Assembly: GCA_903951445.1 (NCBI GenBank)
Contig: CAJBBZ010000285.1
Span: 1 to 64,000, forward strand
DNA from: an uncultured beta proteobacterium
Lineage (GTDB): Bacteria > Pseudomonadota > Gammaproteobacteria > Burkholderiales > Burkholderiaceae_C
DNA: 64,000 nucleotides
Direction: 5' to 3'
Position 1 is the stretch's first letter. Every line of letters starts with the position of its first letter. Positions 1 to 64,000 of the stretch are shown piece after piece. Under the pieces are notes generated by a model that was not told the DNA's origin, made no database searches, and saw nothing but the letters and a program-made list of their open reading frames with translations. The translations under genes and the position numbers were made by a program.

Positions 1-354
1 GCCGTATTTGGAACGCGATTGCTTGCGGTCTTTCACGCCTTGCAAATCGAGCGAACCACGCACGATGTGATAGCGCACACCGGGCAAATCCTTGACACGA
101 CCGCCGCGCACCAGCACCACGCTGTGCTCTTGCAGGTTGTGGCCTTCGCCGCCGATGTAGGAAATCACTTCAAAACCGTTGGTCAAGCGTACTTTGGCCA
201 CTTTACGCAGCGCAGAATTGGGCTTCTTGGGGGTGGTGGTGTACACGCGGGTGCACACGCCGCGGCGCTGCGGCGAGTTCTGCATCGCAGGGCTTTTGGA
301 CTTGATCGTTTCGACCTCACGCCCCTGACGCACTAGCTGGTTAATGGTTGGCAC
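1..354 (-). CDS. rpsL: 30S ribosomal protein S12, 3' end cut by window edge
   Basis: Reverse strand from GTG at 354 reads [63 protein letters not shown]..., the S12 signature. Confidence 0.97.
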
Positions 355-507
355 TTAAGCCTCCTAATGAAAATTCTCCCGCTGCGCAGGAGCTATACGA
401 TTCAAAAACTTCGAAAACACAGAGCCCTTCGGAAGTTTCCGAAAAGCCTTCTAATATACCAGATATTGCTTCAGCCTAGCCTGGTCGGCCGCTGCCGGGC
501 GCTGGAA

Positions 508-1674
508 TTAGCGTATCCACAGACGCAAAGCGTCCCAGGCGCGGCCGAAAATACCCGCCTGGTCTACCGCATCTAGCGCCTGCAGGGGCATTTGCGCCAC
601 CTCTATGCCGCCCGAGAGCACGCGCAGGGTCGCCACCTCCTGGCCTTTGGCGATGGGCGCCAAAAGTGGTTCTTTGCGCACGACTTCGGTGCTCACTTTG
701 CCAGCGCTGCCGGCTGGCAAAGCCAACACAACGCCCTGCGGATGGCCTACGCGCACGGTGGAAGCGCTGCCTTTCCAGACCTGCGCTGTCACCACGGCCT
801 GGCCGGGATCGAACAATTTGACCGGCTCAAAGGCGGTAAAGCCCCAGTTGAGCAGCTTTTGGGATTCATTGGCGCGGGCATTTTCATTGGCGGTGCCCAA
901 AACAATAGACAACAGGCGCCGACTCGGACTGGCCCCTTGCGAGCCCAGGCTAGCGTAGTCGCGTCGGGCGGTGGCCACCATGCAGTAACCGGCGGCTTCG
1001 GTATAGCCAGTTTTAAGTCCATCGACCGTGGGGTCGCGCTGCAACAAGAGGTTGCGATTGGTGTCATTAGCCGCCGGGGTGCCGGGGTAGCGGTATTTTT
1101 TAAGAGCGTAATAGCCGACGTACTGCGGGAAATCGGCCATCAAACGTGTCGCCAGGATGCCCAGGTCGCGCGCCGTGGTGGTGTGCCCGGCCTCGGTCAG
1201 GCCTTCGGGGTTTTTGTAGCTAGTGCCTTTCAAGCCCAGTACCTGGGCCTGTGCATTCATCATTTGCACAAAGCGGGGCACATCGCCGCCCACGCCCTCG
1301 GCGAGCGCGATGGTGGCGTCATTGCCCGACTGCACCACCATGCCCTTGATCAGGTCTTCCACCGGTACTTGCATTTTGGGGTCGATGAACATGCGCGAGC
1401 CTGGCATTTTCCAAGCGCGCTCACTGACGGGAAATTTCTGATCCAGGCTGATCTTGCCGGACTTCAAGGCATCAAACACCAGGTACGCCGTCATCAGCTT
1501 GGTAAGCGAGGCTGGTTCCACCTGCATGTCCGCGTCTTTGGCCGCCAGCACCTGGTGTGCCGACACATCGAGCAACAAATAAGCGCGCGCCGCGATTTCG
1601 GGTGGCTGGGGGCTTTGCGCATGGGCACCGGCCAATAAGGAAATAGCGAGCAGGCAGGAAGCAACAAATTTCAT
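508..1674 (-). CDS. D-alanyl-D-alanine carboxypeptidase (PBP5/6 family)
   Basis: Signal peptide MKFVASCLLAISLLAGAHAQ; PASLTKLMTAY (SxxK), SGNDATIALAEG, DGLKTGYTEAAGYC motifs; start set at MKF inside the longer ORF. Confidence 0.93.
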   Translation of the reverse strand: MKFVASCLLAISLLAGAHAQSPQPPEIAARAYLLLDVSAHQVLAAKDADMQVEPASLTKLMTAYLVFDALKSGKISLDQKFPVSERAWKMPGSRMFIDPKMQVPVEDLIKGMVVQSGNDATIALAEGVGGDVPRFVQMMNAQAQVLGLKGTSYKNPEGLTEAGHTTTARDLGILATRLMADFPQYVGYYALKKYRYPGTPAANDTNRNLLLQRDPTVDGLKTGYTEAAGYCMVATARRDYASLGSQGASPSRRLLSIVLGTANENARANESQKLLNWGFTAFEPVKLFDPGQAVVTAQVWKGSASTVRVGHPQGVVLALPAGSAGKVSTEVVRKEPLLAPIAKGQEVATLRVLSGGIEVAQMPLQALDAVDQAGIFGRAWDALRLWIR

Positions 1675-1769
1675 GAATTCAAAACCTTTGGGAGTGGAGT
1701 GCAGCGCGGGCATCGGCGGGGCGTTTGTAAAAATAAGAATGGTGTGATGCGGCAGCGTAGGCCACAAGC

Positions 1770-2417
1770 TCAATGCCCAGCCACATGGCGTGCGACCAAG
1801 TCGCGCAGCAAGGGCAATTGTCCGTGAAAAAAATGCCCCACTCCGGGCAAGACCACTAGCGGCAGGTTTTGCGGGCGGGCCCAGTCCAGCGCGGCGGCCA
1901 GGGGCACGGTGTCATCTTCCTCCCCGTGCAGCACCAAGGTTTTGGCATGCAAGTCCTTGGGCAGCTCGGCAACGTCAAACCGTCCTGCGGCCGTGCCGAC
2001 CAAAACCACACGGTCTAGGGTGCGCACCGCATGCAAAGCCTGCACCGCGTGGGAGGTGACGAAAGCACCGAAAGAAAAACCGGCCAATGCAAGCACCCCT
2101 TGCTGGGCTGCGGGAGAAAAATGCTCAATCACCGCAAGCAGATCTTGCAATTCGCCACGCCCTTCGTCATAGGCGCCTTCGCTGGCGCCCACGCCCCGGA
2201 AATTAAAACGTACCGCCATCCAGCCCGACTGCACAAAAGCGCGCGCCATGGTTTGCACGACTTTGTTGTCCATGGTGCCGCCCAAAAGCGGATGGGGGTG
2301 GGCAATCACCGCCACGCCGACCGGTTTTTGTCCTGCCTCCAGGGCTGGCATGTCCACCAAGGTTTGCAGGCTGCCTGCTGGCCCCTGAATTGCCAGCTGC
2401 TGGGTACGCGGATGCAT
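1770..2417 (-). CDS. alpha/beta hydrolase
   Basis: AHPHPLLGGTMDNKVVQTMARAF, FNFRGVGASEG, GFSFGAFV nucleophile elbow. Confidence 0.88.
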   Translation of the reverse strand: MHPRTQQLAIQGPAGSLQTLVDMPALEAGQKPVGVAVIAHPHPLLGGTMDNKVVQTMARAFVQSGWMAVRFNFRGVGASEGAYDEGRGELQDLLAVIEHFSPAAQQGVLALAGFSFGAFVTSHAVQALHAVRTLDRVVLVGTAAGRFDVAELPKDLHAKTLVLHGEEDDTVPLAAALDWARPQNLPLVVLPGVGHFFHGQLPLLRDLVARHVAGH

Positions 2418-2423
2418 GCGCGC

Positions 2424-2786
2424 TTAGCGCCCTACGCTGGGGGGCAGGCGCAGGCGCTCGACCGGTTTGCCGCCCAGCAGGTGGCTGTCGACGATTTCGT
2501 CGATATCGGCGCTGTCCACATAGGTGTACCAAACCGCCTCGGGATACACCACTGCCACCGGGCCACCGGCGCAGCGGTCTAGGCAGCCAGCTTTGTTGAC
2601 GCGCACCTGGCCGGGGCCATTGTGGTCGGCATCACGGACGCGCTGCTTGCAGCGGTCAAACCCGGCTTGCGCCTGGTGTTGCGCGCAACATTCTTCGCCG
2701 CTTTTGCGTTCGTTCAGGCAGAAAAAAATATGGCGCGCGTAATAGCTGGTTTCTGCGGCTGGCGCAGCGGATGGGGTGGAAGTCAT
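2424..2786 (-). CDS. thioredoxin-like [2Fe-2S] ferredoxin
   Basis: HIFFCLNER...ECC...VRVNKAGCLDRCAGGPVAVVYPEAVWYTYV pattern. Confidence 0.85.
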   Translation of the reverse strand: MTSTPSAAPAAETSYYARHIFFCLNERKSGEECCAQHQAQAGFDRCKQRVRDADHNGPGQVRVNKAGCLDRCAGGPVAVVYPEAVWYTYVDSADIDEIVDSHLLGGKPVERLRLPPSVGR

Positions 2787-3904
2787 GCGCCGATTTTAGG
2801 TTCGCTGCTGCTTATGCGAATCCGGGAAAGCGCCAACGCGATGGCCGCATAGGGCCAGAGCCAGCCCAGCCATTCGGCCAAACCGTTAAAGCGCACAAAG
2901 CGGCCCTGCTCCCAGGACTGCAAGGTTTGCGCGAAATACGGGCTCTCTGGCGCCTGATTGAGCAAGGCCACATGGCCGCACAGCAGCACGAAGACCAGGA
3001 CCAATGCCCAGCGCCAGCGCAGGCGCGCCAGGGCCACAGCCAGGGCCAAGGCGCCCAGCAGGCCGGCGCAGGTAGTGGCGTCCAGCCAAGACCACATATG
3101 CGTTGGCCCCCAGCTCAGGGCGGCCGAGAGGCCGCTGGCACTCACGCCCACGGCCACCACGGCCAGACTGAGCCAGACGCGGTGCCTGGGCCTGTGCAGT
3201 ACGCCAAAGCCCAGCAAACAAGGAGCCAACAAACCGGTAACCACGCAGGCCAGCGTGGCGGCTGATCCCAGCGGCCCTGCGTCGATGGCGGGAAATAATC
3301 GGCGCACTTGCGCGTCGTCCAACCAATGCGCGCCCATGCCGAGCAAGGCCTGGGCTAAATCTTGCAAACCGCCCCACACATGGCCCAGGCCGAAGGGCAC
3401 GGCCGAGGGAAACAAGAGCGCGGCCGGCCAGCTCAGTAGCAGCACCAGCACCCCGCGCGATTGCGGTGCCAGCCACCGGCTTTGCCAGCGGTCCCAGCGC
3501 GTCAAGCCGCCGCGCCGCGCCAAGTACAGCGCCGCTAGCGCGCCCACGATGGTGCCTAGGGTGTTGAGCAACCAGTCCTCGCGCGAGGCGACGCGCTGGG
3601 GCAAATAGCTTTGCAAAGTTTCCAGCACCAAGGACAGCAGCGTGCCACAGGCCACCGCCAGCCAAGCGGGAGGTACCCGGTGACGGGTGCGCAAAGCCAG
3701 CCAGGCCAGCAAAGCGCCCAGCGGCACATAGCCGACGATATTGATAGCGACGTCAAAGCCAGTCCAGTAGCGCGGCAGCGGAGCGGCCAAAAAGGCCCAG
3801 GGTGCAATGCCCTGGTCACGCCAATCGGCAAAGGGGTACAGGCTGGCATAGACCACCAGCGTGCAGTACATCCAGGTGAGCGGCCAGGCAGCGGATTTGT
3901 GCAT
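2783..3904 (-). CDS. VanZ family membrane protein
   Basis: Multi-TM protein with SLYPFADWRDQG, GYVPLGALLAWLALR and SLVLETLQSYLPQRVASREDWLLNTLGTIVGA, typical of VanZ. Confidence 0.85.
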   Translation of the reverse strand: MHKSAAWPLTWMYCTLVVYASLYPFADWRDQGIAPWAFLAAPLPRYWTGFDVAINIVGYVPLGALLAWLALRTRHRVPPAWLAVACGTLLSLVLETLQSYLPQRVASREDWLLNTLGTIVGALAALYLARRGGLTRWDRWQSRWLAPQSRGVLVLLLSWPAALLFPSAVPFGLGHVWGGLQDLAQALLGMGAHWLDDAQVRRLFPAIDAGPLGSAATLACVVTGLLAPCLLGFGVLHRPRHRVWLSLAVVAVGVSASGLSAALSWGPTHMWSWLDATTCAGLLGALALAVALARLRWRWALVLVFVLLCGHVALLNQAPESPYFAQTLQSWEQGRFVRFNGLAEWLGWLWPYAAIALALSRIRISSSEPKIGA

Positions 3905-3916
3905 GGCACGGTACCG

Positions 3917-4345
3917 TTAAAAAGGCTTGAGTATTACCAGCAATACCGCCGCCACCAGGAAGAGCACCGGGATTTCGTTGAACCAGCGAAACCACACATG
4001 GCTGCGCAAAGCGGTTTGCACTTCCAATTGGCGCAGGATGCGGGCGCACAAATGGTGGTAGCCCAGGGTCAGGATGACAACGACGAGCTTGGCGTGCATC
4101 CAGCCATTGCCCGGCCCCAGGCCCACGCCGTAATAGAGCCATAAAGTCAGGCCCAAGCCCAAAGCGGGAATGGCCAGGATGGTGCTAAATCGAAAAAGCC
4201 TGCGCGCCATGAGCAGTAAGCGGGCGCGTTCGGCTTCGGAACCGGGCTCGACCATGGCCAAATTCACAAATATACGCGGCAGGTAAAACAGCCCGGCAAA
4301 CCAGCTGGCGACGAAAACAATGTGGAAGGCTTTGACCCAGAGCAT
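3917..4345 (-). CDS. hemJ: protoporphyrinogen oxidase HemJ (CopD-like membrane protein)
   Basis: MLWVKAFHIVFVASWFAGLFYLPRIFVNLAMVE and downstream TM segments; next to hemB. Confidence 0.85.
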   Translation of the reverse strand: MLWVKAFHIVFVASWFAGLFYLPRIFVNLAMVEPGSEAERARLLLMARRLFRFSTILAIPALGLGLTLWLYYGVGLGPGNGWMHAKLVVVILTLGYHHLCARILRQLEVQTALRSHVWFRWFNEIPVLFLVAAVLLVILKPF

Positions 4346-4394
4346 GGCCAAAGTGTAGCGGCAGCACCGCTGGGCGAAGGGCCCAATCGCGGGC

Positions 4395-4493
4395 AAAAAA
4401 AACCCCAGCACACGGCCGGGGTGTTAAGCCTATTTGCTGTCACACATCAAGGCCCCGCTCAGGGAGGAAAAGCGGGAGGAACCGAAGTTCCCA
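4395..4493 (-). ncRNA. candidate small RNA (or hemJ leader/attenuator) with CU-rich loop and intrinsic terminator
   Basis: Minus strand: TATACT box at 4505-4500, UUCG-capped hairpin GGAAC-UUCG-GUUCC, hairpin CCCGCU-UUUCCUCCCUG-AGCGGG, then CCCCGG...CUGGGG stem followed by 8 T (4402-4395). Confidence 0.55.
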
Positions 4494-4570
4494 GGGAAAA
4501 GTATATCTTTCTTGGCAAAAAAGTCACGAATTTTTTGTTTTGTTTAAAAAAAATGTTTTATGTGTTGTAA

Positions 4571-5686
<1,116 letters not shown>

Positions 5687-5812
5687 CGCAGCGCCCATGC
5701 GGCACTGCTTTCTCACTCAAGCACGTGAGGCGGTGCTGGCGCGGCACGGCAGCGCACTTTCTTCGCGCTGCGCGTGGCCGAAACAAAACCCCGCGCTGGC
5801 GCAGGCAAGCCC

Positions 5813-6562
5813 ATGAACGCCCCAATCATGCTAATTACCGGTGGCTCGCGCGGCATTGGCGCGGCGACCGCGCTGGCGGCAGCGCAGGCCGGCTATGCGG
5901 TGGCGGTCAATTACCACTCCAACTCGCTGGCTGCCGACGAGGTGGTGCGCAGCATCCGCGAAAGCGGCGGCCAGGCCATAGCCTTGCAAGCTGATGTCAG
6001 CCGTGAAGACGATGTGATGGCGATGTTTGGACGCATAGACGCCAAGTGGGGGCCACTGGCTGCGTTGGTGAACAACGCGGGCGTGGTCGATGTCAGTTCC
6101 CGCGTCGATGGCATGAGCCTGGCGCGGCTTTCGCGCATGCTCAACACCCATGTGCTGGGCAGCTTTGTCTGCGCCCGCGAGGCGGTTTTGCGCATGAGTA
6201 CGCGCCATGGCGGCAGCGGCGGCGGCATCGTCAATTTGTCTAGCGCCGCCTCCAAGCTGGGCAGCCCGGGCCAGTACGTGGACTACGCGGCCTGCAAAGG
6301 CGCAATTGACACATTTACCATCGGCCTGGCCAAAGAGGTGGCCGCGGAAGGAATCCGCGTCAACGCGGTGCGCCCCGGCATCATCGAAACCGACATCCAT
6401 GCCAGCGGCGGCGAGCCCGACCGGGCGCAGCGCCTGGCCCCCCAAGTGCCTATGCAACGGCCAGGCAGCGCGCAGGAAGTGGCCAACGCTATTCTTTGGC
6501 TGCTGAGTTCGGAGGCCAGTTACTGCACCGGCGCGCTCCTCGACGTGGGCGGCGGGCGCTAA
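5813..6562 (+). CDS. SDR family oxidoreductase
   Basis: MLITGGSRGIGAATA, NNAGVVD, YVDYAACKGAID, GGGR C-terminus. Confidence 0.93.
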   Translation: MNAPIMLITGGSRGIGAATALAAAQAGYAVAVNYHSNSLAADEVVRSIRESGGQAIALQADVSREDDVMAMFGRIDAKWGPLAALVNNAGVVDVSSRVDGMSLARLSRMLNTHVLGSFVCAREAVLRMSTRHGGSGGGIVNLSSAASKLGSPGQYVDYAACKGAIDTFTIGLAKEVAAEGIRVNAVRPGIIETDIHASGGEPDRAQRLAPQVPMQRPGSAQEVANAILWLLSSEASYCTGALLDVGGGR

Positions 6563-6699
6563 GCGCACACTTGTATGCTTGGGGTCTTATGGCCTTTTGG
6601 CCCGAACCCCATCCCCAGATCAACAGTTCCCGATCTCGATTTCCCGACCTCAGCGCCCGACCCTGTTTACCGACCCGATTACGCAGAAAGCTTTTTTGT

Positions 6700-7485
6700 A
6701 TGGATGCCAGTGCCCTGACCAGCCCCGATTTATCCGTTGAACTACGCGGCCCGGTGCTGTGGCTGACCATTACCCGCGAAGCGCGCCGCAATGCCATGAG
6801 CCATGGCGTGTTGGCCGGTATGGCAGCCGCCATCAGCGCGGCGCAAACTGAGCGCAGCGTGCGCGCCATCGTCGTCACCGGTGCCGGTGACAAAGCTTTT
6901 TGCGCTGGGGCCGATCTGCAAAACGCACAAGCCTTCACCACCGATTACTCCGAGCCGCTAGGCCATTTGGCGCAGCTCTTGCGCGTGGCCAAAGCCAGCT
7001 ATGTACCACTGGTAGCGCGCGTCAACGGCGCGTGTATGGCCGGGGGCATGGGCCTCTTGTCCATGTGCGATATGGCGGTGGCCGCAGAGCATGCGGTCTT
7101 TGGTTTGCCCGAGGTGAAAGTGGGCGTATTCCCCGCCCAGGTGCTGAGCGTCTTACAGCACCTGATTCCGCGCCGCACCTTGGTAGAAATGTGTATTACC
7201 GGCGAGCCCATTAGCAGCCTGCAAGCCTTGGAGTTTGGCCTGGTCAATTACATCGACCGCGATGTCGATGCCAAGCTGCAATGGTTGCTGGAACGCCTGC
7301 TGGACAAGTCGCCCGCAGCAGTACGGCGCGGGCTGTACATGATGAAGAAAATGGAGACCATGGCCTTTGAAGAGTCCATGGCTTTTACCGAAAGCCAGAT
7401 TGCACTCTTTACGCTAACCGAGGACGCACGCGAAGGCCAACTGGCGTTTCAGGAAAAGCGCAAACCCCAATGGAGCGGCAAGTAA
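6700..7485 (+). CDS. enoyl-CoA hydratase/isomerase family protein
   Basis: AIVVTGAGDKAFCAGADLQ, NGACMAGGMGLLSMCDMAVAAEHAVFGLPEVKVGVFP. Confidence 0.92.
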   Translation: MDASALTSPDLSVELRGPVLWLTITREARRNAMSHGVLAGMAAAISAAQTERSVRAIVVTGAGDKAFCAGADLQNAQAFTTDYSEPLGHLAQLLRVAKASYVPLVARVNGACMAGGMGLLSMCDMAVAAEHAVFGLPEVKVGVFPAQVLSVLQHLIPRRTLVEMCITGEPISSLQALEFGLVNYIDRDVDAKLQWLLERLLDKSPAAVRRGLYMMKKMETMAFEESMAFTESQIALFTLTEDAREGQLAFQEKRKPQWSGK

Positions 7486-7525
7486 GTCTGCTGTGGCAGG
7501 CTGACAGCGCTCCCCCACACACCGC

Positions 7526-9235
7526 ATGAACGACAGCACTTTTGACTACATCATCATCGGCGCAGGTACCGCCGGTTGCCTGCTGGCCAATCGCCTGAGC
7601 GCCGACGCCTCCAAGCGCGTGCTGCTGATTGAAGCCGGGCGGCGCGACGATTACCACTGGATTCATATCCCGGTAGGCTATTTGTATTGCATCGGCAACC
7701 CGCGCACCGATTGGTTGTTCAAAACCGAGGCCGAGGTCGGGCTCAATGGTCGCAGCCTGATTTACCCGCGCGGCAAAACCCTAGGCGGATCGAGCAGCAT
7801 CAACGGCATGATTTATATGCGCGGCCAGGGCCGCGATTACGCGCGCTGGGCCGATGTGACGGGCGAGTCGCAATGGAGCTGGGACAACAGCCTTCCCTAC
7901 TTCCAATTGCACGAAGACCACTACAAAGGTGCTAACGCTTTGCACGGCGCGCGCGGCACCGCCCCCGCACTGATGCAAGACGCGGATACACCCTACCGCG
8001 CGCTGCTGCGCCACCACAATGCAGGCGGTGAGTGGCGCGTGGATAAACAACGTTTGCGCTGGGAAGTGCTGGAAGCTTTTTCGCAGGCAGCGGTGCAAGC
8101 GGGCATACCGGCGACCGAAGACTTCAACCGGGGCGACAACGAAGGCGTGGGCTTTTTTGAAGTCAACCAAAAAAATGGTTGGCGCTGGAACACGGCTAAG
8201 GCCTTTTTGCGCCCCACTTGCTATGCACGACCCAACTTTGAACTCTGGACTGGCGCGCAGGCGAGCGAACTGGTGCTGGAAAACCACCCCGGCACCGCCA
8301 AGCCTTTGCGCTGCACTGGCGTCAAGGTGTGGAATGGCCGGGAGATGGTGACCGCCCATGCAACACGCGAAGTGATTTTGAGCGCCGGTTCGGTCGCCTC
8401 GCCGCAGTTATTGCAACTCTCGGGCATTGGCCCGTCTGCGCTGCTCCAATCCAAGAACATCGCGCTGCGGCTAGACCTGCCGGGCGTAGGCGCCAATTTG
8501 CAAGACCATTTGCAAATCCGCACGGTGTTCAAAGTGAAAAATACGCCTACGCTCAACACCATTGCCTCCAGCCTGTGGGGCAAGGCGCGTATCGGCTTGG
8601 AATACCTGCTCAAACGCACGGGGCCTATGAGCATGGCGCCCAGCCAGTTGGGCGCATTCACCCGCAGCGACCCGCAGCAGCCTTACCCAAATATCCAGTA
8701 CCACGTGCAGCCGCTCAGCCTGGACGCCTTCGGCTCGCCGCTGCACACCTTCAATGCCATGACCGCCAGCGTCTGCAACCTGAACCCGACTAGCCGGGGC
8801 ACGATCAACATCCGCACACCCGACTTTCGCGATGCGCCAGCGATTGCGCCCAATTACCTGAGCACCGATACCGACCGCAAAGTAGCCGCCGACTCGCTGC
8901 GGGTCACGCGGCGCATCATGGCGCAAAGCGCGATGCAAGCATTTGCGCCCGAGGAATACAAGCCCGGCGTGCAATACCAAAGCGACGAAGAACTCGCCAA
9001 GCTAGCTGGCGACATTGCCAGTACGATTTTTCACCCCGTAGGCACCACCAAAATGGGCCGCGCTGATGACCCCATGGCGGTGGTAGACCCGCGCCTGAAA
9101 GTGCGCGGCGTGGCCGGGCTGCGCGTGGTCGATGCCGGTGTGATGCCATTTATTACCAGCGGCAACACCAATTCGCCCACCCTGATGATTGCTGAGAAAG
9201 CAGCCCAGTGGATTGCCGAAGACGCCCATGACTAA
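7526..9235 (+). CDS. GMC family FAD oxidoreductase (choline dehydrogenase-like)
   Basis: DYIIIGAGTAGCLLANRLS; GKTLGGSSSINGMIYMRGQ; LSAGSVASPQLLQLSGIGP; HPVGTTKMGRADDPMAVVDPRLKVRGVAGLRVVDAGVMP. Confidence 0.95.
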   Translation: MNDSTFDYIIIGAGTAGCLLANRLSADASKRVLLIEAGRRDDYHWIHIPVGYLYCIGNPRTDWLFKTEAEVGLNGRSLIYPRGKTLGGSSSINGMIYMRGQGRDYARWADVTGESQWSWDNSLPYFQLHEDHYKGANALHGARGTAPALMQDADTPYRALLRHHNAGGEWRVDKQRLRWEVLEAFSQAAVQAGIPATEDFNRGDNEGVGFFEVNQKNGWRWNTAKAFLRPTCYARPNFELWTGAQASELVLENHPGTAKPLRCTGVKVWNGREMVTAHATREVILSAGSVASPQLLQLSGIGPSALLQSKNIALRLDLPGVGANLQDHLQIRTVFKVKNTPTLNTIASSLWGKARIGLEYLLKRTGPMSMAPSQLGAFTRSDPQQPYPNIQYHVQPLSLDAFGSPLHTFNAMTASVCNLNPTSRGTINIRTPDFRDAPAIAPNYLSTDTDRKVAADSLRVTRRIMAQSAMQAFAPEEYKPGVQYQSDEELAKLAGDIASTIFHPVGTTKMGRADDPMAVVDPRLKVRGVAGLRVVDAGVMPFITSGNTNSPTLMIAEKAAQWIAEDAHD

Positions 9236-9244
9236 GGGGAAACA

Positions 9245-9446
9245 CGCAAGGGTAAGTCCTGATGTTGATTCGGCGCGGCGGAGCTACAGTGGGTTCGTGC
9301 CTACAAACAGGCCACACTTCGAAAAGCGAAGGGCAGCCCACCAGGCCGCGAGCGATTCCGAGGAGACCATAAGACCTTGGCCTAGCCAAGGTTGACACAC
9401 CTCCCCAAGAGGCAAAAAGCACCGACTTTTGTTGGTGCTTTTTTTT
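9245..9446 (+). ncRNA. candidate structured non-coding RNA ending in an intrinsic terminator (class unassigned)
   Basis: Intergenic stretch with nested complementary segments CGCGGC/GCCGCG, GTGGG/CCCAC, CTTCG-AAAA-GCGAAG, hairpin CCTTGGCCTAGCCAAGG, then terminator stem and T-run. Confidence 0.5.
9414..9446 (+). terminator. rho-independent terminator
   Basis: AAAAAGCACCGAC-TTTT-GTTGGTGCTTTTT followed by further T. Confidence 0.85.
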
Positions 9447-9560
9447 GTCTGTTTGTTTTGCCGCTGCATGTGCAACCCATTTGCAAGCCCCTACACTTGG
9501 CGGGCGTTGACGTCTTAGAAACCCGGCGCTTAGGGAAGCTCTGCATAAGCCCCAACCTGC

Positions 9561-9589
9561 CATTGTGAGCGCAGGGAAGCAATCCATGG
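9561..9589. repeat. REP-like element copy 1
   Basis: CATTGTGAGCGCAGGGAAGCAATCCATGG, close to the widespread CATTGCGAGNNNNGCGAAGCAATCC-type intergenic repeat. Confidence 0.5.
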
Positions 9590-9694
9590 TTGCCAGCGAA
9601 TCAAGCGCTTGTGGATCCGCTCTTCGCGATGAAAAACTTATGCAGACACTCCTTAGACTTTTGTAACACCTCATTTTTTCTGTACCCCAGCTCC

Positions 9695-10453
9695 ATGGAA
9701 TTGCTGCTTGTTTGCGCCGCTTCGCTTTTAGCGGGATTTGTAGATTCCATAGTCGGTGGCGGCGGACTCATCCTGATACCCAGTTTGTTTGCCCTATTTC
9801 CGGCGGCAGCGCCCGCCACCTTGTTTGGCACTAACAAAGGCGCGTCCATTTGGGGCACAGGATTGGCCACGGTGCAGTACAGCCGCCGCGTCACCATGCC
9901 TTGGCGCGCACTGCTGCCCGCTGCGGCAGCCGCTTTGTTAGCCGCCTTCGCAGGTGCCTGGTTGGTGACGGTGGTCTCGCCGGCTTTATTGCGCAAAATT
10001 TTGCCTGGTCTTTTGGTGTTGCTGCTGGCTTATACGCTGGCAAAAAAAGATTTAGGTCAAGCGCATGCGCCGCGCTTTGAAGGCCGCCGCGAGATGCTGG
10101 TGCTTGCCGCCATCGGCGGGCTGGTGGGTTTTTACGATGGCTTTTTCGGGCCGGGAACCGGTAGCTTTTTTGTGTTCTTGTTGGTGCGTGTGGCCGGGTA
10201 CGACTTCTTGCATGCATCGGCCAGCGCCAAGTTGCTCAATACGGCCAGCAATCTAGCGGCCCTGGTTTTGTTCGCTTGGACTGGCCATGTATGGTGGCAT
10301 CTGGTGTTGGCCATGGCTTTGTCCAATATGGTGGGTAGCTTGGCCGGTACGCATCTGGCCCTCAAACACGGCACCGGCTTTGTGCGCATCGTGTTTATGC
10401 TGGTGGTAGCGGCCTTGATCGCCAAAACTTCGTGGGATGCGTTTCTGGCCTGA
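9695..10453 (+). CDS. TSUP (TauE/SafE) family transporter
   Basis: LLAGFVDSIVGGGGLILIPSLF, GTNKGASIWGTGLATVQYSR, GFYDGFFGPGTGSFFVFLLVRVAGYDFLHASASAKLLN. Confidence 0.92.
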   Translation: MELLLVCAASLLAGFVDSIVGGGGLILIPSLFALFPAAAPATLFGTNKGASIWGTGLATVQYSRRVTMPWRALLPAAAAALLAAFAGAWLVTVVSPALLRKILPGLLVLLLAYTLAKKDLGQAHAPRFEGRREMLVLAAIGGLVGFYDGFFGPGTGSFFVFLLVRVAGYDFLHASASAKLLNTASNLAALVLFAWTGHVWWHLVLAMALSNMVGSLAGTHLALKHGTGFVRIVFMLVVAALIAKTSWDAFLA

Positions 10454-10487
10454 TACGGCATAGCACTTAGGCTAGGTCTGCGTCCGT

Positions 10488-10530
10488 TCGTCATGGTGAG
10501 GAATGCAGCGAGGCGGCGACCCATACAGGC
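10488..10530. repeat. REP-like element copy 2 (diverged)
   Basis: TTCGTCATGGTGAGGAATGCAGCGAGGCGGCGACCCATACAGG, same layout as the CGTCATTGCGAGGAN-GCAGCGACGCGGCAATCCA repeat type. Confidence 0.45.
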
Positions 10531-10596
10531 ATGAAGCCCTGCATAGCCAGCTTCTGCGCACTCGCAGTAACAGGTTTGGACTGACGTAGAGCTTGC

Positions 10597-12576
10597 TCAG
10601 GGCTTGGCGACCAGCCCTGGCGGCTCCGCGATTTGCAAGGGCGGTGGCCAACTGAGCTCGGCCGCGGCGCGTGGTTTACCGATCGGCGCAGTGGCCAGGC
10701 CTTTGCGCACGGCGGCTAAATCTTCGTCGTTGGGGTATTGCTGTAAGAGCCAGTAATCAAACACGCGCCGCGCAATCGGCGCTGCCGAAGTAGAACCGAA
10801 GCCAGCGTTTTCCACAATCACGGCTAGCGCGATTTTCGGGTTGTCGGCGGGCGCGAAAGCAACGTAAAGTGAGTGGTCTCTTTGGTGCTCGTCCATGCGC
10901 GCCGCGTTGTATTTTTCGTTCTTCGCCAGGCTCACGGCCTGGGCGGTGCCGGTTTTACCGCCACTTAAATAAGCGGCCCCGGCAAAGGCGCGCGCTGAAG
11001 TGCCCTCTTGCGTCACACCCACCATAGCCTGGACTATTACATTGATGTTGTCAGGTGAGAGCTTCAGGTCTTCGGGGAGCGGGGTGGGGCGCTCGCTACG
11101 TGCGTGCGTGCTGGCATCTTCGGTGGCCAGCACCAAGCGCGGTGTGTACTTGACGCCTTTGTTCGCTACCGTGGCCGTAGCCTGCGCCAATTGCAGCATG
11201 GTAAAGCTGTTATAGCCCTGGCCTATGCCTAAGGAAATCGTCTCTCCGGCATACCATTTTTGGTGCTCGGGTTTGCTGTAGTAGCGCCGCTTCCATTCCT
11301 GGCTAGGCAGCACACCGCGCACCTCGCCCAGCACATCGATGCCGGTCATCTGGCCAAAGCCCAGGGGCTTCATAAAGTCATGCATGGTGTCCACGCCTAA
11401 CTCGTTCGCAAGCGAATAAAAATAGGCGTTGCTGGACTCGACAATCGCCCGGCGCATGTCCATGATGCCACCACGCTCATTCTCCGGGCTACCAAATCGG
11501 TGGCCGCCAAACATATAAAAGCCGGGGTCGTTAATTAAGGTCGTGGGCTTGCGCGTGCCGGTCTCTAAAGCAGCCAGCGCCATAAAGGGTTTGTAAGTCG
11601 AGCCCGGCGGATAGGTGCCGCGTAAAGCGCGGTTGAGCAAAGGCTTGTCCGGCGATTCATTGAGCATTTGCCAGTTGTCCTGATCGATGCCTTCGACAAA
11701 TAAATTCGAGTCAAAAGTAGGTTTGCTGACAAAGGCGAGCACTTCGCCGTTTTGCGGGTTGATCGCCACCAGCGCGCCGCGCCGCGCGCCAAACATGGTC
11801 TCCACCAGCTGCTGCAATTTGATGTCAATCGTCAGGGTCACGGTGTCACCAGGCGTGGCTTTGCTGCTGGAGAGGCGCCGTGTGGCCCGCCCACCCGCCG
11901 AGGTCTCAATATGCTCCACGCCGGTCAGACCGTGCAGCTGGCGCTCAAAGCTTTGCTCGATGCCGAGCTTGCCTATGTATTCGGTGCCCCGGTAATTGGC
12001 CTGGTCATCGTCGTCTTCGATTTTTTCTTTCTCACTTTGGTTGATGCGCCCGATATAGCCGATCACATGGCTGGCCAATTCGCCATAAGGATAGTTACGA
12101 AACAAACGGGCTTTGATCTCTACGCCGGGAAAGCGAAAACGCTGTGCGGCAAAGCGTGCCACTTCCACATCGGTAAGCCGGTTGCGCAAAGGCAGGGACT
12201 CAAAGGTTTTGGATTCTTCGAGCAATTTTTTGAAGCGACGCCGATCGCGCGGGGTGATCTCCACTACTTCGGCTAAAGCGTCTATGGTCGCTTCCAAACC
12301 ATTGGTTTTGGAGGGCGTGATCTCCAGGGTGTAAGCCGAATAATTGCTGGCCAGCACAATGCCGTTGCGGTCTTGTATCAAGCCTCGGTTGGGCACGATG
12401 GGCACGATGGCGATGCGGTTGCTTTCGGCCTGCGCCAGCAAATCGTCATGGCGCCAGAGCTGCAAATACATGAGGCGCAGCAGCAACAACACAAAGCACA
12501 CCAGCACCAGTATCGTGAACACAAAAATGCGCTGGCGAAAGCGTTGCAGGTCGTAATCGATATTGCGCAAGTCCAT
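10597..12576 (-). CDS. mrdA: penicillin-binding protein 2
   Basis: RGLIQDRNGIVLASN; GTYPPGSTYKPFMALAALE; SSNAYFYSLA; SGGKTGTAQAVSL; next to mreDCB. Confidence 0.96.
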   Translation of the reverse strand: MDLRNIDYDLQRFRQRIFVFTILVLVCFVLLLLRLMYLQLWRHDDLLAQAESNRIAIVPIVPNRGLIQDRNGIVLASNYSAYTLEITPSKTNGLEATIDALAEVVEITPRDRRRFKKLLEESKTFESLPLRNRLTDVEVARFAAQRFRFPGVEIKARLFRNYPYGELASHVIGYIGRINQSEKEKIEDDDDQANYRGTEYIGKLGIEQSFERQLHGLTGVEHIETSAGGRATRRLSSSKATPGDTVTLTIDIKLQQLVETMFGARRGALVAINPQNGEVLAFVSKPTFDSNLFVEGIDQDNWQMLNESPDKPLLNRALRGTYPPGSTYKPFMALAALETGTRKPTTLINDPGFYMFGGHRFGSPENERGGIMDMRRAIVESSNAYFYSLANELGVDTMHDFMKPLGFGQMTGIDVLGEVRGVLPSQEWKRRYYSKPEHQKWYAGETISLGIGQGYNSFTMLQLAQATATVANKGVKYTPRLVLATEDASTHARSERPTPLPEDLKLSPDNINVIVQAMVGVTQEGTSARAFAGAAYLSGGKTGTAQAVSLAKNEKYNAARMDEHQRDHSLYVAFAPADNPKIALAVIVENAGFGSTSAAPIARRVFDYWLLQQYPNDEDLAAVRKGLATAPIGKPRAAAELSWPPPLQIAEPPGLVAKP

Positions 12577-12588
12577 GGTGCGCCTTGG

Positions 12589-13119
12589 CTAGAGCGGACG
12601 GTTGTCGTCCGGGTCCGGCGCGCGGCGCTGCGGGGCGAGCAGCATCCAGCTGATCACCGGCCACAGCAAAGCCTCGCCCACCGGCGCCATCAGCACCCAC
12701 CAGCCTGGAAAATTGCCGCCAATAATGCCATTGAGGACCAACTCCACCATATGCACCAGCGCAAACAAGGGAAGCACTTGCAGCGTCTGCTCGGGCAAGC
12801 TAAACCACAGCAAGCGACGATGCACCATGATCGCAACATAGCTGAGCACCGTATAGGCCATGGCATGCTGCCCCAGCAAGCCGCCTTGGTACACATCGAG
12901 CATCAAACCGAATACAAATGCAACGGCCACACCCACGCGCATGGTCTGGTGCACCGTCCAAAACACCAGCACGATGGACAGTACATCCGGCGCCCAGGCG
13001 GCGCGGCCCCACAGCAGCATATTGCCCAGCATATTGGCGACAAACGCAAACACCAGGCTCGTCCACAAAAAAGCAGGGTTCACCGGCATCAGCAGGCGTT
13101 GGCCCTGGCGCATGATCAT
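12589..13119 (-). CDS. mreD: rod shape-determining protein MreD
   Basis: Multi-TM protein between mreC and PBP2; GLMLDVYQGGLLGQHAMAYTVLSY. Confidence 0.92.
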   Translation of the reverse strand: MIMRQGQRLLMPVNPAFLWTSLVFAFVANMLGNMLLWGRAAWAPDVLSIVLVFWTVHQTMRVGVAVAFVFGLMLDVYQGGLLGQHAMAYTVLSYVAIMVHRRLLWFSLPEQTLQVLPLFALVHMVELVLNGIIGGNFPGWWVLMAPVGEALLWPVISWMLLAPQRRAPDPDDNRPL

Positions 13120-14036
13120 CGGCGGCCTCCGCTGCGCACGGGTTTGTGCTCCGGCTCGGGCGGCGGACGCGCCACGGCGGCTTGCGCAGCAGGCAGCAGC
13201 ACCAGCACATGGCGGGTGCCTGCGACCATGGCAATGGGCACGCATTCGATACGCGCAAACACGGCCTCGGTGCGCCGCTCCACTTTGTCCACCCGCGCCA
13301 CCGGCAAGCCCGCCGGATAGACGCCATCGACACCGCTGGTGGTAAGCATATCGCCCACCGTGACATCCGAATTGGCAGCCATAAAGCGCAACTCCAGCGC
13401 GTCGGCATTGCGCGTGGTTTCGCCATAGGCCACACCGCGCGCGCCAGTGCGTACATTGACTACCGGAATCGCATGGTCGCGGTCGGTGATCAGGGTCACT
13501 TCGCTGGACATGGGGAAAACGCGCGTTACCTGGCCTATGACGCCAAACTCATCAATGACGGGAGAGGCCAGATGCACGCCCTGGCGCTCGCCTTTGTCCA
13601 GCACCACTTTACGGGTATACGGGTCGGCGGCGTCATAGACCACCTGGGCGGCCAGCGTGCCGGGCCATTGGCGTTCCTGCAAATTCAAAATGCCGCGCAG
13701 TCGCTGGTTTTCCAAAACCAGTTGCTCGTTTTGCTGGGCGCGCTGGCGCTGCTCGGCCAATTGCTGGCGCAGTTGTTGCAAAGCGGTCTCGTTGCTGAAC
13801 ATGCCGTCCATGCGCTCACTGGCCTGCTGCGACAACAGCAGCGGCTGCAAAACCAGCCATTGCAGCGGATAGAGCGCGGTAGCGATGCTGGCACGCAAGG
13901 GTTGCACCATTTGAAAACGCGCGTCAGCCACCATCAGCAAGAGTGCCAGGGCGCTGAACACCACCAGGCGTGACAGAGCCGAAGGGCCTTGACGGAAAAA
14001 CGGAGGGGGGTCTCTGCCCAGCGAAGCAAGAGCCAT
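13116..14036 (-). CDS. mreC: rod shape-determining protein MreC
   Basis: VVYDAADPYTRKVVLDKGERQGVHLASPVIDEFGVIGQV, position after mreB. Confidence 0.95.
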   Translation of the reverse strand: MALASLGRDPPPFFRQGPSALSRLVVFSALALLLMVADARFQMVQPLRASIATALYPLQWLVLQPLLLSQQASERMDGMFSNETALQQLRQQLAEQRQRAQQNEQLVLENQRLRGILNLQERQWPGTLAAQVVYDAADPYTRKVVLDKGERQGVHLASPVIDEFGVIGQVTRVFPMSSEVTLITDRDHAIPVVNVRTGARGVAYGETTRNADALELRFMAANSDVTVGDMLTTSGVDGVYPAGLPVARVDKVERRTEAVFARIECVPIAMVAGTRHVLVLLPAAQAAVARPPPEPEHKPVRSGGRR

Positions 14037-14051
14037 CGCTGCGTCCGGCGC

Positions 14052-15254
<1,203 letters not shown>

Positions 15255-15295
15255 CTACGCACAGCAAACCACCCTGTAAAGACCGCTTTTTTCAC

Positions 15296-15631
15296 ATGTC
15301 CTTAACCTCCCACGATATCGACCGCCTCGCCCGGCTCTCCCGGCTACAGTTTGAGCCGCCCGCCGCCGAACGCCTGCTTGGGCAGCTCAATGGTTTTTTT
15401 GAGATCGTTGAGCAAATGCGCGCCGTGGACACAAGCGGCGTGGTGCCGATGGCGCATCCGGTCGATGCCATGCACGGTTTAACTGCTGCCATTGGCGACA
15501 CCGACGCACTGGGTATGACGCTGCGTTTGCGCGAAGACGTGGTGAGCGAGCCCAACCAGCGCGAGGCCAACCAGCGCAGTGCCCCTGCGGTGGAGCGCGG
15601 TTTGTTTTTGGTGCCGAAAGTGATCGAGTAA
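15296..15631 (+). CDS. gatC: Asp-tRNA(Asn)/Glu-tRNA(Gln) amidotransferase subunit C
   Basis: [21 protein letters not shown]...; immediately upstream of gatA. Confidence 0.95.
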
Positions 15632-15634
15632 GCC

Positions 15635-17209
15635 ATGGCTGATTTACACGACATGACAGTTGCCCAATTGGCGGCGGGTCTTCAAAAGAAAGATTTCAGC
15701 GCGGTGGAAGTGGCCACGCGTTTTCTGGCGCGCATGGGGCGCGATCAGCACAATGCTTTTTTGGATATCAACAGCGAAGTGACGCTGGCGCAGGCCCAAG
15801 CCTCTGACGCCAAAATCGCCGCAGGCACCTCAGGCCCCTTAGAAGGCGTGCCGATTGCGCACAAAGACATATTTGTGACCAAAGATTTCGCCACTACGGC
15901 GGGGTCAAAAATATTGAAAGACTACCGCTCTCCGTTTGACGCCACGGTAGTTGCAAAGTTGCGCGAAGCCGGTATGGTGACTTTGGGCAAACTCAATTGC
16001 GATGAATTTGCTATGGGCTCGGCCAATGAAAACTCGGCTTATGGTGCGGTGACCAACCCTTGGAGCTTCATTGCAGACCCAAAAGGTCAAATCAAGAACT
16101 ACGTCCCTGGCGGCTCGTCCGGCGGCAGTGCGGCGGCTGTGGCAGCACGTTTGGCGCCTGCGGCGACCGGCACCGACACCGGCGGCTCCATTCGCCAGCC
16201 CGCCGCGTTTTGCGGCATCACCGGCATCAAGCCTACTTATGGCCGCGCCTCGCGCTACGGCATGGTGGCGTTTGCTTCCAGCCTGGATCAGGCTGGGCCG
16301 ATGGCGCGCAGCGCTGAAGATTGCGCTTTGTTGTTGTCGGCCATGTGCGGGCCGGATTTGGACAGAGACTCTACTTCCTTGAATTTAGCTCAAACTGAGG
16401 ATGAGAAAAAATTCGGTTTCTCCCATTTGCTTCGGATAGATCATGGCGATAAGCCATTGGCAAAAGCGGGCAAGGATGGCAGGCCGTTGCGGATCGGGGT
16501 GCCTCAACAATGGCTTACCAACCAAATCGGCAATCCTCGTGGCGTAATGGATGGATGTGAGTCAAATGTTCGAGAGCGGATTTGGGAGGCAGTTACCAAA
16601 CTTGCATACTTGGGTGCTGAAATTAGTTCGCTTATCAGCCTGCCAAACGCGCAACTATCTATCCCTGCCTACTACATCGTTTGCGCCGCCGAGGCCTCCA
16701 GCAACTTAAGCCGTTTCGACGGCGTGAAATTCGGTCACCGCGCCAAAGAATTTTCTGACCTGGCAGACATGTACCAGCGGACCCGCTCCGAAGGTTTCGG
16801 TGATGAGGTCAAGCGCCGCATCATAATTGGCAGCTATGTGTTGTCGCACGGTTATTACGACGCGTACTATTTGCAAGCGCAAAAAATACGCCGCATGATT
16901 GCAGAAGATTTTCAGAAAGCATTTGAGTCATGCGACGTGATTGCGGGGCCTGTTGCGCCGACCACTGCATGGAAGCTAGGTGATAAAGCGGATGATCCGG
17001 TGGCCAATTATTTGGCAGACATATTCACACTACCCGCTTCGCTGGCAGGGCTACCCTGTATGAGCATTCCAGTGGGCTTGGGCGATATGGGGATGCCAGT
17101 AGGCATGCAGTTGATAGGCAATTATTTGCAGGAAGCGCAACTGCTGAATGTGGCGCATCGCTTCCAGCAAGTCACTGATTTTCATTCTGCCAAACCGGAG
17201 GGCGTGTAA
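15635..17209 (+). CDS. gatA: Asp-tRNA(Asn)/Glu-tRNA(Gln) amidotransferase subunit A
   Basis: [58 protein letters not shown] amidase signature. Confidence 0.97.
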
Positions 17210-18706
17210 ATGAGCGCCGCCAAATTAGTCCACGGCTACGAAGTCGTCATAGGCTTTGAAACCCACGCCCAGCTTTCCACACAAAGCAAAATTTTCAGCC
17301 GCGCGTCTATCGCTTTCGGTGCCGAGCCGAACACGCAAGCCTGCGCGGTCGATTTGGCTTTGCCAGGCACGCTGCCGGTGATGAACAAGGGCGCAGTCGA
17401 GCGCGCCATCGAACTCGGGCTGGCGCTGGGCTCGCACATCGCCGAGCGCAGCGTTTTTGCACGCAAAAATTATTTTTACCCCGACCTGCCCAAGGGCTAC
17501 CAGATCAGCCAGTTTGAAATACCGGTGGTGCAAGGTGGCGCGGTGTCGTTCTTCTTAGGTGACGAGAAGAAGAACGTTCGGCTAGTGCGTGCACACTTAG
17601 AAGAGGATGCAGGCAAATCGCTGCACGAGGATTTCATCGGACAGTCGGGTATCGACCTGAACCGCGCTGGCACACCTCTCTTAGAAATCGTCACTGAGCC
17701 CGATATGCGTTCCAGTGAAGAAGCCGTGGCCTATGCCAAAGAGCTGCACAAGATCGTGACATGGGTTGGCATTTGCGACGGCAATATGCAAGAAGGCAGT
17801 TTCCGCTGCGACGCCAATGTGTCGGTGCGCAAACCCGGCGCGCCGCTGGGCACACGTCGTGAAATCAAAAACCTCAACAGCTTCAAGTTCATGCAGCAGG
17901 CCATCGACTATGAAGTGCGCTGGCAGATCGAGCAAATTGAAGATGGGCACTCGATTCAACAAGCCACGGTGCTATTCAACCCGGACACCGGCGAAACACG
18001 CGCCATGCGCACCAAAGAAGACGCTGCCGATTACCGCTATTTCCCCGATCCGGATTTACCACCGCTGGTGATTTCGCGCGAATGGGTGGAGCGCGTGCGC
18101 AGTGAAATGGCCGAGTTGCCGCGCGTCATGGCCGAGCGCTTTGTCACGCAATACGGCTTGCCCGAATACGACGCAACGACGCTCACGCAAAGCAAGGCGA
18201 TGGCGGCTTATTTTGAAGAGACGGCCAAGGCGTGCGGACAATCGAAGTTGGCGAGTAACTGGATCATGGGTGAAGTTTCACGTCGCCTAAATGCCAGCGA
18301 AATGACCTTCGAACAGACACCTGTGAGCGCCGCGCAACTGGCTGCTTTGATTGGTCGTATCACTGATAACACCATCAGCAACAACGCAGCGCGTCAGGTT
18401 TTTGACGCGTTGTGGACCTCGACTTCGAACGATGTAACAGTAGCCATTACAGGGGTTGGCGCAGTTGGTGCGGTGAGCGAGGTCGATGCCGTGATCGAGG
18501 CCAAAGGCCTTAGGCAAATGAACGACACCAGCGCCCTAGAAGCCATCATTGACGAGGTGCTGGCCGCCAATCCGAAAAACGTCGAAGAGTTCAGAGCGGG
18601 TAATGCCAAAGCCTTGAACGGCTTGGTCGGCCCGATCATGAAAGCCAGCAAGGGCAAGGCCAATCCGGCGCAAGTGAATGCATTGCTTCTCAAGAAGTTA
18701 GGGTGA
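17210..18706 (+). CDS. gatB: Asp-tRNA(Asn)/Glu-tRNA(Gln) amidotransferase subunit B
   Basis: [43 protein letters not shown]-type motif, [18 protein letters not shown]. Confidence 0.97.
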
Positions 18707-18724
18707 AGAGGTTGAGTAATTAAT

Positions 18725-18761
18725 CCTTGCATTTTGAATATTTCATATTTAAAATGCAAGG
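18725..18761. promoter_or_regulatory. 16-bp-arm inverted repeat abutting a start codon
   Basis: CCTTGCATTTTGAATA-TTTCA-TATTTAAAATGCAAGG directly followed by ATG at 18762. Confidence 0.7.
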
Positions 18762-19922
18762 ATGTTTACACGCATCGCTCAACCATCCCTTAGCGCCCAA
18801 CTGACTTGGAGTCCGGCGGTTGCCATTCTCGGGCCGCGCCAAATCGGCAAGACAACGCTGGCGCGTGCACTGTTAGACAGCCACACCGACGCTATTTATT
18901 TAGACCTGGAGTCACCCCAAGACCAGGCCCGCTTGGGCGAAGGGCCGCTATTTTTGCAAGCCCATGCAGATCAACTGATCATCCTTGACGAAGTGCAAAA
19001 CGCACCCGGGCTTTTTTCAGTATTACGCGGAGAGATTGACCGCCTTCGTCGTCCAGGGCGCTTTGTGCTTTTGGGTTCGGCATCGTTTGAGTTGCTGCGG
19101 CAGTCCCAATCATTGGCCGGGCGTTTGAGCCTGATCGACATGTTTCCGCTGCTGGTCGATGAAGTGGGTTCCGATCAGCACACCCTGCAAATCTTGTGGC
19201 TACGCGGGGGCTTTCCTCCCAGTTTCACCGCAGTGAGTGAACAAGCCTCTTGGGCTTGGCGCGAGGCGTTCATTCGCCACCTTTTGAACACCGATTTGCC
19301 TGCCCTCGGTTTGAACGTGGATACGACAAGCCTAAGCCGCTTTTGGCGCATGCTTGCCCATGTGCATGGTCAACTGTTCAATGCGTCTGCGATTGCCAAT
19401 TCGCTGGATGTGAGCGCGCCCACGGTCACCCGCTGGCTTGACCACATGGTGGGGGCGCTTTTGGTGAGAAGGCTCGAACCGTTTCACGCCAACTTGGGCA
19501 AGCGCTTGGTCAAGTCCCACAAGGTTTATGTGCGCGACAGCGGTCTGCTGCACAGCTTGCTTGGCTTGACCAGTGTCGCCGACTTGCAAGGCCACCCCAT
19601 GACCGGCGCTTCTTGGGAAGGCTTTGTCATTGACCACATCGCCGCACATCTGCCAGCCGGGGCCATCATGTCGTTTTATAGAACGGCAGCAGGGGCTGAG
19701 CTCGATGTAGTGGTCGAGTCAGGCCAACACATCATCGGCTTTGAAATCAAATTCAGCGTGGCTCCGAAAGTAAGCAAAGGTTTTTGGCAATCACTCAAGG
19801 ACATCCAACCTCACAAAACCTATATCGTTGCACCGGTGCAGGAACGCTGGCCGTTTGCCGAGGGTGTGGAGGTGATTCCTGTGGGTGATATTGCCAGCGT
19901 TTTTGCTACCCCGCAACGGTGA
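18762..19922 (+). CDS. AAA ATPase with DUF4143 domain
   Basis: AILGPRQIGKTTLARALL (Walker A), LIILDEVQNAPGLFSVLRGEID, GSASFELL, C-terminal GAELDVVVESGQHIIGFEIKF nuclease-like fold. Confidence 0.9.
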   Translation: MFTRIAQPSLSAQLTWSPAVAILGPRQIGKTTLARALLDSHTDAIYLDLESPQDQARLGEGPLFLQAHADQLIILDEVQNAPGLFSVLRGEIDRLRRPGRFVLLGSASFELLRQSQSLAGRLSLIDMFPLLVDEVGSDQHTLQILWLRGGFPPSFTAVSEQASWAWREAFIRHLLNTDLPALGLNVDTTSLSRFWRMLAHVHGQLFNASAIANSLDVSAPTVTRWLDHMVGALLVRRLEPFHANLGKRLVKSHKVYVRDSGLLHSLLGLTSVADLQGHPMTGASWEGFVIDHIAAHLPAGAIMSFYRTAAGAELDVVVESGQHIIGFEIKFSVAPKVSKGFWQSLKDIQPHKTYIVAPVQERWPFAEGVEVIPVGDIASVFATPQR

Positions 19923-19934
19923 TACAGCAGGGTC

Positions 19935-21032
19935 TCAAGCCAAAAACACCCGCCCCCCGCGCGGCCGCAACTGCACTGGGTCGGCATCGCGCAGCGGCAT
20001 GGCAGCAAATTCTTGCAAGCCCAGATGCACTTCCAGCACTTCGCCCTGGGGCAGGATGGATGCGTCCTGCGGGCTAATTTCCAGGCGCACCAGCGGGCCC
20101 GCTGCCAGCACGCGCAGCACCTGGCCTGCTATCCAACCGGTGGCATCGCCCGCGCCGGGCGTGGCGGCAGGGCGCAGCTCCAATTCGTAAGGCCGTACAA
20201 AGGCATAGCCCGCTTGTTGCGCAGCGGCCTGCCGTAATTCGGGGCAGGCAATGCGCGCCTGGCCTTGACCAATGCGCAAGCTGCCATCTTCGATATGCCC
20301 TTGCAAGCGGTTGACCTGGCCCAAAAAGCTAAATACAAACGGGCTGGCGGGTTGCTCCCACACCGTTTGGGGCGTGCCCACTTGCTCTATGCGGCCCCGG
20401 TTCATCAGCACCACGCGGTCAGACACTTCGAGCGCCTCTTCCTGGTCGTGGGTCACAAACACGCTGCTCACATGCAGCTCATCATGCAAGCGGCGCAACC
20501 AGCGGCGCAGCTCTTTGCGCACTTTGGCATCGAGTGCACCAAAAGGTTCATCGAGCAGCAAGACCTGCGGCTCTACCGCCAGCGCCCGGGCCAGTGCTAT
20601 GCGCTGGCGCTGTCCGCCCGAGAGTTGCGACGGGAAGCGGTCACCCAGCCAGTCCAGCTGCACCAAGTCCAGCAGCTGATGCACTTTGTCTTTGATCTGC
20701 ACCTGTGTGGGGCGGCTGGCACGCGGGCGCATGCGCAGGCCAAAGGCGGCGTTATCAAACACCGTCATGTGGCGGAACAAGGCGTAGTGCTGGAACACAA
20801 AACCCACGTTGCGCTCACGCGGATGCACGGCGGTGGCATCGACCCCGGAAAAATAAATGCTGCCGGCATCGGCGCTTTCCAAGCCAGCAATGATGCGCAG
20901 CAAAGTCGTTTTGCCGCAGCCAGATGGCCCGAGCAAAGCGACCAGTTCGCCCGAGGCAATCTCGAGGCTGACATCGTCCAAGGCTTGGAAGTTGCCAAAT
21001 TGCTTGCTGACATGGTCAATAGAAATGCTCAT
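19935..21032 (-). CDS. cysA: sulfate/thiosulfate ABC transporter ATP-binding protein
   Basis: [25 protein letters not shown], Walker [28 protein letters not shown]; clustered with cysTWP. Confidence 0.95.
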
Positions 21033-21045
21033 AGTGGAGGTGGCC

Positions 21046-21936
21046 TTAGGGACTGACAGGACGCTCGGGGGAAAGGCTTTGGGCGGCGCGTTGCTGGCGC
21101 TCAAATTTCCACTCTGCCAGGCTTTTGATGACCAGGGTCACCAGCGCCAATAGCGTGAGCAAGGTAGCCACGGCAAATGCCGCGACCGATTGGTATTCGT
21201 TGTACAAAATCTCAATATGCAAGGGCATGGTGTTGGTTTGCCCGCGTATATGCCCAGACACTACCGACACCGCGCCAAACTCACCCATGGCGCGGGCGTT
21301 GCACAAAATCACGCCATAAATCAAAGCCCAGCGAATGTTGGACAAAGTCACGTGCCAAAAGGTTTGCCAACCCGTTGCGCCCAGCACGATGCTGGCTTGT
21401 TCCTCGTCTATGCCCTGCGACTGCATCAAGGGCAACAACTCGCGCGCCACGAAGGGGAAGGTTACAAAGGTGGTGGCCAGCACCATACCCGGCAGCGCAA
21501 AAATGATTTTGATGTCGTGCGCCATCAGCCAAGGGCCAAACCAACCGTGTGCGCCAAACATCAACACATAGACCAAGCCGGCAACCACTGGCGACACGGA
21601 GAAAGGCAAATCAATCAAAGTGGTGAGCGCGGACTTGCCGGGAAATTCAAACTTGGCAATCGCCCATGCCGCCGACACGCCAAACACCAAATTGCAAGGC
21701 ACAGCCACCACTGCAACCAAGAGCGTCAGGCCAATCGCGCTCATTGCCTCGGGGTCCGCCAAGGCGCTGAGATAGCCGTCCAGACCTTTACGAAAAGCCT
21801 CGACAAACACGGCGGCCAAAGGTAGCAAGAGGAACAAAAATACGAAAGCCAGGGCCAGCGTCAGCAGCGCCCAGCGCACCCACGTGGGCTCGGCACGCGC
21901 CGCGCGCTTGGCCGGGCGACGCACCTGCCCGCTCAC
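21046..21936 (-). CDS. cysW: sulfate ABC transporter permease CysW
   Basis: [38 protein letters not shown]; start placed at GTG 21936 overlapping cysT stop. Confidence 0.92.
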
Positions 21937-22808
21937 GAAGATGCTCCCAAGCGCTGGCGTTGCCAGGTTTGCAAGGCGTTGATGACAAACAACATCGCAA
22001 AGGAAGCCACCAACAGAACAGAGGCTACGGCGGTGGCGCCAGCGTAGTCGTACTGCTCTAGCTTGCCGATGATGATGAGTGGCGTGATCTCCGACACCAT
22101 GGGCATATTGCCCGCGATAAAAATCACTGAACCATATTCGCCCACACCACGGGCAAAGGCCATGGCAAAACCAGTCAACAGCGCCGGTGCAATGGTCGGA
22201 AAAATCACATGCGCAAAGCTTTGCCACGGCGTAGCGCCTAAGCACATGGCCGCCTCTTCCAACTCTTGTTCGCAATCTTCTAAAACCGGCTGCACGGTAC
22301 GCACTACAAAAGGCAAGCCAATAAAGGTGAGGGCAATCACCACGCCGTTGGGGTTGAAAGCCAGGGCAATGCCATAGGGCTCGAGCAGGCTACCAATCCA
22401 GCCGTTGCTTGCCAGCAATGCGGTCAGTGAAATACCGGCCACCGCCGTAGGTAATGCAAAGGGCAGGTCCACCAAGGCGTCGATCAGCTTTTTCCCGAAA
22501 AACTCGTAACGCACCAGCACCCAGGCGATGACCAAGCCAAATACCGTGTTGATCAGGGCAGCTATTAAGGACGCGCCAAAGGTTAAGCGGTAGGAGGCCA
22601 TGACGCGCGGACTGCTGACTGCGGAAACAAATTGCTGCCAATCCATAGTCAGCGTTTTGGCGAACAAGCCCGACAAAGGGATGAGCACAATAATGCTCAA
22701 GTAAAACAGCGTGAAGGCCAGCGTGAGCTTAAAGCCCGGCAACACGCGCAGGCTTTTGCCGCGGCCAGCGCCGGAGAGTACCGGCCTACCAGCCGCTAAG
22801 GTTTGCAT
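21933..22808 (-). CDS. cysT: sulfate ABC transporter permease CysT
   Basis: [46 protein letters not shown]. Confidence 0.94.
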
Positions 22809-22819
22809 AGGTCGGGGGT

Positions 22820-23821
22820 TTACTTGACGGTGTACAGCCGGTCAAACTGGCCGCCATCATTGAAATGCACTTTTTGCGCCTCGGCCGGGCTGCCGAAATA
22901 GTCTTCTACGGTAAACAGCGCGATAGGCTTAAAAGTAGTGGCGTATTTTTTTAGGATGGCGGGGTTGCTGGGGCGGATTGCGTGTTGCGCTGCGATTTCC
23001 TGCCCCTCGTCGGAATACAAGAAATTCAAATAGGCTTTGGCAGCGTCTTGCGTACCTTTCTTCGCTACCGTGCGCTCCACCACAGCGACCGGGTTTTCGG
23101 CGACGATAGAAGCGCTGGGGTGTATCGCATCGACCTTGCCCGCACCGAACTCGCGGTCCACCGATACCACTTCTGATTCAAAGGTGATCAGCACGTCGCC
23201 CAGGTTGCGCTGCAAAAAGATGGTGGTCGCATCGCGCCCTCCTTTGGCCAGCACAGGCACGTTTTTATAAAGCTTGGCCACAAATTCAGCCGCTTGGGCA
23301 TCCGTGCCGCCGCGCTTGCGCACCTGGCCCCAGGCCGCAAGATAGGCCATGCGCCCATTGCCACCGGTTTTAGGGTTGACAACGACCACCTGAATGCCCG
23401 GGCGAATCAAGTCGTCCCAGTCTTTAATGCCTTTAGGGTTTTTCTCGCGCACCAAAAAAAGCATGGTCGAGCTGGTGGGCGCTGCGTTATGGGCAAAGCG
23501 CCGGGTCCAATCTTTGGCCACCACACCATTGGTCGCTAAAAATTCAATATCGGTAGACGTATTCATCGTCACCACATCGGCTTCGAGTCCGTCGTTTACC
23601 GCCCGCGCCTGTGCGCTAGAACCGCCATGGGCCTGGTCGACGCGAATATCTTTGCCAGTACTTTTTTTGTACTGGGCTACAAAGGCGGTGTTGATATCTT
23701 TATAAAACTCGCGTGCTACGTCGTAAGAGGCATTGAGCAAAACGGTTTGCGCGATGCTTGCCGGGCTAAGCAAAGCCGCGAGAAATAGAGCGAGGAAACT
23801 GCGAAAGTTAAAATGCGTCAT
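22820..23821 (-). CDS. sulfate ABC transporter substrate-binding protein
   Basis: TVLLNASYDVAREFYKDINTAFVAQYKKSTGKDIRVDQAHGGSSAQARAVNDGLEADVVTMN. Confidence 0.94.
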   Translation of the reverse strand: MTHFNFRSFLALFLAALLSPASIAQTVLLNASYDVAREFYKDINTAFVAQYKKSTGKDIRVDQAHGGSSAQARAVNDGLEADVVTMNTSTDIEFLATNGVVAKDWTRRFAHNAAPTSSTMLFLVREKNPKGIKDWDDLIRPGIQVVVVNPKTGGNGRMAYLAAWGQVRKRGGTDAQAAEFVAKLYKNVPVLAKGGRDATTIFLQRNLGDVLITFESEVVSVDREFGAGKVDAIHPSASIVAENPVAVVERTVAKKGTQDAAKAYLNFLYSDEGQEIAAQHAIRPSNPAILKKYATTFKPIALFTVEDYFGSPAEAQKVHFNDGGQFDRLYTVK

Positions 23822-23873
23822 AGTTTTTGGAAAAGAATAGAGTAGTACAGGCCGATTAAAAAATAGGATGCGC

Positions 23874-25169
23874 TTACTGCACCAGGGCCGCACCCGCGGT
23901 GGCATGGCTGCTCGCATCCACCAGAATCAAGGCGCCCAATGTCCGCGATTGTTCAAAGGGCAATGTCAGCAAAGGCTCCTGCAATTGCAAGCGGATGCTG
24001 CCTATTTCGTTCTCCGCCAGACTATCGGCCGGCTCTTGTTCTAGCGTGTGGATATTGCGGCGATGCACGATGTGCGCTACTTTGGCCTTGACCCAGCGGT
24101 GGCCATGCAGCGCCCAGTAAGTGCGTCCGGGCACTAGCGGCTCCTCATCCATCCAGGCCAACGTCGCTTGCAATTGCTTGGTGTCATTGGCGGCTAAGGC
24201 CTCTTCCGCCACGCTGTCGCCACGGGACAAATCCACTTCTCTGTCCAAAATAATGCCTGCGCTGGCACCCGCAGTGACGGTACCCGGATTGCGCGCCGCA
24301 TCCAGCACTGCGCTAACACGCGCACTTTGCCCGCCGGGGAAAAGGCGCACTTGCAGTCCTACGCGCAGTTGCCCGGAGCCTACACGCCCCCAAAATATGC
24401 GGCGTCCTTGTTCGGTAATGCCACTGTCATGCTGTTTTTCCACCCATTGCACTGCAAAGCTCAAAGGCAAGTGCGCATCCGTGGGCGTGGCAGGTAAGCC
24501 CTCTAGCAGCTCTAGTAAACCCGGCCCCTGGTAATGCGGCCAGGCTACGCAATCGGGCGCGCCCGATTGCACAATGCCCCAGCCTTTGAGCGCCGACACT
24601 GGCACCATCGCTGCAATCGTGATGCCCGCTTGCGCCGCAAAACTGCGCAGGGCCTGGCTGATGTTGTCAAAGGCGCGCGCAGGGTCGGCCACCGCATCGA
24701 GTTTATTCACCGCAAAAACAATGCTCGGCACACGCAACAGTTGCACCAACAGTGCGTGGCGCCGGGTTTGCGGCAATAGCGTCAGTTGCGGGTTCTCCCA
24801 ATCGAGTTTGAGTGCATCGACCAAAAGCACCGCCGCATCCGCCGTGGACGCAGCCGTCACCATATTACGGGTGTATTGCTCATGGCCGGGCGTGTCGCCA
24901 ATGATGAACTTGCGCTGCGGTGTTTGAAAGTAGCGATAAGCCACATCAATGGTGATGCCTTGCTCGCGCTCGGCGCTCAAGTCATCGGTGAGCAATGCTA
25001 AATCGGTCTCGCCCGCGCGCTGCACGCCAGCTAACTGGTCTTGCAGTACCGATTTGCTGTCTACCAGCAGGCGGCCTATCAGGGTGCTCTTACCGTCGTC
25101 CACCGAGCCGCAGGTAATAAAACGTAAGGGCGCCAGGCCCAGGCGTGTGTGATCTGTCAATTGCATCAA
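23874..25169 (-). CDS. cysN: sulfate adenylyltransferase subunit 1
   Basis: LRFITCGSVDDGKSTLIGRLL; GITIDVAYRYFQTPQRKFIIGDTPGHEQYTRNMVTAAS. Confidence 0.96.
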   Translation of the reverse strand: MMQLTDHTRLGLAPLRFITCGSVDDGKSTLIGRLLVDSKSVLQDQLAGVQRAGETDLALLTDDLSAEREQGITIDVAYRYFQTPQRKFIIGDTPGHEQYTRNMVTAASTADAAVLLVDALKLDWENPQLTLLPQTRRHALLVQLLRVPSIVFAVNKLDAVADPARAFDNISQALRSFAAQAGITIAAMVPVSALKGWGIVQSGAPDCVAWPHYQGPGLLELLEGLPATPTDAHLPLSFAVQWVEKQHDSGITEQGRRIFWGRVGSGQLRVGLQVRLFPGGQSARVSAVLDAARNPGTVTAGASAGIILDREVDLSRGDSVAEEALAANDTKQLQATLAWMDEEPLVPGRTYWALHGHRWVKAKVAHIVHRRNIHTLEQEPADSLAENEIGSIRLQLQEPLLTLPFEQSRTLGALILVDASSHATAGAALVQ

Positions 25170-26116
25170 AAGTACCCTTCTTTCTTGCGCCGCTCCATGG
25201 AAGCGTCCGACGTTTTGTCGTCCATGCGCGTGGCGCCGCGTTCGCTGATATCGCTAGCGATGGTCTCTTCAATGACCTGCTCTGCATTGGCCGCCGTGCT
25301 GGCCACCGGGCAGGTGCAAGTAATGTCGCCAACGGTGCGAAAACGCACGGTGCGGGTTTGCACAGTCTCGTTTGCAGCCGGCGGGGTTAAATCGGTCACC
25401 GGCACCAGCAAGCCCCTGCGCTCTACCACCTGGCGTTGATGGGCGTAGTAAATCGAGGGCAGCGTAATCTGTTCGCGGCTGATGTACTGCCACACGTCCA
25501 GCTCAGTCCAGTTGGAGATCGGGAACACGCGAAAGTGCTCGCCCTTGCGCAAGCGGGTATTGAACAAATTCCACAGCTCAGGCCGCTGCGACTTGGGCTG
25601 CCATTGGCCAAAAGCGTCGCGGTGGCTGAAGATGCGCTCTTTGGCACGCGCCTTTTCCTCGTCGCGTCGCGCACCGCCGATCAAGGCGTCAAAGCCAAAT
25701 TCTTCAATCGCTTCGAGCAAGGTCACCGACTGGTGCGCATTGCGACTTTCGCCCGCATGCGCCAAGCGCACGGTGCCACGCCGCATCGAATCTTCCACCG
25801 AGCGCACGATCAGCTGCGCGCCCAACTCCTCTGCGCGGTGGTCGCGAAACTGGGTGACTTCGGGAAAATTGTGCCCCGTATCAATCATCAGCAAGGGGTA
25901 GGGTAGCCGCCCTTTGCCACTGCCCGCATCCTTGCCACCAAAGGCTTTTTCAGCGCACTTGAGCAATACCAAAGAGTCTTTACCGCCGGAAAACAAAAGA
26001 GTCGGGCGCTCAAAGCTAGCCGCCACTTCGCGCAAGATGAAGATGGTTTCCTCTTCCAATGCATCGAGTTGCGCATTGCTGAGAGACTGCAATTCCTGTT
26101 GGCTGATAGCATTCAT
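25166..26116 (-). CDS. cysD: sulfate adenylyltransferase subunit 2
   Basis: LLFSGGKDSLVLLKCAEKAF, RRDEEKARAKERIFSHRD, FPISNWTELDVWQYI. Confidence 0.96.
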   Translation of the reverse strand: MNAISQQELQSLSNAQLDALEEETIFILREVAASFERPTLLFSGGKDSLVLLKCAEKAFGGKDAGSGKGRLPYPLLMIDTGHNFPEVTQFRDHRAEELGAQLIVRSVEDSMRRGTVRLAHAGESRNAHQSVTLLEAIEEFGFDALIGGARRDEEKARAKERIFSHRDAFGQWQPKSQRPELWNLFNTRLRKGEHFRVFPISNWTELDVWQYISREQITLPSIYYAHQRQVVERRGLLVPVTDLTPPAANETVQTRTVRFRTVGDITCTCPVASTAANAEQVIEETIASDISERGATRMDDKTSDASMERRKKEGYF

Positions 26117-26871
26117 GTGCTGGACTCCTTGACGTGTAAACCGCACTCTTTGGCGTTTTCAGATTCCCACCACCAGCGCCCGGCGCGAAAGTCTTCACCG
26201 TCGCTGATTGCGCGTGTGCAGGGGGCGCAGCCGATGCTGGGCATAAAGTCGTCATGCAAGGGGTTGTAGTCCAGGCCATGCAATTGGATGTAGTGCCATA
26301 CATCGCCCCACGTCCAATCGGCCAAGGGGTTGCACTTGACTAAGCCGCCTTGCGCCACTTCGCTGGTGTCGAGCAGCAGCACCTGTGCGCGCGCTTCGGA
26401 TTGCTCTTGGCGCAGTCCGGTCACCCAGGCTTTTTGCCCTTGCAAGGCTTTGCGCAGCGGCTCCATCTTGCGGATGCGGCAGCAGGTTTTGCGCAGCGAC
26501 AGGCTGCGGTACATCGCTTCTTCACCATTGGCACGTACAAAACCCAGGACGGCATCGGTATCGGGGCGAATCACCTGAATGGGTACCACCGCCCGCGCCC
26601 GCACACGTTCCAACAGTTGCAGGGTCTCTTGGTGCAAGGCGCCGGTTTCCAAAACAAAGGCCGGAATGTTCAAACCAAGGCTACGGATTAAGTCACTGAT
26701 CACTACATCTTCGGCGCCCAGGCTAGAGGCTTGGGTGAGGGGTTGGTAGTGCGCGGCTGCGTCACGCAAGGCTTGCTCCGTCGCCGTCAATTTTTCATTA
26801 AACCGATCGCTTGCATGGGCATAGCGCTGGGGCGCAGTGCTGCGCTGGGTGATTGAGATTTCGCTAAGCAT
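26113..26871 (-). CDS. cysH: phosphoadenylyl/adenylyl-sulfate reductase
   Basis: LTQASSLGAEDVVISDLI, CCRIRKMEPLRKAL, NPLADWTWGDVWHYI, GCAPCTRA. Confidence 0.93.
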   Translation of the reverse strand: MLSEISITQRSTAPQRYAHASDRFNEKLTATEQALRDAAAHYQPLTQASSLGAEDVVISDLIRSLGLNIPAFVLETGALHQETLQLLERVRARAVVPIQVIRPDTDAVLGFVRANGEEAMYRSLSLRKTCCRIRKMEPLRKALQGQKAWVTGLRQEQSEARAQVLLLDTSEVAQGGLVKCNPLADWTWGDVWHYIQLHGLDYNPLHDDFMPSIGCAPCTRAISDGEDFRAGRWWWESENAKECGLHVKESST

Positions 26872-27137
26872 GGTGGGCAATCGACGCGCTGAGTGAGGTT
26901 GTTACAGGCGCGAATTCTGTGTGTTCTGCCATCGATTGCAAACGATTGAATTCTTATTTTTATATGTAGCATAAGCTTAGTCGCTGATACATCTATAAGC
27001 CTCCATGGGCCACGGCTACTCCGTTGCTTCACGACAGTTAGGCAGCATTGGTAAGGGCTGCCTAAGTCCGTTACGGAAGTATTTGTACGATCTCCTGCAT
27101 CCTCCCAAGTTGGGTGCTAGAAATTTACAAATCGTAT

Positions 27138-28148
27138 CTAGGTAGCAGGAATCTCTTCCGTATCCACCTCACTGCGCGCTTGCACCGGGTAGCGATTACC
27201 CTGCACCGTCTGGCTGTTGATCAAGGCTTCGCAAGCGGCCAGGGTTTCGGGTGTTAACACCTTCTCTACCGCAGCTGCGTTCTCTAGTGCATGTTCCACG
27301 CTGGTGGTCCCAGGGATGGGCAATATATGGGGCGCCTTGTGCAGCAGCCAGGCGATAGCCAATTGCGCCGGGGTGCATCCAGCCTCTTGCGCTACCTTTG
27401 TAAACGGCGCCAGCAACTTGCAATTGGTGGCATAGGTTTCGGGCGCAAAACGCGGCATGTTTTTGCGAAAGTCGGTGACGTCAAACGTCGCGATGTCCGG
27501 CGGCGCACTGGTCAGAAAACCACGCCCTACCGGACTGAAGGCTACCAAGGCCACGCCCAGCTCGGCGCAGGCTTGCAGCACCGCGATCTCGGGGTTGCGC
27601 GTCCACAGCGAATATTCCGATTGCACCGCGCTGATAGGAAACTCGGCATGCGCTTTGCGCAGCGTCACGGCAGATACCTCGGACAAGCCCACGGCGCGTA
27701 TTTTTCCGGCTTTCACCAGATCACCCAGCGCGCCCACGCTTTCCTCAATAGGCACCGACTTATCCCAGCGGTGTAGGTAATACAGGTCTATCACATCGGT
27801 GTTCAGGCGCTTGAGCGAGTCTTCGCAGTTTTGGCGCAGCGTGGCCGGGCGGCCATCGATGGCGCGCACTTTTTTGCCGTCCGGCCCGATGACGGCATGG
27901 ATGCCGCATTTGCTGGCCAGCGTAAAACGTTTGCGGTGCGGCATCAGGTACTTGCTCAGCAACAACTCGGACTGGCCAAAGCCGTACAAGGTGGCGGTAT
28001 CAAAGTGGGTGATGCCCGCATCTAGCGAGGCCAGCAGCACGCGCTCGGTCTGCGCTTCGGACACCGGCGAGCCATAGGCGTGGCAAAAATTCATACAGCC
28101 CAGGCCAATGGCGCTGACGGTGAAAGGGCCTAGTGCGCGTTGTTGCAT
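27138..28148 (-). CDS. aldo/keto reductase
   Basis: VSAIGLGCMNFCHAYG, DTATLYGFGQSELLLSKYL, IDLYYLHRWD, LPIPGTTSVEHALENAAA. Confidence 0.93.
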   Translation of the reverse strand: MQQRALGPFTVSAIGLGCMNFCHAYGSPVSEAQTERVLLASLDAGITHFDTATLYGFGQSELLLSKYLMPHRKRFTLASKCGIHAVIGPDGKKVRAIDGRPATLRQNCEDSLKRLNTDVIDLYYLHRWDKSVPIEESVGALGDLVKAGKIRAVGLSEVSAVTLRKAHAEFPISAVQSEYSLWTRNPEIAVLQACAELGVALVAFSPVGRGFLTSAPPDIATFDVTDFRKNMPRFAPETYATNCKLLAPFTKVAQEAGCTPAQLAIAWLLHKAPHILPIPGTTSVEHALENAAAVEKVLTPETLAACEALINSQTVQGNRYPVQARSEVDTEEIPAT

Positions 28149-28204
28149 GATGAAAGACTCCGGTGTAAACAGTGACCGACTAGGCGCATTAAGCCCACAA
28201 ACCT

Positions 28205-28927
28205 TCAAGCCACGCCGTAGCGCGCGCGATAGGCCTGCACGCGCTGGCGGTGTTCGCCCATGGCGTCGCCGCTTTGGGTTTGCAAATAGGCTAGCAAGTC
28301 ATCCAAATTGGCAATCGCACACACTTGCAGGCCCAGGTTGTGGCGCACATATTGCACTGCGCTGTAGGGCACATCCTGGGTACTGCCGTCGGCCTGCTTT
28401 TCGGTAGCCATTTCCTGGCGGTCCAGGGCAATTGCCACCGCATGCGGCGTGGCACCGACAGCTTGTATCAGGGCAATCGATTCGCGCGCAGCGGTGCCTG
28501 CGCTCATCACGTCATCGACGATCAGCACCCGGCCTTGCAAGGGCGCGCCGACCAGGGTGCCGCCTTCGCCATGGTCTTTGGCCTCTTTGCGGTTGTAGGC
28601 AAAAGGCACATTGCGGCCCAGCCGCGCCAGCTCGACGGCCACCGCCGCACCCAACGGAATGCCTTTGTACGCGGGGCCGAACAACATATCAAACTGCACG
28701 CCGCTAGCTAGCAAAGCCTGGGCATAAAACTGCGCCAGCCGGCCCAGCTTGGCGCCGTCGTCAAACAAACCGGCATTAAAAAAGTAAGGGCTTAATCGCC
28801 CGGCCTTGGTTTTGAATTCGCCAAAACGCAATACGCCCGATGCGATGGCAAATTGCACAAATTCCTGCGCCAATGCGCTGTTTTCGGTGGGCGGGGGGGC
28901 GGCGGCGCTGGTGCTGGAAGTGGTCAT
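28205..28927 (-). CDS. pyrE: orotate phosphoribosyltransferase
   Basis: FKTKAGRLSPYFFNAGLFDDGAKL, FGPAYKGIPLGAAVAVEL, RVLIVDDVMSAGTAARES. Confidence 0.96.
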   Translation of the reverse strand: MTTSSTSAAAPPPTENSALAQEFVQFAIASGVLRFGEFKTKAGRLSPYFFNAGLFDDGAKLGRLAQFYAQALLASGVQFDMLFGPAYKGIPLGAAVAVELARLGRNVPFAYNRKEAKDHGEGGTLVGAPLQGRVLIVDDVMSAGTAARESIALIQAVGATPHAVAIALDRQEMATEKQADGSTQDVPYSAVQYVRHNLGLQVCAIANLDDLLAYLQTQSGDAMGEHRQRVQAYRARYGVA

Positions 28928-29113
28928 GCGGTGGCTTGATAGGGGGCTTTCCCCATTGTATGGAGCGGCAGCCATTGGCACGGCGGCGGCAAATTTGCGG
29001 CTTTTCGGGTTTTTTGGTGTGCAGTCGGTGTACCATGAAATTTCTTGCTTGCGCATGCCTGCGTCACTGTGGCACGCGGGCATGGACTACAACCATTTTC
29101 CAAGGAGACCCGC

Positions 29114-30070
29114 GTGTCACATACTTCCCCGTTTACCCGTCCCTTCACCCTGGCCGCAGCTGCACTGGCCGCGTCTTTCTCGCTGCTCGGGCAGGCCCAG
29201 GCGGCTGAGCCTGCGTCCTGCCAAGCAGTGCGCTTTGCCGATGTAGGCTGGACCGACATCACCGCCACCACTGCTGTGATGTCCGAAATTCTCAAGGGCA
29301 TCGGCTACAAGCCTACCGCGCAAGTGCTGTCGGTGCCGGTGACCTACAGCAGCATGAAATCGAAAAAGATCGACGTGTTTTTGGGCAACTGGATGCCGTC
29401 CATGGAAGGCGACATCAAACCCTACGCGGCGGACGGCTCAGTGGAAACCATTGGTGCCAACCTGGAAGGCGCGAAGTACACCCTGGCGGTGCCTGACTAT
29501 GTGGCCGAAGGCGGCGTCAAAACCTTTGCCGACCTGGCCAAGAACGCTGATAAGTTCAGCAAAAAGATTTATGGCATTGAGCCGGGCAATGACGGCAACC
29601 GCCTGATTTTGGACATGATCAAGAAAAACGCCTTCGGCCTGGGCGGCTTCAAGATCGTCGAGTCCAGCGAAGCGGGCATGGTCTCGCAAGTGGTGCGCGC
29701 CGTGCCCAAGAAAGAATGGATTGTGTTTTTGGGCTGGGCACCGCACCCCATGAACAGCAAAATCAAAATGACTTACCTAGCCGGTGGTGACGACTTTTTC
29801 GGCCCCAACTTCGGCGGTGCCACCGTCTATACCAACACGCGCAAAGGCTATTCCACCGAATGCGCCAACGTGGGCAAACTGCTGAAAAACACCAAGTTCA
29901 GCCTGGAGGCAGAAAACGAAATCATGTCCTCGATCCTGGACAAAAAAATGAAACCCGAAGCTGCAGCCCAGGCCTGGCTCAAGGGTAATGCCTCCACCTG
30001 GGGCAACTGGCTGGCCGGCGTCAAAACCTTTGACGGCAAGGACGTGACCCCCGCAATGATCAGCAAGTAA
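29114..30070 (+). CDS. choline/betaine ABC transporter substrate-binding protein (ChoX-like)
   Basis: VRFADVGWTDITATTAVMSEILKGIGYKP, WMPSMEGDIKPY; upstream of proW/proV-type genes. Confidence 0.88.
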   Translation: MSHTSPFTRPFTLAAAALAASFSLLGQAQAAEPASCQAVRFADVGWTDITATTAVMSEILKGIGYKPTAQVLSVPVTYSSMKSKKIDVFLGNWMPSMEGDIKPYAADGSVETIGANLEGAKYTLAVPDYVAEGGVKTFADLAKNADKFSKKIYGIEPGNDGNRLILDMIKKNAFGLGGFKIVESSEAGMVSQVVRAVPKKEWIVFLGWAPHPMNSKIKMTYLAGGDDFFGPNFGGATVYTNTRKGYSTECANVGKLLKNTKFSLEAENEIMSSILDKKMKPEAAAQAWLKGNASTWGNWLAGVKTFDGKDVTPAMISK

Positions 30071-30074
30071 AACC

Positions 30075-30935
30075 ATGGCGGCCGGTCTGGAAGCCGCGCT
30101 CGCGTGGCTCACCGACAACAAGCTCCCGCTGGGCGAGACCATTGCGGCGGGGGTGGATGGCATTACCCAGAGCGCGCCTTGGTTGTTTGACGCGGTTTCC
30201 GAAAACCTCAGCGCCCTGGTGCTGGGTTTTACCGGGGCGCTGTTGTGGGTGCAGCCGCTCATCATGGTGGCGCTGCTCACCGCACTGGCCTGGGCACTGC
30301 AACGCTCGGTCAAGCTAGCGGTGTTTGTGGGGGCGGCGCTGCTGCTCATCATCAACATGGGCTACTGGACCGAGACCATGGAGACGCTGTCTCTGGTCTT
30401 GTTTGCCACACTCAGCTGCGTGCTCATAGGGGTGCCCATCGGCATTGCGGCAGCGCACCGGCCTTGGCTAGAAGCGGCATTGCGCCCGCTGCTGGACTTG
30501 ATGCAGACCATCCCCACCTTTGTGTACCTGATACCCACGCTCATCCTCTTTGGACTGGGCGTGGTGCCGGGGCTGATTTCTACCGTTATCTTTGCCTTGC
30601 CCGCGCCGATCCGCCTAACCACGCTGGGCATTGCCTCGGTGCCGCGCCCGCTGATCGAGGCGGGCCAGGCCTTTGGTGCCACGCGCTGGCAGTTGCTGAT
30701 CAAGGTGGAAATTCCCTCGGCCTTGCCCAACATCATGGCCGGGATTACGCAATGCATCATGCTGAGCCTGTCCATGGTGGTAATCGCCGCGCTGGTGGGA
30801 GCCGACGGCCTGGGCAAACCGGTAGTGCGCGCGCTCAACTCCGTCAACATCGCCGACGGCTTTGAGGCCGGGCTGGCGATTGTGATTGTGGCTATCGTGC
30901 TTGACCGTTTGTGTAAAACCCGCAGACATGACTGA
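30075..30935 (+). CDS. choline/betaine ABC transporter permease (ChoW/ProW-like)
   Basis: LLDLMQTIPTFVYLIPTLILFGLGVVPGLISTVIFALPAPIRLT. Confidence 0.9.
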   Translation: MAAGLEAALAWLTDNKLPLGETIAAGVDGITQSAPWLFDAVSENLSALVLGFTGALLWVQPLIMVALLTALAWALQRSVKLAVFVGAALLLIINMGYWTETMETLSLVLFATLSCVLIGVPIGIAAAHRPWLEAALRPLLDLMQTIPTFVYLIPTLILFGLGVVPGLISTVIFALPAPIRLTTLGIASVPRPLIEAGQAFGATRWQLLIKVEIPSALPNIMAGITQCIMLSLSMVVIAALVGADGLGKPVVRALNSVNIADGFEAGLAIVIVAIVLDRLCKTRRHD

Positions 30936-32175
30936 AAGCCACAGCCCGCAAAGCAGCGCGCTACCGATGGCCGAGTTTCGGCATGTGGACGTGGTTTTTG
31001 GCAAGCAAAGCGCGCAGGCTCTGGCCCTGCTGGACGCGGGCAAAACCCGGCAAGAAATTTTGGACGCCACCGGCGCAGTGCTGGGCGCTGCGGACTGCAA
31101 TTTACAAATCGCCGAGGGCGAGATTTCGGTGCTCATGGGCTTGTCCGGCTCAGGTAAATCGACGCTGCTGCGTTGCCTGAACGGCCTGAACCAAGCCAAC
31201 CGGGGCGCCGTGCTGATACGCGATACCCAAGCCGGGCAAAGCGGCTATGTGGACCTGACGCGCTGCGACGCCACCACTTTGCGCCGTCTGCGCACCACGC
31301 GTGTGGCTATGGTGTTCCAGCAGTTTGCCCTGTTGCCCTGGCGCACTGTGGCTGAAAACGTGGGCCTGGGCCTGGAGCTCAGCGGCATGCCCAAAGCACA
31401 ACGCGAAAAAATAGTCGCCGAAAAGCTAGAGCTGGTGGGCCTGCAGCAATGGGGTAAAAAATACGCACACCAATTATCCGGCGGCATGCAACAGCGCGTC
31501 GGCCTGGCGCGCGCCTTTGCCACGGACGCAGACATTTTGCTGATGGACGAGCCTTTTTCGGCGCTGGACCCGCTGATCCGTGAGCATTTGCAACAAGAGC
31601 TTTTGCAACTGCAAAAGCAACTTAAAAAAACCATCGTCTTTGTCAGCCACGACCTGGACGAGGCCATCAAATTGGGCAACCACATCACCATCATGGAAGG
31701 CGGGCGTATTGTGCAATCGGGCGAGCCCGAGCAAGTGGTGCTCAACCCGGCCAATACCTATGTGCGTGATTTTGTGGCGCATATGAACCCCATTAAAGTG
31801 CTTCGCGGCCGTTCGCTAATGACGCCGCTAGAAAAGCTCAAGCATGAAGGCCTGCGCGTGCAACTGGACTGGACCGGCCACCACTGGCTGCAACTGGACG
31901 CCAGCGGCCAGCCCGAGCGCGCCGACATCGAAGGCCGGCCCGGCCAACTGCTGGCTTACCAGCCGCGGATGGATATCGTGCAAGCGGGCCTGGACGGGCG
32001 CAGCATCGCCATGGCCGGGCCCGACATGCTGCTCGAACACATCATCCACATCCGCCACGCCACCGGCCGCCCGGTGCTGCTGTGCGAGGCGGGCCGCTTT
32101 GTCGGCGTGGTGGGCGATGAAGAGATTTACCGGGGTATGTTGCAGACAACGCGGACGCCTTCTATGGCAACCTAG
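30928..32175 (+). CDS. choline/betaine ABC transporter ATP-binding protein (ChoV/ProV-like)
   Basis: LMGLSGSGKSTLLRCLNGLNQANRGAVLI, LSGGMQQRVGLARAFATDADILLMDEPFSALDPLIR. Confidence 0.93.
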   Translation: MTESHSPQSSALPMAEFRHVDVVFGKQSAQALALLDAGKTRQEILDATGAVLGAADCNLQIAEGEISVLMGLSGSGKSTLLRCLNGLNQANRGAVLIRDTQAGQSGYVDLTRCDATTLRRLRTTRVAMVFQQFALLPWRTVAENVGLGLELSGMPKAQREKIVAEKLELVGLQQWGKKYAHQLSGGMQQRVGLARAFATDADILLMDEPFSALDPLIREHLQQELLQLQKQLKKTIVFVSHDLDEAIKLGNHITIMEGGRIVQSGEPEQVVLNPANTYVRDFVAHMNPIKVLRGRSLMTPLEKLKHEGLRVQLDWTGHHWLQLDASGQPERADIEGRPGQLLAYQPRMDIVQAGLDGRSIAMAGPDMLLEHIIHIRHATGRPVLLCEAGRFVGVVGDEEIYRGMLQTTRTPSMAT

Positions 32176-32326
32176 AACAGTAAGTAGGTTCGCCACTAGG
32201 GTATTTGCGTACTTGACAGCACCTCCAGCCTGCCTCACGCTGGAGGCAGGCACGGGGATTGGTTTGCTGTCGGTTGCGCCACCGGCCTGTAGTTCTAAAA
32301 ATCCACCACATCAGAGGAGCTTTCCC

Positions 32327-34135
32327 ATGACACAGACCAGTCCGTCCGGGCGCGCCAGCGCCTGGCTTGACCACTTTGGCGCCGCGCTGGGCCGCCATGA
32401 CGCTGCGGCCACCGCCGCGCTGTTTGACGCAGACTGCTATTGGCGCGATCTGGTGGCCTTTACCTGGAATATTTGCACCCAGGAAGGCCAAGGCGCTATC
32501 GAAAAGATGGTGCAGGCGCGCGGTGCCGATGTGGCGGCCAGCCATTTCGCGCTGGAAGGCGAGGCCACCGAGGCCGATGGCGTGGTCGATGCCTGGTTTA
32601 CCTTCGAAACCCGGCTGGCGCGCGGGCGTGGGCATTTGCGCCTTAAAGGCACAGACCAGGGCGACAAAGGCTGGACGCTTTTGACCACCATGACCGAGCT
32701 CAAAGGCTTTGAAGAGAAAACCGGCACGCACCGTATAAAAGGCGCCGAACACGGCGTACACCCAGGCCGCAAAAGCTGGCTAGAGGAGCGCGCGCATGAG
32801 CAACAAACCTTGGGCTTTAGCGAGCAGCCTTATGTGGTGATCGTCGGCGGCGGGCAGGGCGGCATTGTGCTGGGGGCGCGACTGCGGCGCTTGGGTGTAC
32901 CGACCATCATCATCGAAAAAAACGCCAAACCCGGCGACTCTTGGCGCAATCGCTACAAAAGCCTGTGCCTGCACGACCCGGTGTGGTACGACCACCTGCC
33001 CTATATGCCCTTCCCGGACGACTGGCCTGTATTTGCGCCCAAGGACAAGATCGGCGATTGGCTGGAGATGTACACCAAGATCATGGAGCTGAACTACTGG
33101 GGCTCTACCGAAGCCAAGAAAGCGCACTTTGACGAGGCCACTGGGTAGTGGGAATTGCAGGTGGAGCGCGAGGGAAAAACCATCACCCTGCATCCCAAGC
33201 AATTGGTGTTTGCCATGGGCGTGTCGGGCTACCCCAATGTGCCGCATATCACCGGCGCCGAAAGTTTTGAGGGCGAACAACACCACTCCAGCAAGCACCC
33301 AGGGCCGGACAAATACCTGGGCAAAAAAGTGGTGGTGCTGGGATCGAACAATTCAGCGCACGATATTTGTGCCGCGCTTTGGGAGCACCAAGTGGACGTG
33401 ACCATGGTGCAACGCAGTAGCACGCATATTGCGCCCTCGGACTCGCTGATGGAGCTGGCGCTGGGCGGCCTGTACAGCGAAGAGGCGATCAAGAACGGCA
33501 TCGACCACCACAAGGGCGATCTGGTGTTTGCCAGCGTGCCCTACAAAATCATGCACAGCTTTCAAATCCCGGTGTACGAGGAGATGAAGCGGCGCGATGC
33601 CGACTTGTATGGCCGTCTGGAAAAAGCCGGTTTCATGCTGGACTTTGGCGACGACGGCTCGGGCCTGTTCATGAAATACCTGCGCCGCGGTTCGGGCTAT
33701 TACATCGACGTAGGCGCCTCCGAACTGGTAGCCAATGGCAGCATCAAGCTGCGCAGCGGCGTCAACATCGAGCGCATCAACGCCAAGTCGGTCACCTTGA
33801 GTGATGGCAGCGAGTTGCCGGCCGATGTCATTGTGTATGCCACTGGCTACGGCTCGATGAACCAGTTCTTAGCCGATTTGGTATCCCCCGAAGTGGCCGA
33901 CCGCGTAGGCAAGGTCTGGGGCCTAGGTTCGAGCACCACCAAAGACCCCGGCCCCTGGGAAGGCGAACTGCGCAATATGTGGAAGCCGACGAACCAGGCC
34001 CAGCTCTGGATTCATGGTGGCAATTTGCACCAGAGCCGACACTATTCGCAGTTCCTGTCGCTGCAACTGAAAGCGCGCTACGAAGGCCTGCCTACGCCGG
34101 TGTATGCGCAGGCGGCGGTGAACCACTTGAAGTAA
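32327..34135 (+). pseudogene. flavin-containing monooxygenase with N-terminal NTF2-like domain, interrupted by an in-frame TAG
   Basis: Same reading frame from 32327 to 34135 with one stop at 33146-33148; VVIVGGGQGGIVLGARLRRLGVPTIIIEKN before the stop and VVVLGSNNSAHDICAALWEHQVDVTMVQRS after it. Confidence 0.85.
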
Positions 34136-34209
34136 GCCTAGCGCCGGATGGTGCGCGCCTGCTTGCTGCATGGCAAATTGGCATGCCACCTTGAAGCGGT
34201 GTAGCAGAT

Positions 34210-34509
34210 TCACATCTTGACGATGCCCAGGCTGGCGCGGGCATCGTCCATCCGCGCCTCCTCATCGTGCAACTGGTAGCCCCTCTCCAGCATGCGTGTC
34301 ATATATTGTTTGTTATAAAGAAATGCAGCGATAAATTGCCATAGGCCAATAGTGATAAATGAAAACAAAAAATGCAATGCGGCTACGCCCAGCTCGCCAC
34401 GAAATAAAGGGACAAATGCGCCAAAAAACAAATAGGTCCAACTAAACCCGTAATAGCCTGGCTTCATCATGCCGGTGGAAGGGTGCAACAAATTCACTTT
34501 AGTAGCCAT
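34210..34509 (-). CDS. small membrane protein of unknown function
   Basis: GYYGFSWTYLFFGAFVPLFRGELGVAALHFLFSFITIGLWQFIAAFLYNKQYMTRMLERGY. Confidence 0.75.
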   Translation of the reverse strand: MATKVNLLHPSTGMMKPGYYGFSWTYLFFGAFVPLFRGELGVAALHFLFSFITIGLWQFIAAFLYNKQYMTRMLERGYQLHDEEARMDDARASLGIVKM

Positions 34510-34626
34510 GCCAGCTCCTTTTAGTCGTACGACGATCTCCATCCCATCATGGCACAGACCGGCCGGGTTTGCGAAGCCGCCAATGCGTTATCTTCCAATC
34601 TTTCACAAAGCCCACCGGAGACCCAT

Positions 34627-35418
34627 TTGTTCAAACTCACCAGCCTGAACCTTAACGGCATACGCTCGGCCACCAGCAAAGGGCTGCAAGACTGGCTGCA
34701 CGGCTTGCAGGCGGACTGTCTGTGCGTGCAAGAAGTCAAGGCGCAAGCAGCTGATGTGGCCGGGCAGTTTGAGACCTTGGCCGGCATGGCCGGACATTTC
34801 CACTTTGCCGAGAAAAAAGGCTATTCCGGCGTCGGCATTTACACCCGCCACGCGCCCAGCGATGTGCGCGTCGGCTACGGCTCTGCTGAATTTGATGCCG
34901 AGGGCCGCTATGTGGAGTTGCGCTTTGATACCCCCAAGCGCAAACTGTCCATCATCAGTTGTTACTTCCCCAGCGGTTCTTCGGGCGAGGAACGGCAGGA
35001 GGCCAAATACCGTTTTCTGGAAGGCATGTACCCGCACCTGCAAGAGCTCAAGCGCACGCGTGAGTTTGTGCTGTGCGGTGACATCAATATTGCGCACCAG
35101 GAAATCGATTTGAAAAACTGGAAAGGCAACCGCAAGAACTCGGGCTTTCTGCCGGAAGAACGCGCCTGGATGACCCGGCTATTGAACGAAGGTGGCTTGG
35201 TCGATGTATATCGCCAACTCGAGCCCACCGCCACCGACGCGGCCTATACCTGGTGGAGCAACCGGGGCCAGGCCTACGCCAAAAACGTGGGCTGGCGTTT
35301 GGATTACCACTTGGCAACCCCTGTGCTGGCGGCAGGTGCGCGTCAGCACGCCATTTACAAAGACACGCGTTTTTCGGACCATGCGCCTGTCAGCATCGAC
35401 TACGACTGGGGCTTGTAG
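34627..35418 (+). CDS. xth: exodeoxyribonuclease III
   Basis: FKLTSLNLNGIRSATSKGLQDWL, CVQEVKAQ, CGDINIAHQEIDLKNWKGNRKNSGFLPEERAWM, SDHAPVSIDYDW; TTG start assumed. Confidence 0.93.
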   Translation: MFKLTSLNLNGIRSATSKGLQDWLHGLQADCLCVQEVKAQAADVAGQFETLAGMAGHFHFAEKKGYSGVGIYTRHAPSDVRVGYGSAEFDAEGRYVELRFDTPKRKLSIISCYFPSGSSGEERQEAKYRFLEGMYPHLQELKRTREFVLCGDINIAHQEIDLKNWKGNRKNSGFLPEERAWMTRLLNEGGLVDVYRQLEPTATDAAYTWWSNRGQAYAKNVGWRLDYHLATPVLAAGARQHAIYKDTRFSDHAPVSIDYDWGL

Positions 35419-35479
35419 TCCTGCTCGGTGGTGGCCTCGTGAAAATTCGGCTGCTCAGCACGCGCCTGGCGTCGCTTCT

Positions 35480-37444
35480 TCAGCGCGACACAATGCCAAA
35501 CGTACCCGGCGCTTTTTCTATCAAGCTGAAAAAGCGCACCAGGTCCACTTTGCTTCCGCTCACTTTCAAATCATCACTGAGCAAGGTATCTTGGATACCC
35601 GCGCTACCGGCGATGATTTTTACGAACAAGGATTTGGTCAATGTCAATGTGGCATTGGCCTCTGGGTGTTGGCCGCGTTTGAAATGCAGCACCGCGTTGT
35701 CTATCCACAAAGCGTAGCTTTCTTTCTGGTCGCTGAGCGTGACATTGATGCGGTAGTTTTTGCCCTCAGCCGCCGGGCCGTCCAGGCTGGCGGCCATGGC
35801 CTCTAAAAAGCGCTCCATCGGCGTTTGCAGCAGCAGGTCGATAGCGCCGGCTTTGGACATGCCTTTGCTTGGCGGGCCATTGCGCAACTCTTGTGCGCCG
35901 CTTAGATAAGCATTGCGCCAGGTGGCGGACTCGGCGCTGTAGCCCATTTGCTCGTAGCTTTTTGCCAGCAGCTCTTTGGCGGCTTTGTTGGAGGCGTCGG
36001 CCATCACCACATGGTTGAGCAACTCGGCAGTCCAGCGGAAATCGCCTTTGTCAAAAGCCCGCTGCGCTGCGGCCAAGGCTTTGTCAGGGCCACCGGCAAG
36101 TTCCACATAGCGCTTGCCCACATCCGCCGGGGCCAGCGGATTGAGGTGCGCCGGGTTGCCGTCAAAAAAGCCCAGGTAAAACTGGTACACCGCTTTGACG
36201 TTGTGGCGCAAATCGCCATAGTGGCCACGCACCGCCATAAAGTCGGCGAGCGATTTGGGTAGCTGCACTTTATCGGCAATCTCTGAGGGCGTGTAACCCG
36301 CGTTCATCAGGCGCACAGTTTGATCATGGGTGTATTTATAGACGTCGCGGTGCATGGTGATGAACTGCTGGATATTGGCATTGCCCCAAATCGGCCAGTG
36401 GTGCGAAGCGATATACACCTCGGCCTCGCGCGTTTGCTCTAGGGCCTGTTCCATGTAGGTGGCCCAGCGCAATGCGTCGCGCACTTTGGCGCCGCGTATG
36501 GGCAGCAGGTTGTGCATGGTTTGCGACAGGTTTTCTGCACCGTCGTACAGCTTTTTGGAAGGTATAGAGAAGCTCAACTCCGCAGGACATTCCGCGTTAG
36601 GCACGTTGTGAAAAACAAAGTCCACGCCATCAATTTGCATGGACTGCTTGGCTTGGTAGATCAACCAAGTCGGCGTCAAGATGCCGATGCTGCCGTAGAT
36701 CACGTCTTTACCCAACCCCGTGTCCACATTGCCTTTGGCGCTGCGCGGCAGGTCACGGCCAAACTGGTACACCGAGCGCCGCCCCATGGCCGTACCCACC
36801 AGCACGTTTTCGCTGGTGGCCTCTTCCATAAAACCGGCAGGGGCCACGATGGGCACTTTGCGCTGTGCCGCATCTTGCTGGGACAAGACGCCCAGCGCGC
36901 CGCCAAAGTGGTCGGCATGCGCATGCGTCAGCACCAAGCCGCTGACCGGCTTTTTGCCCAGGTGCTGCTCGGCAAACGCCATGGCCGCTGTTGCGGACTC
37001 GCGCGAGGTGAGCGCATCGACCACGATCCAGCCGGTCTTGCCTTCGATGAGGGTGATGTTGGCAATATCAAAACCACGCAACTGGTACACGCCGTCCATC
37101 ACCTTATAGAGGCCAATATTCGCGTTGAGCTGGGCATGGCGCCATAGGCTGGGGTTAACGGTATCGGGCGCTGCGCCTTGCAAAAAATCATAGGCCGCAA
37201 AGTCGCGCAAGACGCTGCCGTCGGCTGCCAGTATCTTGCCCGTAGGCCGCGCAATCAGGCCGCGTTTGGCATCTTCAAAGTCTTGCCCTGAAGCAGCGGC
37301 TATGGCCTGAGCAAAGGTGGTATTTTCCTTCTGCGTGCTGGGGCTAGCATCGCTACTGGCGCCGCCTATGCCTTGGTTTTTACCGCAGGCGGCCAGGGCC
37401 AATGCGGTGACTGCGACTGCCACGAAAGAGAGCGGGCGGAGCAT
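35480..37444 (-). CDS. alkyl/aryl-sulfatase, MBL-fold (SdsA1-like)
   Basis: LTHAHADHFGG zinc motif, SHHWPIWGN, C-terminal SCP2-like RINVTLSDQKESYALWIDNAVLHF. Confidence 0.92.
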   Translation of the reverse strand: MLRPLSFVAVAVTALALAACGKNQGIGGASSDASPSTQKENTTFAQAIAAASGQDFEDAKRGLIARPTGKILAADGSVLRDFAAYDFLQGAAPDTVNPSLWRHAQLNANIGLYKVMDGVYQLRGFDIANITLIEGKTGWIVVDALTSRESATAAMAFAEQHLGKKPVSGLVLTHAHADHFGGALGVLSQQDAAQRKVPIVAPAGFMEEATSENVLVGTAMGRRSVYQFGRDLPRSAKGNVDTGLGKDVIYGSIGILTPTWLIYQAKQSMQIDGVDFVFHNVPNAECPAELSFSIPSKKLYDGAENLSQTMHNLLPIRGAKVRDALRWATYMEQALEQTREAEVYIASHHWPIWGNANIQQFITMHRDVYKYTHDQTVRLMNAGYTPSEIADKVQLPKSLADFMAVRGHYGDLRHNVKAVYQFYLGFFDGNPAHLNPLAPADVGKRYVELAGGPDKALAAAQRAFDKGDFRWTAELLNHVVMADASNKAAKELLAKSYEQMGYSAESATWRNAYLSGAQELRNGPPSKGMSKAGAIDLLLQTPMERFLEAMAASLDGPAAEGKNYRINVTLSDQKESYALWIDNAVLHFKRGQHPEANATLTLTKSLFVKIIAGSAGIQDTLLSDDLKVSGSKVDLVRFFSLIEKAPGTFGIVSR

Positions 37445-37502
37445 GGGATATTTCCTTCAGATGGGCTTACAACTAGGTCCTGGGGTAGACATGGAAAGGG
37501 GC

Positions 37503-38000
37503 TTATTTCAGTAACTGCCGGGCATCCTTGAGCAAGAGCAGCAATTGCTGCGCGCGCAAAGGCGATGGCACGAAACCAAAACGGGTGTAGAAGGCGGCGG
37601 CTTCTTGGTCCAGCGGATGCGTCAGCATGGCGCGCACACCGGCTTGTTCGCTGATGAGCACGGTGCGCGCAATGGCATCTTGCAAAAGACCCCAACCCAA
37701 GCCGCGCCCTTGCGCGCTGGTAGACACCGCTAAACGTGCCAACAAAACCACGGGCAAGGGATAGTGGCCCATGCCTTTGCGCATGCGCTCAGGCACCTCA
37801 AAGGTATCGATCTGGCCTACTGTCAGGCTGAAATAACCCAGCACCTGGTCTTCATCGGCTGCGACAAAGGTCTTGGTCGAACCTGCGCCTTGGGCCTGTC
37901 TGGCGTGGCGCACTAGCCAATCGTTAAGCACTGGCTTGCCGCAATCAAATTCCTCCAGCTTATGGCGGGGCGCCAGCAGCTCTGGCCTGCGCAAACTCAC
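37503..38000 (-). CDS. GNAT family acetyltransferase, TacT-like toxin
   Basis: FDCGKPVLNDWLVRHARQAQGAGSTKTFVAADEDQVLGYFSL, LLARLAVSTSAQGRGLGWGLLQDA; overlaps DUF1778 gene. Confidence 0.85.
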   Translation of the reverse strand: MSLRRPELLAPRHKLEEFDCGKPVLNDWLVRHARQAQGAGSTKTFVAADEDQVLGYFSLTVGQIDTFEVPERMRKGMGHYPLPVVLLARLAVSTSAQGRGLGWGLLQDAIARTVLISEQAGVRAMLTHPLDQEAAAFYTRFGFVPSPLRAQQLLLLLKDARQLLK

Positions 38001-38287
38001 TGGGTTTCCCAGGGGGCTTGGCGGGCGAATAAATCGCGCAATCCTTCGTTGGCTTGCGCGGGTTGGTCCAACAAATCTACAAAGCTTTGGTACTGCGCGC
38101 CCGATACCATGAATAGGCGCTGATCGAGCAAGGTCTGTTCAGCTGCCAGGCAGGCACTGTCCAAAATGAAATCGGTCAGCGACTTGTGCGCCACCTCCGC
38201 AGCCCGCCGCAAGACAAGCTCTTGTTCTTGGGTGGCGCGTAGGCCCAAACGGGCGGAACGGGTGCTGGCGGGAGCTAGGGCGGACAT
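37997..38287 (-). CDS. DUF1778 antitoxin (TacA-like)
   Basis: ARLGLRATQEQELVLRRAAEVAHKSLTDFILDSACLAAEQTLLDQRLF. Confidence 0.87.
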   Translation of the reverse strand: MSALAPASTRSARLGLRATQEQELVLRRAAEVAHKSLTDFILDSACLAAEQTLLDQRLFMVSGAQYQSFVDLLDQPAQANEGLRDLFARQAPWETQ

Positions 38288-38410
38288 GGGCAGACCTCAT
38301 GGAGCGGGAAAGTATGGCGGGGATGTTAGTACATATGACATACAAAATCCAGCCCGGCCCGCGCTATTGCCCCTAAAACCCTGTTGGCGCTGTGACGGCA
38401 GGCGCCGTCC

Positions 38411-41400
38411 TCAAGCCAACAAAGCCACATTCCCACCCGCTGCGGTGGTGTTGACCGTCACCGTGCGCTCAGCGCAAAAGCGGTACAGATAATGCGGGCC
38501 GCCGGCTTTGGGGCCGGTGCCGCTCAGGCCTTCGCCGCCAAAGGCCTGCACGCCTACCACGGCGCCGATCATGTTGCGGTTGATATAGACATTGCCGACA
38601 TGCGCCGCCAGCGCCATGGCTTGGGCGCGGCTGTCGATGCGGGTTTGGATGCCCAAGGTAAGGCCGTAGCCAAGCGCGTTGATCTGCGCTATGGTGTCCA
38701 GCGGATCGCCCTGCCAGCGCAGCACTTGCAGCACCGGCCCAAAAATTTCGGCATCCACCTCAGCCACGCTTTGCACTAGGTAGGCATGTGGCGCGATGCG
38801 GTTCGGTAGCGCACAACCATCCTGCGCCAAGGCCGTTTGCCAAGCGGGGCCAAACAGACACATGCGGCGCGCATGCAGGCGCGCGATATGGGCTTGCAAT
38901 GTGGCGGCTGCCTCCGCGTCAATCACCGGCCCCAGGTCGGTGGCCAGGTCTGCCGGGTCGCCCACGCGCAGTTGCTGCGCCGCGCCGCGCAGCATCTCCA
39001 ACACGGTGTCTGCAATATCAGCATGCACGCACAACAAGCGCAGCGCCGAACAGCGTTGTCCGGCAGAGCGAAATGCGCTGCTGATCACCGCATCGACCAC
39101 TTGCTCGGGCAGTGCCGACGAGTCCACCACCATCGCATTAATGCCGCCAGTCTCGGCAATCAAGGGCACGATAGGGCCGGGCTTTTGTGCCAACGCACGC
39201 TGAATGATTTTGGCCACCTCGGTAGAGCCGGTAAACACTACGCCCGCCACGCCGGGCTGCGCCACCAGCGCCGCGCCTACGCTCTCGCCCGGCCCGTGCA
39301 GTAGCTGCAAAGCGTCCTGCGGAACGCCTGCCGCGTGCAGCAAGCGCAAAGCCTCTGCCGTGATCAGCGGGGTTTGTTCGGCGGGCTTGGCCAGCACCGT
39401 GTTGCCGGTGGCCAGCGCGGCGGCAATCTGCCCCACGCAAATAGCCAGCGGAAAATTCCAGGGGCTGATACACACCCACACACCGCGCCCGCACAGTTGC
39501 AGCGTATTGGTCTCACCCGTCACACCGGGCTGCCAGTGCGCGCTGTCGGTTTGCATACCGGCGGAGCGGCTTGCGGCGCCCACGCCTGACCATGCGTGAC
39601 CGTGCGCCACCGGCATGGAAACCGGCTGCATGATGCGCAGCGCCTCGTGTGCGTAGTAGCGCAAAAAGTCCACCGCTTCGCGCACTTCAGATTGCGCATC
39701 GCCCCAGGTTTTGTGCGCCTCGCGCACCAGCAAAGCACACAGCGCCGGGCTGTGTTGCTCCAGGCTGTCTGCGGCGCGCAGCAAGGCCGCGCTACGCTGC
39801 TCCACGGGCGTGCGGGCCCAGGTTTTAAATCCAGCTGCTGCGCGCTGCATCGCGTTTTGCACATCCTGCATAGTCGCCTGCGCGAGCGCAGCAGGCATGG
39901 GCTGAGCCAGGGCATGCAGATAGGGCGCGCGCATATCCCGCACAGTGAAATCCAGCCCCACGCTATTGGCGCGCGCGCCTTCGCCGCTGCCAAAGAGTTG
40001 TGGCGGCAGGGGCAAAGCGCCCGAGGGCTCCAGGCGCAGCGGCGAGATCAGCAAATCGCGCACGCTTAAATGAAGGTCGGCCAGCTGGTGCACAAAAGAC
40101 GAGTTGGCGCCGTTCTCCAGCAGGCGGCGCACCAGGTAAGCGAGCAAGTCTTTATGCGCGCCCACCGGCGCATACACGCGGCAGGCCATGAGCGGGTTTT
40201 TCAGCACCTCGCGGTACACGCCCTCGCCCATGCCGTGCAGGCGCTGCAACTCAAACGCGCCGCCGCTGCGCGCGCCCATTTGCGCAATGGCCGCTATCGT
40301 GGCTGCGTTGTGCGTGGCGAATTGGGGGTAGATCACATCGGGCGCGTCCAGCAGGGCGCCAGCGCAGGCCAGGTAAGAAATATCGGTATGGTGCTTGTGC
40401 GTGAACACCGGGTAATGCGGCAGGCCCAGCTCCTGGGCGCGTTTGATTTCGGCATCCCAATACGCGCCTTTGACCAAGCGGCACATCAGGCCCACGCCAT
40501 GTTGGCGCGCCATGGCCACCACGGTATGTACCAGTTCCAAGGCGCGGCTTTGGTAAGCCTGCAAAGCAAGGCCCAGGCCGCGCCACTGCGGCCAGTGCTG
40601 CGCCACGCGCTGCAACAAAGCATCAAACACTTCGAGCGACAACTCCAGGCGCTCCACCTCTTCAGCATCTATCGTCAGGTTGATGTCGGCGCGTGCGGCC
40701 TGCTCGCACAAGCTCCACACCCGCGGCAGCAACTCGGCCATGACGCGCGCGCTTTGGCCGTCTTCGTAGCGCGGGTGCAGCGCGCTCAGTTTGATGCTGA
40801 TGCCGTCATTGCCTTGCGGCCCGCGACCGGGCACGGCGGCCTGCGCCAGAGCGCTTATCGCGTCGCTATAACTTTGCCAATAGCGCAGCGCGTCGGCATC
40901 TGTGCGCGCACCCTCGCCCAGCATGTCATACGAAAAACGCAGGCCCTGGCTTTGCGCCTGGCGGGCGGCGTCGGCATGGCGCATGGCCTCGGCCATGGTC
41001 TGGCCCAGCACAAACTGGCGGCCTAGCAACTGCACCGCGCGCAGCGTGGCGGCCACCACGGTATGCGCGCCCAAGCGGCCCATCAAGCCGCTGCCGCTGG
41101 TGGCGCCTTGGGCATCGGGCAAAAAGTGTTTGGACATGGCAATCGCCGCGCGCGACAAACGCGCCAGCACCTGGTCGCCGGCCTGCGCAAAATCGGCGCG
41201 GCCCAGCTGGTCGGCGGTCAGGGCGATTGCGGTGTCCATGTCCGGCACGCGCAAAAGCGCTTCGGCCAGGCGCATAAGGGCCAGGCCCTCGGCGCTGGAA
41301 ATGGGGTATTCCTGCAACAAACTTTCCATGGCCCAAAACGGCGCAGGATGATCACGCACACTTTGCACCCAGGGCGCAGCCACTTGCGCGGCGGCGGCCC

Positions 41401-41491
41401 AGTCCAGCTTGTCTTGCAAGCTGCGCAGGCGCTGTGCCACGGTCTCTGCCTCGGGGCGGTAGGGCTGGGGAAGGCGTTGATGGATCAGCAT
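38411..41491 (-). CDS. putA: bifunctional proline dehydrogenase/L-glutamate-gamma-semialdehyde dehydrogenase
   Basis: VRLVKGAYWDAEIKRAQE-like region, FATHNAATIAAI, ETGGINAMVVDSSALPEQVVDAVISSAFRSAGQRCSALRLL. Confidence 0.95.
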   Translation of the reverse strand: MLIHQRLPQPYRPEAETVAQRLRSLQDKLDWAAAAQVAAPWVQSVRDHPAPFWAMESLLQEYPISSAEGLALMRLAEALLRVPDMDTAIALTADQLGRADFAQAGDQVLARLSRAAIAMSKHFLPDAQGATSGSGLMGRLGAHTVVAATLRAVQLLGRQFVLGQTMAEAMRHADAARQAQSQGLRFSYDMLGEGARTDADALRYWQSYSDAISALAQAAVPGRGPQGNDGISIKLSALHPRYEDGQSARVMAELLPRVWSLCEQAARADINLTIDAEEVERLELSLEVFDALLQRVAQHWPQWRGLGLALQAYQSRALELVHTVVAMARQHGVGLMCRLVKGAYWDAEIKRAQELGLPHYPVFTHKHHTDISYLACAGALLDAPDVIYPQFATHNAATIAAIAQMGARSGGAFELQRLHGMGEGVYREVLKNPLMACRVYAPVGAHKDLLAYLVRRLLENGANSSFVHQLADLHLSVRDLLISPLRLEPSGALPLPPQLFGSGEGARANSVGLDFTVRDMRAPYLHALAQPMPAALAQATMQDVQNAMQRAAAGFKTWARTPVEQRSAALLRAADSLEQHSPALCALLVREAHKTWGDAQSEVREAVDFLRYYAHEALRIMQPVSMPVAHGHAWSGVGAASRSAGMQTDSAHWQPGVTGETNTLQLCGRGVWVCISPWNFPLAICVGQIAAALATGNTVLAKPAEQTPLITAEALRLLHAAGVPQDALQLLHGPGESVGAALVAQPGVAGVVFTGSTEVAKIIQRALAQKPGPIVPLIAETGGINAMVVDSSALPEQVVDAVISSAFRSAGQRCSALRLLCVHADIADTVLEMLRGAAQQLRVGDPADLATDLGPVIDAEAAATLQAHIARLHARRMCLFGPAWQTALAQDGCALPNRIAPHAYLVQSVAEVDAEIFGPVLQVLRWQGDPLDTIAQINALGYGLTLGIQTRIDSRAQAMALAAHVGNVYINRNMIGAVVGVQAFGGEGLSGTGPKAGGPHYLYRFCAERTVTVNTTAAGGNVALLA

Positions 41492-41506
41492 GGAATGGCT
41501 CCTTGG

Positions 41507-41569
41507 GCTTTGCGCTTGCCGCTTGTGGCTTGTAGCTTGTCGCTTTGGGCTGCGGGCTGCGGGCTGCGG
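41507..41569. repeat. tandem 7-bp repeat, 9 units, in putA leader
   Basis: GCTTTGC GCTTGCC GCTTGTG GCTTGTA GCTTGTC GCTTTGG GCTGCGG GCTGCGG GCTGCGG. Confidence 0.9.
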
Positions 41570-41651
41570 GTGTGGTGTAAACCGCTATATTCCCACCTGT
41601 TAAGGCAAATATTTATCTTTATTTTTCTCACTTTATAGTGAATAACTCAGT

Positions 41652-42131
41652 ATGAGCACCCCTGCCGCCAGCCTGGACCGCACCGACCTGAAGATTCTGC
41701 GCGCCTTGCAGGAAGACGGGCGCATCTCCAACCTCAAGCTGGCCGAGGCCGTGGCCTTGTCGCCCACTGCCGTGCTGGCGCGGGTGCAGCGCCTGGGCAA
41801 AGAGGGTTTTATCTTGGGCTACCAAGCGCACCTGAACCCGGTCAAACTGGGCGCGGGCCTGATGGTGTTTGTAGAAGTGCTGCTAGACCACACCACGCCG
41901 CATGTGTTCGAGGCCTTCAAAGCGGCAGTGCAAGTGCGCCCCGAAATCATGGAATGCCATATGGTGGCCGGCGGCTTTGACTACCTGCTCAAAACCCGCA
42001 TGGCCGACATGGCCGCCTACCGCGACTTCGCCGGCACCGTGCTGTGGCAACTCCCCGGCGTGCGCGAAACCCGCACCTATGCGGTGATGGAAGAAGTGAA
42101 AAACAGCACGCATATTCCAATCAAGGGCTGA
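41652..42131 (+). CDS. Lrp/AsnC family transcriptional regulator
   Basis: LDRTDLKILRALQEDGRISNLKLAEAVALSPTAVLARVQRLGKEGFI; divergent from putA. Confidence 0.95.
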   Translation: MSTPAASLDRTDLKILRALQEDGRISNLKLAEAVALSPTAVLARVQRLGKEGFILGYQAHLNPVKLGAGLMVFVEVLLDHTTPHVFEAFKAAVQVRPEIMECHMVAGGFDYLLKTRMADMAAYRDFAGTVLWQLPGVRETRTYAVMEEVKNSTHIPIKG

Positions 42132-42186
42132 TGGGCCGCTGCCCGTCGGACTTTATGTTTCAGATTACTGCCGAAAAATGGGATTC

Positions 42187-42213
42187 TTTGAAATCACAAA
42201 CTGTGATTTCAAA
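42187..42213. repeat. perfect 12-bp inverted repeat
   Basis: TTTGAAATCACA-AAC-TGTGATTTCAAA. Confidence 0.85.
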
Positions 42214-42318
42214 CGCCAGCGCTATTGCGTCAGGACGGGGTGGGCGGCGCACTGCGCCCCATCATGGCAAGCGGGCGAAATAAACGCGTGCCGCTGCGCG
42301 AGGGCTAAACGGCTATAC

Positions 42319-43239
42319 CTACGACGTCAACCCCGCATACGCCAGCGCAATCGCGCAGGCCAAGCGGGCGTTATTCAAGACCAAGGCAATATTCGATATA
42401 AGGCTATCCCCGCCGGTGAGTTCGTTGACGCGGGCCAGCAAAAACGGGGTGCTGGCTTTGCCGCTGATGCCTTGGGCGCTGGCTTCTTGCAGGGCCTGGG
42501 CGATGGCGCGGTCTATGGTGTCCCGCTCCATAGCGTGCTCGGTGGGTATCGGGTTGGCCACCACCATACCGCCGGGCAGGCCCAGCGCCCACTGCGCGTG
42601 CATGGCCTTTGCAATAGCGTGCGCCGAGTCCAGCCGGTAGTCCACCTTAAAACCACTTTCGCGGGTAAAAAATGCGGGCAAGGCCTCGGTTTGGTAGCCC
42701 ACTACCGGCACGCCCTGGGTTTCTAAATACTCCAAGGTTAGGCGCAAATCGAGTATCGACTTCGCCCCCGCGCACACCACCGCCACGGGGGTTTGCGCCA
42801 GCTCTTGCAAGTCCGCCGAGATATCAAAACTCTGCTCCGCGCCCCGGTGTACGCCGCCGATGCCGCCAGTGGCAAACACCCGTATGCCCGCCAGCGCGGC
42901 GATGCGCATGGTGGCGGCCACCGTAGTCGCGCCATCAGCGCCTGCGGCCACGACAAAACCCATGTCGCGGCGACTGACCTTGGTGACTTTATGGCCGGCG
43001 CGGCCCAGTCGCTCGATCTGCGCGGCGGACAAACCGGCTTGCAAGCGCCCCTGCACGATAGCCACCGTGGCCGGCACTGCGCCATGGGCGCGCACCTCGG
43101 CCTCGACCCGCAGCGCCGTCTCAACGTTCTGCGGATACGGCATGCCGTGCGAAATGATGGTGGACTCCAAAGCCACCACCGCCTGCCCTTGGGCCAGGGC
43201 GGTTTGCACTTCAGGGGCGATGTCTAAATACGAGTTCAT
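42319..43239 (-). CDS. psuG: pseudouridine-5'-phosphate glycosidase
   Basis: VVALESTIISHGMPYPQNVETALRVE, KVSRRDMGFVVAAGADGATTVAATM, FATGGIGGVHRGAEQSFDISADLQELAQTPVAVVCAGAKSILDL. Confidence 0.96.
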   Translation of the reverse strand: MNSYLDIAPEVQTALAQGQAVVALESTIISHGMPYPQNVETALRVEAEVRAHGAVPATVAIVQGRLQAGLSAAQIERLGRAGHKVTKVSRRDMGFVVAAGADGATTVAATMRIAALAGIRVFATGGIGGVHRGAEQSFDISADLQELAQTPVAVVCAGAKSILDLRLTLEYLETQGVPVVGYQTEALPAFFTRESGFKVDYRLDSAHAIAKAMHAQWALGLPGGMVVANPIPTEHAMERDTIDRAIAQALQEASAQGISGKASTPFLLARVNELTGGDSLISNIALVLNNARLACAIALAYAGLTS

Positions 43240-44168
43240 GGTGTGGTGTGTTGCATGTGGTGTTGCACGGCCTGCACGCTCAGCGTCGGGGCATTGGCTG
43301 CGGGGCTGGAAAGGGTAATTTCGGCACAGGCCATGGCCCACGCCAGCGCCTTCTCTAGCGGCCAGCCCTGCAAATGACCATACACCAAGCCGCCCATCAA
43401 GGCATCGCCCGCGCCGGTAGCGCTTAGCACCGGCACTGCGCGCGCCGGGCGGTGGCCGCAGCGGCCATCGGCATCGCACCAGGCCACGCCTTGCGCGCCC
43501 AGGCTGATCAGCACCCGGCCCACGCCCTGGCGGTGCAAGGCCAGCGCGGCGTCGCAGGCGTCTTGCGTGCTGGCAATAGTGCGGCCCCACAAAGCCTGCG
43601 CCTCTAGGCGGTTGGCCTTCAGGGTGTGGACATGCGCCAGCACCGCGCCCAGACGCGTGCACTTGGCCGCCGACACCGCCTCGGCAAACAGCGCCGGGTG
43701 CGCCACTTCGGTGGCCAACCACTGCCACACATCGGGCCGTAAATTGCAGTCCGCCACCAACACCGCCGCGCTGCGCAAGAGTGCCATTTGCGGGTGCAAT
43801 AGCGCAGGCGTGAGCGCATCCATGATGTCCATGTCGTTCACCGCTACATCCATATCGCCATCGGCGCGGTGCAGGCACACATAGGTGGCGCTGCGCTGGC
43901 CGGGCAGCGTCAGGCAGGCGCGCATATCCAGCCCCATGGCCGCGCCCGATTGCCGCAAAGCCTGGCCAAACACATCGTCGCCCAGCACGCCCACCAAGCG
44001 CGCGTCTTGCCCCAGGCGCACCAAGTTTTCCGCCACATTGCGCGCCACCCCGCCAGGGCTGCACTGCACCTGGCCGGGATTGGAATCGCCTGCGCGCAGC
44101 GCGCTGTGCGCATGAACGGAGACATCCAGATTGATGCCGCCTAGGAGGGTGATGTGCGGTGGGGACAA
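43236..44168 (-). CDS. psuK: PfkB-family carbohydrate kinase, pseudouridine kinase
   Basis: LLGGINLDVSVHAHSALRAGDSNPGQVQCSPGGVARNVAENLVRLG; LSATGAGDALMGGLVYG; TTG start assumed at 44168. Confidence 0.88.
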   Translation of the reverse strand: MSPPHITLLGGINLDVSVHAHSALRAGDSNPGQVQCSPGGVARNVAENLVRLGQDARLVGVLGDDVFGQALRQSGAAMGLDMRACLTLPGQRSATYVCLHRADGDMDVAVNDMDIMDALTPALLHPQMALLRSAAVLVADCNLRPDVWQWLATEVAHPALFAEAVSAAKCTRLGAVLAHVHTLKANRLEAQALWGRTIASTQDACDAALALHRQGVGRVLISLGAQGVAWCDADGRCGHRPARAVPVLSATGAGDALMGGLVYGHLQGWPLEKALAWAMACAEITLSSPAANAPTLSVQAVQHHMQHTTP

Positions 44169-44172
44169 GGAC

Positions 44173-44514
44173 TTATCCGGCAAGCAGGCGGCGCGACAGG
44201 AGCGACTGCATATCGCGCCGGCCATCTACGATGAGGTAAACCAGCACCTGGCGGTCCAGAACCCGGTAAATCACGCGATAGGGCTTGAAGCTCGTTTGCC
44301 GGTACTCCTTGATTCCCAAGGCCAGCAATTCCTTGGGGTAACTGCCTCGCTCTGGGAAGTGCGCCAAATCTGACACAACGCGGCCCAGGCGGTCCAGCAC
44401 CGAATTGGCGTTGGCTTGGCTATCAAACTCAGCGATGTAGTCGTACAAGGCCTCTAAGTCTTGCTCGGCGCCTTGGGTGAGCAGGACTTGGTATTGCTTT
44501 GCTTTGCTGGCCAT
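44173..44514 (-). CDS. RelE/ParE family toxin
   Basis: YQVLLTQGAEQDLEALYDYIAEFDSQANANSVLDRL, FPERGSYPKELLALGIKEYRQTSFKPYRVIYRVLDRQVLVYLIVDGRRDM. Confidence 0.92.
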   Translation of the reverse strand: MASKAKQYQVLLTQGAEQDLEALYDYIAEFDSQANANSVLDRLGRVVSDLAHFPERGSYPKELLALGIKEYRQTSFKPYRVIYRVLDRQVLVYLIVDGRRDMQSLLSRRLLAG

Positions 44515-44789
44515 CAGGCCGCAGCGCGCTTGGCGCGCAATCGGGTGAGCACCTGCGCCACCGGCTTGACCCGGCCCGCAGCCAAATCTTGGTTGCCTAG
44601 GGCGAGTACCTTGAGCAGCGCCAGCGTCTCTTGGGCTTGCTCATAAGACGCCACATCTTGCAACACCGCCTTGGCCTCGCCATTTTGGGTAATCAGCAAG
44701 GGTTCGCGATTTGCAGTTAGCTGGGCCAGCACTTCAGCAGCGTTGGCCTTCAAGTAACTGATGGGTTTGACTTGGGTGGAAAAGTGCAT
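44514..44789 (-). CDS. Phd/YefM family antitoxin
   Basis: KPISYLKANAAEVLAQLTANREPLLITQNGEAKAVLQDVASYEQ; overlaps toxin start. Confidence 0.92.
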   Translation of the reverse strand: MHFSTQVKPISYLKANAAEVLAQLTANREPLLITQNGEAKAVLQDVASYEQAQETLALLKVLALGNQDLAAGRVKPVAQVLTRLRAKRAAA

Positions 44790-44809
44790 GGTAATTTGAC
44801 TTGTAAATG

Positions 44810-44832
44810 ATTAGACTGAATATAGTCTTAAT
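44810..44832. promoter_or_regulatory. candidate TA operator/promoter palindrome
   Basis: ATTAGACTGAATATAGTCTTAAT: inverted AGACT/AGTCT overlapping an AT-rich box upstream of the antitoxin. Confidence 0.5.
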
Positions 44833-45061
44833 CTGGTCTTGCTGCAATGTGAACGGGGGGGGGAAAAGTTTCTCTATTTCCCTTAATTGTGATGAAACGC
44901 AGACTGCCCTTTGCGCACCAGCCGCAGCGCGTCAGGCAATAGCGCTTCTTCTCCTCCATGCCTTGCTCAATAATTTCGTGCGCGACGAAGGCCTTTGTCA
45001 GCCCGTTGCGCCACGCCAAAAAATCGAGTCGCCGCTCGATTTCCAAGGTGAACGGAAGCAA
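44828..45061 (-). pseudogene. decayed ribbon-helix-helix (RelB/CopG-like) antitoxin remnant
   Basis: FTLEIERRLDFLAWRNGLTKAFVAHEIIEQ resembles RHH antitoxin N-terminus; a shifted frame downstream gives LRLVRKGQS, typical of the family C-terminal part. Confidence 0.5.
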
Positions 45062-45249
45062 AGTAGCGATGACCTGATTTCCATTTAGTTGTCTGCATTC
45101 AACGTATCACAGAAGACCATGAAGGGGACAAATGGGGTTTGCCCGGACACCCGAGATAGAAGCATTTTCAGCAGCGCAATGCTTACCTAGCGCACGATAA
45201 AAATGTGCCTTTAATGCCAGCCGAAAGTCAACTGTAGACGGCTCTCGTC

Positions 45250-46503
45250 TTATCCAAATTCAAATTCCACCCGACGAAGCGATGATTTGATGGCTTGCGC
45301 AAATCTACCGGAGGAGGACGTGACGTACTCCAGAAGATCTACTGGAAAGTTCTCAAAATTACTATTTGCAAACTGCATATGCAATTGAATAAGCGCCAGC
45401 GTCGCATCTGGCTTTTCTTTTTCCTGGCTCTGCCATTGCTCCAAAATATCGCGCGCTCGCTCATGTGAGCGTTGATTGCCTTTTCTAAGGCCAGCAAAAA
45501 TATCTGGATGCTTGACTTTAAGCCCCAACAGCCACGTGTCAAGTACCGGAAATGCCCTGTTAGGTGACATCACCCACCAGGCAGCAAGGCGCTTAGTTTC
45601 TCTTGCGGTAAGGCCGAGTATGTGGGCAATCAACGCCAGGCAATACACGTTTTCATTAAGTCTGCCTGAGTCGTGGGGCTGCCTGGTTCTCCCATCGACT
45701 ATGGGAATAATGGCGGAAATGAAATCTTCCATTGGGGATTTGTCCCGATTGTTATTTTGACTAACAGGGATGTGTAATGGATAGTCGATGAATTTGTCTA
45801 AATACATTTGCCCGCTCGACCCTACCCCGTAAAACACTTCGATCGTTTTTTGAACTTGCTCCCGATTCCAAAGGAGGATGTAGATAACACTATCTAAATC
45901 GAAGAGGTGTTTCAATCGCTCCAGAAATCTCACGGCAAAGCCAGGTGAACAGCGGTCTAACTCATCTACAAAAATAACCAGCTTACCTCCGTTTTCGGAA
46001 ATAGTTTTGTTAAGTAAGTCCTTTAGATGGCCTAAATTTTTTTGTTTCTCTCTGGACGCCTCAAGGTGTTTTTGAATGTATTTTTGTGTCTCCGTTTTGC
46101 CCGCATCTGCCGCTTCTTTGGTAATTTCTTCACCCATTCCCGCGTAATTAGCAGCAGCGTTGATGACCGCCTTTGCAGCTAACGGCAGGATTGCTGCAAG
46201 CACTGGTGCAACTTTCTCTATAAATGTTTGTGATGGCTCAGGGTCCAATTTCGCGGCGATTGCGGCTATGAGTGATACAGCAGGATCGTCGCTCCAGTCG
46301 GCCTCGAACACATCGAGCCAGATTGTCTTCATTTGTTGTTTTTGGTCTAGCTTTTGCTTCAAATTTTTCCCTGCCCACGTTTTGCCTACTCCCCATTCGC
46401 CGTCGATAGCTATCACCCCTTTGTCCAACCGGGTGATGAGCGTTAGTAGGCCATCCAAGTAGGGGCCTCGGTTAAGGGAGTCTGTTGGCATGTCGCTTGT
46501 CAT
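45250..46503 (-). CDS. KAP family P-loop NTPase
   Basis: GVIAIDGEWGVGKTWAGKNLKQKL (Walker A); KLVIFVDELDRCSPGFAVRFLERLKHLFDLDSVIYILLWNREQ (KAP Walker B). Confidence 0.9.
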   Translation of the reverse strand: MTSDMPTDSLNRGPYLDGLLTLITRLDKGVIAIDGEWGVGKTWAGKNLKQKLDQKQQMKTIWLDVFEADWSDDPAVSLIAAIAAKLDPEPSQTFIEKVAPVLAAILPLAAKAVINAAANYAGMGEEITKEAADAGKTETQKYIQKHLEASREKQKNLGHLKDLLNKTISENGGKLVIFVDELDRCSPGFAVRFLERLKHLFDLDSVIYILLWNREQVQKTIEVFYGVGSSGQMYLDKFIDYPLHIPVSQNNNRDKSPMEDFISAIIPIVDGRTRQPHDSGRLNENVYCLALIAHILGLTARETKRLAAWWVMSPNRAFPVLDTWLLGLKVKHPDIFAGLRKGNQRSHERARDILEQWQSQEKEKPDATLALIQLHMQFANSNFENFPVDLLEYVTSSSGRFAQAIKSSLRRVEFEFG

Positions 46504-46871
46504 TGATTTGCCTTTGCTGTGAAGTTTTGTATTACGCGCAAGTAGGTTCTCTAACTGCAATTTAGGAAGTGCAGAGAAAAGTACGAAAGGCATTCTGTGC
46601 CTCTCCAATCTAGCAACCCCGCTGACATTGCGCCAATGGTTGGCGCTTTAGTTCGGTGGCTTTGCGTCGCCGGCTTTCACCGGGTTTGCCCTTCAATATT
46701 TTTCAATCGGTCAAGGGCTGTACCGATTTGAAAAGGATAGCACAGAGGCAAGGCGTTGATTCGTTTTTGTCGGTAGGCGACAACGCCTTTTCGTGAACTT
46801 ACCGTCACAGCTTTAATGGCCCGCGTCACGGCCGCTCAGCAGCAATTTCCCGCGCCTAATCCGCCGTCCTT

Positions 46872-48191
46872 TCAGTCCAACCTAGCCATCTTTTGCGCAG
46901 CCCCAAGCTGCATCTCGTCCAATGCCTGCACGCAGGGCTTAAACGAAGGGCTTAATTGATCGTCTTCAGACAAGCGGTGCACATAGGCGCGGGCCAGGTC
47001 AAGTGCCCCGCGCCATGTTGCACCGTGCACCGCGCTGTGCAAATTGGCGGCGCTTAGGCTGTCGCGTAATACGCCGCCGCTGGTGGGGCTAAAGGCCATG
47101 GGCAGCATGTCGTAAGCGGGGCTTGGGGCGTAGGGTTGGCCGCTGTCGCTGACAAAAGACAAATTGCCCGCATGCATATCGGTGTTGCCAATCAGCGTGC
47201 CAAATGCAAACAGCAGCGCTGCTCTGGCGTGGGCCTCTGGCGTGATGACGCCACATTGCGCCAACTGCGCGGTAATGACGGGCCAGGGCGCCAGGGCATT
47301 GCCCACAAACTCGCCGTCCAATGAGGCCAGCGATATCAATGCGCGTCGGCCATGCAGGCCCACGCGGTCAAAGCGCTCTAGCGCTAAAAAGCGCTGCGTG
47401 CCCACGTCCAGCAGCCGCGAGCGCGCTGCCGCAATGCCCGCGCCGTGCAGCGTCTCTAGGGCCAAGTGTTCGGCCACCAGCAGGTCGCGCCAGCGGGTGC
47501 TGACCGGGCTGACCTCTGCCGCCGTGAACTTGACCAGCACATGCCCCGTCGCGCTCAGGGCGCAAAACTTGGGCTGCTCGCCTCCGGCGGACGACCAGGT
47601 CGCATCGGCGCTGATCGCTTTCGCGGCCAAGCGCGGGTAGTCTGCGGGGGCGCAGGCTTGGGGCGTGGGGGCGTTGACAAAGTGGTCGCGGGCCAGCTCG
47701 CCCAGCAGCAGATTGCCCACCGGGTCGGCGCCGCTGGCCAGCAAGGCGCGCAGCGCATCGGTGTCGCTCCAGTGCCGCACGTCGGCGGGCAGGCCCAGGC
47801 TGGGCGCATGGCGGTGGGCATAGGCCCGCCCCAAAAAGCCCTGTGGCCGCATGTCGTTCAGCCACCAGGGCAGGCCTTCGTAGTGCGTGCTGACGCCATC
47901 GGTCTGCACCATGACAAACCCATCGGGCCGCACCGGGTACAAGGTGCCCAGTGCAACGATTTGGCCGGTGGCGCTGACCCGGTAGACCGCAATATCGGGC
48001 AAGGGCCGAAACCGGTCCCGAAGTGCATAGCGGGTGGCGCGCGCCGCACCAATGCGGACGATGTCGCCTGCCATGCTCCCGATCGCCCGCGTGAGCGTAG
48101 CCCGCGAAACCTGGAGGCGCACGCGCAGCGCTTCACTGGCCACCGGGCCGGCGGCTAAGGCATCGCGTATGGGGGCGGAGCGGTCATCCAT
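46872..48191 (-). CDS. HipA family toxin, YjjJ type, with N-terminal HTH
   Basis: N-terminal LRVRLQVSRATLTRAIGSM; SAGGEQPKFCA; FLALERFDR; GNTDMHAGNLSF; AYDMLPM. Confidence 0.88.
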   Translation of the reverse strand: MDDRSAPIRDALAAGPVASEALRVRLQVSRATLTRAIGSMAGDIVRIGAARATRYALRDRFRPLPDIAVYRVSATGQIVALGTLYPVRPDGFVMVQTDGVSTHYEGLPWWLNDMRPQGFLGRAYAHRHAPSLGLPADVRHWSDTDALRALLASGADPVGNLLLGELARDHFVNAPTPQACAPADYPRLAAKAISADATWSSAGGEQPKFCALSATGHVLVKFTAAEVSPVSTRWRDLLVAEHLALETLHGAGIAAARSRLLDVGTQRFLALERFDRVGLHGRRALISLASLDGEFVGNALAPWPVITAQLAQCGVITPEAHARAALLFAFGTLIGNTDMHAGNLSFVSDSGQPYAPSPAYDMLPMAFSPTSGGVLRDSLSAANLHSAVHGATWRGALDLARAYVHRLSEDDQLSPSFKPCVQALDEMQLGAAQKMARLD

Positions 48192-48415
48192 GGCGTGTCA
48201 TTGAAACGATTTATGTGTCGATATGTGAAACAATACTTGAAGCAATTGTAAGGCCAAAAAGTACGCGCTTTTGCTAGCGTCCCTCTGGCCTATGCCGCTG
48301 GCAGAGCGGCGCATTGAACCTGCAAAAATTCGGCGTGTGCAAAGCGCCTGGATGCCGCACCGGCGATTAATGCCCCGCATACACTCGCCCCGTCGCCATT
48401 TCCACCCCGCGCCCC

Positions 48416-48880
48416 ATGGCCCTTCAATCCTTCCCAAAAAATAAACCGCAGCGGTCACTGCCAACCGCCGCCGCCCTGCTAGGCCTGGCGCTGCTGGCCT
48501 GCCCGCTTGCCGCACAGGCCGCGCCGCAATTGCAGTGCAGCTTTGACGTGAACTCCGAGACCCACCACAAAACCTTTGGCGTGGTGACAGATCCTTACAC
48601 CACGCCTGCGGTGCCCATTGGCAACCGCTTTCGCTTCAAGGCCATCTTGCTCGCTGCCGGGCCGGACGCCGGGGGCGCATCGGGCCTAGAGAGTATTAAT
48701 TTGTACGTGTACTACAACACGCGCCGCCAGCCCATGGTCATGCAGCACACCCGCTTTTTGCAACCGGTGGCGCAGACGGCGCCCCAGCCTGATGCGCTGA
48801 CGGGCCGGGTGTCTTTATACTCGCCGCTGCTGGGCAAAGAGCTTCAATACCAATGCGCCCTGGCCGAGGTGGCGCCATGA
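48416..48880 (+). CDS. secreted protein of unknown function
   Basis: Signal peptide-like LPTAAALLGLALLACPLAAQA followed by APQLQCSFDVNSETHHKTFGV; overlaps downstream capA-like start. Confidence 0.7.
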   Translation: MALQSFPKNKPQRSLPTAAALLGLALLACPLAAQAAPQLQCSFDVNSETHHKTFGVVTDPYTTPAVPIGNRFRFKAILLAAGPDAGGASGLESINLYVYYNTRRQPMVMQHTRFLQPVAQTAPQPDALTGRVSLYSPLLGKELQYQCALAEVAP

Positions 48881-49995
48881 TGCGCCGCTCGCATAGCGCC
48901 GCGCTGGCCACGAGCGCAATGAAGGCGCGCGCACTTTTTGCAGCGCTCGCATATGGCCTCTTGCTGCTGGCCTGTATGGCACAGCCCTTGTTCGCGGCAG
49001 AAACCAGCCCGACCCAAGCCACCGCCAAGCCCGCCCACGTACCCGCTGCGAAAAAGCACAAAGACAAAGCGCACCACACTTCCAATAAGCAGGCCAACGT
49101 AAGTGCGCGCAGGCCGGACACTGCCGGGCCACTCTCTTTGGTCGTGGTGGGAGACATCATGCTGGAAGACGGCCCCATGGACGCCATGCGCAAAGGGCAA
49201 GACCCTTTTGCTGGCTTTGCCCGTTTGTTTGCGGGGGCCGATATTCGTATCGGCAACCTGGAATGCGTGGTCGCCACCACCGGCAGCCCAGAGGACGACA
49301 AGCCCAATGTTTTTCGCGTGCATCCGCGCGCCTTGAAGTACATCAAGCGCCACTTTGACGCTGTGGGCCTGGCCAACAACCATTCGGGCGACTACGGCCA
49401 CGAAGCGTTTGCGCAAATGCTCGGCTTGCTCAAGCACAACAAGATCGGCGTCTATGGCGGCGGCATGAACCTGTCTGAGGCGCACACGCCCTGGATCATC
49501 GAGCGCAAAGGCGTGCGCGTGGCTATCTTGGGCTACAACGAGTTTCAGCCGCGCAGCTTTGAAGCCGACACCGACCGCCCTGGCGTGGCGTGGAGCGAAG
49601 ATTCGCAAGTGCTGCGCGACATCCGCGCCGCACGCACCATTCACAAAGCCGATGTGGTGATTCCAGTCATGCACTGGGGCTGGGAAGACCCCATCGCCAA
49701 CGACCGCCAGCGCCAACTCGCCCGGCTGATGATCGACGCCGGCGCCGACGCCGTGATAGGCGGCCACCCGCACCAGTTGCAAGACACAGAGCGCTACAAA
49801 GGCAAACCGATTTTTTACAGCCTGGGCAATTTTGTGTTCGACGGCTTTCCGCTACCCATCAACTACATCGGCTGGGCCTTGCGCATGGAGTTGGATAAAA
49901 ACGGGGTGCAAAAAGTGGAGGCGCATGTTTCGCACATCGGCCCTACGGGCTTGCCTAAGCCGGGCAAAGTGCTGGCGGACCCGAGCTTGAAGTAG
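48877..49995 (+). CDS. CapA family protein (PGA_cap metallophosphatase)
   Basis: LSLVVVGDIMLEDGPMDAMRKGQDPFAGFARLFAGADIRIGNLECVV, ANNHSGDYG, VIPVMHWGWEDP, DAVIGGHPHQLQDTERYKGKPIFYSLGNFVFD. Confidence 0.93.
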   Translation: MMRRSHSAALATSAMKARALFAALAYGLLLLACMAQPLFAAETSPTQATAKPAHVPAAKKHKDKAHHTSNKQANVSARRPDTAGPLSLVVVGDIMLEDGPMDAMRKGQDPFAGFARLFAGADIRIGNLECVVATTGSPEDDKPNVFRVHPRALKYIKRHFDAVGLANNHSGDYGHEAFAQMLGLLKHNKIGVYGGGMNLSEAHTPWIIERKGVRVAILGYNEFQPRSFEADTDRPGVAWSEDSQVLRDIRAARTIHKADVVIPVMHWGWEDPIANDRQRQLARLMIDAGADAVIGGHPHQLQDTERYKGKPIFYSLGNFVFDGFPLPINYIGWALRMELDKNGVQKVEAHVSHIGPTGLPKPGKVLADPSLK

Positions 49996-50064
49996 GGTAG
50001 AGCCACTCCACGGCGCGGTGCGAGCGTACTGGAAAATGTGTATACAAACGTGTACCATGGCGCG

Positions 50065-50349
50065 ATGCAAATCAGGGGGTTTGACTGGGACAGCGGTAAC
50101 TGGCCGAAGTGCGGCCAGCATGGTGTCTCGCGCGAAGAAATCGAGCAGGTGCTGACAAGCACACCCGCCGTGATGCCCGACCCGCACCCCGATGAGCCGC
50201 GCATGCGGGCGATTGGACGCACGGCGACAGGGCGCTACGTATTTATGGTGTTCATGTTGCGCGAGCGCGATGGCCAAAAATTGCTCCGCCCCATTAGTGC
50301 CCGCTACATGCATCAGAAAGAGATTGATCACTATGAAAACCAAACTTAA
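50065..50349 (+). CDS. brnT: BrnT family toxin
   Basis: IRGFDWDSGNWPKCGQHGVSREEIEQVLTS...GRTATGRYVFMVFMLRERDGQKLLRPISARYMHQKEIDHYE (DUF497 layout). Confidence 0.9.
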   Translation: MQIRGFDWDSGNWPKCGQHGVSREEIEQVLTSTPAVMPDPHPDEPRMRAIGRTATGRYVFMVFMLRERDGQKLLRPISARYMHQKEIDHYENQT

Positions 50350-50590
50350 ACCGTTGCCGTCGCTGACCAATGATGCTCAGGCGCAGCATTTCGTTAGTGA
50401 AGCAGACCTTTCGCACTACGACTTGTCGGACTTTAAGCCGACCCGCTTTGAGTTCGAGCCCAAGGCCGCCGCACTCAACTTGCGCTTGCCCCAGAATTTG
50501 CTCGATGCTTTGAAGGTAAAGGCCAAAGCCAAAGGCATTCCCTACACCCGCTACGTGCGACTGGTGCTTGAAAACGACGTGGCGCAATAG
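50333..50590 (+). CDS. CopG/BrnA family antitoxin
   Basis: Overlaps brnT; KAAALNLRLPQNLLDALKVKAKAKGIPYTRYVRLVLENDV. Confidence 0.88.
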   Translation: MKTKLKPLPSLTNDAQAQHFVSEADLSHYDLSDFKPTRFEFEPKAAALNLRLPQNLLDALKVKAKAKGIPYTRYVRLVLENDVAQ

Positions 50591-50699
50591 ACTAATTCGT
50601 TTTTTGCAAACCGGGGAAGGCGTTAGCGGACCCGACGCTGAAGTGAGGCGCGGTCTCACACCATAGAATTGCCCAGGACGTATCGACCGAGGTAGCTTC

Positions 50700-50990
50700 A
50701 TGAAACCATCTGCCGTTTTAGCCCGCAGCCGAGAGCGAATCCGCGCGCTGGCGCTGGAGCATGGAGTTTCCAATCCGCGCGTATTCGGATCTGTGCTACG
50801 CGAAGAGGATTCTGAATCCAGCGACTTGGATATTCTGGTGGACCCTTCTCCCCGGACCTCGCTATTGGACATTGCCAAACTGCAAATGCGACTGGAATCC
50901 GAGCTAGGCATACACGTTGATGTACTAACCCCGAGGGCTTTGCCGCTTTCGTTTAGGGGAGATGTTCTAGCGCTTGCGCAGCCGGTATGA
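50700..50990 (+). CDS. mntA: MNT-type nucleotidyltransferase (MntA antitoxin)
   Basis: GVSNPRVFGSVLREEDSESSDLDILVDPSPRTSLLDIAKLQMRLESELGIHVDVLT. Confidence 0.92.
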   Translation: MKPSAVLARSRERIRALALEHGVSNPRVFGSVLREEDSESSDLDILVDPSPRTSLLDIAKLQMRLESELGIHVDVLTPRALPLSFRGDVLALAQPV

Positions 50991-51349
50991 GTGATTTGCC
51001 GCAGTTCAAGCTAAATGACTATGTGCGTCACATGACACAGGCCATTGAACAGGTTGCGGAGTATTTGGAAGACGTCACTGAAGCGCAATTTCTTTGCACT
51101 CGCTTGCTGCAAGACGGCATAGTGCGTAACTTGGAAATCATCGGTGAGGCGGCGCACCTGGTTATCAAAAAATTCCCGGAATTTGCCGCCACGCACACAG
51201 AAGTTCCATGGGAAGCGGTTTATTACATGCGAAACCGGGTGATCCATGGCTACGCTAGCATTGACTATGAACTGGTCTGGCAAGTGGCAAATCGAGAGTT
51301 GCCACAAATGCATCTGCACCTAAAGAAGTTGCTTGCTGACTTGCAATAA
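50987..51349 (+). CDS. hepT: HEPN-domain toxin (HepT, DUF86)
   Basis: FLCTRLLQDGIVRNLEIIGEAAHLVIKKFPEF, PWEAVYYMRNRVIHGYASIDYELVWQVA; RX4HXY motif RNRVIHGY. Confidence 0.92.
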   Translation: MSDLPQFKLNDYVRHMTQAIEQVAEYLEDVTEAQFLCTRLLQDGIVRNLEIIGEAAHLVIKKFPEFAATHTEVPWEAVYYMRNRVIHGYASIDYELVWQVANRELPQMHLHLKKLLADLQ

Positions 51350-51358
51350 GCAGCTAAT

Positions 51359-51772
51359 TCACCCGGCAAACGGGTCCAGCACTTGCAGGCCCATGTTGGC
51401 AAAGTCGCTGGTGTTGCGGGTGACTAGCGTCATGCGGTGTTCCAAGGCGCTGGCCGCGATCATGGCGTCGCGTTCGGGGCGAGGGTCGGGAATGTGCAAC
51501 GCGGCGCAGAGTGCGGCGGTGTTGCCGGTAAAAGGCAGGACGCGCCCTTCAAATGCGCGCACCGTGGCGCCCAACCAAGCGCGCAATGCGCTGCCCTGCG
51601 GGGGTGTGCGGCGCTCCAGCAACATCACACCTTTTTCCAACTCCAGAACGCTAATTGCCGACAGATACAACTGCCCGGCTGGCACGCCCGCCGCCCAAAC
51701 CCGCACTGCGGCGGACTGGTGGGGCTTGCCCTGGCGCAGTTCAGAAATCACGTTAGTGTCGAGTAAATACAT
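51359..51772 (-). CDS. vapC: VapC-like PIN domain toxin
   Basis: MYLLDTNVISELRQGKPHQSAAVRVWA, PERDAMIAASALEHRMTLVTRNTSDFANMGLQVLDPF. Confidence 0.92.
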   Translation of the reverse strand: MYLLDTNVISELRQGKPHQSAAVRVWAAGVPAGQLYLSAISVLELEKGVMLLERRTPPQGSALRAWLGATVRAFEGRVLPFTGNTAALCAALHIPDPRPERDAMIAASALEHRMTLVTRNTSDFANMGLQVLDPFAG

Positions 51773-51778
51773 GGCGCG

Positions 51779-52039
51779 CTAGCCAAGGTCCGCCACGGGC
51801 AGCGCAATGTGCGCTTTGGGCGGGTCAAATTCAATGCCCACGCCGCCGGGAATGGCGTCCATGACATCGAGCAGGCTGTCTTGTTGCGCTCCGCTGAGCG
51901 CGTAATAGTCTTGGATAGACAACAAAGCGTAGGCCGGGCGCCCGCGATCGGTAATCAGCACCGGGCCATGGGCCGCCGCGCGCTTGGCGGCGCTGACGTC
52001 GCGGGTGAAGTCGCGGCTGGAATAGGTTTGCACAGTCAT
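51779..52039 (-). CDS. Phd/YefM family antitoxin
   Basis: MTVQTYSSRDFTRDVSAAKRAAAHGPVLITDRGRPAYALLSIQDY. Confidence 0.9.
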   Translation of the reverse strand: MTVQTYSSRDFTRDVSAAKRAAAHGPVLITDRGRPAYALLSIQDYYALSGAQQDSLLDVMDAIPGGVGIEFDPPKAHIALPVADLG

Positions 52040-52210
52040 GGGCGACCTCCGAACAGAATGTTTGTATGTTATGACATTTTTGGATCGCCGCCAACAGGAC
52101 TCCTTCACACCATCGGGGCCATGGGGGCAGCTGAAAGCCGCGCCAGGTACCGACGGCCCCGGCGATGCAATAAGTGACAGTCCGGGCCCCAGGCGGGCAG
52201 GCAAGCCGCG

Positions 52211-53059
52211 CTAATCGCCCCCCAGCTCCTGCGCAATATCGTCCACCAGTTGTTGGCGTTGCTGGGCGCGCTTGCCCAGGCGCATGGCGACGTGGTGGCT
52301 GAGCAGTTGCAGCATGCTGGCAGCGGCCATGGCCGAGAAGGCGTGGTCGGTGCTGCTGCTGTAGCAGGGCAGCACCACGCTGGCAAAGCGCTGCGCCCAG
52401 GCGCTGTGGCGTACATCGACCACGGCCACGGTTTGCACGCGGGTGGTCCCGGCGTGTGTGGCCAGGCGATCCATGGCGCTGTCGCGCGGCTGCGTCATGA
52501 TCAGCAGCAGCGCATCACGCGGGCCGGCCATGGCCAGGTCTTCGGCCCAAACGCCGCTTTGCATGCCTAGCGCATACACCTCGGGCCGGATGCGCGCCAG
52601 TTGCGGGCGCACAAAACGCGCCAAGCCCTCGTCCATACCCAGCCCCAGCAGCCAGACTTTGGGCGCTTTGGCGAGCAAGCTGGCGGCGGCGAGCAAGGTG
52701 TCGCTGCGCAGCGACTCGAAGGTGCGCGCCAGGCTTTCGGACTCAGTGTGCAAATGCGCGCTAATGCTATGGCTGCGCACCGGCGCCGCTGCGCCATCCG
52801 GGCGCGGCGCCTGAAACGGCGGGGCCAGGTTGCGCTCTTCGCGCGCTTGCAGGCGCACTTCATTGAAATCGGCATAGCCCAGGCTGCGAAACAGACGCGC
52901 TGCCGTGGCCTTGGACACATCGGCCATGGCCGCTAGCTCGGTGGCCGAGTAAGTGAGCATGTCGTCCGCGCGCTCCAGCAACAGCTTGGCCAGCTTGCGC
53001 TCGCTGGGCGAGAGCTGCTCAAAGTGCTCTTGGATAGCCAGCGTCAGGCGGGTGGTCAT
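52211..53059 (-). CDS. MurR/RpiR family transcriptional regulator
   Basis: LSPSERKLAKLLLERADDMLTYSATELAAMADVSKATAARLFRSLGYADFNEVRLQARE; SIS-like C-terminal domain. Confidence 0.92.
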   Translation of the reverse strand: MTTRLTLAIQEHFEQLSPSERKLAKLLLERADDMLTYSATELAAMADVSKATAARLFRSLGYADFNEVRLQAREERNLAPPFQAPRPDGAAAPVRSHSISAHLHTESESLARTFESLRSDTLLAAASLLAKAPKVWLLGLGMDEGLARFVRPQLARIRPEVYALGMQSGVWAEDLAMAGPRDALLLIMTQPRDSAMDRLATHAGTTRVQTVAVVDVRHSAWAQRFASVVLPCYSSSTDHAFSAMAAASMLQLLSHHVAMRLGKRAQQRQQLVDDIAQELGGD

Positions 53060-53076
53060 GGGCCAAAAGGCGGTGG

Positions 53077-53117
53077 TTGAAACAATCATTCCATGATACT
53101 ATGATTAACTGAAACAA
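53077..53117. promoter_or_regulatory. candidate RpiR operator region in divergent promoter
   Basis: TTGAAACAATCATTCCATGATACTATGATTAACTGAAACAA: TGAAACAA direct repeats bracketing AATCAT-11-ATGATT. Confidence 0.45.
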
Positions 53118-53206
53118 CGGTTCCAGCCTCGCGGCCGCTTGATGCGCTGCGATCAGGCCGGGCCGAAAGCCCCGAATTTGCCTCAACCCGCGCACAAGGA
53201 AACCGA

Positions 53207-53944
53207 TTGGCCGCTTCCGCTTTTGCCCGTGAACAACTGTGGGACGGCCTGCGCGCCGTGGCGCTGCCAGACTCGCGTTTTCATTTGCGGTTTTCAGAGT
53301 TCATCCCCGACTTCAGCGGCTCGGACGCGGCCATCGACCGTTTGTGGGCGTTGCCCGGCTTTGATGCGGCGCGCCATGTGTTTGTGACGCCGGACAACAG
53401 CTTGACCGGGCTGCGCCAGCGCCTGCTGGCGCGCGGCGTGAGCCTGGTGGTGTCCAGCTACAACATGGCCAGCGGCTTTTACCTGCTGCGCCCAGGCGCA
53501 GTGCCCAAGGGCCACGAGCTCTATGGCGCCTGGCCCGACGGGCTGGCGCATTTTGGCGAGCCGCTCTCGCTCAACGCACTGGCCGATCTAGGCGCTATTG
53601 ATTTTGTGGCGACGGGCGCCTCGGCGGTAGCTACTTCGGGTGTGCGCTTTGGGCGCGGCCATGGTTTTTTTGATCTGGAGTGGCGCATCTTTAGCGACAT
53701 GGGCTTGGTGGACAACCTGACCCCGCTGGTCACCGTGGTGCACGATGTGCAAGTACTGGACAAAAAGCTCTACCCCAGCCCCGATGACGTGCTGGTGGAC
53801 TGGATATGCACCCCCACGCGCAGCCTGCAAGTGGCGCGCGAAACCCAGCGCCCGCGCGGCCTGAACTGGAAAGACATCACCCCCGAACAAGTGCACGCCA
53901 TACCGGCTTTGGCCGAGTTACGGCGCATCATCGGCCTGGCTTAA
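53207..53944 (+). CDS. 5-formyltetrahydrofolate cyclo-ligase-like protein (COG0212-type), paralog A
   Basis: Contains VRFGRGHGFFDLEW (5-FCL-like GxGxGYxD motif), VTPDNSL, CTPTRSL; paralogous to ORF 57380-58141; TTG start uncertain. Confidence 0.72.
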   Translation: MAASAFAREQLWDGLRAVALPDSRFHLRFSEFIPDFSGSDAAIDRLWALPGFDAARHVFVTPDNSLTGLRQRLLARGVSLVVSSYNMASGFYLLRPGAVPKGHELYGAWPDGLAHFGEPLSLNALADLGAIDFVATGASAVATSGVRFGRGHGFFDLEWRIFSDMGLVDNLTPLVTVVHDVQVLDKKLYPSPDDVLVDWICTPTRSLQVARETQRPRGLNWKDITPEQVHAIPALAELRRIIGLA

Positions 53945-54023
53945 AAGCCCATTTTTATTTGCAAGCTATTACGATTTCCCCGCCCCTTGTTTTTTTAACT
54001 TTTCACCTTCAAAGGATGACACC

Positions 54024-54989
54024 ATGAAAGCATCACGCCGCCAGTTTCTTGCCACCTCCGCCGCTTTGGCATCTATCGCGCCCATGGGCGCCTGGAGCCA
54101 AAGCGCTGCCAAACTCACCCTGCAAGCCGCATGGGTGAACGACGCCGAGTTCATGGGCTACTTTATTGCTATGGACAAAGGTTTTTACAAAGCCGAAGGC
54201 CTGGACCTGACGTATTTGTCCGGCGGCCCGGACGTGATCCCCGAGGCCTCGCTTTTGTCCAAAAAAGCCGATGTGTGCCTCACTACCGTAGAGACCGCTA
54301 TAAAGGCCATCACCGACCAAAAAGCACCGCTGGTCATCATCGGCGCGCAATACCAAAAGAACCCGGTGGGCATCGTCAGCCTGGCCTCCAAGCCCCTCAA
54401 AACACCGCAAGACCTGATCGGTAAAACCATTGCCGTGCCGCCGGTCAACCGCCTGACGGTCGAGGCCATGCTCAAGCTCAATGGCATCGACAAAGCCAAG
54501 GTCAAAATCGTACCTTATGCCTACGACCCGACGCCGCTGATCAAAGGCGAAATCGACGGTTCGCTGGACTTCACCACCAACGTGCCTTTCACCATCAAGA
54601 GCATGGGCAAAGACGCCACCAGCTTCCTGCTGGCGGACTTCAAACTGCCGCTGTTTAACGACGTGGTGGTAGTCACGCAAGAGACCCTCAAGACCCGCCG
54701 CAAAGACATCGTGGCCTTTATGCGCGCCAGCCGCAAAGGCTGGGACGAGAACTTCAAAGACACCAAAGCCTATCCGCCCAAGTTCAAAGATACCTGGTTC
54801 AAAGGCACGGGCCGCAGCGTGGAAAACGAGTTGTTCTTCAACGAAGCGCAAAAGGCTTTGATGGTGAATGCGGGTGGCATATTTGCCATGAGCGATGCGT
54901 CGATCGCCAACTGCATTGCCGCGCTCAACGCGGTCGATGTGAAGGCCGACAAATCGCACTTTGACACCAGCTTGCTCAAAGAAATCTGA
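54024..54989 (+). CDS. ABC transporter substrate-binding protein (NMT1/THI5/SsuA-like)
   Basis: [26 protein letters not shown] Tat-like leader; [55 protein letters not shown]. Confidence 0.92.
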
Positions 54990-55756
54990 TGCCTAACAGC
55001 GAACTGCGCATAGCCCAGGTCGGGCGCGTGTTCGCAGTCTCCGGCGCTGCGCCTTTGGTGGCGCTGGAGGATGTTTCTTTGCACTGCCCCAGTGGCTCGT
55101 TTACCGCGCTGATCGGGCCTTCGGGCTGCGGCAAGTCCACCTTGCTGCGCCTGGTGGCTGGCTTGGAGCAGCCCGATGGCGGCACGGTGCGCATCGGCGA
55201 GGAAACACCGCTGGCTTTGCAACAACGCGGCGCGCTGGGTATTGCGTTTCAAGACGCGGCGCTCTTGCCCTGGCGCTCGGTGGTGGACAACGTGCGCTTG
55301 CCGCTGGATGTCACCGGCGCACCGGTGGACATGGCGCGCATCCGCAGCCTGGTGGAGCTGGTGGGCCTGAAAGGTTTTGAGGGCGCACTGCCTTCGCAAC
55401 TATCCGGCGGTATGCGCCAACGGGTGGCGATAGCACGGGCGCTGGTCACCCAGCCCGAAGTGCTTTTGCTGGACGAGCCTTTTGGCGCGCTAGACCAAAT
55501 TTTGCGCCGCAGCATGAACCTGGAGCTGCAACGCATTTGGCTGGAGCGGCCCACCACGACGCTGCTGGTGACGCATGGCATCGACGAAGCCTTGTTTTTG
55601 GCCGACCGTGTGGCGGTGATGCAAAGCCAGCCCGGGCGGATTGCGCAGATCGTGGAAGTGCCGTTTGACAGGCCGCGCAAAGTGGACTTATTTAACAGCC
55701 CCGAGTTTCGCGCGCTAGAGCAGCAAGTCTCCGGTATTTTGTACGGCAGCGCTTAG
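54989..55756 (+). CDS. ABC transporter ATP-binding protein
   Basis: [59 protein letters not shown]. Confidence 0.95.
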
Positions 55757-55766
55757 CGCACAGTGT

Positions 55767-57341
55767 ATGGATACCCCAAACCGCCACCGCGCCGCTTTGC
55801 CCGGCTTGCTGCTGATGCTGCTGCTATGGGAAGTGGCGGGCCAGGCCCAATGGGTGGGCCAGGGCGCACTGCCTGCGCCTAGCGGCATCTTGCGCCAATG
55901 GTGGCAAGACCGGGGCGACTATCCACCGCATATATGGGGCACGCTCAAGACCGCGTTTGCGGGTTTTGTGATCGGCAATACGGTGGCGGTGCTGATGGGC
56001 ATGTGGTTTGCCTGGTGGCGCCCCGCCGGGCGCTTGATGGCCGGCGTCAACGTCACCCTTTTTGCCATGCCAGCGATTGCGCTGGTGCCGATTTTGGTGA
56101 TCGCTTTGCAAGGCGATACGCCGCGCGTGGTGCTGGCGGCGCTGTCGGTGTATTACCCGACCATGGTGGCCACGGTGCTGGGCCTGACGCAAGTGGATGC
56201 GCGCTTGGTGGATCTGGTGCGCGTGTATGGCGGCAGTGACGCGCAAGTGCTGCGCCGCATCCGTTTGCGCAGCGGCTTGCCGACGCTGCTAGCCGGTTTG
56301 CGGGTGGCCGCACCGGCTGCGGTGCTGGGTTCGCTGCTGGCCGAGTTTGGCAGTGGTGGCAACGCCGGGCTGGGCACGTATTTAATTGGCTCGCTGGGCC
56401 GCGCCAACCCGGAGCGTTTATGGGGCATTGGCCTCACAGCCACCGCGATCAGCGGCATCGCCTATGGCTGCGCGGGCCTGATCGCCGCGCGCTTTGCGGG
56501 CAACACGCAAAGCGCCAGCACACCGCTGGGTTTTCAGGCGGGCTTGGATACCGAAAGCGCCGCCACGCGCTGGGCCATGCGCCTGGGCACGCTGGCTATG
56601 CCTTTTGTGCTTTGGTACGGCGTCATTGCGCTATTCACGTTGCTGGGCGTGTCCGACATCGTGCTGCGCGGACCGGTGGGCGTACTGGAGCATTTGTTTA
56701 GTGTGGACAAGGCCGGCGAAAACCGCGAGGCGCTGCTAGATGCGCTGTCGCAAACCTTGCCCTACACCGTGCTGGGCATGTTGGCCGGGCTGGCGGTGGC
56801 GCTACTGCTGGCGGTGGGCACCACGGTCTATAAAGCGCTGGGCCATAGCCTGATGCCGGTGGCGCTGGTCAGCCAGTCCATGCCGCTGGTGGCACTGACG
56901 CCTTTGGTGGTGCTGGTGTTTGGGCGTGGCACGGTCAGCATCTTGGTGATCACCATATCGGTGACTTTTTTTCCGGCCTTTGTGACGATTGCCCAAGGCC
57001 TGGCGCTGGTGCCTAGCAGCGCGACGGATTTTGTGCGCGTCTATGGCGCCGGGCGCTGGCGGCAACTGCGCCTAATTGCGCTGCCCTGGGCCTTGCCCTA
57101 TTTGTGCGCGGCTGCGCGCTTGGCGGCACCGCGCGCGTTTTTGGGCGTGATGATTGCCGAATGGCTGGCCACTGGCACTGGCATTGGCAACTTGCTCAAT
57201 GTGTCGCGCGGCGTACTCGATTTCGGAATGATCTGGAGCGTTGCGGTGGTGGCCATCCTCATCGCCGTGGCGCTTAACAGCCTGGTCGTGGTGCTGGAGC
57301 GCTATGTGCTGCAACGCTACGCCATGGCGCCTGCGGCCTGA
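55767..57341 (+). CDS. ABC transporter permease, two permease domains in one chain
   Basis: Two BPD_transp-like halves: PAIALVPILVIALQGDTPRVVLAALSVYYPTMVATVLG and SQSMPLVALTPLVVLVFGRGTVSILVITISVTFFPAFVTIAQG. Confidence 0.9.
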   Translation: MDTPNRHRAALPGLLLMLLLWEVAGQAQWVGQGALPAPSGILRQWWQDRGDYPPHIWGTLKTAFAGFVIGNTVAVLMGMWFAWWRPAGRLMAGVNVTLFAMPAIALVPILVIALQGDTPRVVLAALSVYYPTMVATVLGLTQVDARLVDLVRVYGGSDAQVLRRIRLRSGLPTLLAGLRVAAPAAVLGSLLAEFGSGGNAGLGTYLIGSLGRANPERLWGIGLTATAISGIAYGCAGLIAARFAGNTQSASTPLGFQAGLDTESAATRWAMRLGTLAMPFVLWYGVIALFTLLGVSDIVLRGPVGVLEHLFSVDKAGENREALLDALSQTLPYTVLGMLAGLAVALLLAVGTTVYKALGHSLMPVALVSQSMPLVALTPLVVLVFGRGTVSILVITISVTFFPAFVTIAQGLALVPSSATDFVRVYGAGRWRQLRLIALPWALPYLCAAARLAAPRAFLGVMIAEWLATGTGIGNLLNVSRGVLDFGMIWSVAVVAILIAVALNSLVVVLERYVLQRYAMAPAA

Positions 57342-57379
57342 GTGCGCAGCCCCTTTTTTTGATTACCTGAAAGAAGCCT

Positions 57380-58141
57380 ATGGAACACACCGACCATAAA
57401 CACACGGTACGCGAGCGCGTGTTTGCAGCGCTGCGCGAAGTAGCCTTTGCCGACAGCCGTTTTCATTTTGATTTCGGCGAATTCATCACCGACTTTGTAG
57501 GCAGCAGCGCCGCCACCGATCGCTTGATGGCGCACCGCTTTTACCAACAGTCCGAGTGCATTTTCATCACGCCAGACAACTGCATCGAAGAGCTGCGCTA
57601 CCGCACTTTGTGTGAAGGCAAGCGCATCTTGATGACCACCTATTCCATCCGCCGGGGCTTTTGGCTGCTAGACCCGACCACCATCCCCCAAGACCGCTTG
57701 CTGTATGCGGCGACGCTAGACGGCATGGAGCGCCACGGACGGCACATGACGCTGGCGCAAATTCGCGCCGAGCTGCCGCGTCTTGACTACATGATTACCG
57801 GCACCGGCGCGATCAACGAACACGGCGTGCGCTTTGGCAAAGGCCATGGCTTTTTTGATGCCGAATGGGGCATGCTTTACCGCATTGGCGTGATCAATGC
57901 GCAAACGCCCACGGCAGCGCTGGTGCACGACTGCCAGGTGCTGCAAGAGACTTTGTACCCCGAGATTTTTGACACTGTGGCCGACGCGATTTTTACGCCC
58001 ACGCGCACCATCGAGGTGACCAACCCGCACAAGCCACGTTGCGGCATCGTCTGGGATATGCTGGACCCGCAGATGCTGGCCACCATACCGCCACTGCAAG
58101 AGCTGCAAGCCATGGAAGCGGCTTTGCCACCATTGGCCTGA
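57380..58141 (+). CDS. 5-formyltetrahydrofolate cyclo-ligase-like protein (COG0212-type), paralog B
   Basis: DSRFHFDFGEFITDFVGSSAATDRL, ITPDNCIEELRYRTL, VRFGKGHGFFDAEWGM, FTPTRTIEV. Confidence 0.78.
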   Translation: MEHTDHKHTVRERVFAALREVAFADSRFHFDFGEFITDFVGSSAATDRLMAHRFYQQSECIFITPDNCIEELRYRTLCEGKRILMTTYSIRRGFWLLDPTTIPQDRLLYAATLDGMERHGRHMTLAQIRAELPRLDYMITGTGAINEHGVRFGKGHGFFDAEWGMLYRIGVINAQTPTAALVHDCQVLQETLYPEIFDTVADAIFTPTRTIEVTNPHKPRCGIVWDMLDPQMLATIPPLQELQAMEAALPPLA

Positions 58142-58164
58142 ACGCTTTACGGGAGCCCCTCACA

Positions 58165-59214
58165 ATGACCTACGCCACGATCGCCCGCGACCACCTGCCC
58201 GCCTTGCTGGCGCGCATGCCCAAAGCCGAGTTGCATATCCATATCGAAGGCTCTTTAGAGCCAGAGTTGATATTCGCCCTGGCCGAAAAAAATAGCATCG
58301 CGCTCAGCTACCCCAACGTGGAGGCTTTGCGCGCAGCCTACGCGTTTACCGACTTGCAAAGCTTTTTAGATTTGTACTACGCCGGTGCTTCGGTGCTGAT
58401 AGAGGAAGACGATTTTTATCGTATGGCCATGGCCTACTTTGCGCGCGCGCATGCCGACCACATCGTGCACGCTGAATTATTTTTCGATCCGCAAACCCAT
58501 ACCGAACGCGGCGTGCCTATGGGCGCAGTCATTGAAGGCCTGGCCCGCGCCTGCGCGGATGCCAAGGTTCAGTATGAAATCAGCGCCAGCCTGATCTTGT
58601 GTTTTTTGCGGCACTTATCCGAGGAGTCCGCCTTCGATACTTTAGAAGCCGCCTTGCCTTACCGAAAACACTTTATCGGCATAGGCCTGGACTCCGGCGA
58701 ACGCGGCAACCCACCGGAGAAATTTGCCCGCGTGTTTGCAAAATGCCGTGCGCTGGGCTTGCGTATCGTGGCCCATGCGGGGGAAGAAGGGCCACCGGCT
58801 TATATCGAAAGCGCGCTTGATGTGTTGCAGGTAGAGCGCATAGACCACGGCGTGCGCTGTAGCGACGACCCGGCGCTGGTGCGCCGCCTGGCCGCCAGCC
58901 ACATGCCACTAACCGTGTGCCCGCTGTCTAACGTGAAACTCTGCGTGTTCAACACCATGCAAGAGCACAACCTGGCCGCGCTGCTGCACGCGGGTTTGTG
59001 CATCACCATCAACTCGGATGACCCGGCCTATTTTGGTGGCTACCTGCTTACCAATTTTGAAGCCGTGTTTGCTGCTCTGCCGCAACTGAGCGGGCAGGAT
59101 GCTTGGCAACTGGCGCGTAACAGTATTGACGCTAGCTTTGCGGCTGAAGCAGACAAAGTGCTATGGCGGACGACACTCGACCAAGTGTTTGACCAGGCGC
59201 TGGCCACTTCCTAG
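58165..59214 (+). CDS. adenosine/adenine deaminase family protein
   Basis: MPKAELHIHIEGSLEPELIFALA, HAELFFDPQTHTERG, LDSGERGNPPEKFARVF, HAGEEGP, ERIDHGVRC, NSDDPAYFGGYL. Confidence 0.92.
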   Translation: MTYATIARDHLPALLARMPKAELHIHIEGSLEPELIFALAEKNSIALSYPNVEALRAAYAFTDLQSFLDLYYAGASVLIEEDDFYRMAMAYFARAHADHIVHAELFFDPQTHTERGVPMGAVIEGLARACADAKVQYEISASLILCFLRHLSEESAFDTLEAALPYRKHFIGIGLDSGERGNPPEKFARVFAKCRALGLRIVAHAGEEGPPAYIESALDVLQVERIDHGVRCSDDPALVRRLAASHMPLTVCPLSNVKLCVFNTMQEHNLAALLHAGLCITINSDDPAYFGGYLLTNFEAVFAALPQLSGQDAWQLARNSIDASFAAEADKVLWRTTLDQVFDQALATS

Positions 59215-59236
59215 CCAAGCGCCCGATTTGCAAGAC

Positions 59237-61615
59237 CTACAGGTCGTATTTCAGCTCTGCAACCAAGGTGCGCCCCGGATAGGGGTGGAAGTTCCAGTAC
59301 TCTTGATTGGTCAGGTTGTCAACGCCAAAGGCGGCTACCAGTTTGGGCTGGATGGCATAGCGCACCCGTAGGTCCAGCACGGTAAATCGGCTAGCTGCGG
59401 TGTAAGCAAAGCCATTGATATCCGTGTTGTTCAAGCTACTGAACTGGTCGGAGCTGTAACGCAAGCCCAAGGAGGTACTCAGTTGGGGGCTCCAGTGGTA
59501 ATTGGCTAGCGCACTGGCACGCCACTGCGGTACACGGGGCTGCAATTTGTTAATGGTGTCGCCAGGTGTGGACACGTAGGAGCTGTTCGCTTTGATGCGC
59601 GAGTCGGCATAGGTCACACTGCCCGACAGGTCCAGGCCTTGGGTGATAAGGTTCTCTCCCTGAAACGCAATCTCTAGGCCATGCGTGCTGATGGCGTCAA
59701 TGTTTTGCACCATGTTGACAGGGGTGTTGTCGGTCTTGAGGCCCGCCACTTGCGAGTAAAGCGAGTCTGTCACATCCTCATTGAAATAGGTCAGCCGCAA
59801 GAGCCCATTACCCAGTTCCTTTTCCAATGTGAGCTCTGTTGTCCAGGATTTTTCCGGTCGCAGATTGGGGTCGTTCAACCACGTCTGCCCGCTGGTACAG
59901 GCGCCGGTGACAATTTTCTTGGCGGGGTTGATGTCCGCGCATTTGCTCGCGGTAGCGCCGTAGAGTTCAGACACGGTTGGCATACGAACCGCTCGCCCAA
60001 GCGAGCCTTTGAGCACCGTATCTTCTGACCATTGGTAAGCCAATGCAGCTTTGGGCGATGCGAAAAACTCCTTGCGCTCGGCATAACGGTCGGTGGCCGC
60101 AGCAGTCTTGGCATAGCCATCCGATGCACTCCAATTTTCCAGCCGCAAGCCCAGTACAGTTTTCCAGTCTGTCGCAAACGTCCAAGCGTCCTGCGCGTAA
60201 ATACTTTGCAGCTTGCTTTGCCCGCCTACGTCTGAGCTTAAACTGGCCGCGCCGCTGGTAAACCAGCTGTCAGTAGCACTCAGGTTGGACTTCAGGACAC
60301 GCAGTTGGTAGTTATCTTGCTGGACACCAAAATCCACCAGGTGCGCGCCCTGCAGGCCTTGTGGGCGCCAGATGCCTTTGGCCGCCAGCGTGGTCCAGCC
60401 CGTGCCCTTTTGGTCGGTCAATGTGGCGGCATTCCCGTTGACCATGGTGCCGTTGAGATTGGCGGCGCTGTTGATAGAAGACTGGCGGGCCTGGTCAGTG
60501 CCGTAGTCCACCAAACTAGCAGCCAGCTCCCAATCCCACCGGCCCTTGGTATTGCTCTTGACTGACAGGCCGTGCATCCAATGGTCTAAGCGCTCTTTGG
60601 TGGCATTGAACAAGCCGTTGGCGGAGAAGGTCTGCCCGCTGATGACATGATTGCCACCATAAGGATTGGCCGTGTCTGTCAGGTAGCTTTTGGCCGTACC
60701 GTCGGAGGTGTTTCTCCAATTAGCCAGCGTGTAACTTGCGCGTACGGCGGGGGACAAGTCATAGGCCAATTTGAGTTTGGCGTGCTCTTGCACCGTGTGG
60801 TACTGGGTATTGGTGCCTAGGATGTACCAAGGCGTATTGGTTTTATCCAAGCCATACACCGCGCCATTATTGCTGCTCTTGGTCGGATCGACCGTGAAGG
60901 ATCTGGTCGCAAGCACCAGCGGTTGGCCCTGGCTATCGGTGCGGTTGATGTTCACCCACCACGCCCAGTCGCCGCTCTTGCTGCCTAACGAGGCACTGGC
61001 CTGAGTGGCAAAGTCGGTCTCGTGCGTGTTATACAAGTCAAAGTTTTGCTGCGAGACCACGATTTTTGCGTGCCCTTCGAACTGCTTGGGCATTCGGGTG
61101 ACATAGTCCACCACCGCACCCACCGAATTGCCGGGGTAGGCTGCGGAAAAGGGGCCATACATCACGTCTGCGCGCTCGATCTCTTCAGGCGTGACCATGC
61201 CCCAACGCGGCGCATACGTGGCGCCATTGCCTAAATAGTTGGACAACAAAATGCCATCGGCATAGACGGCCGAGCGCGCACTATTGCCGGTACCGGAAGC
61301 CCGACTGGAAAGCACTGCATGGTTGTAGTCGCCGATATAACGCCGCCGCACGACCAGGCTGGGAAAGTACTTGAGCACGTCTTCGCTGTCTGTCGCGTTA
61401 ATAGTTTGCTCCATTTGCGTGCGGGTAATACCTTCGATGGTAGTGGGAATTTGCGTAGGCAAGGAACTGGGGCGGCCGCCGAAAACGGTGACTATGCCCA
61501 AAGATTTCACTGGCGCTTGCTCTTGCGAAGGGTCTGTGGAAATTGGTTGTGCCCCAGCACCCAGGGATGTAGAGAGGCCGATGGCTATAGCCACCGGAAT
61601 TAATCGATGTTGCAT
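59237..61615 (-). CDS. TonB-dependent receptor
   Basis: SEDVLKYFPSLVVRRRYIGDYNHAVLSSRASGTGNSARSAVYADGILLSNYLG plug region; C-terminal LVAAFGVDNLTNQEYWNFHPYPGRTLVAELKYDL. Confidence 0.94.
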   Translation of the reverse strand: MQHRLIPVAIAIGLSTSLGAGAQPISTDPSQEQAPVKSLGIVTVFGGRPSSLPTQIPTTIEGITRTQMEQTINATDSEDVLKYFPSLVVRRRYIGDYNHAVLSSRASGTGNSARSAVYADGILLSNYLGNGATYAPRWGMVTPEEIERADVMYGPFSAAYPGNSVGAVVDYVTRMPKQFEGHAKIVVSQQNFDLYNTHETDFATQASASLGSKSGDWAWWVNINRTDSQGQPLVLATRSFTVDPTKSSNNGAVYGLDKTNTPWYILGTNTQYHTVQEHAKLKLAYDLSPAVRASYTLANWRNTSDGTAKSYLTDTANPYGGNHVISGQTFSANGLFNATKERLDHWMHGLSVKSNTKGRWDWELAASLVDYGTDQARQSSINSAANLNGTMVNGNAATLTDQKGTGWTTLAAKGIWRPQGLQGAHLVDFGVQQDNYQLRVLKSNLSATDSWFTSGAASLSSDVGGQSKLQSIYAQDAWTFATDWKTVLGLRLENWSASDGYAKTAAATDRYAERKEFFASPKAALAYQWSEDTVLKGSLGRAVRMPTVSELYGATASKCADINPAKKIVTGACTSGQTWLNDPNLRPEKSWTTELTLEKELGNGLLRLTYFNEDVTDSLYSQVAGLKTDNTPVNMVQNIDAISTHGLEIAFQGENLITQGLDLSGSVTYADSRIKANSSYVSTPGDTINKLQPRVPQWRASALANYHWSPQLSTSLGLRYSSDQFSSLNNTDINGFAYTAASRFTVLDLRVRYAIQPKLVAAFGVDNLTNQEYWNFHPYPGRTLVAELKYDL

Positions 61616-61723
61616 GAATATTTACTCAATAAGGGATTCGAAATAGATGTCACAGCGCGGGGCAAAAGCGTCCCGAGCAAGCATCCAAGTGATGCGCCTG
61701 CAATGGCAGGCAGCTATGTCAGC

Positions 61724-62143
61724 TCAAGCTAGGGTCGGAGGCCCGCGCGGGAAAGCGGCTTCAAGAACGGCCGCCGAACCTGGTCGCCGTCCGTACGACG
61801 CGGGAAGTGCCAGTTTGGCGAGGGTGTCAAAAAAAACTATTTGGGCAAAAGTATGCGGACCAAATGCGTGGGAAGAGGCGAAGCACCACTGACAATGCCC
61901 TCCAGCGCCCTGGTGGCTATCCGAAGTAGGCGCATGGTCACCCGCCAGCACGGGTTTGGCAAACGCAATCTCACCAGCGCCCAAGGCACCATTGCTACTG
62001 CATATGTCTAAGTTGGCTAAGGTGGCGCGTGTCGACGGTGCGATGAGCCCGGGTAGCAGCGGCGCCACCAGCATGAGGCCAAGTAGCAGCCACACCCATG
62101 CACGGCGGTATACCGTCACTTGGCGCTCTAGGAAGCTGCCCAC
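61724..62143 (-). CDS. DUF2946-like protein
   Basis: N-terminal TM plus HCQWCFAS CxxC-type motif; position beside TonB receptor and PCuAC. Confidence 0.68.
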   Translation of the reverse strand: MGSFLERQVTVYRRAWVWLLLGLMLVAPLLPGLIAPSTRATLANLDICSSNGALGAGEIAFAKPVLAGDHAPTSDSHQGAGGHCQWCFASSHAFGPHTFAQIVFFDTLAKLALPASYGRRPGSAAVLEAAFPRGPPTLA

Positions 62144-62171
62144 GCACGTGTCTACCAGCTAAGGCGCCTGC

Positions 62172-62648
62172 TCAATGCTCGCCGTGATGCTGCACTTTAG
62201 CGCCAGCAGGCGCGACTTGGGACACCGGCACTTTGATGTCCAAACTGCTTTCCAAACCCTTGGGGTCTTTGAAGCGTAAGGTCAAGGGAATCGTTGTGTC
62301 TTTTTGCAGCGGCAACTTCAAGTCCATCAGCATGAGGTGAAAACCGCCGGGCTGCAAAGCCACCGCCTTACCAGCGGGAAGCGGCAAGCCGTCAGGCAGC
62401 GCGCGCATTTGCATTACGTTGTTGTCCATCTTCATTTCATGCACTTCGGCCACGCCAGCCACGCTGGTGCTGACGCCCACCAGCTTGGTATCGGTTTTGG
62501 CCGTCAGCGTCATAAAGGCACCGGTGGCTTTTTGACCTTGTACAGTGGCACGTGCCCAAGCGCTTTGCACGCTGACGTTTTGCGCCCAGGCGCTTGAAAC
62601 CATCAGGCTGGAAAGCAGAAATGTGCGAATAAGTGATTTGTTGTTCAT
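62172..62648 (-). CDS. copper chaperone PCu(A)C family protein
   Basis: VQSAWARATVQGQKATGAFMTLTAKTDTKLVGVSTSVAGVAEVHEMKMDNNVMQMRAL...LQPGGFHLMLMDLKLPL. Confidence 0.95.
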   Translation of the reverse strand: MNNKSLIRTFLLSSLMVSSAWAQNVSVQSAWARATVQGQKATGAFMTLTAKTDTKLVGVSTSVAGVAEVHEMKMDNNVMQMRALPDGLPLPAGKAVALQPGGFHLMLMDLKLPLQKDTTIPLTLRFKDPKGLESSLDIKVPVSQVAPAGAKVQHHGEH

Positions 62649-62716
62649 AGCGGATTCTTTCTTAAAAATAAAAAGCGCGGCGCCGACCATTGCAGGCGAG
62701 TGTTCGGCGCAAACCA

Positions 62717-63268
62717 TCAATGGGCGTGGCCGCCAGCGGCCTGTACGTCCAATACTTCGAGCAACGCTGCGGGCATCTTCAAGCCTTTGGTCGAGGTGCC
62801 ACTAGCAGGCACTTCCACCCAGTCGTTTGAGCCTTTGGCGCAGGATTGCACTACCTTGAACCATAGGGGGCCTGGCTTGGCCGGAGTGGTTCCGCGCAGC
62901 ACAAATTCGTCGTAATAAGCATGCGGCAAGGCATTTTCAGCACTGTTGGCGGTCCAGCTGATTTCCAGCACGCCTTCGGTGTATTTCTTGCCATGGCTTT
63001 CATAGGGCACGGGCAAAGTGCCGATGACGGTGCGCGCAGTCCAACCCGACTTGGGCATGGGTTGCGCTCCGTTGAAACCGGCGGGAATCGTCACGCGGAT
63101 ACCCGTAGTTGACTCGGCATCGCAGCCGTGGCCAACCCGAAACGTGGCGCGGTAGCTGCTATTGGCGGCAGCGGCGCCATCTTGCAACACCACATGGGAT
63201 TGTGCCGGGATACTGGCCAAGGAAAGGGCGCTGATAAGCAGCACTAAAGAGTTTTTGAATAAATGCAT
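62717..63268 (-). CDS. YcnI family protein (DUF1775)
   Basis: SHVVLQDGAAAANSSYRATFRVGHGCDAESTTGIRVTIPAGFNGAQPMPKSGWTART. Confidence 0.93.
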   Translation of the reverse strand: MHLFKNSLVLLISALSLASIPAQSHVVLQDGAAAANSSYRATFRVGHGCDAESTTGIRVTIPAGFNGAQPMPKSGWTARTVIGTLPVPYESHGKKYTEGVLEISWTANSAENALPHAYYDEFVLRGTTPAKPGPLWFKVVQSCAKGSNDWVEVPASGTSTKGLKMPAALLEVLDVQAAGGHAH

Positions 63269-63417
63269 AGTAAATAATTTTTAAGATTGAAAAAATCATC
63301 GATGGCGCGCAGGCGCAAGGCGGCGCTTAGATCGACAACACTGGTTCAGGACTAATGCCGGGCGCATGCTTAAAACATGACGCAATGCAGCCATCACAGG
63401 CTGCGCAGCGGACGGCT

Positions 63418-63771
63418 TTAAACGAGCGGCGGTCCGCGACCCGGCGGCGGGGCGGCGCTTAGGCGATACGGCGCAAGCGCTGCGGCTTGGCGCGTACCCA
63501 AAAGTGGCGTGGCGCTGGCCACCGGCAAAGCCGAGATGGAAACCGGCGGTGCACCAGCGGCCAGACAGAGCACGCAATCGAGATGCTGGGCAAGGGGCGT
63601 ATCAGGCGCCCCCGTGTCCTGCACCGTCACACTGCCCGAGGCGCTGCACACCAGCGTGTGCTGCACCGGCTGCACCCAGGGCGCAGCCACCGCCACGCCC
63701 AGCGCCATGCACCACCACAGCAATACACAACGCGCCAGGGCGGTGGATTTGCGCAAGGTATGCAGGGCCAT
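63418..63771 (-). CDS. DUF2946-like protein
   Basis: LVCSASGSVTVQDTGAPDTPLAQHLDCVLCLAAGAPP; leads the copper-type cluster. Confidence 0.7.
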   Translation of the reverse strand: MALHTLRKSTALARCVLLWWCMALGVAVAAPWVQPVQHTLVCSASGSVTVQDTGAPDTPLAQHLDCVLCLAAGAPPVSISALPVASATPLLGTRQAAALAPYRLSAAPPPGRGPPLV

Positions 63772-64000
63772 GGCGCGATTATGGCAGCGCGTGGCCTAGG
63801 CAATGCCCTTGCTAAAGCCCCCATCGATGGCACTCCGTTCCAACACCCTGCGGCGACAAGCGAATATCCACGCGCTTGAAATAAGATGCATCAACTCCCG
63901 TCAGACTGGCATCAGGCCCTTGCTTGTGCTCGGTCCTCGGCTTTCGGTTTGGCCCACATTTCCATAAAGCTTTTTATGAAAAAACTCCCCCTAGGCCTGT

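Follow-up and report, generated by a model that had tools for sequence, protein, structure and literature searches.

The window analysed here, a 64,000-nucleotide stretch of DNA from an uncultured beta proteobacterium, contains a module in which the gene of an RpiR-family regulator on the minus strand lies divergent from the plus-strand genes for FCL1, a substrate-binding protein (SBP), an ABC ATPase, a fused permease and FCL2. The identity of each is backed by Pfam. Together with the adenine deaminase gene that follows FCL2, the plus strand carries six genes from 53207 to 59214, not the five counted in the preliminary description. The tight packing reported there holds: the gaps from FCL1 through the deaminase are, in order, 79, -1, 10, 38 and 20 bp, the overlap at 54989 included. 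FCL1 (53207–53944, 245 aa; PF01812, E = 7.6e-11) is a COG0212-type protein of the 5-formyltetrahydrofolate (5-FTHF) cyclo-ligase family, and FCL2 (57380–58141, 253 aa; PF01812, E = 2.1e-10) is likewise of the COG0212 type. Between them, also on the plus strand, lie the genes of a periplasmic, NMT1/THI5-like SBP (54024–54989; PF09084, E = 2.3e-41), an ATPase of the NitT/TauT type (54989–55756; PF00005, E = 2.7e-33; below the cut-off of the NCBIfam ntrCD subfamily) and a fused double permease of 524 aa (55767–57341), whose two BPD_transp_1 domains match PF00528 in two stretches. The earlier reading, with an NMT1/THI5-like importer flanked on both sides by a protein of the COG0212 type, is supported.

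The listed reading frame of the regulator runs from 52211 to 53089 on the minus strand. Its orthologues, about 282 aa long, point to an ATG at 53059, which suggests that this is the true start (MTTRLTL...) and that the gene occupies 52211–53059. With an HTH_6 domain (E = 2.5e-12), a SIS domain (E = 2.1e-7), a divergent gene and a common putative operator, the protein has the makings of an RpiR-family local regulator, and a divergent orthologue is found at 45 loci; the proposed operon with a divergent RpiR gene is supported. The putative operator is present in two copies on the plus strand, one at 53078–53093 (TGAAACAATCATTCCA, with one mismatch to TGAAACNNNNGTTYCA) and the other at 53110–53125 (TGAAACAACGGTTCCA). 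A sigma-70-like promoter, TTGAAA-17-TATGAT, predicted from its consensus match only, is placed at 53077–53105 of the same strand and is the sole promoter-like site found in 51300–61800; its -35 element overlaps the first putative operator, while the -10 element sits immediately 5' of the second. The palindrome TGAAAC-N4-GTTTCA was found, at 11 or more of its 12 positions, in all 43 RpiR/FCL1 intergenic regions tested. Its exact form occurs in at most two copies per genome, and 15 of the 17 fetched sites are at the module operon. A wider operator regulon was considered and discarded, since the palindromes outside the operon (G130, G503, G583, G586) belong to unrelated genes or fall within reading frames.

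The order of regulator, FCL1, SBP, ATPase, permease and FCL2 is intact in 47 of 56 loci, sampled as those with a relative of FCL2, and these 47 span the alpha-, beta- and gammaproteobacteria. The neighbourhood of the protein encoded at 57380, which the preliminary description had proposed to follow across Burkholderiales, is therefore conserved far outside that order, and the recurrence of an identical six-gene order in three proteobacterial classes makes the grouping more than a matter of chance. The two FCL genes are not an obligatory pair, because there are loci with FCL1 only (L120, L122, L185), a locus with FCL2 only (L038) and orphan FCL2 genes (L044, L197). In the window's lineage every gene bears the mark of purifying selection, with Ka/Ks values of 0.016–0.067 against L024. 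The neighbourhoods of the module vary from locus to locus. Where GNAT, NlpA lipoprotein or FAD monooxygenase genes adjoin it, they do so in particular lineages only. Apart from the module's own six genes the loci have none in common, so an assignment of function from conserved neighbours was dropped. Judged by its sequence, the module is a gene set of conserved order, putatively self-contained and locally regulated. As had been suspected, no description of this layout was found in the literature searched.

The two FCL proteins share 41% identity with each other, and the relatives of FCL2 form a single well supported clade. Among close relatives FCL2 is the most conserved protein of the set (Ka/Ks 0.016 against L024). 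Compared by profile with solved structures, FCL2 gave no match; a fold search with its AF2 model (pLDDT 80) did, and returned the 5-FCL/MTHFS fold. FCL1 and FCL2 have the fold and Pfam family of 5-formyltetrahydrofolate cyclo-ligase (5-FCL, EC 6.3.3.2), with PF01812 scores of 42.7 and 41.2 bits against a cut-off of 27. They fall, however, far below the cut-off of the NCBIfam equivalog TIGR02727 (26.8 and 20.3 bits against 84.9), and their glycine motif reads RFGKGHGFFDxEW/RFGRGHGFFDLEW, whereas the two canonical 5-FCLs that the window's genome already has are of the RLGYGGGYFDR type. These scores, the motif and a tree position apart from canonical 5-FCL speak against their being 5-FCLs; as far as sequence can tell, they are COG0212-type paralogues distinct from that enzyme.

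For the COG0212 paralogue of 5-FCL (At1g76730-type), PMC5041015 and PMC4120688 cite Pribat et al. 2011, whose title places it in all domains of life. No reaction is assigned to it in the literature searched. FCL1 and FCL2 share with COG0212 the Pfam family, the fold, a link to transport genes and the motif GKGxG[YF]xDxE in place of GxGGYYDR. They differ from the other COG0212 proteins found in forming their own pair of groups and in having TPDN where the others have NPDxPQ; in addition, their module is putatively RpiR-regulated, and thiamin genes adjoin neither the window's module nor the other module loci.

The SBP has a twin-arginine-like RRxFL at its N-terminus, and its nearest solved folds are ThiY (3ix1), a thiamin-bound SBP (4nmy) and Thi5. 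By profile, the ATPase and the permease are closest to nitrate, sulfonate and Sao-type subunits. Importers about 30–34% related to this one are found in a lipid-type cluster in roseobacters, and the importer class therefore does not fix the substrate. The profile matches, and the occurrence of related importers in unrelated clusters, would fit an ordinary NitT/TauT-type importer for a sulfonate, a nitrate-like anion or a similar small solute, with the FCL-like proteins in an accessory or regulatory role and no ring chemistry involved. We regard this as rather unlikely: the SBP is closer to ThiY and Thi5 than to SsuA or TauA by both sequence and fold, FCL2 is the most constrained protein among close relatives, and COG0212 keeps company with other importers. 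A BMP-type ABC importer adjoins a COG0212 gene in L183, L184, L185, L114 and L182, and an SSF symporter does so in L180; five of seven plasmid records with a COG0212 gene have an importer adjoining it. For the COG0212 proteins of L115, L116 and L119 there was no transporter among the neighbours checked. Since COG0212 adjoins three unrelated importer types, it can be argued that it is an enzyme linked to the substrate.

In one case, L182 of Allorhizobium, the COG0212 gene lies within a cyanurate/biuret operon. In Rhizobium such operons consist of a GntR regulator gene divergent from those of a BMP importer, formamidase, BiuH, AtzD, ATPase, isochorismatase and cupin proteins, and they resemble the module in joining an N-heterocycle importer to processing enzymes, though the module has another importer class and another regulator. 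A link to cyanurate was set aside, as two typical Rhizobium AtzD operons (L195, L196) are without COG0212.

The likeness of the SBP to thiamin-related proteins raises the possibility of thiamin-pyrimidine salvage, in which the importer would be a ThiXYZ variant for HMP or FAMP (N-formyl-aminomethylpyrimidine) and the COG0212 pair would turn this compound into an HMP precursor of thiamin. ThiXYZ does combine an NMT1/THI5-like SBP with an ATPase and a permease of the NitT/TauT type, no solved protein is closer to the module SBP than ThiY, and COG0212 has been linked to thiamin salvage (PMC3223725, PMC4120688). Furthermore, one BMP-type COG0212 module, in Roseicitreum, adjoins a complete thi cluster, and by our own reasoning FAMP resembles 5-formyl-THF in having an N-formyl group near an amine. 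Nevertheless, this explanation is improbable. The window-type module has no adjoining thi genes and no TPP riboswitch at its operon, although all 27 genomes searched carry one elsewhere; its permease is a fused double one, its control is predicted to be by RpiR, and the ThiY motifs W[FY]xNPxHAP, YQP and GVPxYDEL, common to three thiamin-linked SBPs, are missing from the aligned module SBP. Some of the same genomes have separate TPP-linked ThiXYZ loci, whose SBPs are only about 22–25% identical to that of the module. ThiE is absent in G000, G567 and G568 and present in the remaining hosts tested. In the window's genome and those of L028 and L034 both ThiC and ThiE are lacking, and HMP could not become thiamin there. 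The absence of ThiC from 17 of 26 module-bearing genomes is no evidence for a role of the module, because controls show that relatives often lack it as well (131 of 201 members of the family have ThiC, as do 17 of 121 members of an alphaproteobacterial family), and a link to HMP auxotrophy was rejected on this ground. With no riboswitch at the operon and with ThiC and ThiE lacking, ordinary thiamin-pyrimidine salvage is unlikely in the window's genome. The thiamin part of the substrate first guessed at is thereby weakened; the guess of a nucleobase-, pterin- or thiamine-fragment-like class as such is reasonable but unproven.

The last gene (58162–59214, plus strand) encodes an adenine deaminase (NF006850, 536.3 bits against a cut-off of 419) of the PA0148 type, with 3ou8 and 3rys as its best solved relatives. 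We take 3ou8 and 3pan to be PA0148 itself. PA0148 has been named an adenine deaminase (PMC6629668). The gene is probably co-transcribed with the module in the window, and the preliminary description saw in it the final enzyme of a purine-type catabolic operon, in which adenine or an N6-substituted adenine would be imported, processed by the FCL proteins and deaminated. Some 15 loci, almost all of them from Burkholderiales, have a deaminase gene adjoining the module; in the family tree most operon-linked copies fall close to the base, and G589 carries another copy that is not linked. Among importers lacking COG0212 the closest, that of L186 (ATPase 63%, SBP 48%), has as neighbours a nucleoside deaminase, an adenosine-deaminase-family gene, a BiuH-like hydrolase and an FMN oxidoreductase. 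Still, the purine operon is as improbable as thiamin salvage, for almost all Burkholderiales relatives tested have the deaminase whether or not they carry the module (the window's genome has this single copy), the alpha- and gammaproteobacterial modules are without an adjoining one, linked copies cannot be told from unlinked ones by any residue, and in G130 the deaminase is intact while the module is a decayed remnant. It is a housekeeping gene outside the conserved module.

The best explanation, to which we give a probability of about 0.42, is that the module serves the import and ATP-dependent activation of a small N-heterocycle under RpiR control, with the deaminase merely a neighbouring housekeeping gene. 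It draws on the gene set, the paired putative operator astride the promoter, the Tat-like signal on an SBP of the ThiY/Thi5 class and the COG0212-type enzymes, all features of the sequence. The COG0212 genes beside unrelated importers and the neighbours of the L186 importer also speak for it; against it are the importer class, which leaves the substrate unfixed, the loci in which the FCL genes are not paired, and the COG0212 proteins of L115, L116 and L119. A Tat-exported SBP and its ABC importer would take up a small aminopyrimidine-, purine- or pterin-like compound. By analogy with the family of ATP-dependent cyclo-ligases, from which this catalytic step is inferred, FCL1 and FCL2 may then catalyse the first intracellular step, in which an amide- or formyl-type oxygen is activated at the expense of ATP and attacked by a neighbouring nucleophile, leading to ring closure or phosphoryl activation. 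As the operon conserves no other enzyme, the product would pass into general metabolism. RpiR would keep the operon repressed until its SIS domain is bound by a metabolite to which the imported compound gives rise.

The module is a small, portable, putatively self-regulated system that occurs in culturable bacteria (Salinicola, Rhizobium, Lampropedia), and it makes the function of COG0212 directly testable, because the ligand of the SBP can be identified and then given to the FCL enzymes. Automatic annotation also calls for caution here: of the labels "thiamine importer", "5-formyltetrahydrofolate cyclo-ligase" and "pathway deaminase", none passes every test at the module. A broader proposal, for now a long shot, is that COG0212 proteins are import-coupled, ATP-dependent enzymes that form or activate rings, paired by lineage with an NMT1-type ABC importer, a BMP-type ABC importer or a sodium symporter, and that they recover N-heterocycles in N-formyl or ring-opened form. 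An example would be thiamin as its ring-opened, N-formyl thiol, which could be closed again without ThiC or ThiE, the two enzymes that the window's genome lacks. If true, this proposal would give a biochemical function to the COG0212 family.

The genes of 52211-59214 were all confirmed by the ORF list and Pfam. They comprise an RpiR regulator, encoded on the minus strand, and a run of six plus-strand genes spanning 53207-59214, where the preliminary description had counted five. Two COG0212-type proteins of the 5-formyltetrahydrofolate cyclo-ligase (5-FCL) family, FCL1 (53207-53944) and FCL2 (57380-58141), enclose an importer made of an NMT1/THI5-like binding protein (54024-54989), an ATPase (54989-55756) and a permease with two BPD_transp_1 domains fused in one protein (55767-57341). 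A deaminase (58162-59214) comes last, and the successive gaps are 79, -1, 10, 38 and 20 bp. Because the RpiR orthologues are about 282 residues long and start with MTTRL, the sequence suggests a regulator start at 53059 in place of the listed 53089. In the window's close relatives all of these genes show purifying selection, with Ka/Ks against the compared locus L024 ranging from 0.016 (FCL2) to 0.067 (permease).

Using FCL2 as the query and one genome per species, 56 loci were found. The order and orientation of RpiR, FCL1, binding protein, ATPase, fused permease and FCL2 are kept in 47 of them, including two with broken frames (L073, L075), and most of the others stop at contig edges. The hosts are Comamonadaceae and other Burkholderiales, Salinicola, Rhizobium, Brucella-group species, Devosia, Hoeflea, Rhodobacter and Cereibacter, so the conserved neighbourhood of FCL2, which was to be sought across Burkholderiales, reaches beyond that order. 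Relatives of FCL2 (E <= 0.001) are rare all the same, in 3/201 genomes of the family and 12/369 of the class. Since the flanking genes vary by lineage, the module is a self-contained unit. At 51359-52204, on the minus strand, a PIN-domain toxin and Phd/YefM-like antitoxin pair adjoins the RpiR gene; of the other loci collected, only L023 and L026 have such a pair beside the module. The minus strand of the window also carries a c-di-GMP-I riboswitch (46609-46700) and a match to the Burkholderia anti-hemB sRNA (4395-4479).

FCL1 is the only FCL in three loci with RpiR (L120, L122, L185), and Thiomonas (L038) has FCL2 as its single FCL, without RpiR; one COG0212 protein plus the importer therefore seems to be the minimum set. 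Orphan FCL2 genes were found in L044 and on a Rhizobium leguminosarum plasmid (L197). In the tree, FCL2 is one supported clade, FCL1 is separate from FCL2 and from other COG0212 proteins with its internal forks poorly resolved, and canonical 5-FCLs are far from all of these.

The purine deaminase, an adenine-deaminase-type enzyme, had been counted as part of the set, a reading that is not supported. A homologue (at least 60% identity) occurs in nearly all Burkholderiales relatives tested, module present or not, and the modules of alpha- and gammaproteobacteria are without it. One genome (G130, locus L121) has a decayed module at 8276-8853, in which pieces of FCL2 and of the end of RpiR survive, alongside an intact adenine deaminase (6195-7217). 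Most linked copies sit near the base of the deaminase tree and two amid unlinked ones, no residue separating linked from unlinked copies was found, and the module-linked copy is the only one in the window's genome. We take the enzyme as a housekeeping neighbour, possibly co-transcribed with the module. Converging on it is a minus-strand gene group (59237-62720) that looks like a copper uptake cluster, with a TonB-dependent receptor, then a small protein and a protein that by eye is probably a PCuAC-type copper protein.

The RpiR/FCL1 intergenic regions have in common the palindrome TGAAAC-N4-GTTTCA, whose best match reaches 11 or 12 of 12 positions in 43/43 regions; 11/12 was reached in 13/860 control stretches, which come from the same loci and some of which may overlap the operator itself. 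Exact copies number at most two per whole genome, and 15 of the 17 fetched sites are at the module. In the window, one copy (53078-53093) overlaps the -35 and a second (53110-53125) lies on the other side of the -10 hexamer, so that the two flank the -10 of the sole promoter-like site in the region. This paired arrangement is the layout expected of a local repressor, with RpiR presumably repressing and answering to an effector. What the sequences show is an importer-plus-COG0212 module that is conserved and locally regulated.

COG0212 proteins are described as not 5-FCLs, of unknown function and implicated in thiamin salvage (PMC3223725, PMC4120688). The closest relatives of the binding protein, in sequence as in fold, are ThiY (3ix1), the clostridial protein 4nmy with thiamin bound, and Thi5, which would fit salvage of HMP. 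However, the motifs WxNPxHAP, YQP and GVPxYDEL, common to three aligned binding proteins that are linked to thiamin by a TPP riboswitch or thi genes at their loci, are absent from the module's protein; it has motifs of its own, WxNDAEFxGYF and a second of 17 residues, and an invariant RR at a start that looks Tat-type. It belongs to the ThiY class, yet lies outside ThiY proper. TPP riboswitches are present in all 27 module-bearing genomes searched, with none seen at the module, and the sole riboswitch found in that search of the window's genome is upstream of a thiamin-binding ThiB-like gene. ThiC and ThiE were both undetected in this genome (99.3% complete) and in those of L028 and L034; both are present in a genome of the same genus that has no module. 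TPP-riboswitch-linked ThiXYZ-like importers coexist with the module in some genomes. On these results the module is unlikely to serve ordinary HMP salvage in general, and in the window's organism it could hardly do so. The absence of ThiC from 17/26 module-bearing genomes was rejected as a sign of the module's role, being background by the controls (present in 131/201 family members and only 17/121 of one alphaproteobacterial family).

FCL1 and FCL2 score above the Pfam family cut-off and below the NCBIfam 5-FCL equivalog cut-off. The two canonical 5-FCLs of the window's genome have the glycine motifs RLGYGGGFYDR and RLGYGGGYFDR, whereas FCL1 and FCL2 have R-F-G-[KR]-G-H-G-F-F-D-x-E-W. FCL2 as modelled by AlphaFold has a pLDDT of 80, with weak stretches at residues 22-38 and 155-158; in fold the model resembles 5-FCL/MTHFS structures first and then the wider ribose-1,5-bisphosphate isomerase/eIF2B fold.

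COG0212-type genes also stand beside other importers, in five of the seven plasmid records in which one was found. A LysR-COG0212-BMP-type ABC set occurs on Roseinatronobacter, Roseicitreum and Pseudosulfitobacter plasmids. In Roseinatronobacter it is back to back with a single-FCL module of the window's type, and genome G887 has a window-type FCL plus a separate BMP-type set. On the Roseicitreum antarcticum plasmid pRA01 (L183, 1-13808) its divergently oriented neighbour is a complete thiamin cluster (thiD, FAD oxidoreductase, thiS, thiG, thiE, thiF, NMT1-type binding protein, TenA, ABC ATPase). A COG0212 gene ends the cyanurate/biuret operon of an Allorhizobium pseudoryzae plasmid (L182/L193; L182:2493-8735: BMP-type importer, BiuH, AtzD, ATPase, BiuH-like, COG0212), whose cyanurate and biuret hydrolases are above their NCBIfam cut-offs; the two typical Rhizobium operons compared (L195, L196) have a cupin in that position instead. 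On a plasmid of the haloarchaeon Halalkaliarchaeum (L180, 6395-8741), an SSF sodium:solute symporter gene is followed, after 140 bp, by a COG0212 gene whose product is 41% identical to FCL2. No importer was found among the neighbours checked of the COG0212 genes in L115, L116 and L119.

Importers related to that of the window, made up of binding protein (about 28-34%), ATPase and fused permease, occur in a recurrent cluster on roseobacter and Paracoccus plasmids (L187-L190, L192) with a CDP-alcohol phosphatidyltransferase, a sulfatase, a lysylphosphatidylglycerol-synthase-like protein (missing in L188) and a glycosyltransferase 4; the cluster, rearranged in L192, looks lipid-related. The closest importer without COG0212 (L186) has deaminases, a BiuH-like hydrolase and an FMN oxidoreductase as neighbours. 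Taken together, the recurring importer neighbours and the surroundings of L186 point, on small counts, to imported N-heterocycles as what COG0212 enzymes work on. For the module we infer the same class of substrate, an imported N-heterocycle, with FCL1 and FCL2 proposed to carry out an ATP-dependent step.
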